Below are positions 1 to 64,000 of a DNA stretch of 64,000 bases, in pieces. The translations under genes were made by a program, and so were the position numbers. This DNA is from Massospora cicadina (Eukaryota > Entomophthoromycota > Entomophthoromycetes > Entomophthorales > Entomophthoraceae). Location: the NCBI GenBank assembly GCA_022478985.1, contig JAKSZP010014904.1, positions 1 through 64,000 on the forward strand, read 5' to 3'. Below the pieces are notes generated by a model. It was not told the origin of the DNA. It saw only the letters and a list, made by a program, of their open reading frames with translations, and searched no databases. Position 1 is the first letter of the stretch. Every line of letters begins with the position of its first letter.

Positions 1-306
1 ATTTTTATTCAATAGTTAAAAAACTTGAGAGCATAGTTGTGTCTAGTTACTGGACAATGTTTAAGCTTTACTGTACCATTTTATCTAATATCATACTATG
101 ATATTATCATTGCACCTTGTCTTTTTACTCTTAAAGAGGAACAACTGTGTTTTTTAAACTACTTAGTGACTGGTTTCATTCGCCTAAATTACAACTAAAA
201 ACAGCATCATTTAGTAATATGATAATACAGATAGATTTAACTTTCAAGGATTAGTTTAAATTATAAAGCGTTTAACCAAAGTGTATTTTTAAAGAGCTCA
301 TTTTTT
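1..306. other. AT-rich sequence, no feature seen
   Basis: No ORF of note, repeat or RNA gene is visible in this stretch before the foldback element. Confidence 0.6.
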
Positions 307-1246
307 TAATATAAAAAAAGTATTCAAGGTGGGTCAACCTTTGGACAATTACCACACCAAGAATTTTCTAGCCAGTACAGGTTTCAAACTTGTATTGAAC
401 AAAATGTGCACTAGGGTGGAAGCAGGAATTACCCTGCCAGGCTAACCCTTTTTTAATATTATTATAGTTTATTGTAAAATGTAAATAAGTTCTATATCTC
501 TCCTAAATTACTGACCTGTGAAAAAACTCAGCACAGATATACTATAAAAATAGAATAAATAATTATTTTTAAATAGTAATAAGATAGATAAAAAGATACC
601 AGATATGAAATATTTATAGAACGCTTCATAATTGGTACATTAATTTTGCTTAGTGATATAATGTTATTTGGTTACTTTAGTAGACTCAATTTATTTCTGC
701 TAAGATGTTGGTTTTTATTTGCTTAACTCAATAAACTCAATAGTTTTGGAATGTGATGAATGTTTTGCTAATTTGAATGGCACATTGATCTCATCTAAAA
801 GATTTGATTCTTAAATGAATTGATAAGTTTATTTACTCAATAGATTTTTTGATATTGTCTAGAATCTACGATCTAAAATAAGCATTAAGTAATATATGAT
901 AATGTAACATCGATGAATCCCCCCCTTGGGTTGGGACCATCTAGTACTAAAAAAATATATGATAATGTAAACATTTGAGTAATGTTGCTGATTTTCTATG
1001 GTATAATAGTATAACAGTAAGTCAGTAAATATATATATATTTCATTTAGATGGAATCTAAAAATTATTATCATGCCCTTACGCCTTTACTATTATATATT
1101 ATTCTAATTCTAGGGTGGTTAGCCTGGCAGATAAAACTGCTTCCACCCTAGTGCAGGCTTTAAATTCAAAACCTGTACTAGCTAGAAAATTCTTGGTGTG
1201 GTATGTGTCATAAAGTTGACCCACCTTCAGATATTTTTTATATTAT
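307..1246. mobile_element. Foldback / long-TIR DNA element
   Basis: Two inverted arms of about 165 bp (roughly 307-475 and 1085-1246) bracket AT-rich DNA. The left arm contains AAGGTGGGTCAAC, ACCACACCAAGAATTTTCTAG and CACTAGGGTGGAAGCAG, and the right arm carries their reverse complements in the opposite order. The arms differ by scattered substitutions and short indels, so the element is old. No transposase ORF lies between them, which fits a non-autonomous MITE or foldback element. The similarity fades into A/T runs at both ends, so neither the exact termini nor a target duplication can be fixed. Two inverted copies of one dispersed repeat remain possible. Confidence 0.65.
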
Positions 1247-1494
1247 TCCAATTTTATAAAAGTTACTTTTCTCTTTTTGCTTTTGTGATATTTGTTCTCT
1301 GGTTTTAATGTTTCATATAAACACTTTATACAGCACTATATCCCTATACTATTGACTCAAGTTAGATTTTAAATTTTTACTAAACTAGCATTAGTTAAAT
1401 GGACTATACTAAGGCATAGGGATAAACTTAATAAAACAATATTTCAGTAATGCAGCCAAATTTTTGACTTTATAATCTCTATAAAGTTACTAAG

Positions 1495-1640
1495 TTTGAT
1501 TTTATTTGGGGAAGGCCAACCGGGGGATAGACAATTCCTGTAAAACAACAAGAAAGAAACACAAAGACAAAATGAAAAGGCATCTCAGAGGAGTCAGATC
1601 TACATCCTGTTGACAGCGGGCCTGCGAGTGGCAGAAGAGG
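1495..1640 (-). repeat. LINE 3' tail shared with ORF1-only retroposons
   Basis: The last ~130 bp of the minus-strand LINE (T-rich run, TGTTTTACAGGAATTGTC, then CCCCCGGTTGGC and CAAATAAAATC) matches the 3' ends at 28800-28922 and 45790-45906. A common 3' tail is what a LINE RT recognises when it primes, so it probably marks one mobilisation family. Confidence 0.7.
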
Positions 1641-2649
1641 GGAGGTGTCAGGGAATGTTTGCTCTAATACAGAATATAAATGAAGGAAAGGGTCCATAAC
1701 TAGAAACCAAGATAGGGACCATGAGGAAACCAACTGGCGTGGCGTGGTGGCAGAGGGCCAAACAACCAGGAACTGTAGCCCAAAGGTGAGAGTGGAAATG
1801 ACAGACGGCTTTACAAAATGGTGGGTACAGTTCAAAAAAGCGTCCAGGACAATGGAATGTATCATCCATAATGCAATTGCTACAATTAAGGCTATAAGAG
1901 ATGGAGGAAGGGGGAATACATGTTAAAATCAATGATGTTTTCAAACAGGCTAAAAGCCTGCGTTAAATTTTGTGAAAGAAACGCATAACTTCACGCCAGA
2001 TCGCCTGAGATGGCGATAATCTTCCAAACGGTGGACTAAAGACCCATATTGGATTCACACTGCACATGGAGATTGAGAGGCGCTGGACCACTTAGCAGTG
2101 TGGAACACCCTCTTCAGGCATCTCCAAACATAAGTTCGAACTCTGGGCTGCAATTAAAGGATGGCGAGTCTCAATGTAACTATTCTTGACTGTCATTGAA
2201 GTCCAAAAATGGGCTCAAAACTGAAATAAGTAAAGAGAGGTTGAATAAAGAAAAGTGGAGAGAACATAGACTATTTTATTGCGTTTATAAAGCTTCAATA
2301 TTTATAGGTCGCGTGGGGACATGATACTTCAGGGACCTTTGTGGCCTTGTATAAGCAAGATCTTCTACTGCCTTTCAGATCAACCGCCTGGATGGTGCCC
2401 TCATTGTACTGCGTCGTCCTCATAACCGCAGCTTTGGGGCAGCGCCACTCATGATTTGGGAAGTGGGCATGTGATTCCTGAAGGTTATTACATCAATTCT
2501 CATATGCGTGATGCTTCCTAATCAAATATAGTTCTCATGCCTTCAGGATAGGGTTCTGTTCGCGCTGGTTCAAGAGTCAATCAGTTAAGGCTTGATTAAG
2601 AAGCAGGGATTTTGGCTTTCTAGTCATCTCAATCCTGACAGTGAGAATG

Positions 2650-4000
2650 CCTTCAAATGGCCTTCTGGGTGTCCTTAGAGTAAGGGTTTTTTAAAATGTC
2701 AAGATAATCAACACAGGCAATAGTACTTGGATGGTGAGGTGCCATTTTGTGCAAAACAACTTTTCCAGGAACTTCTTAAGTGTAAAAGGGAGCAGGGAGA
2801 CCCCTCAGGGAAGTGTAACCACTGATGTAGATCCTCCATTCTGCGCTCCACATGGTTAGGAGTATCCACTTGAAGTGGTAAGAGGCCCCATTAGGCCTGG
2901 AGCAGAGAGATGAGAAGCCAGATAGTTGAGCAGTTAGTCAGGGTGGTCTTGATTGTGAAGGCAAAGAGTGCAGAAAAAGTTGGACTGTGCCACGTGAGAC
3001 AGTGTTGGGTAGGGAAAGCGGGGTTAGTTACCTGGCAATCCAAAAGCCAAGTTTACTGAACGCATGGTCCACATAGCTGATAAGTCTCATACCTCCACTG
3101 TGACGTGGGCCAAACAGGACATCAAGATGCACAAGGGGAGGGCGGCCTAGCCATAACCACCCTTGGACAAGGGCAAAGAGTGTTGCAAAGAATGAGGGTG
3201 AAAAAGCAATAGCGTATGCAGAGTACCAAAGGATGGACAGAAGTAGTGAGTTGCCAACCACTACCTGGCCAGTCAGTCTAGTTTGCTGGCCTCTGAGGAA
3301 AAATTTGTTTGATTACTTTGTCTAGAATGTGATTTTTTATCACGGTGGTGGCATATCCTCCTAACTCCAGCATACTTCCAGGTGGCGTACTAGACCAATA
3401 GAGGGCCTGGAAGAAAATGGAAGCAAAAGAGGGCTATGTGATGACTGCCTAGGTAAGTAAACAAGGGTTTGTGAAGCTGTAATAAGCTGCTGATTGGAGG
3501 CGGAAGATGACCAGCGAGTTTGATAATTACCAAGAAGAATTATCTCGGTTTTGTTGGCATTGAGGGTTGCATTATTAACCCTAGAAACTCTTGAATAGTA
3601 GATTAAAGGACGTGTGCATTATGGTTATTAGTGCTACTGGACACACAATCTCAGCAAATGCCAGTATCCTGACTGGTGCCTGGCCTTCCACAGGAACACC
3701 CGCAAGATATGTATTTGCATTGTGGAGAAGTAAGTCAAGTTCAAAGTTATTTAAAAGGGGGCTCAAAGGGTCACCCTGACGGAGACCCCTTTGGGGCAAT
3801 CCAAATCAGCGAGGAAATCTGAGCCATGGATTTTTATTGTGGATGATTCAGTAAGCAACATTGCCCAATTGATGAAGTGATAAGGAAGCTATAACTTATG
3901 GAAGCAAGCCCAAGGGTAAGTCCAGTTAACACGGTTATAGTTTTTTTGTTGATCCAAGAATACAAGCGTACTAAGAGCAGGAGGTTGGAAGACGTTGGCT
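2650..4000 (-). pseudogene. LINE ORF2, reverse transcriptase and thumb
   Basis: The minus-strand ORF 3799-3581 contains QRGLRQGDPLSPLL, a hallmark of LINE reverse transcriptase, followed by ILAFAEIV where the family has the catalytic F/YADD motif, so the second and third positions of the active site are altered here. Downstream pieces (NANKTEIILLG near 3560; GQVVVGNSLLLSILWY near 3270; GPRHSGGM near 3110) match the RT thumb and connection layout of Tad/L1-like LINEs. Multiple stops break the frame. Confidence 0.75.
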
Positions 4001-5029
4001 ACTGTGTAGACGTTATCCCATATGGATCTTCTGGGTATGAAGCAAAATTATGCAGGGGATATTACTTCAGAGGCAACTTCCCAAGGCGCTTAGCCATGAT
4101 TTTAGTAAAGATTTTGTATCAGTACTAGTAAGAAAGATAGGGCGCCAGTTTTCTAAATACAACCTATTATATTTTTAAACAAATTTGCCATATATGCCTC
4201 TTGGCCACCAGGGAGGAGGCATGTCTCCAACAGACATTTATTTATAGAGAATAAAAGTAGGTTGGATATACTAGAAAAATATTTTTTATATAAATATCTC
4301 ATAAGGATTCCCATCAGGGATTGGAAATTTCCCGTGTGGCGCACGGGAATAGCAAACTAGAGTGTATCAACTGAAATTAAATTTATTAAGTTTAGATATC
4401 TAGTGATGGTGCAGATAAGTGCACTATTGAGGAATGAGTTGAGATTGGTAGGCACAAAGGGTCATACATGTACAACTTAGATTGTACTTGTAAAAGCAGA
4501 GGTCACCTTTTCCAGAATATCTGCAATGTAATTTTCCGTCCACTGAACCTTGGCTCAGGTCATGTTTGATTTAGTAGAGAAAAACTGGCATAAGAAATAG
4601 GTGAAACATGTCTTTCCCACTGTTATATTTATCTTTGCATTGAACACTAACGCGGTTTTGGTGTTCTCTTACCAGTGCATTCAAGTGAACAGACACCTCA
4701 GACCACTTGCGGCCTCATTCAGGGCTGTAACCTGCAGCATGGGCATTGCTTTCTAGGTGATCCACTTCCACTAAAGTACGCTAATGATCTCCAAGGCAGC
4801 ATGGGAGTGTCATAACATTATGCGGCAAGTCTGGGAAACTTTGTGTAAATTAAAGGCAGACCATATAGCGAGAGGATCGGCAAAGAGAGGAGTAAAAAAC
4901 TCCTATGCTAAAGATGTGGGTTTAAACCCATGTGTGAGTATAGGTAAACTGAGATTAACAGGGCGAATCTTAATTTAACTGGGCGCCTGTGCCACTAGTT
5001 ATGATGGAATAAAAGACACCAAAACCAGT

Positions 5030-5610
5030 TTTAGTTGAAAAATTCAAATTTAGTGGTGTTAAATTGTAAAATTTTTGGGCAAAAAACTAATGATGCAAAA
5101 ATGAGGTCTAAGCGCAACATAAACAGCAGCTTACCATTGTTTACATGAGGACGAGTCATGTTAGGAAGAAGGTACAAGTTTAGGAGGGTATCAAAGGGGC
5201 CCCAGATAGCCTTCAAGACGCAAAGTTCAACGTTTTCCTCTAGGGGATCAACTATAGAAGGCCTTCATCCTGTGACTGGGTTCGCCCAACAATCATATCA
5301 CCAACCACAAAGGCATTATGTGGAAGGTGAATGAGAGCACGTCAGAAAAAATTCCCAATGAACCTATTCACAGGTCAGGGCATAAATGCTAGTGATCGTA
5401 TGAACTTCATCACACCATGAGAATGTAATGGCCAGTACGCGGCCATTTAAAAAGTAGTTTTGAGAATAAATTGGAAATTACTGTTTCCTGTAATAGCACC
5501 CCGCAGTGAAATAACCAAAATGATACAGTAAGTAGGAGCATGCATGCCCATGCTTCCTTATCTCCTTGCAGACAGCGGGTTTTCTGTATTGCCAGGATGT
5601 CCACAGGTAG
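5030..5610 (-). pseudogene. LINE ORF2, APE endonuclease domain
   Basis: The minus-strand frame starting at 5604 reads MDILAIQKTRCLQGDKEAW, the N-terminal ILAIQET-type signature of the apurinic endonuclease domain that nicks target DNA for LINE priming. Further on are remnants of the GDFND motif around 5300 and LRLDLIFAS near 5090, the counterpart of the family's SRxDxI motif. Several stops and frame changes separate these blocks, so the enzyme cannot be made from this copy. The RT lies about 1.2 kb downstream in the same orientation, the order expected of LINE ORF2. Confidence 0.7.
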
Positions 5611-5699
5611 GGTTTTTAGGAAACTCAGCTTCTTGAATCAAGATGGAGAGTACTTGAGTCCACAATGTTCAACATACCAATTTCCACTAAGGCGCTCAA

Positions 5700-7100
5700 A
5701 ACGCCTCTGGTGTGATTGGGAGGGCCCCAAGACCTACCTCTTTGCTTTCCATGGGCACCATGGTGTCCCTACTGCAAGTACCATACTGGTGCGCAGGGAC
5801 AGTAGTGTAAATTAAAAAAGCTTTAAGGCTGCAGATTTGGATTTTTTGGGGAGCATGAGTTTATACGTTATGGTGCACTTGTGGTGAACCATCAGTGGGT
5901 TCATTTTAATTTGGTTGGTATTTGGCGGGGGACTTAGTTCTGGTCAGTGTGCAGGTTGCATGCACAGGTGTGCAAAGTCCTGGGAATTGGCAAAACCTGA
6001 TTGGCTGGAAGATTGGTTTTTTGAAGTTGCAGAAAAGTCCACCTTGTCATCCTGAATCTGTCCAGGCGAGATGGGGGTCGCTTCCAAGGCCTCCGCCTTG
6101 GAAGCAGCCTTATGAGCCTGATCGGCCTTCTTACATTCCTTTGGGGACATGAATTTATTTTAATATACTGGCGGGTTTGCTCCAGTAGAAGGTGATAGTA
6201 GTATCAACTACCTATTCGTTGTCAGTGGATTCATCCTTTGCCTCAGAAACATACTCATATTTCTTCAGCCCTCTTTGACAGGGCAGGTGTGTACTTTGTG
6301 ACAAACAGCATTGCAGAAGGTGCATATGGTCAGTGCGCTATCCACTGGTTCCTGGAAAACTTGTCTTCTTCCCATCAATCATAAGGGTATTTAAATGGGG
6401 GATTCTAGTGAGATTCTCCGCGGTATCTTTTTATGGGGTAATAACTGCAATAGCCTTGTCCAAACCAGGGTTAGGCATAAGTAAAAAGCTTTGCCTTTTA
6501 TATGCTTAAATTTCTCTATAGAAGATAAGACCAGGATGGAAGTGTTCAATGATTCTGTGAGTTTCATTAATTGGAGGTAATAAAAAGAAAAGAAAGACGT
6601 TTTTAGATTGCGTCAAATATGTGCACTTAGTCACAACCACCCGTTGACTATCCAGGAGGTTGATCAACGCGCACTTGTGCAGCATCATTTACCTCTTGCA
6701 CCGTTTTGAACCCAAGGTCCAACCATCCACAGATGAGAGTATAGACATCACATTAGTTAGTGTGCGGGAAGTATTCATTCAAATATTCACTAAACTTTTC
6801 CCAAAGGCTGTTAAATCTGTCCCAGGAACATCAAATTCCATTTTACACCAAAGACAATGGTTGAGAATGGGATATATTGATATACTCATTACATCTTGTT
6901 TGCCATTTCAAAAAACCCACAAGGTAATTTACCCAAGATTTCTTATCTTTTTGCCTGTCTGCCAAATTCTCTGGGGCATTTATTTACCTTGGACGAAGAA
7001 ATAATGTCAATGTGCCCTTTATCACATTTTTCAAGCCTTACCATGCTTTGGGAGTTCACTCATCTTCGCCAATATAGATTAATATACTAACAGTCTTGAT
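5700..7100 (-). pseudogene. Probable LINE ORF1 remnant (5' part)
   Basis: This minus-strand stretch lies upstream of the endonuclease, where an ORF1 nucleic-acid-binding protein would be expected. The frames are badly broken; the longest surviving piece (6150-5944) is Lys/Ala/Gln/Ser-rich with no recognisable domain. I see no zinc knuckle or RRM motif. Assignment to ORF1 rests on position alone. Confidence 0.3.
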
Positions 7101-7162
7101 TTGAATCTATTGTAAGGATGATTTCAACGATAAAAAAGCTTCAATTCTTATAAAGTTCTTAT

Positions 7163-9178
7163 GATCATACTTATTATTTTCATCTCTACCTTTAAAAGCA
7201 TTACTCATTGTAAATATAAGTAAGAGTGCATAATATATACCTCTAAACTTAATTCTATATATCCTATACTAGATTATGTTGCATATACTTCTTAATACAA
7301 TCAATATGTTTTACTCAGCGCTGATTAAGTTTATAATTTATCAGTTTACACTAAACAATTTTACCAATCTTATTATTCAATATTTTGATAAGTTTAATAA
7401 TTAATCTATCAATCAAATCACTTGAAAATTTTCTTCCCTATAACCATAACAATTGTCCCATTGAGGCAACTAAACACCCACCAAACCGCTTAACCAAAAT
7501 CCGTTGTCCTACTAAATTGACCAAATGATCCTCAAACACTTTTTCAACCATTAGGTTTATCAAGTCAAACAAATAATAACTAACTATTTAGTAAATCTAT
7601 TGAACTATTTAAATAACCAAACGCTTTCAAATACTAATCTTGATGCTATTCTCACTGTATAAAGTAATAGAATAATATTACTTCAGAAATACATAATGAA
7701 GCTTTAATGAAATTTTTATGGATAAGCTAAAGGACTTATAATATAATGAAAACACACTTCAAAAGATCTATATTGTTTTTACTAATAAGTTTGGTGGTTA
7801 TTAGTTAATTTTGGAATACTTAATTGCACCTAAACTTACAAAGGGCTTTGTGAAGCCTCTGAAGTACTAGTTCCATCATATTTTATGTTGAAGAAAGCTT
7901 CTCATATATGCAATTATTCTTCGTTACAGTAGTCAGTATTTGTTATAAAAATTTGTATTGGCCATGATTTTGTTAGTGGCGCAGATGGATTAAATTCTAG
8001 AAAATGGATAATTAAATTTAATTATACCTGAAATAATTAGTTTTAAAAAATAGGGTTCAGGATTTTATACTTACAAAAATTGTAAAGGGATAAAAGGTTT
8101 TAGGGTATCAAAATATTCTAGATAAAATAAATTAACAAAATTTGTAAGAGTGAACTAAGTGAGAATATATTCCTGATAGTTCCAACGTCTTAGTTTTCTT
8201 ATTACACTCCCCCTATTTTTATAATGATAATTTAAGGAGATTTTCATTTATGTCAGGCTGATAGGGATTCCATCCAGAGTTCTTAAGTTCTAGTTCTCAT
8301 ATGGCAAGGCTTTGGCTATTCAGAAGGGCACCTATATAATGAGGGTTGTTTATTTGTGATTTTGAGTTGAGTTATATATTTCAGAAACTTAAGACAATAT
8401 ATACTACGGTGAAATTATAAATATTTATCTAGATATCATAGCAAATTTTTTAGTCAGACTGTTCTTGGGAGGCCTCAACAGCATTTTTTATTAAGTCAAC
8501 TCGGGTCTTGTTTTACAAAATTTAAATGATTAAGACAGGTTGACACTTGTTTCAGTTAGAGGTCTATATGAGGCTCATTTAGTAGTGTTTTTGATTTTGG
8601 TGTGGTATGTTAATAGTATTATGGATAGTTGTTTTTATCAGATCATGGAATTATCCGCACAGTTTCCTCAGGGCATATACCAAAGTTTGATTGAGACTTT
8701 TGGGCAAACCTTACATTTAGGTTGTAAGAAGTTGTCATGGAATGCTTTTTTTGGATTTGAGAAATTATCTCAGCGGCCAAACTTTTTTTAATTGTGACCT
8801 CTTGTCAGATAATATTGTCATGAGGATTCATAGGTTATAAAACTTTCTTTGTATATTATTTGGGCTGCAGTAAGTTCAACAGCCTTTAAAATAGCTCTAG
8901 ATAAGAGCTTTTTTTAAAATACCTAGTAGGGACTAAATATATTTTGCAAAATTGCTGGATATAGAGAATTTCCCTATAAAACAACTTCTCCATAGATTAG
9001 AAAGGATTGTTGGTGATAATTGAGTTGAGAGGTTTGTGATGGTTGGATTGGCTGGCAAATACTTTGTAGCATGGCAGGTACTGACATAGTTTTTATACAT
9101 TGGAATAAGAGTTAGTCCACCAGTATATGTAGAACTTTTGTTCTTAAGTAGATTTTTGCCCAAACGTCTAGCGTCATT
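7163..9178. other. AT-rich intergenic sequence
   Basis: Apart from the dispersed repeat at 7886-8206, nothing is recognisable here. The longest ORF (8540-8791, 83 codons) has no family signature and is probably fortuitous. Confidence 0.5.
7886..8206 (+). repeat. Dispersed repeat, copy 1 (possible solo LTR)
   Basis: This stretch is similar to 46072-46380. Shared pieces include CATAT(A)TGCAATTATT, a TATTGGCC block, GATGG(G)ATAAATTC and TTTTAG-ATAAAATAAA. It begins TGTTGAAG and ends ATTACA, as a solo LTR would, but no target duplication is visible and no coding sequence is present. Confidence 0.45.
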
Positions 9179-9722
9179 ATTGAATTTTTTATAATAAAAC
9201 TAAAGGCTGGGTCCTTTAAAGGCTACATATTTATTAGTGTTATAGCTTCAAAGGAATCTTCTAGTAGACTCTGGGTCTTTATGTAAATCTCATGACAGAA
9301 TAGATGCCATCAAGGAAAATTTATGTTACTTTGAACAGGCAAAACTTCAAGTTTTACTAGACAAAAAGCATGGATACAAACGAAAAGTTAATTAGAACAG
9401 GGGATATCTATAAATTAATCAAAGTCTAGGATTGAGTATGGTATAATAATTTCTGAAACAATGCAGCGGAATGTGGATAATTCCAGTGGACATGATCTTT
9501 CCCAATTGTTTTGGCAGACTTAGATGATCTCTAAATGGCAAGATCTTTATTAATAATTCATAGAATTCAAATGGAATGCAGAATTATAGTTGCTTGTATT
9601 GGAGCTCATCGTTCATTGCAATTTTGGTAGTTTCTGTGACTGTGGAACTCCCTTGAGCGGATTTTAAATTATCTGGCATTTGAACTTCATCCAAACTAAT
9701 TCAAATACCATCATTATCAACA
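9179..9722 (-). repeat. Element A 3' LTR
   Basis: Diverged direct copy of 16209-16760. Shared blocks include AAAGGCTGGGTCCTTT near 9202, TAGTAGACTCTGGGTC near 9260 and CATTTGAACTT near 9679. On the minus strand it starts TGTTGATAATGATGG just after a GGGGGCAT purine tract, as element 3's LTR does (TGTTGAGGATTC after GGGGGCAT). Confidence 0.75.
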
Positions 9723-10159
9723 ATGCCCCCATCAAGATTTTTCTGAGGAGGGACATAGATCCAAAGAAACTGATCATGGACTTAATTTTACATTAAATCC
9801 TGGTTTGATATAGATGACTTATTACTCCAGTATTTGACAATAAATCACTTGATACAGTCCTGACCATAGTGTATAAAGTTTATGAACCCAACCTCCTGGT
9901 TGGTGGTGATAAAATAAGACCAGCTCCCCTAGCTAGTACTCAGGAAAATCTGGTTTCTGGTAGTTGCTTCAATATGCCTCTCATTTACTGATAGTCCCCA
10001 TAGACTTTGAGAATAAAAACTGTAGCCAAAATAATTCATCCGCCAGCCTTTGCATTGTTATCTCAGTTCTTTCCAGTGTAAAGGTTTTCAATATGAGTTT
10101 AACACTTGAGTGTAACATTGTCTCTCGCCTATATAGAGCTCAAAAGGGTGATATTTAAA

Positions 10160-11480
10160 AAACTCAATGGTAGCTCATTTAATATTTCATTAGAGCTGCC
10201 AGAAGATATTTATTCCACCAAGATGGATTGGATTGCGCCATCTTGCAGAACATTTTAACTAGAGTGCTATTCGCTCATTCTACTTCTGCATTGGTAGCAG
10301 GGTGATATGGGGTAGTAAAGGAGGGATAAGTATTTATTAGCAAATTAAGGTCAAAAGATTACTTGAGATATGAAGTTGATGCCATTATTAGACAATATCA
10401 CCTTCAGGCTACCGTGGAAGGTTAATACCTGTTTAAGTAAAAATTAAGTGGTCGCCTTATAAGTGGGGGGCAACTGAGATGGCCTCAACCCATTTTATGA
10501 AGTGATCAACCGCTAGTATAATATACTAGTATCCATGCATTGTCGTAGGTAGTGGACCAACAACATCAATGCTGACGGTAGCAAATGGGGCATAGGACTC
10601 ATGACCTGGTGTTTATACGTCAGATTGGGACCTTTCTAGCTAGCAAAAATAAGATAGTAATTGATGACGTCTTGATCAACTCAATCATTCTTTCCCAGTA
10701 GCACCGTTCTTGCAACCACTGATGAAGTTTCTTTATGGCGCCATGACCTACAGTTTAATGACCTTCAAGAGAAGTTTCTGTTCTAGCTGATGGGCAGAGA
10801 AAGACAACTAAGAGTTTCCAACCTGTTTATATATTAATCCATCCTTAATATGGTCCACTCAGTTATTTTCTTCAATTGTTGCTGATCCGCAGGAGTCTCT
10901 TGGCTCCGTTACTCAAATCTCCTGATAAGGTCATAAATCTGATTTTCCTCAGAGGCGTAGAAAATCAGAATGGGTAGTTAGTGCAATATGTCAGCATTTT
11001 GGTGTATCATTATGGCGCGATGGAAAATGGAAAAGTCATAATTTTGAAGCTTTTCATACCCAGCAGGCCAGCCGTTCATCCAGATCCTTATTTGTTGTAA
11101 ACACTATAGAGAGACATGGTCCATACTTACTGTAAAATGGTTCCCATATAGGATAGGACTAAAATTCTCAATGACAAGTAGAAAGCTAAGAATTCACACT
11201 CAGTAATGCTGTAATTCCTCTCCAATTGAGTTAGTGTTTTACTGATGTACACTTTAGGAGGATCAACTTTATTTGCATCTAGCTGTTCCATAATGACCCC
11301 AAAACTAAATTACTAGCATCAGTAAAAAGAATGATTGGTTTGTAAAACTCAGGATGTATCAAGTCATGGGCGGTTATGAGTTTTCCTTAGGGTGTCAAAG
11401 GCTTGTTGTTGAGTCTCTTCCCATTGGAATGAAACTTCTTGTGGAGCAGATTAGTCAGTAGTTCAGTGAGCTCAGCAATG
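10160..11480 (-). pseudogene. Element A RNase H and integrase
   Basis: After the RT, minus-strand frames carry a decayed RNase H region (about 11400-10900). Near 10750 is a zinc-binding block, HxTVGHGAIKKLHQWLQERC, corresponding to HQTVGHGVVAK in element 3. Near 10570 the integrase core begins, INVVGPLPTTMHGY then LAVDHFIKWVEAI, with the first Asp of the DDE triad. Frames change several times, so the integrase is dead. Confidence 0.7.
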
Positions 11481-11828
11481 TGTGGGATAAATTGTTGGTA
11501 ATAGCTAACCATCTCAAGAAAAACCTGGATATCACTTAATCTGGATTGTTGAGTATCTTCTCAATTGTGACCACTTCCCTGGCAGTGGGTGATCCCTTCC
11601 CAGATAACTTTATTCCTGAAAAATTCCATGTCAGTTTGTAAGTACCTACGTTTGGCTGTTTTAGCTTCAGTGACACAGAGCGGAGATGTTCAAACGCTTC
11701 CTTCAGATGAGTGAGGTGTTTGTTGAAATTACACAAGAACACGAGCATATCATCAAGGTAGACTAACACACATGAAATTTTAAAGTCCCCTAACAGGCCA
11801 TACATCGCCCTTTGGAATGTAGCTGGGG
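11480..11828 (-). pseudogene. Element A reverse transcriptase, C-terminal part
   Basis: The minus-strand reading continues the split RT: PATFQRAMYGLLGD, then VLVYLDDMLVF with an intact YLDD catalytic motif, then HLTHLKEAFEHL. The first codons join exactly to the fragment ending at 13486 once the solo LTR and one copy of the TGGGG duplication are removed. Confidence 0.8.
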
Positions 11829-12099
11829 TGTCATGGAAGCGGCTGATAAGAATTAGACTGGGCTCCCAGTTGGGGTGTGTGAGAACCCAGCTGAGAGCCC
11901 AGAATGCCAAGGGCACAGCAGTCCGTGCAACTAGAAGAAGGGGAGATCTAGTGGGGACGTGAGGAAAGAAGATGTTTATAAACATACCAAAGGCCCCCAA
12001 GGCAAACCAGATGGTTGCAATGGGGGCAACCGCGAGTCTTGTAGGGGCAACACCCAAGGGCAGGAGAGTGGGGAGGATGACAACTCCTCCAGGGTTCAC
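11829..12099 (-). pseudogene. LTR-encoded peptide, R-U5 block (solo LTR)
   Basis: Starting at the minus-strand ATG (12099), the frame runs to the LTR end and by chance on into the RT. It is hydrophobic. Pieces such as VPLAFWALSWVL and WEPSLIL align with VPLAFWFAVQVL and WQASLIL in element 1's LTR, and AFGMFI and TPLAF-type pieces recur in both LTRs of element 4. In a full element this block would open the polyprotein, as seen in element 1. Confidence 0.55.
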
Positions 12100-12506
12100 A
12101 GTTGCTGGACCTCAGTTATGAGTAGGTGAGTCTGTGCTCCAGAGAGGAGTGGCACAGGGCCCACCGCGCGGGCAGGGGTGCTGTCAGAGGGGTAAACAGA
12201 CCTGCGACAAGTGTTAATGCCTAGTCCTCCTTGGTTGGGGTACTCTGGAACCCTCAGGTGGGTGGGTTTAGCGGTGGACAAGCCAGGTGTGGAGGGTGAG
12301 TCCGCGGGCATCAGGGCAGGGGCGCCCTGAGGCTGCTCTTGTAGGGGAGCACTCTCGGAAAACCTGACAGCAAAGCAAACGGACAGGTTCACATTTGACG
12401 GGTACACAAAAATGGATGGAGAGTTGACTCCATCATCGAGAACTAGGCAGTTTACCACAGATACAATCCACCACCACGTGGTGGGTTGAGTGACCAGATG
12501 ACCCAT
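12096..12506 (-). pseudogene. LTR-encoded peptide, second U3 block (solo LTR)
   Basis: This 136-codon minus-strand frame contains VNCLVLDDGVNSPSIFVYP, then a Pro/Ser/Thr-rich tail. Element 1's LTRs have a weaker counterpart (VTALGTIDKG near 41670; VTASGTIDEG near 36755). It reads like part of a larger LTR protein, but the homology is less certain than for the first block and no function can be named. Confidence 0.4.
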
Positions 12507-12666
12507 TCAGCAATCATTGGGATGATTGTTTGGGTGGCAGCATGCTTTGCCAGATTGATCGGCAGAATTTTGAACAAGAAAACAAACAGGCGGAGTCCAC
12601 AGCAAGGCGTTTGGGGTATTCGGGCTTTATTTTAGCTTAAAGCACAGGGAGAATAGAGAATGAACT

Positions 12667-12695
12667 GACAACTGCCCATTGGCAGGGCAGTTGCC
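12667..12695. repeat. LTR stem-loop (solo LTR)
   Basis: GACAACTGCCC and GGGCAGTTGCC form an 11-bp stem with one mismatch around a 7-nt loop. An equivalent stem-loop sits in both LTRs of element 4, next to a TATA box. Confidence 0.55.
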
Positions 12696-13179
12696 TTAAG
12701 TATTGGGAGAATCGCATAGTGGGGAGGCTGAGGTATTGGGTGATTGGGGATCAGCGATAAGGTTTGGTTGGCTGGCGGGTGGGGGAGTGGAGGGATGCTA
12801 AAATCTTGGCAAAAATCAAAAAAAAACTTTTGCAGATTTTCCCAAATTTTAGGGGCCAGACCAGGTCAATGGTACCAATCTGGGCCTTGACCATTCAAGT
12901 TGAGCTGCTTACATGGTTCAGATTTCCTGGATTCATCCCAGGGGGCTGTGGCCTTGGTGCCCAGTTGTCTACAACCTGGTCCAAACTCTCAATTTTATTG
13001 TCCACACGATCCAAACTTCCTGGATCTGTTCCAAGGGGTAGGGGCAACTGGTCCAAGTCACTCGTAACCTGGTTTAAATCCTGAATTGAGTTCCAATCTG
13101 ATTTTTAGACCTGACCAGTCTGGACCAGCTCCATAAGCCCAGAATTTGCAGATTGGGCTCCAATACTAGCACTGGCTGT

Positions 13180-13410
13180 TTACACAAAATTTTGGTAAAT
13201 TTTCCCTGGTGAGTGAGGGGTCCCAGGGGCCCGCCCATGGCCCCTGGCCTGCATAATCTCCTGGCAGGTCCCCTCTATTAATTTTACTGGGGTTGGGAAG
13301 GGGGAGGAGGGAGATATCTGAATATCTCTAGGAGGAAGGGCAGTCACCCAGCGCTCATCAACCACGTGCGCCAGGTCACTCAACTGTGACAGGGGGTCCA
13401 CTTGGGCCTT
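13180..13410 (-). pseudogene. LTR-encoded peptide, U3 block (solo LTR)
   Basis: In the U3 part of the solo LTR the minus-strand frame reads PLSQLSDLAHVVDERWVTAL, then runs open to a stop near 13180. The same peptide appears in element 1's LTR (GNLAHMVDKRWVTALP), element 4's LTR (SNIAHAVDVWLVTAL) and, with a stop in place of the Trp, element 2's LTR (LKHTLDQR-VQV). The protein-level match exceeds the DNA match. I know no domain with this sequence and cannot assign a function. No start codon is certain. Confidence 0.6.
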
Positions 13411-13485
13411 TGACCCCCTTTTGGTCTGAAAGGGATGCTGCTCCCTATCCAGTTGTAGGGACTGGTCCACAGGACTTACATGGGG

Positions 13486-13760
13486 TGTTGCATAGTCCTT
13501 TGTGTATATGCTTAGGTTTGAATAGACCCTCACTTGGTATGAGGGCACATTTCTCCAGATCCTCTGGTGTAAGCTCAATATGAAGTATCCACTAGCAAGA
13601 TCTATTACAGTGAAGGATTGGGATTTATCCAGGAGATGGATCAATATATCACTTAGTGGTAGTAAATAACTGCCCTTTTGAGTAAAGGCATTCAATAGGT
13701 GGTAATACATTACCCTCTGATATACCAATCCTTTTTCTCATTTAAGCACCAATTGCATAG
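13486..13760 (-). pseudogene. Element A reverse transcriptase, N-terminal part
   Basis: The minus-strand frame from 13728 reads LLNAFTQKGSYLLPL, then FTVIDLASGYF, matching Ty3/gypsy RT fingers and palm (element 3: LNAVTQKDSYPLP, FSAMDLASGYW). The frame runs to CNTP, then meets the solo LTR, and the RT resumes at 11828 as PATFQ. The first catalytic Asp (IDLASGY) is retained. Confidence 0.8.
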
Positions 13761-14099
13761 CCCATGGACTTTGTAAGGCTTAATTAATCTGGCGCCCAGG
13801 TGTTGCTTCGGCTCTTTTGTCACTTGGGCCTCTTAGATCTTTGATTTTTGGTAGGGTCAAGCCTGGATTGGAGGATAGTCGCCCATAAGCACTTTATGCT
13901 GTACCCCCTTCATCATCCCAAAGTTGTCAGAACCTTTTGAAAATATGTCAGCATACTCTTTGATCAAGGCATCTGCTTAACGCTGCTTCTCTGAGGTGAT
14001 GGTGTCACCTAGCTTTATGTCTACAGGGATTATGGGGTTATTGTCAATCCTAAATTGCATAGATTTCACACCCACGAATGGATTTGATTTGTTCAATGG

Positions 14100-16190
14100 G
14101 TAGAATCTGAACATATGAAACAGGTAAGTTTTGAGAAATTTTTATAGGGCTTCCAATGAAGTTATCCTTTAAAATGGGTAAGGCCTCTATAAGCAGGATC
14201 TAGCTCCCTGGGGCGGGTATAGGCTCTTGGACAGTTGGATAAGAGTCTCCACAAATTTACAACACTTAGTTGAAAGGAATGGTAACCCGGATCCCCATGT
14301 CCACTAGTAATTGAGATTTTGGGGATATAACTACCTGGTTGTTCAAGTATACAGGCATCCCTTCTTGTGCATAAATACTTTAAGGAGGCAGTTTGGTTTT
14401 GGCCAAACAAAAGTTACTCTAAACAATAAATGAAGTTTGGATGCTATACTAAACAACTCCTAGGTTTCTTATTCCTTTTCATTTAGGGCGTTTTTAACAA
14501 CTATAGAATTGGGATATCCTAAAATAGAAGATTATAAATCCTTATGATAAGTTTTGTTGTTACATTTATAAAGAAATTGGGTGCCTATTAGAAGGTTGTA
14601 TCCATCATTCTCTAGTAAAAACTGCCAGTGCTGACACCACCAGTGATCCAAAATGGAGCGACAGGGAGAATTAAGCACCCAGAGATTGGGTCCACTGAGG
14701 CCCCACAGTTCCATAGTCCTAGGTGCGGTTTTTATCCAGTGTAACTTTTATTTAATTCATCAATTAAAGAAAAAATAATGTTAACTGGTGATCCAGTATT
14801 GACTATGGTCAGATTTACACCTTGTGGACGACTAATTCAACACTGGTAACCTCAGTGTCAAAATGAGGAATTGAGTAAATAGAATTTTCAGCAGAAGTGA
14901 TTCAGGAGGAGCAAAGTAATAGGAATTAGACTTTTATTTAAAATTAGCGAGTCTGGGACCTCCATTTTGTTAGGTGGGGATAGGACGCAACATTCAGTGT
15001 AGGTAGCAGCGTTAGATGCAGGATGAGGTGCACAGTTGCCGTTAGAGGGCGCCTCACTCCCTATGATGACTCCACTTTTCCCGCCTCATCTGCCTTTTTC
15101 TTCCAATAAGAAGCTTTTTTATGCCCAAAGAACCCATAATATGAGCAAAAGTCGCTTCAATACTTAGATCTTTGGAATTGTCTCACTGCATGAATATGAG
15201 GATGGTTCCACTTGTTAGGTGTTTGATGCATCTTCCAACTCAGGCAATTTCATGATAGATTCCTTAATATCAAGGATAGATTTTTACATCTTTTTTGCAT
15301 TATTAAAGTGTAGTATGAGGGTCGTGCTGTGATGAAACATGGTTTACAACGGCATTGACATTTTCAGGTTAAATCAATTACAGGATGTGAGGTCATGAGT
15401 TTTATGATAAAACTGCTCAGCAAACTCAACAATTCCTTTGCCATGTTTAGGGTTGATCTGCATGAACTCCTGCTTATAATTAGACATGGATATATTACTT
15501 CAAAATTCTTTGATAAGGGCGTCCATATCTCCGTCCAAGTAGCACTTTTTGAAGTATGGTACCATGATCTCTTGGGCCTTACTATTAAGACAAGTTTACA
15601 TGTGATGACACTTTTTGCAATTTGTAGCATGGTTCATCACAATCGCATACACATAGAGATAAGACTAAATGAGTTTGGCCCAAGGCATGTATTTTCTATA
15701 AAGGTGGGTTATAAATTCCAAATGGTATCAGTGAGAGCGTGGATGACTGGTAAAGGATAATAAATTGAACTTAGTTACCTCAGTGGTTCCCAGGTCGGTT
15801 TGGGGGATAGCTGTAATGAATTGTTGGCAGAAATCATCTATATCTTCCTGAAGAGTGGTGTAGCAGGTGTTACATGAACAAGAAAGTCTTTGGTATCTAG
15901 TAGTTGGAGATTTCAATCTCAGTTGAATGGCTTACTACTTTAGATTACATGGAAATGCATTTGTTATATTATAAAATCAGGGTTAGATCATCGTCAAGAG
16001 GATCACCTTCAAACTCATCCAAACCCCTTGACCCACCTTAACAGTTTTTGCTCAAGGGCTCTAATATGAGTCTATGATTTTCACCAAATAACAGTCCATT
16101 AGTCAAGCTCATTTTCTCCTCCATTTTGGTAGGGCTGTGGTTGCTGGTCTTATTCATAAGAAGGTGTCTTCACCAAGTGGCCTTAAATTG
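14100..16190 (-). pseudogene. Element A gag, zinc knuckle and protease
   Basis: Minus-strand frames around 15916-15364 resemble the gag capsid region of element 3. Near 15150 a degenerate nucleocapsid knuckle reads CSYYGFFGHKKASYW (one Cys lost; compare CYYCGLMSHVVSQCW in element 3). Near 14800 comes a worn protease site where element 3 has IIDTGSPINVIS. Numerous stops and frameshifts mean no product. The Gag role (RNA packaging, particle assembly) is inferred from order and from these paralogous blocks. Confidence 0.6.
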
Positions 16191-16192
16191 GA

Positions 16193-16208
16193 CTGATAGA
16201 GAGCACCA
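16193..16208 (-). promoter_or_regulatory. Primer-binding site of element A
   Basis: TGGTGCTCTCTATCAG directly follows the 5' LTR on the minus strand. Element 3 has TGGTGCTCCCTGCCAG in the same place, so both probably use the same tRNA primer. I cannot name the tRNA. Confidence 0.6.
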
Positions 16209-16760
16209 GTTTTAAGTTCCTATTATAGTTTGAAGGCTGAGTCCTTTGAAGGCTAAATAATTATTATTTATTAGAGCTTAAGAGGAATCTCTTAGTAGAT
16301 TCTGGGTCTCCTGAGAAATCTATTGTAAAATAGACGTTGTTAAGGCAAATCTCTGTTAATTTGGAAGGCAAAATATCTGTAAAATAGGCAAAGATTGTAG
16401 ATAAAAGTGTGAAATTTTTTACTTGAACTTGGGTATATATACAAATTTAGTCAAAGTCTGAGATCAGGTAGGGTATGGAAATTTTTGGAACGATGCATTA
16501 GAATGATGAGGATTCCAGCAGACACAATATTTACAAATCAATTAAGCAGACTCAGATAATCTCTAGGTGTAATATCTTTATCAAGATTTGGAAGAGTTAG
16601 AAAGTATTTGGGATTTTAGATGATTGTCTTGAAATTCATTGTTCACTTTGATTTTTGTAGCTTCTGGAACAATGGAACTCTTTTAAGTGTATTGCAAATT
16701 ACCTGTCATTTGAACTTTAATTCAAAATCGCCCATATCAAATCAGTTTAAATAGTCATCA
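16209..16760 (-). repeat. Element A 5' LTR
   Basis: Direct-repeat partner of 9179-9722. Its minus-strand end abuts TGGTGCTCTCTATCAG at 16208-16193, a primer-binding site opening with the TGG complementary to a tRNA CCA end. Its outer boundary near 16760 is approximate. Confidence 0.7.
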
Positions 16761-16994
16761 TGTGCTTGTTTTAGATTCTTTTGGGAACATGCTCCTTGGA
16801 ATCACTTGGATGATAACCACTTAGCGCGCACATAGAGTCAATATTGTTTAAATAGACTTTTTGTTCATTTTTTTAGTTTGATATTCATTAATTAATCCTT
16901 GTAAAATTGGTGACAGAGGGTTAACAATTAGCCTGGTGAATTTGTTGAGAGGTATGTATACAATAATAATCAGGAGTTTCCATTTTCTTATTAG

Positions 16995-17468
16995 TGTCAT
17001 GATTTGAGATGATGAGCAAGCTGAAATCCCTACTCCCAAAATGAGCCTCAACAGATTACTCTCAAACCAGTGAAAATGGAACCTTACCCTGAAGGCACTG
17101 AAACTAGATTCAATCAGGAAACATCACACATTTTAGAATCTCTGAAATCATTTTCAGGATTCCTGTCCCCACTTCCCAAATCACGAGAAGCGCCACCCCC
17201 ACCACTGCGGTCAATAGGGTTATGCAGTACAATGAGGGCGCCATTCAGACGGTCAATCTGAAAAGCCTGTAAAAGGTCCTGATCCTATGTGCACGAGGGT
17301 CCCTGAGGCACCATGTCCCCACACGCCCTATAGATAACAGCTTTCTAACACAATAAAGTAGTTTATATTCCCTCCATCTTTTTGTTTTTCAATCTCTCTG
17401 ATAATTCTAGCTTTGAGTCCATTTTTGGACTTTGGCGACAGTCAATAGAACTGTTACACTGAGAGAAG
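16995..17468 (+). repeat. Element B 5' LTR
   Basis: Starts TGTCATGATTTGAG. Shares GATGATGAGCAAGC, GAGCCTCAACAGATT and CTCAAACCAGTGAAAATGG with 23055-23530. The last ~28 bp are weakly alike between copies, so the end is set by the primer site at 17469. Confidence 0.75.
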
Positions 17469-17485
17469 TGGTTCCACTACAGGGC
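17469..17485 (+). promoter_or_regulatory. Probable primer-binding site of element B
   Basis: TGGTTCCACTACAGGGC follows the 5' LTR and begins with the TGG expected of a tRNA-primed element. It differs from the TGGTGCTC site of elements A and 3. Confidence 0.45.
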
Positions 17486-17555
17486 TCCCAGATGTCCTAA
17501 GTGAAATGTCTATCATGAATAATGGAGAATACCAGCAGTCACAAAGATCAATATT

Positions 17556-19400
17556 TTGATTGTCAAGAAGTGTTGCTCAATGAAATATTACCTCCTACTA
17601 ATAAGTGCCACCAAAAAGCCTGAAAGTTTAGAACTTTGGCCACGTTTCAGTTCTCCCTGCCCTCAGTTGACAGAATTTATTATCAACTTCAGTATAAGAA
17701 TCTTAACGATATTGAGAACAGTAAATGTTATCACTCCGTGGGTGCCCGCTACAGCCGCTCCTGTGCTTCTTCAGTGCCATCTACCAAGAAATATCTTAAT
17801 ACCTCGGCCCAGCTACCAATGGGAGAACTGACCCTTGAAACGAATGCTACCTTCATAACTTTGTTCACCCTGCTATTCATCACCTCCTCTAGTTAGTCAT
17901 GTTGCACCATCATGAAGTTCCTGACAACTGGTGCTCACCCAAATCTAGCACTCCCATGTAGTTAATTTTTACAATGCTGCCTCCTCCTTCATCCACAACA
18001 ACTGAGAGGTTATTATCAATAACTGAAAATTAAACAATAAAGCCTATGGCCAAATTCTAGTGTTAGATAGCAGGATTTCTGGCTCCCTTGAAGACCAACT
18101 ACATCAGAATATCTAACTCTTTGAGGCTTCTGTGAACCAGCGCCTTCAACAACTTGAGAAACTGGTATTAATCCTGCAAAAACACTATCAGGAGCTAGCC
18201 TCTCGCAACTATCCTCTGGGAGTGAAGGATCTGAAGGTCTCTTGGGCCTCAAGGGCTTTCTGGCCCCGTAGCACCTACCTCTGGAGACTTGACAACCCTT
18301 AGCAAAAGGACTTTTTGGCAGTTATATCTGCCATATGTGATCAAATCTGAATTGTAGCCCAGGAGTGCATACTCTGAGTAGACGGTGTCCCCCTTGACTC
18401 TAGTGTCTCCATTGAGGCATTGTTGGACTAAATGGATAAACTTAGCACCTTTACTAAGCTTACTGAGACCACATTTCTCATCTCAAACAAACCATCAAGG
18501 TTTTAAGACCCATTTGACCACCCTTGAGAGTCAGCTTCTCCTTCAGGCCGATATTCAAGCCCTAAATATGCAGGTTGTCCATAAGGCTTTATTTTCTCCA
18601 TCAACTAAAACTGAGAAGCTATCCAAGAGTACCTTGAGGGCTTAAGACGACGTTTTTACCAGCAGTTCCCCCACGAATATGTGGAGACTGAAATCTCTGA
18701 GCCTGCACCAATTCCTAGCGTTAACATTATCTTTCGCTCCTCTTGTAACTAAGTTTGAACATAGCTAAAGAAAGGTTCACCCTTGTCCAGGAGAGCATCG
18801 CCTCTTTCCTATATTCTTTTGAAACTTCCATGGAAGAGGCCACCAACTGGAAGAAAGTGAAGCATATACTCCTGCCTTTTACAGTGCTTCCAAGGAAATC
18901 ATGACTCCCCACTTGAAATAATGCAACACCTGGGAGCAGGTCCATGTGGCCTTAATCCAAGAATTTGGCAGCAATCAAACCCTAGCCAATCTGAAAAACA
19001 AGCATTCATGGGTATCCGCCTGAATAAAGGGGAGAGCCCTATGAAGTTCGCCAGCCATTTGTATGCCCAAGCGCAACCCTTGGTTACCACAAATCATATA
19101 ACCTTGGATGACGCCATTACCGCTGTCATCTCTACGTTGGGAGCCTATCCAAATGTTCAAATGCATATGATCTGTCAAAAGAATGGTTTCACATGCATCA
19201 AAGAAATCAAGGAAGCGATTAACGTGATCCCTACATTAATACTTCACTCTAAGGCTACCTCTTCGGCTTCCTCCAACTGCCCTTGGGTCCATGTGGTCGA
19301 AAACCAGAAGAATACTTGACCCTGATGCACCTAATGCAATGTCTTCTGACACAGCGCTAAGACATGCTGGAAACGACTTGCCAAGGAGGCGGAGAAAGGC
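17556..19400 (+). pseudogene. Element B gag
   Basis: Broken frames cover the gag region. The best piece (18921-19319) carries LAAIKP-type and GIRLNKGESPMKFASHLYA sequences that parallel element 3 gag (SIQTKRGESIQGFTKRFYH), a capsid-like segment. Near 19326 a nucleocapsid knuckle survives in outline as Cys-x2-Cys-x4-His-x4-Cys with stops at two of the x positions. The product would package the element's RNA; this copy cannot make it. Confidence 0.65.
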
Positions 19401-19499
19401 CGTCAGCATGAAGGACGAGGCGCTACATGCTGAGTTCCCTACCACGCCTCAAGGAACATCCATGACCTCAAATGAACCTAGAGCAATTATACCTAAATA

Positions 19500-19900
19500 A
19501 GAAGTTTTGGTACCCGTTGATATTAAGGAATTGATACTGCTTACTCTTTTTCTGATAACTCTCCCATGTTTCTCACACTACCTCCACAGTTTGGAAGTCT
19601 GGTTACCTGAATCACTTTTTGAGTTCATGAGATTCCAGTTCTCGCCATAGTTGACAGTGTTTCCCCATGAATGTGATATTGTCCAAGTTGAAGTGTATCA
19701 AGATCGTTCAAACTTGTCACATAATATGGAGTATGGCACAGTTGGACCACAATGTACCTAATCTATAGGGGACTACTTCTCCCTACCAATCCGATTTGGG
19801 AAGCTTTCTGTAGATACCCCCACCATTGCGTTGACTTACCTGAGCTATGACCTTCTTGGAACTCAGTTTCTCTGAGACTACTCAGTGGTAGTATATTATA
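19500..19900 (+). pseudogene. Element B protease
   Basis: Near 19630 the frame reads IPVLAIVDSVSP, aligned with LAIIDTGSPIN of element 3. The retroviral-type aspartyl protease motif DTG has become DSV, so the site is destroyed, and stops follow at once. Confidence 0.6.
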
Positions 19901-20479
19901 ATGACGGATTTTTATCTCTACTGGGTCATTAGACCCCTAATCTTTGAAACTTCCTATGACTCTAAAACGGAGTTCAAGGACTGAGCTTGCCTACTAGAGA
20001 GTGAGAGCTCAATTTTGACTCAAATATCACGTAAGATGCTCTCAGGTCCAGCTGCCCCACCTGCTATTGATGAACAAGAAGGCATACCTATCTACTTACT
20101 CAAGGATCTACAATACCTCCAAAGTCCCAAATCATTACTGACACCTGGTTCTATGTTAACATCCCCTCTAGATACCTGCAGGAATTCCGAGGCCTATATA
20201 ACCCAAATACTAAGGAGGTTATGACCTTCTTTGGAATTAAAGATTCAGCTTATGCCAGACCTATATCAGTATTGCTGGCTAACCTTACCAACAAACTGAG
20301 GGTAGTAGTCCCAAACATTCCCGCCGTCTATGTCAGCCTCCTATCAGTAGAGGCTGTTGACAATGTCTGTAGTTTTGGGAGATTAAGGGACTTTGGCTTG
20401 GAGATTCCCCATCAGTGGCCCTGGTTAACACCAGTATTAGAAAGGATCTTACTGAAGACTAACAGCGGAAAGTTCAAAG

Positions 20480-21143
20480 TTATTGGAAGGATTTAGGCCT
20501 ATTCTTGGTCTCAGCCTAAAAAAATGAAGGGGATTTTTCATCTTGAGCCCAGGGGACGCTCCCTCTTCCAGTCCCAATCTTACCAGAAAAATAAGATTAA
20601 AGAAGCCCATGTGGTATTGGAGCTTAGACAACTACTCAAAGCCAGACTCTTGGTGCCTTTACGCAGCCCTTGTGCCTATCCTCTCCTTCTGGTTTAGAAA
20701 AAGGATAGAAGCCATCAGGTAGTGATGGACATTGGCAGTTAAACTCCATCTCAAAAAAGGACACTTATCCTCTACTCTGAGTTGACAACTCACTCCGACT
20801 GCTCACTGGATCACAGTACTTTTCTGCAATAGATTTTGCTAGTGGATATTGGCAAGTAAGCTCTCCCCCAAGGATAGAGACAAGTATTCAATCATATCTA
20901 ATGAAGGGCTATTTAAGCCCACGAGGATGCTCAGGACCTCTGTAATGCGCCAGCCAATTTCCAACGCACCATGGATGGGATCCTCAGGGAATTGAAGCTA
21001 ACATGTGCTCTCATCTACCTATCATCACTGTCTTCTCACAAATTTTCAATGGACATGTAGAGCATATTTGGGAAGTTTTTAATTTGCTTTGGAAGGCTTT
21101 TTGAAATCTCAAACCTTTGAAGTGCTCCTTCTTCTAGTCAGAA
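20480..21143 (+). pseudogene. Element B reverse transcriptase
   Basis: Frames contain VLELRQLLKARLLVPLRSPC, SHQVVMDIGS and, near 20835, IDFASGYW in broken form, matching RT of element 3 (LELKQLLNEGLLTPSKSPC; IEWLWTI; MDLASGYW). The YLDD block is lost: near 21015 the sequence gives IYLSS. Many stops. Confidence 0.7.
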
Positions 21144-21835
21144 ATGGAATTTCTGAGACACAAGGTCTCAAAATATGGCATCCAGTCCATACTGGACAAA
21201 GTCAACACTATAAAAATGATGTTGCGCCCCCATAGCCTAAGGGATATTCAAGTATTCATTGGCATGGTGGGTTATCATCAGTTTATCCCTTGGTTTGCCA
21301 ACTTAGCCAAGCCTCTATTTTACCTCCTACAAAAGATTGTACCTTTTGAATGGCGGCAAGAACAAGAACAGGCTTTTAATGCGCTAAGAACCTCTCTTTG
21401 TACTAAACCCGTTTTAATCTACCCACGTTTTGACCAGCCCTTCTTTTTGTTCATGGATGCAAGTGATGTTGGCATAGGGGCCATCTTGGCCCAACATGAT
21501 GAAAATCAGGTCAATCACCTAATGGCCTAGTTAGAAAGACGCTGAGTAAGGCCAAACGGAAATTTAGTGTTACCAGGCGGGAATTCCTGGCTGTCTTATT
21601 AGTGATCAAACATTTTCAGCCTTATCTCTACGGCACCTACTTTACCTTGTCACTGAGCGTTCCTCACTCCGGTGGCTCCAGCAATGAAGGACCCAGATGC
21701 CATTTAGCCAAATGGGCCTTAAGACTGCAGAGCTATGATTTCAATATTGTTCATTGCGTGGGCGCAATTCACCAGAACGACAATGGCCTCTCTAGGATGC
21801 CAGAGCTAGCTGTTTTGACCTCAGAGGAAAATTGA
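21144..21835 (+). pseudogene. Element B RT connection and RNase H
   Basis: The ORF 21144-21530 reads through the RT thumb (EFLRHKVSKYGI; HSLRDIQVFIGMVGYHQFI) into RNase H, where FLFMDASDVGIGAILAQHDE keeps the first catalytic Asp. After a stop, 21602-21835 continues with the rest of RNase H, ending NDNGLSRMPE. It is one of the better-preserved segments of the element. Confidence 0.75.
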
Positions 21836-21959
21836 TTGTATGATCTGATTGTTTGGCCTGAACGCTGGGAGTTAGAAGCTCCTAAGCTCCAAGCTAAGCT
21901 CTGAAAGATGACCTGAGATACTCAGATCAAGGTTGGGCTGCTATATAAGAAGATCAATA

Positions 21960-22810
21960 AGAAAATGGCTCCCTTATGTCCGCCCTTCTTCCCAAACTGA
22001 CGTTATCCTAGAGGGCCATACTAATGTGGGACATGGGGCAGTTAAGAAGACCAATAAAGGTTAAAGTCTTGATGTTACTGTGACCAAATGGTGGAAACCA
22101 TCCAAGAGGTCCTGGAGGCCTTTATGCCCTGCCAATCCCAAGACTGGTCCAATCCTCAATACCAACACTCAGACATTGCTCTTATGGGGCCCTTCAATGT
22201 CGTTAGCATTGATGTGATAGGCCCTCTACCCACTGGGTTGCACGGCCATAAATACACCCTCCTAGCTGTGGACCATCTAAACAAATGGGTTAAAGCAATT
22301 TTATCCCCTCTGCCACTGCAACAGCCATGGCTTTCTTCCTTATTTTATCCGTTTTCACCCAGCATGGATGCCCATAAAATTTACTTTTGGACATTGGGTT
22401 AAATTTCACCTTGCAGGTATTCTAAGAACTTACTTCAATTTTTGGCACTAACAAGAGTTTTGTAGCCCTTTACAATCCATCCACTATTGGGGTGGTGAAA
22501 TGCGCTAATGGAACCCTCATCTCTATTTTATGGAAAATGGCCGCCTACAACCCTGATCGCTAGAATCATTATTTACCCAGCGCTTTGCTTGACTATAGAA
22601 CAAGCTACCACCAAGTCATTAAAATGTCCCCCTTTGAAGCTTTATACGAACATACTACCCAGCTCAAAAGTAGTGTTCAGCCTTTGCTCAATTACTTTTC
22701 TCCCATGAACTCTTATCTAACCATGAGAGCCTTAGCCAATGAAATTGTCCGGCTTCAAGCCCTAGCCACGCAAAACATAGTTGCCACGACAATAAGGGAG
22801 ACATCCTGAT
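21960..22810 (+). pseudogene. Element B integrase
   Basis: Near 22010 the zinc-binding module survives as EGHTNVGHGAVKK in broken frame. ORF 22088-22402 holds NVVSIDVIGPLPTGLHGHKY and LAVDHLNKWVKAI with the first catalytic Asp. Around 22585-22800 LDYRTSYHQVIKMSPFEALY matches the C-terminal core of Ty3/gypsy integrases. The region between is frameshifted. Confidence 0.75.
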
Positions 22811-23040
22811 TTAATGTTGGATGACCCTCCTTACCAATTTTTCAATTAGGTGACCTCATTCTTTTTATCACCATCAACCTGGAGGTTGACAGAATAAGCT
22901 CAACGTTCTTTAAGCTGGACCTTACAAGGTCAATTTATAAAATTAACTCTGAGTACTCCAATTCTGACATCAATCAGGGGACAGTGGTGAATCAAGTGCA
23001 TGGCTGGTTCCTCTGGCCATATACTGCCCTCTGACAGGAA

Positions 23041-23054
23041 CTTGAGAGGGGCGT
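23041..23054 (+). promoter_or_regulatory. Polypurine tract of element B
   Basis: CTTGAGAGGGGCGT lies directly before TGTCAG, the start of the 3' LTR, like CTTGAGGGGGCAT before element 3's 3' LTR. Confidence 0.6.
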
Positions 23055-23530
23055 TGTCAGATATTGAGATGATGAGCAAGCAGAAACCCCTGCTCCTGAT
23101 TTGAGCCTCAACAGATTGACTCTCAAACCAGTGAAAATGGAACCTTACTCTGAATGCTCTAAAACTAGATTTGATCAGGAAACATCACGTGTATGAGAAT
23201 TGCTGGAATCACCTTCAGGAATCCCATCCCTTCTTCCCAAATCATGAGAGGCGCCGCGCCCACTGCTGCAGCCATGTGGACGATGCAGTACAATGAGTGC
23301 ACCATCCAGGAGTTTAATCTGGAAGGTAGTAAAGGATCATGATCCTATGGGGCCATGAAGGTCCCTGAGGCACCATGTCCGTACATTCCCTAAAAATATT
23401 TACGCTTTCTAACACAAAAAATAGTCTATATTCCTTCCATCTTTTAGTTTTTTGCTCTCTCCGTTAATTTTCAGCTTTGAGCCCATTTTCAGACTTTGGT
23501 GACAGTAGAGACCTTTTATGCTGATAATTG
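23055..23530 (+). repeat. Element B 3' LTR
   Basis: Direct-repeat partner of 16995-17468, starting TGTCAGATATTGAG. Similarity is strong up to GGTGACAGT (23505) and weak for the last 25 bp. Confidence 0.75.
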
Positions 23531-24334
23531 AAACCATGAATGCCATAAAAACTTAAGGAGATTGAGAATGTCAAATGAGTCTACTGGGTATACTTTTTGA
23601 TCTTTAGAATCAACAAATTGCTCATAGGCTTGAGGCAGATAACAGGTTCCTCAGGAAATTAGTTTGACATCGCTGGCGTTCATATGGTGTTAGCTATGTT
23701 GGATAAAGGAACATTTTCATTGTTTTAATTGATATTTTTTACGAATTTTTGACCATATGGAATATTTTATTTTCTTATGCTCCTTGAGAGTTTTTTTTGT
23801 CTGAATCTATTGTGAAATCTAAGTGCACAAATATGCTACAAGTTGAGCAGGTTTTTTCTTATGCAGTATTATTATAGTGCACTGGTAGCAGCTTGATTCC
23901 CTATTAAGTTTATTACCACTGGTTACGTTCAAAATTAGCAAGTGTTCTGAATTTATTTTAGGGCTTTCCAGTATAGACACATAAGAAGGTACTTATGATC
24001 ATATACAACATCATCAACTGACCTCACTTTGCTTGAGATTTACTTAAACAGGTTGAAACTTGGCTGCAACAGGTTTGTTATCCATGAAACATCAAAATGA
24101 TATCACACTTGAAAATATCCTCATCTTTAATATAATAAAAGATTTTTTGACTAAGTAGCTGCAAACCTCAAATCAAAAAATTGGAAAGGTGTAACTGAAG
24201 GAATGATCCTGGGTATGGGGGGCACCATGACTGATGAGAGGAATTTTTTGTTTTAAATAATTTTTGGTTGTCTGATGAGGCTCATTGCCTAGTGTAAATT
24301 CTGTCTTAAGTCAGTGACTACTTGCACAGGTTTC
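23531..24334. other. AT-rich spacer
   Basis: No gene, repeat or RNA is recognisable between element B and the short LTR element. Confidence 0.5.
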
Positions 24335-25179
24335 CAAGTTTTAGGCATGCCATAAAAGACAATAAAATAGATAGAGCCTGCTAACTTTCCTCCTATAAAA
24401 GCCTACTCCAATCTCCACCTTGCTTATCTGGTTGTATGTTGAGAGAATAAAGCTCTTTTGTAGAGGAATCCCTAAACTACACCGCCAAAATGGCAAGTTT
24501 ACTTTAATTAAGTTCCTTTAAACTGGGAATTAATTTCCAATTTCCTTTATTCCCCTTAATTTTGATTTCCATCTTTTATTAAATAAAATGATCTGGAAAT
24601 TTTGCCTTCTTTTGAATAATCCTAGCCCAATTCTAACTCTCTTTTTACTTCACTTATATCTTCTTAAAATTTATAGCTTTTATCTTCAATAAGATGCCAG
24701 AAACTCTGAGGATGGAATACATCATAATGTATAAATTTTTTGAAAAAATTAATAAAAAATCTAAGATAGAAGCCAATCATGACATACTCCATCTTCCCTT
24801 CTTAACCAAATCAAGTAACCTTTTTAATTCAACTCTACTTTCAGGCATGAACCCAGGAACCTGAAGCCTGAAAAGAATGAAGCCTTCAGGAACAGCGTGG
24901 TAACTTTAACCCTCATTCTATATATAAAGACCTGTACTCTCACCTGTAAATTTAAATAACTATTTTACTTTCACTTTTTAAAAAGTTTTAAATAACATTC
25001 TACTGACGCTTTTAAGTTTTACAGATTTGAAATAAGCATTTTGTGCATCATGGCGCGCAATGCAATTAACATGCATCCAAATAAATGGTTAACTAATTGT
25101 CAATTATAATGCTTTGAGACCATTTCATTTGCAGTTGATAGGTTACTCAGGTGGTTCCACGGGAACTGTGAGTTACTGA
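24335..25179 (+). repeat. 5' LTR of the short non-autonomous element
   Basis: Matches 26028-26879 in blocks such as CATCATGGCG, CTCAGGTGGTTCC and AACTACAC-G-CAAAATG. Overall similarity by eye is about 75%, so the copy is old. Confidence 0.65.
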
Positions 25180-26027
25180 CCAGAGGAAGCTTGAGCTCCC
25201 CCTGGGTCTTACTCAATAGACAAGTTCCTTTTACAAATTCTGTTACAATGCAGTGTGGACCTCATGGTACTTCTCTTCTCAATTTAATCTCTTTATCTAA
25301 TTTGTGGGTCTTTCTGTTGGTTAAGTTGTTCCCTTATCTGGTTCCCTTGGCCACCTACACCAACCAGTTTCTTGAAATAAGCTGGCTCCTACTTCATGTT
25401 GTTCATCACCTGTCCCCAGTACAAGGATTTCAGTTGCATCCAGAATTCTCTTTATAACTGATCAAAAAGAATCAGGCATGCCCTGCTGTTGAGAGTCCTC
25501 CCCCTTCTCATGCTCATTTATCCTTTCTCTACAAAATATATGCTTCCATTTGCTTCAGTTATTTTCTTATACGATGGGGCTTTCAAACCCTAGTCATAGT
25601 AGATTCCCTTTCCGCTTCTTCCCTTCCAATCTTTTCCAGCACCCAAAGTTAACGTGGTGTATATTGAAGGATTCAATATTTCACTTTGTCCATCTTGGAT
25701 GACCACTATGGCAACTCTGATGAGTCAATTGTAAGAAAAAATATTTTGGATAATGCATCATTCCTGGCCTCAATTTCTCTCTCAACACTCATGTCTTTCT
25801 GTCCTTTCCAGTAACATAATGTCCACAGCATGCACAGACTCCTTAGTTTACCTCCTGTTTCTCAGGATAGTGTATAATACTCTGTTCTTAAAGGGTGTGA
25901 CTTTTCCATTCCCCTCCCCAATATTATGGCATTGAAAAAAACTTTAGAACCCTATGACAAAGTTACCCTGTAAGGAAGGAGATCTGATATTCTATTTTTG
26001 AGATAAAGATGGATGAAAAGGAAGGGA
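25180..26027 (+). other. Internal region of the short LTR element
   Basis: Contains an 88-codon ORF (25191-25457), hydrophobic in its middle (LWVFLLVKLFPYLVPL), with no recognised family, and AT-rich non-coding DNA. It ends with a purine-rich tract at about 26012-26026. Confidence 0.4.
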
Positions 26028-26879
26028 TAATTTTAGGCCAGCCCTAAAAACAATTAGCCAAGTTTGCCTGCTACTTTTCTATTTTATAAAAAGTCTACTA
26101 CAATCGCCACCCTGCTTAGCTGTTAAATGATGAGATTGTGAGGCTCTTGTATAGAGAAATACTATAACTACACTGTCAAAATGACAATTTTACTTCATGA
26201 AAGTTTCCCTCAAACTGAAGCCCAATTCACAAAAGTTTTATAATTCCCCATATTTTGCTTCCATATATTCTAAATTATGAAAAGTTTAGTCAATTTACCA
26301 TAGTATAGATTAATTATTAGGCTAAATCCAACTACATTTTATTTCCCCATTATACTTCTATTTTTACTGAATTTTTCATTGTTGATCATGCTTTAGGAAC
26401 TAAAACAATAAAATTCATTTTAATCTAAAATTTTATTAAAAAAGTTCTAGTTAAGCCAATTAAGGGAGCAGCTGATCATGGCGTGCCCATTATACCTCCT
26501 GACCCCAATTCATGCAACTTTTCACAGTCTAATTTTATCTTATCAAGCGTAAACCCAAGAACTTGAATCCCAAGAAAATTATGCAGCCTCTAAGAACAAC
26601 GCTGTAAACCCCTACCCTATTTCATATATAAAAGACAGTACCTTCATAATTGTGAGCACTGGCATATTTTAATTTTACTTCTTTAAGTTTTTCTAACATT
26701 TCACTTCTTACATCTTTTATTTTTCATTTTTGAAATAATCATTTTGTGCATCATGGCGTGCATTTAGGAAAACATGTACCTGCTCAAATGGTTGATTTTC
26801 ATTAGTTATAGGGCTCAGGACCATTTCAATTGTAGTTGCTTGGTTACCCAGGTGGTCCCTTGGAACTACAAGTTTATGA
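26028..26879 (+). repeat. 3' LTR of the short non-autonomous element
   Basis: Direct-repeat partner of 24335-25179, preceded by GGATGAAAAGGAAGGGA. Ends near TTTATGA at 26879. Confidence 0.65.
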
Positions 26880-26960
26880 AAAAATATATATAGGCACCCA
26901 TGGACCTTACACCAGGTGATTCAGGTATAATTATATTCTATAAAACTTAGCAGCTTAGAT

Positions 26961-28922
26961 TTTTCTTTCCACTCAATCTCTTTTTGAGCGAATTTTTATA
27001 TAATGTTTTTTTATCCACCACCATCTGGCCACGTTCATTTACCGTTTGATGTCCTCAGATCTGCTGCCTGCTGCCCCAGTGTGGGGCGGCGGTTCTCCAC
27101 CACCTAGCAGTTCCACCCTGCGGGGAAACGCATTCAAATGGGCTCAAATAGTCTGCCAAACTCTTCTGGCTGATTTTTCCCCCACAGGAATTAGCGCTCC
27201 ACCTTGCGCGCATCCACCCATCTCACCCCCATCCTCTTGACCTTCCTTAGTCCAACAGTTGATTTTGCCTCTGTGTCAACTACAGGCGTTCATTCCCATA
27301 TGCCAACAAAGCAATCATCAAACTTGCCACACTGCCTTTGCAAAAGCTGGCTTTATCAATTTCCGCCCTTTTCAAGGGCTAATTTGACATAGGCTTCCAG
27401 ATGAAGGAGGATGCTGAAAAAGCGTTGACTCCTTTGACTATAAAAATACCCCAATTCCCACTACCTGTACTAACCTCCCTTCTGACAACATATTAGTGGT
27501 ATCATTTTTCAAACCTCCCTTCGCACCTTTCACCCCAAATTCTATATGAGCAGCTGATGTTGGGGCTTGTGGCTTATGGCTCTCAACCCAATCTCATCTT
27601 CACCATTCCTTCTGGTTTATAGCGTCTTGTTGCCCCTTGCACTACTGCCACCATCACCCCACACCACTCTTCCATTGTCCAACAAATCACCACATGTGCT
27701 CGCATTGCAGCAGCACCAAAGCATTTCTTTTGGCTCAGGTCAGCAATGATCATCAGATTTTTCTCCTCTGTTTTAAATTTGACCATTCTATTTTTTAGCA
27801 CTAGTGGTTCCCAATTGAATTTGACCATTCTAAAAAAGTCCTGCCCCCATGCCGCTCCATCTGGTCCTGTCTCTGAAACCTTGTCAACGGCATCTGAATG
27901 GGGTGTTTTGTGGCCCCCTCCCACCAACACTCTTGCTTTCTGGGCCAGAGTGGGGAATCTGCACCCACCACAACCCCAGCCACGTTCACACATCTGAATT
28001 CACCCCAGACATTTTGAATCAGGCTTGTCCCACTGTTTACCTCCAAGAAGCTCCCCATTCGCCTACTACCACCCACCATAATCCTGCCTCCACTATTCCC
28101 ATGAACCAGAATATGTGGGCCCTTTTGTATGAGGTTGACGAATCAGGTGCAATAGTCAGTAAGTCGTATGAAGAATCAGGTGAGGAAGCCCCAGATGGGT
28201 ATGACTGGAAAGAATTTTTTTCCTCAGATTTTGACAAACCTATCCCACCCAGAAGTTATGCCTTAAAACCCAATGCTATCCCCTGAAAGAGTGACCACCA
28301 GCTTGCCTTAGTGGCGGTGACCTCCACCCATTGTCACCAACTCCATATCGCAGTAGCAAATTCTGTTGAAGAATTCCAAAAAGGCCTGGCTGTAGTTAAT
28401 TCCCCCTTGATTTCACTAAATATGCGAAGGAAGAAATCAACAAATTGGTCAAAGTTGCTGAAACCTCTGCCAATCATGTTTCAGAACTATCAATCTTTGA
28501 CTTAAAACCCATCAACACCAAGAAGAACCTTGTCACTTTTCCCTACTTCCTTATGCCCGCCTTCAGGCTGGACATTATCTGGCAGGATTAGTGAAGCTAT
28601 CATCGAGGTCAATATTGCACATCTCAATCCTTTTATACTACACCTTGACCCCCACCATGCTGACTCCCTGACGCCCTTTCTCTTGGCCTCAATTTGCTTC
28701 TACAACGCTGCTTCCCCTGATGGGGGTAATACACATGCAGATGCGCCACCCATCCCTTCCCCCTCTGCCATGGTGGGTTAGCGGTCCTCCAGCCCATGAC
28801 TGGTTGGAGATTTTATTTTGTTCTGATTTTCATTTTTTTTGTTTCAGATTTGTTTGCTCTTTGAGTATTGGTATTGTCCATCCCCTGGTCAGCGTGCCTC
28901 AAATAAAATTTAAATTTAAAAA
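26961..28922 (+). mobile_element. ORF1-only retroposon, copy 1
   Basis: The element starts TTTTCTTTCCACT and ends in the LINE-type tail CAAATAAAATTTAAATTTAAAA. It is flanked by TTAGCAGCTTAGAT (26947-26960) and TTAGCAGCTTAAAT (28923-28936), a 14-bp target duplication with one mismatch, typical of LINE-mediated insertion. It encodes one degraded protein region and no endonuclease or RT. A second copy with the same ends and length lies at 43306-45906. I infer a non-autonomous half-LINE that uses the LINE machinery through the shared 3' tail. Confidence 0.85.
27046..28790 (+). pseudogene. ORF1-like protein of the retroposon, copy 1
   Basis: Comparing both copies, one degraded reading frame runs from about 27046 to 28780 in pieces: an N-terminal part rich in Pro/Ser, a middle part, and the clearest piece, 27849-28286, with MWALLYEVDESGAIV and SGEEAPDGYDWKEFFSSDF. 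Copy 2 has the same block (LWALFDEVDKTGAIV, EEAPDGYDWEEFF). The C-terminal part reads HLNPFILHLDPHHADSLTPF. An acidic patch and a Pro-rich N terminus are visible; no zinc knuckle or RRM is apparent. LINE ORF1 proteins bind RNA, but that function is not shown here. This copy has frameshifts and stops. Confidence 0.5.
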
Positions 28923-28936
28923 TTAGCAGCTTAAAT

Positions 28937-29803
28937 TTCATTAGATTGATATGTAATACTTGTTGGCATTATAATTTTGTTGAGAATCTTAAATGTGGTT
29001 ACTGTGGTAAAATTCTATGGACTTGCTTGTTATGTTGAGGTTGTTCAATGTTGCTTTTTATTTTTGCTTCTGAACGGTATATGTCTAGGGTTTAGTAGTT
29101 TATCTAATTCTATATTGATTCTTAGTAGTAAATTTTAATGAGGTAAAAATTCACAATTAGTTATATTTAATGAGATATCTTATATCTTTATTAGAATTTA
29201 TTGGGGCTCAAATTTTTCAGGTTTTCTTATTGATAGGTCACCATTATTAAATTTCTTTGAAAATTTATTAGTTGAGGTTTTATTCTAAGCTTCTCATATC
29301 ATTTTTTGGCAGCATATTCTTACAATAGTGCTAACTCATAGTTTTTTTCTGAAGGGTTTATCTATATAATGTATTTGGCGCACAAGTCTAAAAGGCACTG
29401 GGGTATTTTCCAAGATAGCTTTTGATGGTCTTTTCTGTTTTAGGTTAATTAGGGCATTAAACATGAGATTGTGGTACATTGCTGGAGTTAGGTGATATGA
29501 AGTCAGTCCAACTGCATTGATCTCTTATATAAGAAAAAACTACTAAGCTATTGAATTGACAATGTATGCAGGGTGCCTAGCACTGGAAGAAGTGGTGTCC
29601 AGGCTGGTTTCACTGTAATAGTAAAGGTTTTCAGCCCTAAGGCCCTGAACTAGCATCATCAACTTCTGTACTTGTTCTGAAAGGACATTATATATGGTAA
29701 CTTTTCTCAGTTGAAAAATGATATCATATACCTTAAAGATATCCTAAGTGTTAGAATTTTCCAAATTGAGGTCAGTAGGTTCTCTGGTTTTGGTAACTCT
29801 GGA
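28937..29803. other. AT-rich spacer
   Basis: Nothing recognisable between retroposon copy 1 and element 2. Confidence 0.5.
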
Positions 29804-29808
29804 AACTT

Positions 29809-30702
29809 TGTCATGTTTACATAACTTAATAGGGTCATCAACAGCAAAGACAAGGCTGGGCGTCAGGAGGCCCAAAAGGTCAAGTTCCAGGACATTCCTG
29901 ACCTAAAGCACACCTTGGACCAACGCTAGGTACAGGTCAGATATGCCCAGGTTGGTCCAGGTGAGGTGCATAACGCCTAACCCCTTATTATGGCTTTGGC
30001 ATTAAAACGGACGAGTTACTTTTTAAATGATGATTGCTCAATTCAGTTACTTGGTTAATGGGGATTTAGAACCCATTTGATTTATAAAATTTCCAGCTTG
30101 CGTCAGCCTTGACTTAAATCAATTACTCAAGTTTGGACAATTTGGAAGTATAGTACTGTGTCAGATGGAAGTGTGCGCTTATTAGTGCACCTGGGCTTAG
30201 CACCACTTCCACCAATGAATGATTTCCCCATTTTGGTTTAAATATAAATCTTTGATACCAACATTCCTCGTTGGTTATCTTCCTCCTTAATAAGAATCCC
30301 CTCATTAGTTTACATTTTATTCAAACTAACTCAGGCAAACCTGTGCACGGACCTCTTTGAGGAGGTCTTGCATAACTTTAGCCGATATATTTGCATTAAA
30401 AATTCAACTGAACCAAGGCACTGCTGGGCTACCCTGGTTCCCTCCAGACCAAGGCACCCGAGCCCTCTATCCCTGATCAAAGCTTGGATATGGACACCCC
30501 TTTATGGCCCAACCAAGTCTTTTGTTCATTTGTTCTCTATTAATCTGTGCCATGCTAAACATCTCGCCCTATGTTATTATAGCTCAAGCACCCTCTGTGG
30601 GGATATCCTTCCCTAGTACTGACAGCTAGTTCCCTGGTTTGGGGTCTGTGCACTATGCACCACCACTTTGAGAACTGGAGAAAAATAGACACTCTCTTGA
30701 CA
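29809..30702 (+). repeat. Element 2 5' LTR (894 bp)
   Basis: TGTCATGTTTACATAACTTA to CTCTTGACA. TATAAATC at 30243 lies about 28 bp before TTGGTTATCT (30271), the predicted transcript start. Long stretches match 34943-35840, with a few substitutions and 1-bp indels. Confidence 0.92.
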
Positions 30703-30704
30703 TT

Positions 30705-30714
30705 AGACAACCAA
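30705..30714 (+). promoter_or_regulatory. Predicted self-priming primer-binding site of element 2
   Basis: AGACAACCAA begins two bases after the 5' LTR. Its reverse complement, TTGGTTGTCT, occurs exactly at 35408-35417 in the 3' LTR (one mismatch in the 5' LTR), where TATAAATA at 35373-35380 predicts transcription to start. No TGG tRNA-type site follows the LTR. Tf1/sushi elements prime in this way, from their own transcript's 5' end. Confidence 0.6.
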
Positions 30715-31008
30715 CTCCTTTACTTTATGTGCATGAATTTTTTTGCGTAGGACTTTTGTGAAGTGCAAATCTGGTGCACCAGCTGTTGGCCACAGCTGCG
30801 GTGGGGATCAACTCCATTTTCTCATTTTCTAATGGTTGGAGCATCTTGGCATTATTCTTGCTGCCTATGACTGTGAAGTACCCAGCCTTCTTGCTTGTAT
30901 ATGGTGGATATGGTCACTTCAAAATCTGTGAGTTGTGATTACCCCAACTTTTCACCAAGGTTAACAAAATTGACATAAACAAACTTTTTTCTTTGGCAAG
31001 GCATTCAG

Positions 31009-31640
31009 ATGGTGCAGGTGGGATTATTAATGAAGGGCTTGGTGGTGATGGCCTTGGATAACTTCATACAACCCATTATTAAAATGAGTATGGGGTTGTT
31101 TGCAGCCCAAAACGCGTTTTATAATGACATTTCCTTATATATAACTGAGCCATATATCTTCTCTTATGGCTCAGATATGGAACTCATTTCAGTGTACCAA
31201 ATCACCCCAGAGAACCCACGCTTGACCACAACCATGATACGCAGAAAACAGGAGGTGAAGAAGGAGTTTTATGTTAATATAAAAAGGTTTATGCAGTTGC
31301 TGAAGATATGGTGGGATATGTGACCTCAGTAGTAAGAGTGGCCAACTATCCCTCTCCATTCTATGATGCAGAAACGTACCCTGGAGGAATGCTAATGCCT
31401 GAAGAAGATTTTAGTGGTGAAGTGTTGCATTGTCTGCTATTAATTAAGATCATTCGGGATATTTTTATTGACTGCTACCCTTTTATCCCCTTTAGGGAAA
31501 ATCAGCACGACTATTTTTGTGGATACAGGAGCCTCTGAGAATTTTATTGATCAAGACCTAGCCTACTACCTTGTGCTGAGTTACTTGCCTGGTGGTATAG
31601 TTAGGGGAGGAGCTTCTCAAGGTATTCCACGCTGAAAATT
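31009..31640 (+). pseudogene. Element 2 N-terminal region and protease
   Basis: The ORF at 31009-31323 (104 codons) precedes the protease and shows no capsid or zinc-knuckle motif. Near 31510 a different frame reads ISTTIFVDTGASENFIDQDL, an intact DTG aspartyl protease motif. The distance from LTR end to protease, about 800 bp, is short for a usual gag. Frame changes separate the parts. Confidence 0.6.
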
Positions 31641-32049
31641 ATAGGGTTAGTGGATTATCAAGTTGGAAATTATTTGTCAGACCACTTTCAAGATATCAAA
31701 AACCTCTTGTGCCCCATCATTTTAGGTTTAGAGTGTTGGCGAAAGTTTGACTTCAGAACCAACTTGAAAGAAAATACATTGTCCCTAACTCTGAAGAAGG
31801 GTCACAAGTTAGTTGTCCCTTTGGCTGAAGCAAACTTTCAGGGCGATTTGCCTCACTGGTTAAATATCCACACAATCAGTACTGCTCCGTTGCTGAAGCC
31901 CTCTTTGGAGGTATACTTACCTTCCTGTTTGAAAGGTCTGGAACCTTTGTTTGATGCGGCTTCAGCCAATGTACTACCAGCTCATTCAGAGTTTGATTGC
32001 GAGTTCAAGCTCACCATTGATCTGGTTTGTATATCTTCCCCATTTTATC

Positions 32050-32780
32050 CTTTGACCTTATGAGAGGAAGCGGCCTTAGATGTGTGGGTTAAGGAGCAGT
32101 TAGTTAAAGGCGCGATTTTTCAACGAAACTCCCTTGTATGATCCCCACTTCACTTTGTGGATAAAGACTATGGTACCTTACGCCCATGTGTAAATTATGG
32201 GGATCTCAACAAAGTCACAGTACCAGACTTGCATCCCATCCCACTGGACTCACAGATTGCATGCTATGTGGAGAAGGCGAGAGTCTTCTCCAAGCTGGAT
32301 TTTTTAAATGCATATAATCAGATCTGTATCAAGAAGGGCCAGGAGTGGCTGACCACATCTGTACCAGAAAAGGGATTTTTCAATTTCGGGCTATGCCCTT
32401 TGGGCTTAAATATGTTCCTGCTGTCTTTCAACTCTGTATTGATGCAGCTTTGGGGGACTTGCTGAGGGTATGTGCGGCAGTTTACATGGATGATATTATA
32501 GTATTTTCCCCTGACAATGAGTCCCATGCAGTACACCTTCAGCAGGTGGTGAAGCGTTTGAGGGCAGCTGAACTTGCATTAAAAATCAGTTAATGTGAAT
32601 TCTTCAAGTCCCAGGTCACCTTTCTGGGCAACTTTGTGTTTGACCAAGGTCACATGATAACTTCAGACAAGGAGAAGGCAATTTGTGAGTGGCCCACTCC
32701 AACTTCAGTTAAGGAACTGAGGAGTTTTTGGGGAAGTGTACTTTCCTTAAGAGATTCACACCAAATCTTTCTGAAGTGGC
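32050..32780 (+). pseudogene. Element 2 reverse transcriptase
   Basis: ORF 32157-32465 has LRPCVNYGDLNKVTV and VFSKLDFLNAYNQI (first catalytic Asp). After a +1 shift, ORF 32345-32593 has MPFGLKYVPAVFQ and AAVYMDDIIVFSP, with the YMDD catalytic box intact at 32483-32494. The thumb, including VTFLGNFV, follows after a stop. Two frames overlap around 32345-32465, so at least one frameshift broke the gene. Confidence 0.85.
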
Positions 32781-33440
32781 AGTGAGCTTGTGTAAGGCGA
32801 GTGGGGCAAAAGTGCTATAGTGGTCCTCAACTTTGCAGAAAGCCTTCTAAGTGGTAAAGTGTACTCTGAAGTCTACGTCTATTCTTTGCCATGTTGACCT
32901 CAATAAAGAGTTTATTGTTGCTTCTGATTTCTCCAAGTATGACATAGCGGTACCCTATTACAAGTAAATGAAGATAAAATAGAGCATCTGATGGGATATT
33001 TTTCTAGGAAGATGTCTCTACAAAAGTTAACTTACGTCGTATATGATAAAGAGTTACTAGCAGTGGTTGAGGCGCTGACTTATAGGCGTCATCACTTGCA
33101 TGGCTCATCCCAACCCTTCCACGTGCATACAGACCACCATGCCTTGCTGTACTACCGCGCACCTCATGTCTTGACCCCACGGCAAACCTGCTGGCATGAG
33201 ATCCTAGCCCAATTTATGTTTTACTATGAGTTTATTAAGGGCAAGGAGAATGGTTTGGCTGATGCTTTGAGCTGTAACCCTGCACTAGCTCCTGATCTTA
33301 AGGAGGTAGAGGTTCATAATACCCATTTGATAATTCTGACAGGCAAGATTGTTCCTCAACTTCCCTCTCCATTGGCACACAGGCCAGCACTTGCTCCTCT
33401 TGAGAATGCGGAGGATTATGTAAGTTCAGAAAGGTAGTCC
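32780..33440 (+). pseudogene. Element 2 RNase H
   Basis: Near 32900 the first RNase H block is worn. ORF 32991-33437 preserves KLTYVVYDKELLAVVEAL, HVHTDHHALLYY and KGKENGLADALS, the usual Glu, Asp and late motifs of gypsy RNase H, which degrades the RNA strand during reverse transcription. Confidence 0.75.
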
Positions 33441-34430
33441 TTTCACAGCCTTTGTCAGCCAAATATACTATGGTCCTTGCTAAGAGCGCATTGAATCAGA
33501 GGAGTATTACCAGGGGTTATCACGTAAAGGATGTATGGTGTGGTTTCAGGGGTGCTTATTGGTTCCTGCCATACCACTTCGCCTGAGAATCATCCAGGAC
33601 CATCATGACGGAATCAACGTTGGTCATCCTGGAAAGGTGAAGACTTTAGAGCTAATTTGCCTCACTTACATTTGGAAGGGGTTAGCCACACAGGTGAGCA
33701 GGTATTATAAAGAGTGCATGGTCTGCAACCATGTGAAAATAAATTGCTAGCCACTAGTGGGATGCTAGTACTAGTTTAAAAGGCTGAAGGGCTTTGTACT
33801 TCTCTATCAGTTGATTTTATAGTGGAATTGCCTGTATCTGATAGCTATGATGCCATCATGGTGGTGGTGAACCATTTTACGAAGTTCGACCACTTTATTC
33901 CCTGCAGAACCACAGTCACGGTGGCTGAGATGTCTAGGCTCATTGACACCCATGTGTTTTCTCTTCACGGGGTCCCCAAATAAATAATTAGTGATTGTGG
34001 ATACCCCAGTTTACCTCTGTCTTTTGAGAAAGAGTTGTGTAAGACTCTTCAGACTCTCTTCTGCCTTTTAACTGCCTATCACCCCCAATCAAATAAAATA
34101 GACTGAATGAGTGAACCAGTGCCACGAACAGTTCTTGCTGTGTTACACCGCCGCAGATTTTAGAGTAGTTTCCCATCTCCCCATGGCCCAATTCAGTTAT
34201 AACAACGCCCAACATGCATCAATTGGATGTTTCCACTTCTTCGCCAACTATGGCTTCAATTCCACCTTCAACATGGAGCCCAGTTGTGGATCCAAAGTGG
34301 AAGCTGTGGTGGACTTTGCCAAAATGATCAAGAAAGTACACCAGGGGGTGAGCACAAATTTAGACGCGGCCATGCAGGCTTTTAAGGAGAACGCTGATGG
34401 TAAGAGATGAGTTGAACCAGCGTACAAAAA
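33440..34430 (+). pseudogene. Element 2 integrase
   Basis: ORF 33535-33750 carries the zinc module, HHDGINVGHPGKVKT then CMVCNHVK (His-His-Cys-Cys). Further on, MVVVNHFTKFDHFIPCR belongs to the catalytic core, with the usual Asp of VVVDxFTK changed to Asn, then a broken DCGYP block near 33995. ORF 34111-34410 gives LPMAQFSYNNAQHASIG from the core's C-terminal side. Stops occur near 33750 and 33980. Confidence 0.75.
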
Positions 34431-34559
34431 ATGAGATCTTGTGAAGCTGGATTCTAAAAATATCCCAATCAAGCAACCATGCAAAAAACTGGGACCAAAG
34501 AGGATTGGGCCATACCGCGTTGTCACAAAGGTGGGCTACGCCTTTTACCAGTTGGATCT

Positions 34560-34940
34560 CCCCCTTGTTCCAAATCTTTTTAGTCTTCCATGAAAGCAAG
34601 CTTACGTTGTTTGAGGGTCCCCCAACAGAGACTCTCAAAGCTTATCTCGTGGATGGGGCGCTGCAGTGAGAAGTGGATAAATTGCAGCCTCTTGTTGGTA
34701 AGAAGAAGACTCAGGTATCTTGTATCCTGGAATGGATTTGATGCAGCGGAGAACAGGTGGGTCCCAGCGCGTGACTGCGCCCATGCCTAAGACCTAATTG
34801 TAGCATTCCACGAGTATTTTTCTGGGGTCGCAGGATCTAAGTCCAAGCAAGCCATTGCTGCCATGAAGTTGGCTCCTGCTACAAAACTTTTCTTGATGAA
34901 TGTCCATGGAGGGGGTGGAGCCTGAAAAGGAGGAGAGGGT
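34560..34940 (+). pseudogene. Element 2 chromodomain
   Basis: The frame 34590-34790 ends LRYLVSWNGFDAAENRWVPA, matching the YLVxWxGxxxxExxWxP core of chromodomains, which steer chromovirus integration to marked chromatin. Past a stop it continues as VAFHEYFSG. Element 1 has the same domain in the same place. Confidence 0.75.
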
Positions 34941-34942
34941 AG
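34924..34942 (+). promoter_or_regulatory. Polypurine tract of element 2
   Basis: GAAAAGGAGGAGAGGGTAG abuts the TGTCAT start of the 3' LTR. It is the RNase H-resistant primer for second-strand synthesis. Confidence 0.8.
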
Positions 34943-35840
34943 TGTCATTTTTACATGACTTAATAGAGAGCACAAACATCAAAGATAGGGCTTGGCGTCA
35001 GGAGGCCCAAAAGGTCAACTTTCAGGACCTTCCTGACCTAAAGCACACCTTGGACCAACGCTAGGTACAGGTCAGATATGCCCAGGTTGGTCCAGGTGAG
35101 GTGCATAACGCCTAACCCCTTATTATGGCTTTGGCATTAAAACGGACAAGTTACCTTTTAAATGATGATGGCTCAATTTGGTTACTTGGTGAATGGGGGT
35201 TTAGAACCCGTTTGATTTACAAAATTTTCAGCTTGTGTCAGTCTCAATTACAATCAAGTACTCGAGTTTGGACAATTTTGAAGTATAGTACTCTTTCAGA
35301 TGGATGTGTGCGCTTATTGGTGCACCTGGGCTTGGCACCACTTTCACTGATGGATGATTTTCATATTTCAATTATAAATATTATTCTTTGATACCAAATC
35401 TTCTTCATTGGTTGTCTTCCTCCTTAATAAAAATCCCCTCATCAATTTACATTTTATTCATGCTAACTCAGGCAAACCTTTGCGTGGACCTCTTTGAGGA
35501 GGTCTTGCATAACTTTAGCCAATTTATTTTCACTGAAATTTCAACTGCACCAGGGGCACCGCTGGGCTGCCCTGGTTCCCTCCAGACCAAGGCACCCGAG
35601 CCCTCTATCCCTGATCAAAGCTTGGATATGGACACCCCTTTATGGCCCAACCAAGTCTTTTTGTTCATTTGTTCTCTATTAATCTGTGCCATGCTAAACA
35701 TCTCACCCTATGTTATTATAGCTCAAGCACCCTCTGTGGAGATATCCTTCCCTAGTACTGACAACAAGTTCCCTGGCGTGGGGCCTTGCACCATGCACTA
35801 ACATTCTGGGAACTGTAGAGTCATAGATAATCTCTTGACA
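34943..35840 (+). repeat. Element 2 3' LTR (898 bp)
   Basis: Direct-repeat partner of 29809-30702. TATAAATA at 35373 and predicted transcript start A35407 give U3 of about 464 bp and R-U5 of about 434 bp. In R-U5 an open frame runs from ATG 35459 to 35801 (hydrophobic near LFICSLLICAM). In U3 both LTRs have LKHTLDQR, a TAG stop, then VQV, the relic of the RWV peptide. Confidence 0.92.
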
Positions 35841-35845
35841 AACTT

Positions 35846-36342
35846 GGTACTATCAAATGATAAATTATGCATAGTATGCAACGAGAATCTAGAGCCTGAT
35901 CAACACTGGTGGGCTTTATCATCAGTACTACATTGAGATAAGGATTTCTAAGGTAACTAGGGAAGCATGAATGAGCTTCTGTACGGTTTAATCATGATAT
36001 TGGTAGGCTACTTGGTTCCAGAGCCCATTACTTTCTTTATATCTGTTTAGGGTTTTAGTCATACTGCTAAATTTCTTAGAATCAGTAAACTTTACAAATT
36101 TAAGTAAAATAGATACAGAATTTTTTATTAGGGTTGCCAATCCTTATAAGAAATAAAAGGTAGTTTGATGCTAAGTTATCTGCACATGGTCTGGTATGAA
36201 AGCTGGATACTTCTTGCAGTCAGTTCTAGGATTTCTCACTGTATCATTTCTTTTAGCAATATAGTTGTTTAAGCACCCACCATAAGAATTTAGTCAAATT
36301 TATCAAGGCGTTTCTTTGTGTATGTTTGCTTGAAAAAGACAG
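35846..36342. other. AT-rich spacer
   Basis: Nothing recognisable between elements 2 and 1. Confidence 0.5.
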
Positions 36343-36347
36343 AAGTT

Positions 36348-37501
36348 GGTAAGTCCTGAGGAAAACCCCCTGGGTGTTGATTGAGCCATATTCCCAATCC
36401 CAAGCAAGAAGGTATCAAAGAGGATGACTGTACCCCTCGTTACTCAGGGCGATATCGCCCACATGGTAGATGAGCGCTGGTAACAGCTTTTCCTTTTGGA
36501 TCCCTCCCCCGGTACCCACACTCACCTCAGCAGAACTGTTATGGGGTATTATTGAAATCTGCACCAAGATCACTGAAACAAAATTGATCAGAACAAAATT
36601 GAGTGGCAATCAGCCCGATGTTCAGATTTCAAATGGTCAAAAAGGGATGAAGACTGTTTATTGGCCAGAACCACTGATGGGTTTGATTGGCCAACACTAT
36701 AATTTTTAAAATCACCCTCCTCCTAAAATCATTGGGGATCATCCCCAATAGGCAGGTAACAGCATCAGGCACCATTGATGAGGGTTTGAAGCTTTCTGCT
36801 GGAAAATCAGGCATTGCACCTGACACAATGCTTCTGACCAAATGATTGGCCCAGCAACTGGGCATGGGCGGGTTGGGCGTCCCAACCCCATTCCCAAACA
36901 AATGGGCCCGCCCCTATGTGGGGTGGCCTTGGGGGATTCCTGCTGCTTGTCAGGCTAAATGCTGTCATGCCAACTGTCAGAAATGTAGCTGAGTCTTGGC
37001 TTGGATGTTTGAGGTCGAACTGAAAGTGACTCAGCCTGCAGCCAAATTCTTTGATTTTAGTTTCAAGTGAACTTATCCGCCCCATTCCCAAACAATTTGC
37101 CAGTTAAGTTGAACTTGAGGGACCCAATCCTGGCTTGTTTCCTCTCTAAATTGACCACTATTTAATCAGTTGCATCACACTGATAAAATTGTTGGTTGAT
37201 TTTCCTTTCTTTAATTTTCCATTAAAAAGCCTTTCCTAAAATCTAGTTTTTATGTTGGAAAACAAATCGCTTTTTCCGCCAACCCTTGCACTCCCCTTGG
37301 GGTTAAGGGCTGTACTCGCCTGGTATTTTATTATGTGTCTGTATGAGATTCTGGCTCTTTGGCAGTTATTAGGGAAAATCCTTTCCAGTTCCATATCCAT
37401 CGTACCAGCAGCAGTGACTTTGGCATTCTGGTTTGCCATTTGGGTGCTTTGGCACCTAGGCTGGCAGGCCAGTCTAATTTTTACTTGCTGTTTGCCTAAC
37501 A
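36348..37501 (+). repeat. Element 1 5' LTR (1,154 bp)
   Basis: Starts GGTAAGTCCTG (first T of TG mutated; the 3' copy has TGTAAGTCCTG) and ends GCCTAACA. Contains the U3 peptide block (36424-36709, with a 1-nt deletion at the Trp codon near 36480) and the R-U5 frame starting at ATG 37252. Confidence 0.92.
36424..36709 (+). pseudogene. LTR-encoded U3 peptide block (element 1, 5' LTR)
   Basis: The frame from ATG 36424 reads VPLVTQGDIAHMVDERW, then one missing G puts the rest in the next frame, where GNSFSFWIPPPVPTLTSAEL continues open to 36709. The 3' LTR lacks the deletion. In the 5' LTR this block lies upstream of the predicted transcript start, so it should be expressed only from the 3' LTR. 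Confidence 0.55.
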
Positions 37502-38001
37502 TAATTGACCAACCATCATTTTTAACCATTTCCGCCTATCTTGTAGATATTGGCGCAGCAATGGCCCCTCCTTTTTCAACTGAACCAGGTTGTGAAGAAG
37601 ATTTCCCTGTCCACAATAGTCCAGTTCCACTCAAAACTTCAAATCCACACCACATAGTTGCCGCGGCTATTTTGCCCATATCAGTAGGATCTTATATCCT
37701 GACTTACAACGAGTTTACCTCCCATAAAAGCCTAGCGGTTTCCCCTGACCCCACTACCATCTCTTTGGTATCACTGGATTCATCCACAACTACAATTAAA
37801 GAGAATTCCGCTTACTTCTTATTATCCATGAAGATTAGTGTTGGGTCCCAACACGTCTCCTTTGAGGCCCTGGTGGACATTGGAGCTGCGGGTTATTTCA
37901 TGAGTGTAGAACTGGCTCATCAATTGGAACTTGACCTGGATGCAGGCCCTTTGATAATGGTTGCATCATCAGCCTCCCAAACCTCATACCTGGTTCACTG
38001 A
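37252..38001 (+). pseudogene. LTR-spanning polyprotein N terminus with protease (element 1)
   Basis: A single 249-codon frame opens with ATG 37252 in the 5' LTR, about 60 nt after the predicted transcript start, crosses the LTR end (37501) and primer site without a stop, and reaches the protease. The first ~83 residues are hydrophobic (LAWYFIMCLYEILALWQLL; LAFWFAIWVLWHLGW). Near residue 204 FEALVDIGAAGYFM matches the aspartyl protease VDTGA motif, with DTG changed to DIG. No capsid or zinc knuckle is seen. The same LTR frame is kept in the 3' LTR and has relatives in the solo LTR and element 4. The start is the first ATG of the frame and lies near the predicted mRNA 5' end. Confidence 0.65.
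37503..37512 (+). promoter_or_regulatory. Predicted self-priming primer-binding site of element 1
   Basis: AATTGACCAA begins one base after the 5' LTR. Its reverse complement TTGGTCAATT occurs exactly at 42106-42115 in the 3' LTR; the 5' LTR has TTGGTTGATT (37192-37201), two transitions away. A weak TTTAAT box lies about 30 bp upstream of that site. Confidence 0.55.
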
Positions 38002-38267
38002 CCAGTCACATTTTCAATACACCAGTTCAACTTCTGCGACCGCTTTTCTGCTATGTTAAACTTGTTGTTTCTGGTGATCTTAGGAGTGGGATGGTGGCAC
38101 CAGCAAGATGTCAAGATCCACCTGGATTCTTTTATGCTGTTGTTTCTTAATGATCAACTGGAGGGTGAACTCCCCTAAATGACACTCTTAAAAAAGCTCA
38201 AGGTTGCAGTTCTATCACTTCCCTCATCTCTCCTGCGGGCATACCATCCAATTTTCCAGAAAGTTTA

Positions 38268-39113
38268 ATGCGCTATCAAAGCATTTTTGATTCTGAAAAG
38301 GCGGATCGTCTGCCTCCTCACACTAGATTTGACTGTGTATTTTGTACAACGGTGGAGTTGGTGAATATCAAATGCCAGTTGTATCCCCACACAGCAGAGG
38401 AGGAGGCTGCGCTCAACACTTGGTTGGACGATATGTTGAAAAAAGGGTGGTTGTTTAAGGAGACATCGCCAGTCGCGTTTCCCATCATCTTTGCTAAAAA
38501 GGCTGATGGCTCCCTCCGCCCCTGAGTGGACTATGGACACTTAAATAAAGTCACGGTTTCTGATCCCTACCCCCTGCCTTTAGAGCAGACAATAAGCCAA
38601 GCAATCGCCAAATCTCAGGTGTTTTCCAAGCTGGATCTTGTCAATGCTTTTAACCAGATTTGGTTAATGAAAGGGCAAGAATGGTTAACAGCGATCTGGA
38701 AAAAGTGAGGCAATTTCCAATTCCGCCTAATGCCCTTTGGGCTGAAGAATGCTCCCGCTATGTTTCAACGTATGTTTAATAATGTACTGGGTGACCTCTG
38801 GTTTACCTGCGCAGTTGCATATATCAGCAACATTCTGATTCACTCCCCAACTCCCAAACAACACGCTACTGACTTGGAATCAGTTGTGGCCGCCTTACAT
38901 AAGGCAGGCTTGTTCGTCAAGCCTTCCAAGTGCAAGTTCTATAAGGAAGAGGTTACCTTCCTTGGGAACCTTGTCCTTAAAGATGGTTACACAATCCCTC
39001 CCAATAAGTTAGACGCTATCCAAGAATGGCCAACCCTGACTACTCAGAAACAACTATGGAGTTTTTTGGGAATCATCATTTTCTTAAAAAAAATTTCCCT
39101 GGCACTTTCCTAG
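38268..39113 (+). pseudogene. Element 1 reverse transcriptase
   Basis: ORF 38268-38525 has the RT N terminus (KKGWLFKETSPVAFPIIFAK). After a TGA at 38523-38525 the same frame continues DYGHLNKVTV and VFSKLDLVNAFNQI (first Asp) to a stop at 38708. ORF 38730-39113 has MPFGLKNAPAMFQRMFNNVL, then AYISNILIHS where YMDD should stand, so both Asp of the box are lost. VTFLGNLV and QLWSFLGII mark the thumb. Only two stops split an otherwise collinear gene. Confidence 0.85.
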
Positions 39114-39114
39114 C

Positions 39115-39645
39115 TTGCTGCCCCATTCACCCCCTTACAGGGAGAACGTACCATTTTTCTGGACGCCAAAATGCCAACAGGCGTTTGAATTAATTAAAGA
39201 GGTGTTCATGTCCCCTCCCATTTTGAAGCATGCCGATCCCACCAATCTGTATATCAGTGCATGCGACTCCTTGTCAGTAGCAGTGGGGGCAGTGTTGCTC
39301 CAGGAGCACAATGGCTTGGAACACCTGGTCGCCTATTTTTCCCAAAAGTTCACCTCTATGGAGCATTCTTAGGCCATTTACAACAAGGAGTTGGCAGCCG
39401 TTGCATGGGCATTAACTCATTGGAGGTATCTGTTACAGGGTGCTCAACATGAGTTGACAGTCCGCATGGACCACCAGGCTCTCTTGTACTTTTGTAAACC
39501 TCAAAAATTGGTGCATCAGCAAGCCCAAACCTATCAGGACTTGTGCAGTTTTAATTTCAAACACAAATTTGTAAAAGGTGCCCTCAACATACTTCAAAAT
39601 TTTCTCAGCCACAGCCCCACCCATTGTTCTGCGGATCTGGAGTAA
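39115..39645 (+). pseudogene. Element 1 RNase H
   Basis: ORF 39115-39372 has KCQQAFELIKEVFMSPPIL, then YISACDSLSVAVGAVLLQE, where the first catalytic Asp of the DAS motif appears as CDS. ORF 39391-39645 continues AAVAWALTHWRYLLQGAQHE and RMDHQALLYF (next Asp). A TAG at 39370-39372 splits it. Confidence 0.8.
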
Positions 39646-40740
39646 GTGGATCTTGTTAACGTGATTCCTGCCACCCAAATCCTGTCAATTGTCCCCCCTG
39701 TCATTTCTTTGGACGCTCTGGCCCCCAACGCTCCGTTAGTTGCTCTGGTCTTAGCCAGTCAAATGGCCTGTCCTGAGGGCGTGGAGCTGATCAAGCAGTT
39801 ATCTCACCAGAAGCATAAACACTCCCTATATTCATTGGAGGAAGGTCTTATTTATTTTTGGTCATGTGTTTGGGTCCCTCCCTCCTTCAGAACTGAGGTA
39901 TTCCACGCACATCATGATCCCCCCATGGTTGGTCATCCTGGTAATAAGTAATGCATCAACTTGATCAAGTGGGCCTACAATTGGGTGGGTTTGACAAAAG
40001 ATGTTCTGGGCTGGATCGCTGATTGTGTTACTTGTGTTTAGTCTAAGTCAGACCGCTCCAATAGAAATGGCCTTTTACACCCCTTACAGCAGGTGGAGGG
40101 TCCATGGACATCGGTGTCCATGGATTTTATTGTCAAACTCCCCTGCTCTAATGGGTTCACAGCAGTGATGGTGGTGGTAGATTGTTTCACTAAATTTTCC
40201 CTCTTTATTCCTTGCACTTCTGCAATTACATCAGAGGAGACTGCCCAGCTTTTTTATGTCATGTGTTCCCGATGTTTGGTCTCCTGTAGGAGATCATCAG
40301 CGACTGGGGTACACAGTTCACGGCGCGGTTTTGGAGTAAACTCCTATCTATCCTAAAAATATCCCCCTGCCATTCCACAGCATACCATCCCCAGTCCGAT
40401 GGACAGACTGAGCGAGTTAACCAAGTCCTCAAACAGTACCTGGATGCTATGCTGTGGCTGCATAGGACACCTGGGCCAATGACCTTCCCCTTACTCAATT
40501 TGCTTATAACAATGGAACGCACGCGTCTATGGTGTTTTCGCCCTATGAAGCGACGTTGGGTTATAATCCTTTGTTTTTGGTTGGACCTTTCTTGCAGCCT
40601 GAGGTCCAAGCTGCCGCGGATAACGTTGAACATATTAGGTCAACTCAATCCTTGTGTGGGAACACCTCACCAAAGCTATTGATGACTACAAGCAGTTTGC
40701 AGATTGTAAGCGGCTCCCAGGTCACAATATAACAGTGGGC
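39646..40740 (+). pseudogene. Element 1 integrase
   Basis: ORF 39646-39951 ends with the zinc module, HAHHDPPMVGHPGNK, and CVTC follows past a stop near 40030. ORF 40093-40356 has WTSVSMDFIVKLPCSNGFTA and VVVDCFTKFSLFIPC, containing the first Asp of the core. After a frameshift near 40250, [12 protein letters not shown] (second Asp intact) and, at about 40380, [14 protein letters not shown] (catalytic Glu) follow. Then [15 protein letters not shown] sequence leads to the chromodomain. Confidence 0.8.
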
Positions 40741-41263
40741 TCCTATGTTATGCTCGATACCCACCATTTACGAATTCAAGCTCCTTGCTGTGAATTTGCA
40801 AGTAAGCATTCAGGCCCCCATTTGGTGGAAGAGGTCTTGGGTAATGGTGCATTCTGGTTGAAGCTTCTGACTCACTAGAAATAGCATCCCATCTTCCACG
40901 TTTCCCAGCTGTCACCTTTCAAGGGTATAGTTCCCATGGAACCTGAACTGATCATCATCAAGGATGCGGAAGAGGCTGAGGTGGATAATATCCTGCCATC
41001 CCATAAGTCCTGACAGTCCTTTCAATATCTCATGGCTTGGAAAGGGTATCCGGCCTATGAGAACAGTTGGGTCAAGGCGCGCGATTGTGCAAACTGTATG
41101 GAACTGGTCAAAGCATTTCACAAATCCCACCCCAATGCTCCCCGCCCACCCCAAAAAACCACGATGGTAATGGCGATCAAGTTACCCAAGGCGCACAAAA
41201 ATGTGGCCCTTGTTCAGTTTCCTGGTGGTGGCGCCCTTCCTTTGAAAAAGGAAAGGGAAATGT
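40740..41263 (+). pseudogene. Element 1 chromodomain and pol C terminus
   Basis: Following an SH3-like segment (KHSGPHLVEEVLGNGAFWL) and IFHVSQLSPF, the chromodomain reads SFQYLMAWKGYPAYENSWVK near 41020-41075, then CANCMELVKAFHKSH. The tail GALPLKKEREM stops at 41261-41263, in the first bases of the 3' LTR, so the purine tract is itself coding. Element 4 keeps a matching tail. Confidence 0.8.
41244..41260 (+). promoter_or_regulatory. Polypurine tract of element 1
   Basis: GAAAAAGGAAAGGGAAA abuts TGTAAGTCC, the 3' LTR start. Confidence 0.85.
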
Positions 41264-41336
41264 AAGTCCTGGGAAACGCCCTCTGGGTGTTGATTGGGCC
41301 ATTTTCCCATTCCTGAGCAAGAAGGTATCAAAGAGG

Positions 41337-41540
41337 ATGGCTGTACCCCTCATTACTCAGGGCAATCTCGCCCACATGGTAGACAAGCGCTGGGTAACAG
41401 CTCTTCCACTTTGGATCCCTCCCCCGGTATCCACACTCACCTTGGCAGAACTGTTATGGGGTTTTAGTGAAATCTGCACCAAGATTGCTGAAGTGAAATC
41501 ATTCAAAACAAAATTGAGTGGAAATGAGCCCAATGTTTAG
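41337..41540 (+). CDS. LTR-encoded U3 peptide (element 1, 3' LTR)
   Basis: From ATG 41337 the frame reads MAVPLITQGNLAHMVDKRWV and continues open through TALPLWIPPPVSTLTLAELL to a TAG at 41538-41540. The frame is also open upstream, back into pol in another phase. It is the best-preserved copy of the RWV block, which recurs in four LTR types. In the 3' LTR it would be transcribed, downstream of pol. No known domain, signal peptide or membrane segment is evident. It could be the end of a longer LTR protein rather than a free ORF. Confidence 0.45.
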   Translation: MAVPLITQGNLAHMVDKRWVTALPLWIPPPVSTLTLAELLWGFSEICTKIAEVKSFKTKLSGNEPNV

Positions 41541-42165
41541 ATTTCAAATGTCAAAAAGGGATAAAGACTGATCTATTGGCTGGAATTGCTGACAGTTTCT
41601 GATTCAGCCAACACTACAATTAAAAAAATCACCCCCCTCCTAAAATTGTTGGGATCATCCCCAATGGGCAGGTAACAGCATTGGGCACCATTGACAAGGG
41701 TCCAAAGCTTCCTGCCAGAAAATTGGGTGTAGCGCCTGACACAACGCTTCTGACAAAATGAACGGCCCAGCGACCAGGCATGGGCGGGTTGGGGTCTTGA
41801 ACCCATTCCCAACCAAATGGTCCTGCCCCTACATGGGGTGGCCTTGGGGGATTCCCGCTGCTCGTTGGGCTAAATGCTGTTGCACCAACTGTCAGAAATG
41901 TAGCTGAGTCTCAGCTTGGACGTTCAAGGTCAAACCAACAGTGACTCAGCCTGCCGCCAAATTCTTTGATGTTGGTTCCCAGTGAACTTATCCACCCCAT
42001 TCCCAAACAATTTTCTGGTTAGGTCAAACTTGCGGGACCTGATCCCAGCTTGTTTCCTCTTTAAATCAACCACCATTTAATCAGTTGCATCACACTGAAA
42101 AACTATTGGTCAATTTTCCTTTCTTAAATTTTCCATCAAAAAGCCTTTCCTAAAATCTAGTTTTT

Positions 42166-42402
42166 ATGTTGGAAAATAAATCACCTTTTCCGCTGACCCT
42201 CGCACTCCCCTCAGGGTTAAGGGCCATACTCATCTGGTATTTTATTATGTGCCTGTATGAGATTCTGGCTTATCAGCAGTTATTAGGGAAAATCCTTTCC
42301 AGTTCCATATCCGTTGTACCAGCAGCAGTGCCTTTAGCATTCTGGTTTGCCGTTCAGGTGCTTTGGCACCTAGGCTGGCAGGCCAGTCTAATTCTTACTT
42401 GA
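42166..42402 (+). pseudogene. LTR-encoded R-U5 frame (element 1, 3' LTR copy)
   Basis: 78-codon copy of the start of the polyprotein seen at 37252, nearly the same protein (LILTWYF-type and VPLAFWFAVQVLWHLGWQ segments), ending at a TGA just before the LTR end. In this position it has nothing to lead into and is not expected to be used. Confidence 0.5.
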
Positions 42403-42420
42403 TGTTTGCCTGACAAAGTT

Positions 42421-43290
42421 GGTCTGGATGGGTTCTATCCATTGATGACCAATGGTATTGGGTAGAACCAACCAGTAAATTGTTCACAAGTAAGAAAGTA
42501 CACAAGAAAGGATTCTGTTTGTTTGCATACCACTATTACATGTGTTATTTATTCCTTTGGATAAGTATTAAAGATATGGCTAACCACAATGGTGCTCCTT
42601 GTTTCCAGAGAGGGCAAAGAGAGAGGTACCAGATGACTGAGTTTAGTGTCTTGATCTATGTAGTGATTGTTTATCCTTATTAGTTTATCTTACAAGCTTA
42701 AATTATAATTAAGTTTGACTAAAATTTACTTTTGTTAAGATAAATCTGCATATGAACTCAGAGTTGGTGTGGGATTAGCCCTAATTCTTTATATCTAGGT
42801 GCAAGAAAATAGTCAGATAAGCTTGTTGAAGTTTAGATGACTATCTATAATATATGTTAAAGAGGATTTTCATAGTTTTAAATTATCTTTAGGGAATTTG
42901 TAATTGTTTTATGAGATTTTATAGTGCTTTTGCAACCACGCCAAATTTTGAGGCCTATTTATAGGTTTGGTCCCATCACTTTGATAAGATGAACATTTGA
43001 GTTACATAATTAAGATTGATTCTTAAATTTATTTTGTATACCATGTTGCTTTAGGCAGTTTGAACCTATTTTTCTATTTTTCAGAAGTTTCTCATGATTT
43101 TGGACCCCTATTTATAGGAAAACCTTCTATTCCTCTTACTCTGACATTCTGCTTATTAATTTGGTATTATTTGATAGCTTTATCTTAAATGATAAATTCA
43201 GATTGACTATCCTCAGATCAGACAGATCCCCTGAAATTATAAAATTGCAGGATTTACTGTAAATTTGGTTGCTAATATTGTATGGCTTCT
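42421..43290. other. AT-rich spacer
   Basis: No supported feature between element 1 and retroposon copy 2; a 67-codon ORF at 42480 shows no family trait. Confidence 0.5.
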
Positions 43291-43383
43291 AAAATTGCTA
43301 GTATCAAAAACTTTTCTTTCCACTTAATCTCACTTTTGATTGAATTTTAGAAAAAGTTTATTTTATCCACCACCATCTGGCCA

Positions 43384-45770
43384 CGTCCATTTCCCATTTG
43401 AAATCCTTGGATCTGCCGCCTGCTGCCCCAGTGTGGGGCAGCGGTGCTCCACCACCTAGCATTTCTGCTCTGTGAAGAAACACATTTGAATGGTCTCAAA
43501 TAGTTTGCCAAACTCTTCTGACCAATTTGTTCCCCCACAGGAGTTAGTGGTCCACCTTGCACGCATCCACCCATCATGCCCCCATCCTCTCACCCTTCCT
43601 CAGTCAAACATTTGATTTTGCCTCCATGTTGAGTACAGGCATTCAATCCCATTTTCCAATAAAGGAATCAATGAACTTGCCATTGCTGCCTTTGCACCAG
43701 CTGGCTTTATTAATTTCCACCCTTTTAAGGGCAATTTTGGAATAGGCTTTCAGATGAAGGAGGATGCTATAGCGGTGGCGTTAACTCCTTTGATTTATGA
43801 AAATACCCCAATTCCCACTACCCATACTCGCCTCCCTTCTGACACCTCATTGGTAGTATCATTTGCAAACCTCCCTTCTCACCCACCACCCCATATTCTA
43901 TATGAGCAGCTGATGTTGGGGCTTATGGCTTATGGCTCTCAACCTAACCTCTTCTTCACTGTTCCTTCTGGTGATGAGCGCCTTGCTGCCCCTTGCGCCA
44001 CTGCCACCATCATCCACACCACTCCTCCATTGCCTAACAAATCCCCCATGTGATTGCATTGCAGCAGCACTAGAGCATTTCTTTTGGGCTTGTGTTAACA
44101 ATAATCAATAGATTTGTCCTCTCTATTTCAAATTGACCATTCTAAAAAGTCCTGCCCCCATGCCGCTTCAACTGGTCCTGTCTTTGAAACCTTTTCAGCG
44201 GCATCTGAATGGGGTGTTTTGTTTCCCCCTCTCACCCAACACTCTTGCTTTCTGGGCCAGAGTGGGAAATCTGCACTCACTGTAATGGTCAAAAATGTCC
44301 CAGTTTTTGACCGCCATCTTGCCTTTGGATTGGCAGATTCAAAGTTGATGCTGACAGATTTCCTGATGTAATTTTCCTCAAGTTAAGAGTCTCAACTTCT
44401 CATACTCACTAATTTAACCTTGGATGTAGGGCAATTCGGAAATGTGGAAAGATGACATAGGTAAGTGAGGGTTTTGACCCCAAAATTAACCTTGTTTATT
44501 TATTAACAAAAATAAATATGCTGACGAATTTATCCTAATGACATAAGGCACCACAAATGACACCAGAAAAAAACAAGAGTATTTGGCAGATCAGTTCGCT
44601 GCCAAATCTCAATTTTTTGTTAAGGATACAAAAAGTGGGTCACCGCGGGATATCAGGTAAGACAAGGCAAGAGCAGCCCCAAGGCCACTAGAGAGACTCA
44701 TGTGAGGGTGGGAAATGAGAAAAATTTTGAACTGAGTTCAGAATCGCGCAGGCCTGACCTTTTAAGGTCACCCTTCTGGGGAGCCCCTCCGCACTTTTCT
44801 TCATGCCCCAAGGAGCATGAAGAATAGCTCAGGAGGGGCACAGCCCAGCGCCAAGACCGCATGCACCTCAAAACCCCAAAAAGGCGTTTTGACTCAAAAT
44901 TCAGATTTACAAATTTTGAGTCAAAATATAACAATCAGTTCAACCTGACTGTTACACTCACCACAACCCCCAGCCATGTTCACCCATCTAAATTCACCCC
45001 AGCCAATTGGAATCAGGCTTGCCCACTGTTCACCCCCAAGCAGCTCCCCATTTTCCTACTACTACCCACTCTAATCCTGCCTTCACTATTCCCAGGAACC
45101 AGAATCTGTGGGCCCTATTTGATGAGGTTGACAAGACAGGTGCAATAGTCAGTAATTCAGTTGATGAATCAGGTGAGGAAGCCCCAGATGGGTATGACTG
45201 GGAAGAATTTTTCCTCAGATTTTGACAAACCTATCCCACACAGATGTTATGCCACAAAACCCAATGTTATCCCCTTCCAGAGTGACCACCAGCTTGCCTT
45301 AGCAGCAGTAGCCTCCCCCCATTGTCTCCAACTCTGTATCACAGTAGCAAAGTATTTTGAAGAATTCCACAAAGGCTGACTGTAGTTAATTTACCCATGA
45401 TTTCCCTGAAAATGTGTAAAATGAAATCAATAAATTGGTCAAAGTTACTAAAGCCTCTGCTGTTTATGTAGCTGAACTATTGACCTTTGACCCAAAATCT
45501 GCTATCACCAGTCAAGCTGTAGACAGCTTTTCCCTACTTCCTGATGCCCACCCTCAGGCTAAATATCCCCTGGCAGAATTAGTAAAGTTATCATCGAGGC
45601 TAATATTGCGCATCTCTATTCTTTTATACTACACCTTGACCCCCACCATGCTGATGCCCTGACACCCTTGCTCTTGGCCTCAATCCGCATCTATGCTGCT
45701 GCTTCCCCTGATGTGGTTGATGCATATGCAGATGTGCCACCCATCCCTTCCTCCCCCTCTGCCATGGTGG
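43384..45770 (+). pseudogene. ORF1-like protein of the retroposon, copy 2
   Basis: Collinear with copy 1. The clearest pieces are 43754-44053 (an N-terminal part, with PPHILYEQLMLGLMAYGSQP), 45007-45225 (LWALFDEVDKTGAIVSNSVD, SGEEAPDGYDWEEFF) and 45435-45662 (VTKASAVYVAELLTFDPKSA). Conservation of these blocks in two separate insertions supports one real protein of several hundred residues. The solo LTR and several frameshifts break it. No recognised domain. Confidence 0.5.
44281..44956 (+). mobile_element. Solo LTR of another family, in retroposon copy 2
   Basis: A 676-bp insert relative to copy 1, starting TGTAATGGTC and ending CTGTTACA, flanked by CTCAC (44276-44280 and 44957-44961). TG...CA ends plus a 5-bp duplication identify a solo LTR. 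It shows no similarity I can see to the other LTRs here. A DNA element is less likely because the terminal match (TGTAA/TTACA) is short. Strand is not certain. Confidence 0.8.
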
Positions 45771-46071
45771 GTTAGCGGTCCCCAACTCCATGCCTGGTTG
45801 GAGGTTTTATTTTGTTCTGGTTTTCTGTTTAATTGTTTCAGTTTTTGTTTGCTCTTTGAGTATCAGTACTGTCTGTCCCCTGGTTGGCGTGCCTCAAATA
45901 AAATTTAAAATTGCTATTATCTCTAATTATAATAATGTGATAGTTAGGAATAACATGTAACATCACAGCGTTTACTTGGCCTACAGGAAATGCACCTACA
46001 GGTTCTGGGGTATATCCATAGCGGGATATCCACTTTGTTATAAAGGGTTCGAAATCTCATGTCTATCATGA

Positions 46072-46380
46072 GTTGAGGTATTGACAACACCTCATATTGT
46101 AATTATTGGTCATTGTGGTGGTTGGTATTTAGCAGGCTTAAATTTAAAATTGGCCTGAATATTGCTGGTGGGGTCAGATGGGATAAATTCAGAAAAGGAA
46201 GATATAAACTATAAGCTATAATTAGAATACTTAGTTTTATTAGAAAATGTGTTAGGCTTTTATATCTGATAAAAAATGCAAAGGTATAAAGAATTTTAAG
46301 GTATAAAAGATTTTAGATAAAATAAACAGGGTGAATCAAGGGAAAGAATACCCCTGATGGTTCAATATCTTAGTTTCATT
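46072..46380 (+). repeat. Dispersed repeat, copy 2
   Basis: Partner of 7886-8206, in the same orientation, with similar length and the same order of conserved blocks. Ends CATTACG where copy 1 has TATTACA. Confidence 0.45.
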
Positions 46381-46549
46381 ACGATTTTGGCCTTCTACCA
46401 ATATAAAAGCTAAAATAATTGATTGAAATTATCTGGTAATCTAAACCCATGCACAATACTTGGCAAATCAGCTATTTATAAATTAAAGAAAAACGGATTC
46501 GATGTTATTTAAGTCTAAGCTATTTTCAATTCAAGTGATCTATAGTGTA

Positions 46550-46800
46550 CGCATATTTTATCGATTCGGTTGAGGATCGCTACCGTGCCACGTCCAAGAG
46601 TTTGGATCAAAGCTCTTCGCATTGCCAATTGTGAAATATCGGCAAGTTAGCTTTACACGAGAGCGGTTTCGGCTGAAATGGCGTTCTAAGTGCAGTACGA
46701 CTTTATGTTGAAAATTGGCTAGCACTTTCGAATCTATCATTCGACGTTTCTGCCCTAAACTTAATTCGCTCACTTTTTACCGCCAAGAAAGCCGGATACA
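46550..46800. other. CpG-containing, less decayed segment
   Basis: This block is richer in G+C and CpG than its surroundings (TTTATCGATTCGG, GAGCGGTTTCGGC, TCATTCGACGTTTC). Two overlapping frames are open, including 71 codons on the minus strand (46773-46558). Neither resembles a family I know. It may be part of a host gene or its regulatory region. Confidence 0.3.
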
Positions 46801-47632
46801 ATAAACAATCCTGTATACTCATTGATGCTTAGGAATATGGCCTCAAGCTGTAAGCTTAAAGATCGAGTCTTTCTTTGTCGCAGGGTAATTAGTTTATTGT
46901 ATACCAATCTTAATTTTATCCCAGTTATTAGTAGTTTCCTAGAAGTTTATAATCAACATAGGTTAAGCAGCATTTAGTTTTATTGGTTTCTTTTTATTGC
47001 TCGCTTGTCTATTCTTGCCTTCATGCCTTTTTGTATTTACTTATACTGGCTATTTATGAATTTTGGGGTTTATCTTGCTTATAGCTGCTTTTATGGGCTT
47101 TCTATACGTTAAACCACTTTTTAGAAAGCATCTGCGGTGGCTAGTTTTTTAATCTTGATACTTTTTTATTTAGTTGGTAATTTTTGCATATTTCTTTATT
47201 TTGTTTGGTAAAAGTAGAATTTGTCGCCTCCTATATTTTTATAGGAGGTTTATTTGTTCTTTTCCAACAATTAAGATCTAGCCTAAATTTACTGCTTTAA
47301 ATTAGATTATTATTATTCATTTTTTCCCTTTTTATTCGCATTTATTTTAAGTGTATTTTGGGTGCTATATACTAAATCCTTTGTGGTTCAACGCTCAGAC
47401 CGATTAGGTATTGGACCTATATGGATAAAATTATAGTTTAAGCAACTGGACATATGGGTACAAAACTTACTTTTGGAGTCAAAGTTATATTTAAAATAAT
47501 GCATTATAGAAAACCCGATAATACTACACCATTTTTGCTTTCTTTGATATGTTCCTACAAAGCAATAATACGTTTGATTTTAAATTGGCTGTTGCTTTGA
47601 ATTTTAATTAAACTTATATAGAAAATTTTGTC

Positions 47633-48004
47633 ATGTCGATTTCGAAAGCCCATCATACTAAGCCTTCATTGCGAAGAAGAAAATTGCTAAGGAATCTTCA
47701 AATGGCTTTATATCGAAGGTATTGCTTTAAAGAGGCACGGCTTTACCTGTTTTTATTTAGGTTTTCTTCGCCATTTTTTCCTCGATTTTATAGAAAGAAA
47801 GAGATTAAAGTTTGTGAAAGGGTAGCACGCCTTCTTATTCGTGTCAAAAAAGCGCTGTTGATAGAGCAAGCTCAGGGGAATTTGGGTGCAGATGTCAACA
47901 TAAATAAGTTTTTGCTTCAAATAACAAAGGCTGATACTATTCCTCAAGACTCAACTTGCTTTAAGCCTTACAAACTGAAATCAGTCCTTAATCTCAACCT
48001 CTAA
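47633..48004 (+). CDS. Candidate host ORF, basic 123-residue protein, unknown
   Basis: Uninterrupted frame from ATG 47633 to a TAA-type stop at 48002-48004. The protein is strongly basic at its N terminus (LRRRKLLRNLQMALYRRY), has a short aromatic stretch (LYLFLFRFSSPFFPRFYRKK) and a charged, probably helical middle (VCERVARLLIRVKKALL). I do not recognise it. The sequence around it lacks visible transposon repeats, and the frame could extend upstream through an intron (an AG lies 11 nt before the ATG). It could be a small nuclear gene or a chance ORF; nothing decides between these. Confidence 0.3.
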   Translation: MSISKAHHTKPSLRRRKLLRNLQMALYRRYCFKEARLYLFLFRFSSPFFPRFYRKKEIKVCERVARLLIRVKKALLIEQAQGNLGADVNINKFLLQITKADTIPQDSTCFKPYKLKSVLNLNL

Positions 48005-51000
48005 ATATAATAATTATTAGATTTACCTTTAGATAAAATATAGAATTTACCCTTTGATTTAGATTTGATAATTTATATCTCTATTTGAAATTGCGCTTTC
48101 TTAGGCTTCTTTGATTAGTGTACAACTATAGTAACAAATTTATAATTATTAGAAAATATTTTATAAAATGTTAATGATTCAAGTATTTTTAGAATATAAT
48201 TAATGTAGTTGTTGAGGAATTTATAATTTTTATTTAAACTAGCTTGAGCAATATTATTTATATGAGTTTTGGACTGCATTAACTTTTGTTAATTAACAAA
48301 AAATCTCTTTAAGAATTTTTTTAATTTTGACTTTTCATTCAAATCTGGCAATTGAAAAAAGTAAACGGCTAACTATAATACAATTGTCTTAATTAAATGT
48401 GTATTAGTTATGCAACTTTATTACTTGTTAAGACAGCTTGTTAATTGCGCCCATACAAAGCAATAAGCACTTTGTTAATTTTAAGGTCTTAGATTTACTA
48501 AGTTGATACTTAAGGACAAATGCGTTAACAATAATATGGAAGTGAAAGATGCTATATGATTAATGATATTTGTAGTCCTTTTTATGTTAATTATTAGAAA
48601 GAATGGGGTGATTAACATTTTCAAGAAGTTGACAAGCTTTCAGATGATCTATACGTGGAGTGCAAGGAAAAAATAAAAGTAATAATTTGCAACAGTTTTC
48701 TCTCTACAATTTTGGTATAACGAATTCAATATTGTGATTCAAAAAGCTCTAAATGTATATTTTTGTTAGATGAAATAAATGTTTTCATATGGAAACTGCA
48801 TTATGTGAATTGTCTGAGTAGAATAATCAAAGTGAATTGCTTGTTCATACTACAGTACATTTTTTAAATATATACTTAAGGCAGTAGGGGTTGATGGGTG
48901 CTATGGAGAACTTTTATGAGCAACATATGTTGGCACGTTGAGCCCTATTTCATAAGAAAATTTCAAATCCTTAATATTAACACTTTCATGTCCGGTGACA
49001 CCAACATGTCACGTGCAAACCAAACGTTAGTTGCCGGTGGCAACATGTTGGTGTCACCGGACATGAAAGTGTTAAGCGACACTATAAGAAAACAAAATGC
49101 AACAAAAATTAGTGCTTTTTTGATATTGCATTTTTGGGAATGGTAAACCTTTTACCATAAACTAAGAGTTAATTACTTTTTAATATTAGTAAACTTGATA
49201 TTAAATAAAATGAAAATAAGACCTACTAATCTAATCCACTTTTCTTTTTTAAATTAAATTTTATTTTTTCCCACATGATTTTTACAAAAAACTGTAACAC
49301 ATTTTTTAGTATGATGTAAATTTACTCAAAAATTGATGGGTACAGTCACCAGTAGATACGCTTTTTCATTTTTAATTTAGATATAGATATACAGTTTAGA
49401 AAACAGTAGAAATGATTTGACCTTAAAAGCAAAAATGTTATGGGTACAAAGTTAATCTGTTTCATCACTTTAAAGCTTCAGTTAAGAACACTTTACCATT
49501 ACATTTATCTTGACAAATCACAAATTTTTTAATTGTAATGTATTGATAAAAAATTTCATATAAATTATAGCACATATAGTGTTTGAGCCTTATATATCTT
49601 TAACTACTTTGATTAGTTACCTTACTAATCACATATTCTAACATTAGTCTCTAAAAAGCTCTGAATTATATTCAAAATCCGAGAAAAAATTTAATTGAGA
49701 CCATAAAGTGAATTATTGCATCAAATGAGTTTTTTAATTGTTCTTTGCACAAATTATTCCCAGCTTTCTTATATAAATGTTAAATGAGATTTGTGTTAAA
49801 TATTTAACAAAGCTTTCTGTTCCTTATTATACTCATTATACATCCTCAACTCTTATGAATATATTGCATGGTTTCAAGATTTTTAAAATAAACTCCTGGC
49901 TTATTTTAGATATACAAACTAATGTTTCTTATTGATTTTACTTGGATTAACATAATCCAAGAAATCTCAAACTTTTATATAACAAACCCTTAACCTAAAT
50001 CCTTATGATAAAAACTATATGCGTTATTTTAATTAAAAAGTTTTAATTAATTAATTGTAATATTAGAAACTTTAACTATTGGATAAAGCTTCTTTTTAGG
50101 TGATTTTTCAATAAAGCAACATATGAACCTCCAAGTTTCTTATTTTCATTCATGATTTTAACCATCTATATTTTTAAAAAAAATTAACATCAATTTTATC
50201 AAGTTAAAGGCCCATATATTATATAAAAGAAAAGAACTTAATATCAAGCAAAAAGATCCTTGAAAAAGGGTGGGTAGTGATATGTACATCAATGAGACTA
50301 CAGAAAATCTTTCATTAAATTTTACTAAAATAACACAAACTAATCTTTAGGAAACCCTCACACAAATAACTTCATTTGGATAGTGCCCAGCGCCTTAGAA
50401 AACCTTTAGGTTAGTGATATTCTCATTTTACTATTTACTTTGATGACAAATGTAAGTTCTAATATCATATAAACCTCAAAGCCTCAGAACCTGATAATTT
50501 ATTTTTAATATATAAAGCCTAGTATTAAATTTTTTCCACATAATGAATAAATTTTTTCCATATCAATGGCAAAATGAAGTGTCCTGAAAAACTCAAGTGG
50601 ATCAATCACTTACCCTCATACATAGATATTTAATATTTCAAAGAATTGGTGATTGTAGCATAGTTGTAATGATCAACATGAAATTATACTACATGTAATA
50701 AGATATAAGCCAATTTTACTTAATGTTAAGCCCTAATGCTGTACTCAGAACATAGGGATTTATTTAATGATATTTATGCACAATAATTGCAATAAGATCC
50801 ATGTCACTCTTGCAATGCACTCTCACTTTATAATTTGTATGTGTCCACACTAGTCATAAAAATTGATAGATGCTTATCTACATTTTTAAGCTCTTAATGT
50901 CTATATATAGATATAACAGTCAAGTACCAACTTTCAGATTATAATGGAAATTATAAACAAGTGTTTCTCTCAACTGGCTTTACAAAAATAGTTAGGGTAA

Positions 51001-51225
51001 AAAAGACTACAGAATCATGTCTCTAAATGTCATACTAATTAACATCATATTAGACCCCTACTATCACATCACTACATAAAGAAACTGTAATAAAGTTCAT
51101 AAGATAGCCCAGTTAAGGTCTCTAGCATTTGAAGAAGAAAATTCAATAGCTTTGGTCATCTTTAAGGATGCAATCATTATAACTTAGGTTAATAAGTAGA
51201 TTAAGAGTTTAACAAAGACTCACAC
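48005..51225. other. AT-rich region without genes
   Basis: Apart from the hairpin element at 48977-49075, I see no supported gene, repeat or RNA in these 3.2 kb. Confidence 0.5.
48977..49075. mobile_element. Perfect hairpin mini-element with TTAA ends
   Basis: Arms 48977-49009 and 49043-49075 are perfect 33-bp inverted repeats, TTAACACTTTCATGTCCGGT and on, around a 33-nt spacer. The spacer edge itself contains GTTGCC-GGT-GGCAAC, a smaller palindrome, and CACGTG. Both outer ends are TTAA, which could be a target duplication of piggyBac type or part of the repeat. The core is G+C-rich in very AT-rich DNA. Perfect arms in decayed surroundings suggest recent arrival or a maintained structure. 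No coding capacity. Confidence 0.6.
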
Positions 51226-51670
51226 TGTCATGATTATGAATATCTGAAAGAAGACTTCTCATCCAGTCTGAGAAGTCACTGCACAGTGGATGGACTAGAA
51301 TGCCAAGGGCGTAGATGACCTAACAACTTCAGAATGTGACATACTAAGGGTTAAGTGAAGATCAAACCATTTTATATGCATACCAAATGCCTCATAACAA
51401 TCAAGAAGGCTGTAATGAGGGCAACTGCAGGTCTTAATGGGGCAACCCTATGGTGGAAGAGACATGGAGGGTGACATCTTCTGGTTCTGCAGCTGTTGGT
51501 TGTTGTATACTAAAAAGTTAATGATTAATGGGCATAGGTTAGACAATTTGAACCAAACTGGTGGTAGATTGGAATGATTAACATGGTCACAAGGATTTAA
51601 CATGCAGAATGGATTGACAGTGGTTGTTAGTAATATATACTTTTACAAAATTAGTCACCACGTAGTACAT

Positions 51671-51802
51671 TGCTGGATTGATGGATTGGAACGCTTGCTC
51701 TATGAACTCTGATAGCATGCAGATGCTAGCATGCATTGCTGGATTGATGGATTGGAACACTTGCTCCATGAACTCTGATAGCATGCAGATGCTAGCATGC
51801 AT
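51671..51802. repeat. 66-bp tandem duplication inside the element 4 3' LTR
   Basis: Two copies of a 66-bp unit starting TGCTGGATTGATGGATTGGA (51671 and 51737), with a partial third at 51803. They differ at about two positions. The right LTR has a single worn copy, so the duplication arose after insertion. Each unit includes the palindrome-rich GCATGCAGATGCTAGCATGC. Confidence 0.85.
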
Positions 51803-51910
51803 TTCTGGATTGACTTGGTGTCCTAACAGTATGGCGTGGATGGTGAACATCAAATTAAAAGAGGTGGGAGGAAGATGAGTTTTTTTAAAGATTATAATAG
51901 GCAGTAAACT

Positions 51911-51939
51911 GGTAACCTACCCTTAGGAGGGTAGTTGCC
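51911..51939. repeat. LTR stem-loop beside a TATA box (element 4 3' LTR)
   Basis: GGTAACCTACCC pairs with GGGTAGTTGCC apart from one bulge and one mismatch. On the minus strand TATAAAGGCAAC leads straight into it, which places the predicted transcript start inside the stem. Confidence 0.5.
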
Positions 51940-52429
51940 TTTATAATAGGTAAGAAAGAAAGTTGGGGTTGGAGATTAGAAATTGTCTGCTTCTTAGACA
52001 CAGCAGGAGGTCCTAATTAGGCATTCTGGAAAGAGAGCTTTCAGTTGGGGAGAGGCTTTATATCAGTTTATGAACCTTTTAATAGCACATTCTCCAGATC
52101 AAAAAATAATCCAGGGTGATGCTATTGATTTTAAAGGGATTCATACGGACAGGTGAGCTGATGACACCAATTTTGCATGGAACCATTCTGTCAAGGGAGT
52201 TAATTAAATGAACCTTGAGGACGGATTGAGTAAGCCACAAGTTTGACCTGCAATCCAACCTGCTATCAGTAACCAAAACTGACTTACTAGGCATACTGGG
52301 ACTTATAAAAGGTGTTGGTGGGGTTGGGTAGATTCTAGAAATTCTCAGTGATCAGGACTTGCCTGAGGTGATTCCTAGAGTCCTGCCGGAGGCCCCAAGA
52401 CTGAATCACCTCTCTTCACACCACTTCAA

Positions 52430-52565
52430 TCATTTTATAAAAGTATAAGAGTAAATATGGGTAGAGTGGTAGGATCCTTTGGAGTCAAGGCAGTAACCAA
52501 CCACACATCTACCGCATGAGCTATGTTGCTGATCTGGGAAAGGGGAGAAACAGGAGTCCTAGTGT
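52430..52565 (-). pseudogene. LTR-encoded U3 peptide block (element 4)
   Basis: The minus-strand frame reads TPVSPLSQISNIAHAVDVWL, then VTALTPKDPTTLP, to a stop near 52430. It aligns with PLSQLSDLAHVVDERWVTAL of the solo LTR and PLITQGNLAHMVDKRWVTAL of element 1. The third base positions and flanks differ widely, so the peptide match is not just recent shared DNA. Confidence 0.5.
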
Positions 52566-52639
52566 CCTTCTTACACCTGAAGGGATATTGTTATCAGTCC
52601 ATGCAGAGAGGATAAACTTCTAAACCTATATTATCCTTT

Positions 52640-54143
52640 CCTTTAAAGACAGGAAACATTTGACCTCTTTGGACATGAGAAAGTATAAAATTTATGCCTC
52701 TCAGGAAGTTTAATGGCATGAAGGAAAAACTTTCTGAGGGGGTGAGGAGATTCAAAATAGGATATGTAAAATTGTTTCACCAGTTCTATACAGTTTGCAA
52801 AGTCTTTTTTGATTACCCAGCTGTTCTCATATGAGGGTTAAACTTTCCAGGCTACCAGATACTGGACTGAGTGTCATGGCTTCCTTAAGGTCAAGGTCGC
52901 TTCAACCTCTGCCTCCTGGAAATGTCTACCATGATAAGTTCAGGCGATGTGAGCTGGGGCCCTTAATATAAACAACTGGGACACATAGAACACGTCATGA
53001 TTTTTCCAGTGTGTGGGGATTCTTGATCCTGAAGGCGCAACTACCAATGTTATACAGCACCTTATACAAGCCATAGCATTTTTATGTTAACTTTCCAGGA
53101 TGAGCCTTCATATCTAAGTGTTGGATATTTAATGTGACAAGGAATTCTTTCTTGAGCTCATGTCCTGGGTGATACTTCTATTCCAAAAACTTATTTTATA
53201 ATCTTCTACTGATTTTTGCAAGTTCTCCTGTACAAGACTCTGAGATTTACGCATATAATTCTGGCATTCTTATGAAGTGGGAATGATGGAAGTGAAGCAG
53301 GTGCAATATGGAATGATGGGCTGTATATTAATTTGGCCTTGAAAGCGGAAAGCTGGTAGAATTATAAAAGTATTATAATAGGAAAACTGCGTAGGGGAGG
53401 TTGGATTCCCATGTGTCATGAATAATTAAGGCATAGCAGCGGAGCATTGCTCCAGGGTTTTTCTACTCTCAGTATGATCATCCAATTGGGGGAACTAAGA
53501 GGTTGATTAACAGAGTTTGATATGAAATGGGTCAAGGAGCAACTCCAGAATCTGGCAGTAAATTGAAGTCTGTGGTCACTCACTATCTCCTTGGAAATAA
53601 TAATATAGAATGTATGTGTTTTAAATAAAGACGCAGTTTATTTAGACATCTACATTGCTTTTTATGAGATGAAAAGAGAAAAAATTGTTGAATTGATTAA
53701 CAATTACCATGATCACATCATACCTCTTAGAGGAGGGAAGCTCTACAACAAAATTAAAAATACCAAGGTCCAGGGGTTCTCAGGCTTTTGTATTATATGC
53801 AAATGACCTTTCTTCCCAGATCTGTCTGATTTAGAACATGTACATATCACACAATGTGATATCCATGCGGGGGTTTTCTTTGGAGAACCTTGGCAAGTTG
53901 TACGTTCTCATAACCAGTTCCTAATAATTTTTTGACACAGGGTGGCCCAAAGTTGGGGGATCATGTTATTCTTGTATCACCTGGTCGCGGAGGGTGGGTG
54001 ATACCCAAAATCTGTCCCTGAAGAAGAATACTCTATCCTTGAGAGCATAGCGAGTAAGCTTGTAGGTCTTGGTTTCCAAGCCATTATATAATAAAATCTA
54101 ATATAAAGGTCAGCAGGGTGACAAGAACTTGGTTGAGGAGAGG
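52640..54143 (-). pseudogene. Element 4 integrase (C-terminal part) and chromodomain
   Basis: Minus-strand frames give HWKNHDVFYVSQLF near 53010, then VQYLVAWK near 52860 and SYENSWV with CANCIELVK-type sequence near 52790 (here DFANCIELVKQFY), matching element 1's FQYLMAWKGYPAYENSWVK and CANCMELVKAFH. The tail AIKLPERHKFYTF parallels AIKLPKAHKNVAL. Upstream integrase is heavily worn. Element 3 inserted at 54148/61131 cuts this from the RT half. Confidence 0.7.
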
Positions 54144-54148
54144 CACAC

Positions 54149-54709
54149 TGTTGAGGATTCATCTACAATGACCAATTTACTCAAGATTGAGATTCAATAT
54201 CTTGGTCTAATAAGATTGTAAAATCTACGTTGGAGATATCTGAATCTAGGTTGGACCAACAATCAACCCTTCAGAGTTATCAAATATTCTCTGAAGGATG
54301 ATGTTAAGATATCTGATGAGGCTGAAAATCATATAGGAGGATTGGACTCATCAAATAATAATATTATCAAATCTGGCCATCACAAGTATGGCCTTAATAA
54401 TCAGCAATATTGGTCATCTAATCGGAAAGATCTTCCCTTAGGTGCGCCTCAAAAATCCTCATGCATACCTACTAAATCTACCCCTATAAATATCCCTTAT
54501 TTCTAACTAATAAACTACCTTGATTTTTTTTGAATAGCCTAATTTTGGTCTATTTTCATACAGGATTCTGTATTTCCAATTGAAATCAACTATAGCAACA
54601 GAACTAATAACTTCATTGTAATTGAGTCAATCTTTGCTAGAGCCACGAACTAATAATTTTGTAGCCTTTGTAGCACCTGCTTATCATAATTTATCACAAA
54701 ATTCCAATA
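54149..54709 (+). repeat. Element 3 5' LTR (561 bp)
   Basis: TGTTGAGGATTCATCTAC to AATTCCAATA. Differs from the 3' LTR at roughly 8-9% of positions in the first 150 bp by eye. The end is AATA rather than the usual CA; this reading is forced by the CACAC duplication. Confidence 0.9.
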
Positions 54710-54710
54710 C

Positions 54711-54726
54711 TGGTGCTCCCTGCCAG
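54711..54726 (+). promoter_or_regulatory. Primer-binding site of element 3
   Basis: TGGTGCTCCCTGCCAG starts one base after the LTR. The complement would be a tRNA ending CTGGCAGGGAGCACCA; I do not identify the tRNA. Confidence 0.7.
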
Positions 54727-54859
54727 GTCTGATTCTGAGGCTACCTGGTGAAAACATACTTTCACACCCATGAATATGTCTAGCGAAGAAAGCCACGCCT
54801 GAGGAATCAATGAGTATCACACGATGGGTACACTCCAACAGGCAATAGATGCCTTCCAT

Positions 54860-56704
54860 TATTTCAATTAATCTACATTTTCATGCTTCTATGGACTTGG
54901 CCATCGAGGGCCCTGACCAATCTAATTATCAGATTCAAGCTGCAAATGTTGAAGAAACCGTCAAAAGCTTGATAAGGGGGGCTATTCAGCCTGGTGGTCA
55001 CCCTAATCTTGACTGAGCATCTAAAGTTGCCAAAAACATGATGACCTTATATAACTGAGTGGTGTTACAGCCTACCAAAATTGGTTTGGTTAGAACTGAG
55101 CAGTACCTCCGGCATTAAGTACATCCTGCTATTCACCATGTACTCCAGATTTTGGGGTTGCATCATCTCAAAATCCAGCGCCAGTTGACTATAGCGCAAG
55201 AATTCTACTCTCAACTATCTTCATCTTATGAAATGGCATCCAACTTTGGAAGGGATAATTGGGAAGCCATTCTCAATAATTAAAGAGAAATCAACGATAT
55301 TCATAACCAGTTAGTGAGAATTGATAATGGAGATGTGGGATACATTGGCCAAGAAGTATCTCAGCAAGTTAGCGATTTCACTAACCCTATTTACCACCAT
55401 ATCACCTCCCTGGAGGATGAGATTTAGAGAAAACTGGATAAGTTGCAGGCCAAACATGAGAAGCGCTTGGGATAGCTTAATGGGATAACCCAACATCTTG
55501 TCCAAGTGGTGGGTAATATCAGAGAAGGTGAACCCAGCCCTGTTGGTCCTCCTGGACCACCGGGACCACCTAGCCCCCCATCAGTAACCCTGGGACCTCC
55601 TGGTGAACGTGGTCCCCCTGGTCCAGTGGGTCAACAAGGCCCGCTGGGGCCAACCAGTAGAGATGGGTCGCAAGGACCCTCAGGACCTCCTAAGCCCCTG
55701 GCTCCTCACTTACAATCTCCAATAATGAACCTTTGATGCTACTAGTTTCACAAGTACAAGCATTAGAAACCCAAATCCGAGCCATAGCTCAAGGATGTTT
55801 CTTATCCTTAGAAGGCATCCCAACTGACCCCAATTACTCATTAACCAACCTATTGGATGGCGTTGATAATGTCCATCGCCTATGCGATGCTAATCAAACT
55901 ACTCAAGAAACCCAGTTTGCAAGGCTAAATGCTTCCATTGAATGGTAATCTTCTTGATGTGGACTAATTGAGACCAAGCAGGCCAAAATGATCACTGCAA
56001 TTTGTAACTTGAATCAACAACCTGCGAATGATCATCTTGCTCAATGGGTTCATAAACTACAGGAGGACCTCAATTATCTATGACAACAAGTTTGCTGAAT
56101 CTCCTCTCAAGCTCATGTCCCAGAATCAGAACCCTCTGAAGCTGAGCCAGTCTTGGTATTGGGTTTACATGTTTTGAGCAATGAACCCACTACCTTTAAA
56201 CCTATCTTTAAGGATAAGTTTGAGCTGGGTGAAGGTAGCATCCATTCGTTCCTCTTTGTCTATGAGCATGCAATGGATGGGGCATCCAATCAACAGAAGG
56301 TCCAGCATATTACCTCCTGCCTAAGCTGGTTCATGAAAGAAATCATGGTACCTCACTTGAAGGTTTGCAATACATGGGCTCAAGTGAAAACCGCCCTTAT
56401 TAAGGAATTTGGGAGTGATTAAACCCTCTCAAACCAAAAGCAAGCCTTTATGAGTATTCAAACCAAACGTGGAGAGTCTATCCAAGGTTTCACTAAAAGA
56501 TTCTACCATGAAGCCCAAACTCTTGCCACTTGCGACTGGATTACAGTAGATGATGCTATATCAGCTGCAATGAGTGCGTTCGCTACTTGCACTCAGTTAC
56601 TACTGCATTTGAAATCACTTAAGAGAAATTTTCGATCTATTATCAACATCAAGGAAGCGCTCATGGAGATTCCCAATGGTGTGGTACACCTGACTTTCTC
56701 ATGA
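54860..56704 (+). pseudogene. Element 3 gag
   Basis: Broken frames code first for a helical, coiled-coil-like part (YEMASNFGRDNWEAI; SLEDEI and KLDKLQAKHEKRL), then a Gly-X-Y stretch at about 55530-55700, a second helical part (SQVQALETQIRAIAQG) and a capsid-like region: TFKPIFKDKFELGEGSIHSF, SIQTKRGESIQGFTKRFYHE, IINIKEALMEIP. This is the usual gag layout plus an added collagen-like segment. In-frame stops and shifts (near 55735, 55947, 56420, 56702) prevent expression. Confidence 0.75.
55530..55700 (+). other. Collagen-like Gly-X-Y stretch in element 3 gag
   Basis: [20 protein letters not shown] and GQQGPLGP follow one another in the same frame, with Gly at every third residue in long runs. 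It lies between two helical gag segments. It could form a triple helix or act as a flexible Pro-rich linker; neither is shown. Confidence 0.7.
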
Positions 56705-56739
56705 ATAACCCTCAGTTCTTATATCCATGTGATACCACC

Positions 56740-57417
56740 TAAGCCCAAGTCTAAACCAAAGAAGGAACCATGCTATTATTGTGGTCTCATGAGTCATGTG
56801 GTATCTCAATGTTGGAAAAAGCAAGCAGAGGAGTCAAAAAAAGAGGAGTCAGCATAGGGCATGAGGCTCCCTGTGCTGACCTACCTCCTGTGCCTCCATC
56901 GAAATCTTTTACCCCATCTACCAATTGTTATGTGATCTCCGCTCCAGGTGAGCTTGATGTTCCTGATGAATTAGCCAACAAAGATACCATTTCTACTTAC
57001 GCTTCTGCTTGTTTTTCTTCTAAACTATTTCAATCAATTAATCCCTTGGTGTTTTTAATCCCAAACTTTGGCTCTGATGTAACTCAGGTGGAAGTCATTG
57101 TGCATAAGGTGAAAGTTTTGGCTATTATTGATACAGGATCGCCCATCAATGTAATCTCGTCCAGGCTTATGAAAAAGATCAAATTGGCGCCGGACTTGAA
57201 CCATTCCCAAGACTATGGAACTGCTGGTCCTTCCTACACTAAGTCTATAGGAGCTTACTCCTCTCTTCCAATGTGCTTTGGAAAATTGGTTGTGTCAGCC
57301 CCTGCAGTAGTATTGGATAACAACTGCTATGACTTGCTCTTGGGAACTAAGTTTCTCATAGATTTTGATGCAATAATCAGCCTTAAGGATAGTTACCTTT
57401 CTTTAATTGGGTACTGA
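56740..57417 (+). pseudogene. Element 3 nucleocapsid knuckle and protease
   Basis: At 56771-56812 one frame gives CYYCGLMSHVVSQC, an intact Cys-x2-Cys-x4-His-x4-Cys zinc knuckle. A shifted frame, open 56770-57417, then holds LAIIDTGSPINVISS at about 57118-57162, an intact aspartyl protease DTG site, and LLLGTKFLIDFDA, the usual end of the domain. The frame break lies between the two. Confidence 0.8.
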
Positions 57418-57667
57418 GTACCTTTAATTCTACAGGATGTCCCCAATAGCAAAGGCAAACTCAAATGACGTGTTTGCTTCTTGAAAAACACCCCACTTCT
57501 ATCTCTCTTTTAGAATACTGAATCTTGTGACTAAGGACTATACTTCCACCTCCGTCAGCTTGTGCCTCTGAGGGCATGTCATTGTATTCTAACTCTCCAA
57601 TTACCATTCCCCCAAAAGCTCAAGACATTGTTGATACAGGAGTACAAGCATTTGACCCACTGATTAT

Positions 57668-58790
57668 GTGTTAGATATCTTTGGTAACCAAAATCCCTCT
57701 CATTTGGAGGTTTTACCCTGCCCAGGTATCCTTGATCCTGCCTACAATGGGACTGTTTCAATTCTACTGGCTAATCTCACTTCCCGACCTATGCAATTGA
57801 ATTGCAATAGCCCCATCACCTATGTGCGGCCTACTCCTGTGAGTGAAATTTTATTCATTTCAGGATGTGGAGATCTACGTGAATTTGAGCTAGAAGACCC
57901 CCCTATTGTTGCTAAAATTGATTTCAAATTTGGGGATTCTCTCACTCCAGAACAACAGCATGAAGCTGAGGCTCTGATTGAAGAATATGCGGATATATTT
58001 TCCCAAGGTTCTGGAGATTTTGGACTAATGAAGGATGTGCAGCATCAGGTGAAAACCGGTGATACTCCCCCTATTTGGGCTCAACCATAACGTAAATCTA
58101 AAATGGAAGAGGCTCAGGTCTCATTAGAATTGAAACAACTCCTTAATGAGGGGCTGTTAACTCCTTCTAAAAGTCCATGTGCTTCTCCTTTACTACTCAT
58201 TCAAAAAAATATGGGGGCCATAGAGTGGTTATGGACTATCATCGGCTCAATGCTGTTACACAAAAGGATTCTTATCCTCTACCTTGCATCAAAGATTTAT
58301 TGAGATTATTGTCTGGGTCACAATACTTCTCAGCTATGGACCTTGCAAGTGGCTATTGGAAAATTGACCTAGCTCCAGAAGGTCAATAAAAATGTGCTTT
58401 GATCTCTAGTGAGGGGTTATTTGAGCCCACTCATATGCTTCAGGGGCTTTGTAATGCCCTTGCCACTTTTCAACAAGTCATGGATGGCTTGTTTGAATAT
58501 TTGAAACTTTCTTGTATTTTGGTATATTTAGACGATGTTACTGTGTTTTCTCGCACTTTTAATGAGCATTTGGCCCATTTAAGAGAAGTTTTTGGTTAGA
58601 TGTGTCATGCTTCACTTAAGCTAAAACCATCCAAGTGTGTCTTTTTTAACTGAGATGGAATTCTTAGGTCATAAAGTTAATCACAAGGGGATTTTACCCT
58701 TATCTAATAAGATACAAGCTATTTTGGACATGCCTGTTCCTAAAAGCTTGCACAATATCAAGTGTTTTTAGGGATGGTTGGTTACACTGA
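57668..58790 (+). pseudogene. Element 3 reverse transcriptase
   Basis: ORF 57668-58090 is the linker and RT N terminus (LIEEYADIFSQGSGDFGLM). After a stop, LELKQLLNEGLLTPSKSPC; then a shifted frame 58177-58389 with VVMDYHRLNAVTQKDSYPLP and FSAMDLASGYW (first Asp); then 58399-58599 with GLCNALATFQQVMDGLFEYL and LVYLDDVTVFS, intact YLDD. The thumb follows past a further stop near 58600. Confidence 0.85.
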
Positions 58791-59350
58791 CAATTCATCC
58801 CTCATTTTGCGGAAATTGTGGAGCCTTTAGTTTACCTGTTGCACAAGGAAGTCCCTTTTGTATGGGAAGAATCACAGCAGCAAGCTTTCGATCTGTTGTG
58901 TCAAGCGTTAATGAGTGCCCCAGTCTTAGCCCATCCTGACTTTTCCAAACCTTTTATACTATTTACCAATGCCAGTGATATTGCTATTGGATAAATTCTA
59001 GCTCAACATGATACTAACTTAGTTGATCACCCCATCACGTATTATAGTAAAACCCTTTCCACATCTTTATGCAATTATAGCGTTACCAAGATAGAATGCC
59101 TTGCTGTTTTGTCTGCCATCAAGCATTTCCTCCCTTACCTCTATGGCAAGCATTTCACTATAGTCACGGATCACGCTTCCCTGAAGTGGTTGCAACAAAT
59201 GAAGTATCCAGATGGGCATTTAGCTAGATGAGCTCTAAAGCTCCAAATTTATGACTTTACTATTCAACATCACGCTGGCGCTATTCATCAAAATGCTGAT
59301 GGGCTTTCTCAATTGCCTATCCTAACATTGTTTTTGCTGAAGAGGATCAC
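58790..59350 (+). pseudogene. Element 3 RNase H
   Basis: Contains PFVWEESQQQAFDLLCQAL, PFILFTNASDIAIG (catalytic Asp of DAS changed to Asn), SVTKIECLAVLSAIKHFLPY, TIVTDHASLKWLQQ and HQNADGLSQLP. Stops near 58993 and 59230 interrupt it. Confidence 0.8.
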
Positions 59351-60566
59351 ATCTATGACTTAATTGGTAGACTTGAGCTCTGGTACTGGGAATCTAAGGA
59401 TGTTATCTCGAAGTTACAATCCTTAGCCAAAGATACTCAGGTTAAAGAAGGTTTATTATATAAAAAGTTAGGCTCTAAATGGCTGCCCTTTATCTGGGCC
59501 TCTGCGAGGACTGATACTATTATGGAGGCCCACCAAACCGTAGGGCATGGAGTTGTTGCTAAGACCCTACAGTAGGTGAAAACTCATTGTTATTGGGATG
59601 ACATGCTGGAATCTGTACACAATGTGTTGGAGTCTTGTCTTATGTGCCAACAACAACGTGGTGGAAATCTGATGTTTCAACAAAAAATTGTGGGCCCTTC
59701 TGAACCTTTCTCTACTATGAGTATCAATGTGGTGAGTACTCTCCCTACTGCCACTTATGGGCATTGATATATTCATTAACTATTGATCATTTTACTAAAT
59801 GGATTGAAGCTATCTCAGTTTCCACAGTCACCGCCAAGGCTATGGCGTCCTTTCTTTTCAAGCAAGTTTTCACCAGGCATGGTAGCCCAAAAGTCCTATT
59901 ATCAGATAATGTGACTAACTTTATTTCTCAGGTGTTATCTGAGCTTACTAAGTTAATGGTACTTATCAGTCATTCACGTCCCCATATAAACCTTCTACTA
60001 ATGGTGCAGTTGAAAGAGCAAATGATACCCTTTAGCCATTATTTGAAAGATGGCTTCCAATGACCCTAGTAGATGGAATCTCTACTTGCCTAGTGAGATG
60101 TTAGCCTATAGAGTTAGCTACCATCGTATAATTGGAATGTCTCCTTTAAAAGCTTTATATGGTCGGAATCCTATCCTCCCCTCAAGTGTACAACCTATAC
60201 TTGAGGAAGCTACCCCACAAACTACTGATTTAGCTATGAGGAGACTCGCTGATGAAATCATTTGATTGCAAGCTCTAGCTTCAAGCTCCCTTGCTGCTAC
60301 CACCTTAAAGGAGGGAAAAAGAACCAACGCTAGTAGACCTACGCTACCAGAATACCAAGTCGGGGATTTGGTACTCTTATATCACCATAGGCCAGGAGGA
60401 AGTTTTCACAAATGAGACACCTTATGGGCTGGTCCAAACCATATTATTTATCGATGGGGTATTAAATACTCCATTGCCTCTGTTGATACTGGTACTGTTA
60501 TAAATAGAGTGCATAGTCAATTTCTGCGTAAGTATGTGCCCCCTAGGCAAGATCTTGAGGGGGCAT
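59350..60566 (+). pseudogene. Element 3 integrase
   Basis: The zinc module is EAHQTVGHGVVAKTL with CLMCQQQRGG (His-His-Cys-Cys, 59520-59670). The core has MSINVVSTLPTATYGH, where the usual first Asp (ID) is Asn, then LTIDHFTKWIEAI, LLSDNVTNFIS with the second Asp, and NGAVERANDTL with the Glu in a shifted frame. ORF 60050-60265 adds LAYRVSYHRIIGMSPLKALY. The C terminus ends RKYVPPRQDLEGALL with no chromodomain. Confidence 0.8.
60551..60566 (+). promoter_or_regulatory. Polypurine tract of element 3
   Basis: GATCTTGAGGGGGCAT abuts TGTTGAGG, the 3' LTR start. Confidence 0.75.
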
Positions 60567-61130
60567 TGTTGAGGATTCATCTACGATGACCAAATTTACT
60601 CAAGATTGAGATTCAATATCTTGGTCTAATAAGATTGTAAAATCTATGTCAGAGATATCCAATTATAGGTTGGACCGATGATCAACCCTTCAGAGTTATC
60701 AACATTATCTGAAGGATGATGTTAAGATATCTGATGAGGCTGAAAATCATATAAGAGGATCAGACTCATCAAATAAGAATATTATCAAATCTGGCCATTG
60801 CAAGTATGGCCTTAATAATAAGCAATATTGATCATCTAATAGGAAAGATCTTCCCTTAGGTTCACCTCAAAAATCCTCATGCATACCTACTAAATCTACC
60901 CCTATAAATATCCCTTATTTCTAACTAATGAACTACCTTGATTTTTGTCTTGAATAGCCTAATTTTGGTCTATTTTCATACAGGATTCTGTATTTCCGAT
61001 TGGAATCAACTATAGCAACAGAACTGATAATTGCGTTGCAATTGAGCCAATCTTAGCTAGATCCACGGAACTAATAATTTTGTAGCCTTCATAGCACCTG
61101 CTTATCGTAATTTCTCACGAAATTCCAATA
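60567..61130 (+). repeat. Element 3 3' LTR (564 bp)
   Basis: Direct-repeat partner of 54149-54709, followed at once by the CACAC duplication. Contains CCTATAAATATCCC at about 60899, a likely TATA box. Confidence 0.92.
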
Positions 61131-61135
61131 CACAC

Positions 61136-63340
61136 CCAAGGGAAAGATGGCAAAGAAAGAGGAGAGTGAGGTTATCATTAAGATTTGTTAGAAATTAACA
61201 ATTGTGGTGAGATTAAGGATATTGCCTTTGCAAAGGTTCATGGCAGGGTTTCTACTCAGCTTGGCTGTTAAGATATTCAAGTTAACCTTGACAAACTCAA
61301 CTTAAAGTTGAAATTGCATAGATTCCAGTAGGTGCAGGCCTGGAGATGGTCCAGCTTTTTGGGGTTTCTATAATACATAAGAGATTGGTGGTCAGTTCGC
61401 ACTATAATCTTATGCCAGGCCCCCTGGATGAGGTATCTCCAGTGAGTCCATGCTAAAGTTATAGCCGCCAGCTCTTTGTTATAAATCGCCTAGGCTTGCT
61501 CAGTGGATAAGAACGTGTGGAAAAAGTAAGCAGCTGGATGTTCAGCCCCATTATGCTCTTGGAAATGTACTTCACCCATGACAACTTAAGATGAATTACA
61601 AGCCACATATAAGGGCTTAAATATGTCTTCATGACTAAGGACTAGCGTGGTAAGAAATAGCTCTTTAATGGAGGCAACCGCCTGTTGACAATCTCTTGTC
61701 ACTTAAAAAAGTGTACTCTTGCCATTCAGTCAAGGAGGGGTCCCACAAGTTGAGCAATAATGGAGAGAACTTCTTGAGGAAAATCACCATCCCAAGAAAT
61801 CTTTAAGCTGTTTTGATATATGGGGTTATCTGGGACTATATATCTTTCAACTTACATGGGGAACCGCATAACCATCCTTCAAAATTAAGTCCCCAAGAAG
61901 GTCCCCTACACACAAAAGAATTTGCATATAGAGGGCTTTACAAAGAGATCAGCCTGCGAAGGGCATTCATCATGGCTTCTAAATCCTTTGTTTGTTGCTC
62001 ATAGATGAGAAAATGGATGAGAATGTCATCAATGTATGAAACGGTGCATGAGAAGTGAAGATCACCTAGCACATCATTAATGAGACGCTGAAGAGGTGCC
62101 CGGCACTTTTAACCTAAAAGACATCGCTTCAAACTAAAAGATCTTCCATTTTGTCCAAATGGCATTAGGCCACTGCTTCCCATGTTTAACTCTTATTTTA
62201 TTGAGATTATTCACCAGATAAGCTTTTAATATTACGCGCAACTTTGCAATTGCACAAGAAACTGATTGTTTCAGTGGGATGGGGTAGGGGTCTGGAACTA
62301 TTACATTATTACATGCCCATAATCAACACAGGGACTCAGAGATTCATCTTCCTTCTGCGTGAAAACAATGGGAGGAGCAATGAAGGGAGGACTTCTTAAC
62401 AATCCAACCCTTTGACAGCATGTTGTCCATACCTACATTTAAGCTTTGTTTTCTTCATCTGTGTAAGAAATAAAGGGCAGTTTATATTGATGAGGTATAC
62501 CATCAACTGAAACGCCAGGGCATACTCTGAATGAAGTGAGAGCCTGGTAGCCAGCTTATACAAAAAAGTCTTTGTATGGGGCTAGAAATAGGAGAAATAT
62601 GGTGGAATATCCATATAGGGAGGAGCGGGAGGTAAGATGGAACTCAGGTAGGTCTCTGGTAGGAGAAATTAATTTCTGTGGGAATTTCCCAATGAACTCA
62701 CTATTGGTGAAGGAGAGGAAATTGTTTTTCAACTTGAAATTCACTTGCTAATGACGCCGTTAGCCTCCACTAAGAAAACATGATATAACAGATTAGGAAT
62801 TGATGACAAGCGGTCAAATAAGCAGAAGCTATGCACAAAGGACTGTACTGGATGCTGCACAATTTGGCACTTCAAGAAATGAGAGGATGCGCTCAGTATT
62901 AGAGGCGCCACGCTAGTGTTCAGGTTTAGGGCCTGTGCAATCCTAAATTCCATTTATTCCCATCCGCCTGTGTCCAGAAGGCCCTGCACAGTGAAATCAT
63001 GTAGTACAAAACAGAAAGTTATACTAAACGTGAAATATGCCTTATCTTCATTGGTGTAAAATGTGAGCGAAAGAAGAGAGGTAATTAGAGAAGGAGCTAA
63101 GGTGAGAATTGTGATCTTAGTAACTGGCAAATAATGATTCTTACTTTTTTAAGAAAATCTGTTGCATTATCTGATTAGATGAACATGTAGGGTTTTGAGG
63201 TAAACCCAGATACTTCCTAACATGAAAGACATAAATGAGACTTGAAAGTAGGTAGGGTTTCTTGTCAACTAGATAGGTGAACGCCTTGTTTATTTAAAAG
63301 AGGAGGGCGGAGAGCACTGAGATTAATTTCAGGTTTATTA
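61136..63340 (-). pseudogene. Element 4 protease-RT-RNase H half
   Basis: Minus-strand frames contain LINDVLGDLHFSCTVSYIDDIL near 62080-62010 in outline, with YIDD in place of YMDD, then FLGMVIFLKKF near 61800, and RNase H pieces near 61540-61400: EQAxAIYNKELAAITLAWTH and VRTDHQSLMYY, close to element 1's QGVGSRCMG region and RMDHQALLYF. The part from 62900 to 63340 is too worn to assign. No gag is visible. Confidence 0.65.
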
Positions 63341-64000
63341 TGTCATGGTATCAGTTAACTTGAATAAGACTTCCCAACAGCTCTGAGGTTGTCAGTACAC
63401 AGTGGATGACCTAGAATGCCAAGGGCGTAATTATCCTAATGACGTCATAATGGGACATACTAATGGTTAAGTGTGTTGAAAATCGCTTATATATGCATAT
63501 TAAAGGTCCCCATAACAAGCCAGAAGGCTGTAGTGGGGGAATCGTGGGTCTAGTGGGGAATAGGTTGTACAGATTGCACCAGATTGATGGCGTATTGGCA
63601 GGAAATAATGTAGTCACTGCGGTGCATGGCGTGCACAATAGATTGGAATTAGTGGTTGGTAATATAGTTTTTACAAGATCAATTACCACATGGTACATTG
63701 CTAGATTGATTTAATAGAAACTTGCTTTATAAACTAAAACATTTTGCGGAATATGGTATGCATTTCTGGATTGACTTGATGCCCTAATGGTATGGTGTGG
63801 TGGGAGGACTCCAAAGTAAAAAAGGTGTATGGAAGAATGGTTTGTTTAGAAAAGATTATAATAAGCACTTAAATGGCAACCTACCCTTAGGAGGGAGGTT
63901 GCCTTTATAGTAGGGAAGGGGGAAAGTTGGGGTTGGAGAGGAGGAATTAGTCTGCGCCTTGGCCACTGTGTAAAGACCTAATTGTGGAGCTTAGTAAGAG
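63341..64000 (-). repeat. Element 4 5' LTR (truncated by the window end)
   Basis: Starts TGTCATGGTATCAG (plus sense) and is collinear with 51226 to about 52040. Minus-strand frame 63698-63411 holds an R-U5 peptide, ITPLAF and IPPLQPSGLLWG, like AVPLAF and VAPIATIWFALG in the solo LTR. A stem-loop (63875-63903) stands next to TATAAAGGCAACC on the minus strand. Confidence 0.75.

Follow-up and report, generated by a model that had tools for sequence, protein, structure and literature searches.

The 64,000-nucleotide stretch of Massospora cicadina DNA analysed here (contig JAKSZP010014904.1; hereafter the window) carries a similar short peptide near the start of four divergent types of chromodomain-family LTR, which raises the question of what a protein sequence is doing in the U3 region of a fungal retrotransposon. 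The first-pass annotation had placed the match at 41337 and taken it for a stand-alone LTR gene comparable to MMTV sag. Translation confirmed the peptides in all four elements: AHMVDKRWVTAL from 41370 (+) in the 3' LTR of element 1, AHVVDERWVTAL from 13371 (-) in a solo LTR, AHAVDVWLVTAL from 52521 (-) in element 4, and HTLDQR-stop-VQV from 35044 and from 29909 (+) in element 2. The match itself, though, begins at the LTR start and not at 41337.

The LTRs were called from LTR pairs and 5-bp target duplications, read by eye from the element ends (AACTT in element 2; those of element 1 and the solo LTR are given in Table 1). The 3' LTR of element 1 starts with TGTAAGT, abutting the polypurine tract, and ends in TGACA; its U3 frame opens at the second base. 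Several other repeats were seen in the window. Two of about 2 kb (26961-28917 and 43312-45912, 81-83% identical) lie on either side of elements 2 and 1 and are probably the LTRs of an older element inside which both inserted; 51668-51813, within the LTR of element 4, holds a tandem duplication (66-bp offset, 96% over 80 bp); and 307-447 and 1117-1245, some 670 bp apart, are inverted copies of one another (79% over 142 columns). Near their LTR ends, element 1 (42375-42397) and the solo LTR (11869-11847) have CAGTCTAATTCTTA in common, perhaps an end or RNA signal; the middles of these LTRs are not alignable.

Table 1. Retroelement features of the window that bear on the LTR-encoded peptide.
Feature	Position	Strand	Basis and remarks
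Solo LTR	11829..13480	-	CCCCA target duplication, by eye
Solo LTR, U3 frame (family B), 99 codons	13183..13479	-	
Element 2, 5' LTR	29809..30702	+	LTR pair; same peptide from about 29840
Element 2, chromodomain and tail remnant	34701..34916	+	tblastn E=5e-10
Element 2, 3' LTR peptide VSFLHD...HTLDQR (family D)	34942..35061	+	
Element 2, 3' LTR	34943..35840	+	LTR pair; ends by eye
Element 1, 5' LTR	36348..37501	+	LTR pair; same U3 frame, broken at codon 45
Element 1, integrase SH3 domain, chromodomain and tail, decayed, with stops	40651..41250	+	tblastn
Element 1, polypurine tract upstream of 3' LTR	41244..41260	+	sequence
Element 1, 3' LTR (family A)	41261..42415	+	LTR pair 85% identical; ends and AAGTT duplication by eye
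Element 1, 3' LTR U3 frame with peptide, 92 codons	41262..41537	+	LTR codon 1 at 41262
Element 4, U3 frame, 64 codons, stops at codons 12 and 13	52438..52629	-	
Element 4, integrase/chromodomain remnant	52685..53254	-	tblastn E=3e-30

LTR codons 1-51 of element 1, the solo LTR and element 4 aligned without gaps, and the differences at codon positions 1/2/3 numbered 17/18/31 between element 1 and the solo LTR, 25/22/35 between elements 1 and 4, and 21/15/33 between the solo LTR and element 4. The observed protein similarity was matched by none of 5000 column shuffles (P=0.0002), and the codon-position bias of the block gave P=0.0004. Comparing the LTRs of element 1 with each other revealed 8/3/5 and 7/5/5 differences and no third-position bias; since these two copies have diverged only since insertion, the protein-coding selection is real and older than the insertions. 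The peptide of element 2 is a weak match alone (P=0.003 against the solo LTR, 0.20 against element 1 and 0.62 against element 4, with 300 random sequences) and is backed by the protein alignment of another element 2-type copy. Coding on the antisense strand was rejected (next best frame, BLOSUM score 131 vs 250), as was, by eye only, an intron starting at the GTAAGT of the LTR start.

We searched the source assembly (1.47 Gb, 16,968 contigs) for further copies, which were grouped into LTR families A (element 1 type), B (solo-LTR type), C (a third type) and D (element 2 type, in which frame continuity was seen in one copy). Family A, found by DNA similarity, gave at least 40 matches (40 of 40 scored; 5465 first-look candidates), and 28 loci, two of them overlapping, were read from the 40 places. 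Copies of families B, C and D were retrieved by protein similarity, a criterion biased towards intact frames. Family B gave at least 150 matches (150 of 150 scored; 46,931 candidates), of which 30 loci were read, and family D likewise at least 150 (150 of 150 scored; 27,227 candidates), of which two with long open frames were fetched. The element 4 query also gave at least 150 (150 of 150 scored; 22,378 candidates); element 4 itself apart, these are 39-54% identical and not all need belong to family C, to which all five places picked for long open frames do belong.

In individual copies of all four LTR families, the pol frame continues into the LTR. At 3' junctions of family A, the reading frame with the chromodomain tail (AIKLPKAHKN...GGGALPLEKGKG) runs into the LTR in phase with the peptide, and in L022 a single open frame of 337 codons comprises SH3_Tf2-1 (Pfam E=4e-12) and Chromo (E=6e-8), then the polypurine tract, then 126 LTR codons. 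Of the four family B junctions, those of L047 and L054 are in phase with the LTR from the AIKL motif onwards, and all five selected family C copies are in frame across the junction; of the latter, L059 was read for 300 codons, with both SH3 and Chromo present and 84 codons in the LTR. The family D copy L061 has 224 codons with SH3 and chromodomain, 42 of them in the LTR. Pol passes the tract into the LTR without a stop in L022, L059, L060, L063, L064, L065, L061, L047, L054 and others. A gapless alignment of L022 with L059 spans 289 residues (53% identity, E=9e-113), from the integrase through the tract to LTR codon 79, so that 79 of these residues are LTR-encoded. The LTR peptide of L061 lies within its alignment to L059 (32% over 226 residues, E=2e-39), and in family D the phase in which the tract is read, counted from the LTR start, differs (KKEERV, where the others have KKGKG), which indicates that the link between pol and LTR is kept at the protein level. 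Pfam Chromo scored above its curated cut-off in L022, L011, L042, L059 and L061 and below it in L012, and found no match in L054, whose frame is cut; the chromodomain thus stands at the C-terminus of the integrase, as expected of chromoviruses. In one further copy, L062, an LTR of the element 2 type is inserted in the apparent RNase H region of another element; its peptide appears to be in frame with that region by chance and has no bearing on the continuity of pol and LTR.

From these data we conclude that the LTR peptide is very probably the C-terminal tail of the integrase within pol, whose frame crosses the polypurine tract into U3. A separate small U3 gene, translated on its own from a spliced or internal transcript as for MMTV sag, might be read from the 92- and 99-codon frames that are open from the LTR start and carry coding selection, and from single decayed copies, element 1 of the window included, in which pol is out of phase. 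It is nevertheless very unlikely, as copies of four families are in phase with pol and stop-free between, the protein alignment continues gaplessly through the tract, and the solo frame has no ATG ahead of the motif. A stand-alone gene is therefore not supported; what holds of the original interpretation is that the protein is under selection, that U3 is coding, and that the relevant coding copy is the one in the 3' LTR, which follows pol.

How often the junction is intact was also counted. Among 62 LTR starts of families A and B, 20 had a purine run, and 17 junctions were retained once L002, L055 and L032 were left out, LTR starts without pol upstream having been dropped before counting. Over all families, a tail could be recognised at 27 junctions, and in 15 of these the stretch from the AIKL motif onwards shares the frame of the LTR (7 of 13 in A, counting L024 despite its two stops; 2 of 4 in B; all 5 in C; 1 of 5 in D). 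When the six junctions chosen for long open frames are removed, 9 of 21 are in frame, little above one in three. The junction count by itself is thus weak, and the extension of pol rests on the uninterrupted frames, the gapless protein alignment between families and the codon evidence. Elements 1 and 2 of the window are among the shifted copies, and element 4, judged by eye, is shifted too, which is why the link had stayed hidden from the first-pass annotation. In element 1, the sequence just upstream of the tract matches the pol part of L059 (60.5% identity, E=1e-77), its frame being shifted relative to U3 close to the junction; the U3 frame of element 1 is the LTR-encoded end of pol, out of frame with the upstream pol remnant.

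Codon comparisons between families, from which codons with gaps were excluded, are in accord with this reading. Over LTR codons 1-50, column shuffling gave P values of 5e-5 to 2e-3 for codon-position bias in five pairs between A, B and C. The dN/dS comparison that had been suggested was made as pairwise pN/pS between families, and among A, B and C pN fell well below pS (0.46 vs 0.72 for L022-B054, 0.40 vs 0.85 for L022-C059, 0.30 vs 0.78 for B054-C059; 0.30-0.47 vs 0.70-0.89 over the seven A-B, A-C and B-C pairs reported). Across 23 family A and 29 family B copies, those with gaps in the first 150 nt being left out, the mean differences over 50 codons were 15.7/19.2/30.4 (P=0.0003), or 7.5/11.5/18.2 for transversions alone (P=0.007). 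These substitution patterns show that LTR codons 1-50 are under purifying selection in the comparisons among A, B and C, as the first reading of the window had surmised. In the pol tail upstream of the LTR, L022-C059 gave pN 0.26 vs pS 0.84 (several copies' pol-tail stretches start out of frame, which raises pN there; L022-L059 is the clean pair), and judged on such values the first 50 LTR codons appear constrained about as strongly as nearby pol.

That the block is a conserved U3 DNA element (a promoter, or an integrase or packaging site) with the peptide as a by-product is unlikely in the extreme. In its favour, DNA signals have to be preserved at LTR starts, and A, B and C all begin with TGTAAGT; against this, differences between families pile up at third codon positions, in transversions too, and column shuffling destroys the protein match. 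Nor is the block only the best-conserved stretch of DNA, as the bias is strong among A, B and C and absent between the LTRs of element 1. Within family A, whose copies were found by DNA, differences of 7.5/4.7/8.4 (transversions 1.4/1.5/1.5) likewise revealed no bias; the third-position excess within protein-found family B (2.6/3.3/5.5) may be a product of the way its copies were found. Family D gave no codon bias in its LTR part against A, B and C (34/32/32, 37/26/35 and 35/32/37; pN 0.58-0.65 and pS 0.67-0.90 over 49-50 poorly aligned codons), so that only frame continuity and protein alignment count for D. As to base composition, the window is CpG-depleted (observed/expected 0.31), and 360 of 444 variable columns in family A are transitions, 183 of them in a CG/TG/CA context; the alternation of Arg, Trp, Gln and stop codons among copies fits CpG decay.

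In A, B and C, about 133-172 LTR codons can be read before the pol frame closes. The first majority stop falls at codon 138 in A and 173 in B (23 A and 28 B copies, short ones dropped), and three family C copies stop at codons 134, 134 and 153; in the two remaining LTR frames, majority stops are spaced about 26-27 codons apart (29 such stops in A and 28 in B, both frames together). Stops occur in 20-50% of copies at frame 0 codons 93 and 98 in A and 125 in B. Conservation is strong over roughly the first 50 codons of the tail, and homology can be followed to about codon 80. Past codon 50, four of five pairs showed no significant bias (P 0.18-0.48; the fifth, P 0.038), and the distal tail may be without selection. 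In a tblastn comparison of A and B past codon 50, 254 query pieces gave 29 plus-strand matches at E<=0.05; among the best 8 of these 29 (E 5e-4 to 0.013), seven begin at codon 116 or later and one (E=0.003) at codon 50; we read these matches as chance.

Pfam returned no family for either window U3 frame and no domain in the LTR part. The solo frame, and after it an alignment, served as queries against protein sequences and yielded five proteins at E<=10, all hypothetical proteins of M. cicadina (L0F63_004130, L0F63_005916, L0F63_000393, L0F63_002447 and L0F63_005467; E 5e-24 to 0.024), which look like gene models built on LTR copies. In practical terms, five annotated proteins thus match the LTR frame, one of them weakly (E=0.024). 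A search with residues 155-300 of L059 gave 40 candidates and no match, a weak negative in that it missed even these five proteins, and a search of viral contigs gave 8 pattern matches and no relatives. The structure model of the solo frame has poor confidence (mean pLDDT 56, one short helix) and speaks neither for nor against a short linear motif.

The proposed course of events is as follows. Translation of pol on the full-length RNA would run into the U3 copy near the RNA 3' end, yielding an integrase with an LTR-encoded tail behind its chromodomain. Reverse transcription would then copy the tail segment into both LTRs, so that U3 would serve as coding and as LTR sequence at once, and solo LTRs would retain a stray end of pol. 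The 5' LTR copy would not be read as part of pol, in keeping with the decayed frame in the 5' LTR of element 1. With less certainty, the tail may act in the integrase, for example as a short motif binding a host or chromatin factor beside the chromodomain. Whether the tail is instead passive, its role limited to integrase stability with no part in tethering or targeting, we consider evenly balanced: the lack of any domain found, the poor model and the fast change past codon 50 speak for it, and the first 50 codons, about as constrained as nearby pol, against it. The tail could be a conserved host-factor or chromatin tether of Entomophthoralean chromoviruses, present in every LTR including solo ones, which helped Ty3 elements to fill these giant genomes. 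As a targeting module additional to the chromodomain and placed behind it, such a tether would be the fungal equivalent of the CR motif encoded in plant LTRs, possibly of independent origin; we regard this whole extension as speculative and rather improbable. Reports on this genome give 1.488 Gb and 92% transposable elements for the published draft (PMC9584336) and 56.8% for Ty3 elements (PMC11105155).

The nature of the LTR peptide is thereby settled as far as the above probability allows, and the idea of a fungal LTR gene is replaced by one that can be checked. The result also ties the evolution of U3 to protein constraint, which matters for classification and dating based on LTRs. Among known systems, MMTV sag is likewise a protein encoded in U3 of the 3' LTR; it is a separate gene with its own product, whereas the M. 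cicadina U3 frame is the end of pol, continuous with the upstream gene in four families.

Closer likenesses are found in plants. In Beta vulgaris, the gag-pol frame of Beetle7, Bingo1-4 and Bingo7 reaches into the 3' LTR, and in clades outside CRM the chromodomain is reported to precede the polypurine tract (PMC3605345). The M. cicadina families are like Bingo1-4 and Bingo7 in that pol runs into the 3' LTR, a likeness of architecture; Bingo differs in its plant hosts and its group II chromodomain. In plant centromeric elements of CRM group A, too, part of the integrase end is encoded by the 3' LTR, and an LTR-encoded CR motif takes the place of the chromodomain (PMC3059260). In M. cicadina the chromodomain is not so replaced: Pfam Chromo lies upstream of the tract and the LTR-encoded tail is added, and the position of the domain sets these families apart from CRM group A. 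A search of the open-licence literature with fixed phrases for LTR-encoded frames and pol running into the LTR returned plant precedents and no fungal one that we recognised, and the available part of a fungal LTR survey (PMC3248453) gave no description of pol running into the LTR. The architecture is thus already known from plant chromoviruses; it is extended here to a fungus, and what is new is the fungal case together with an integrase tail that follows an ordinary chromodomain and has been maintained by selection in divergent families of one genome.
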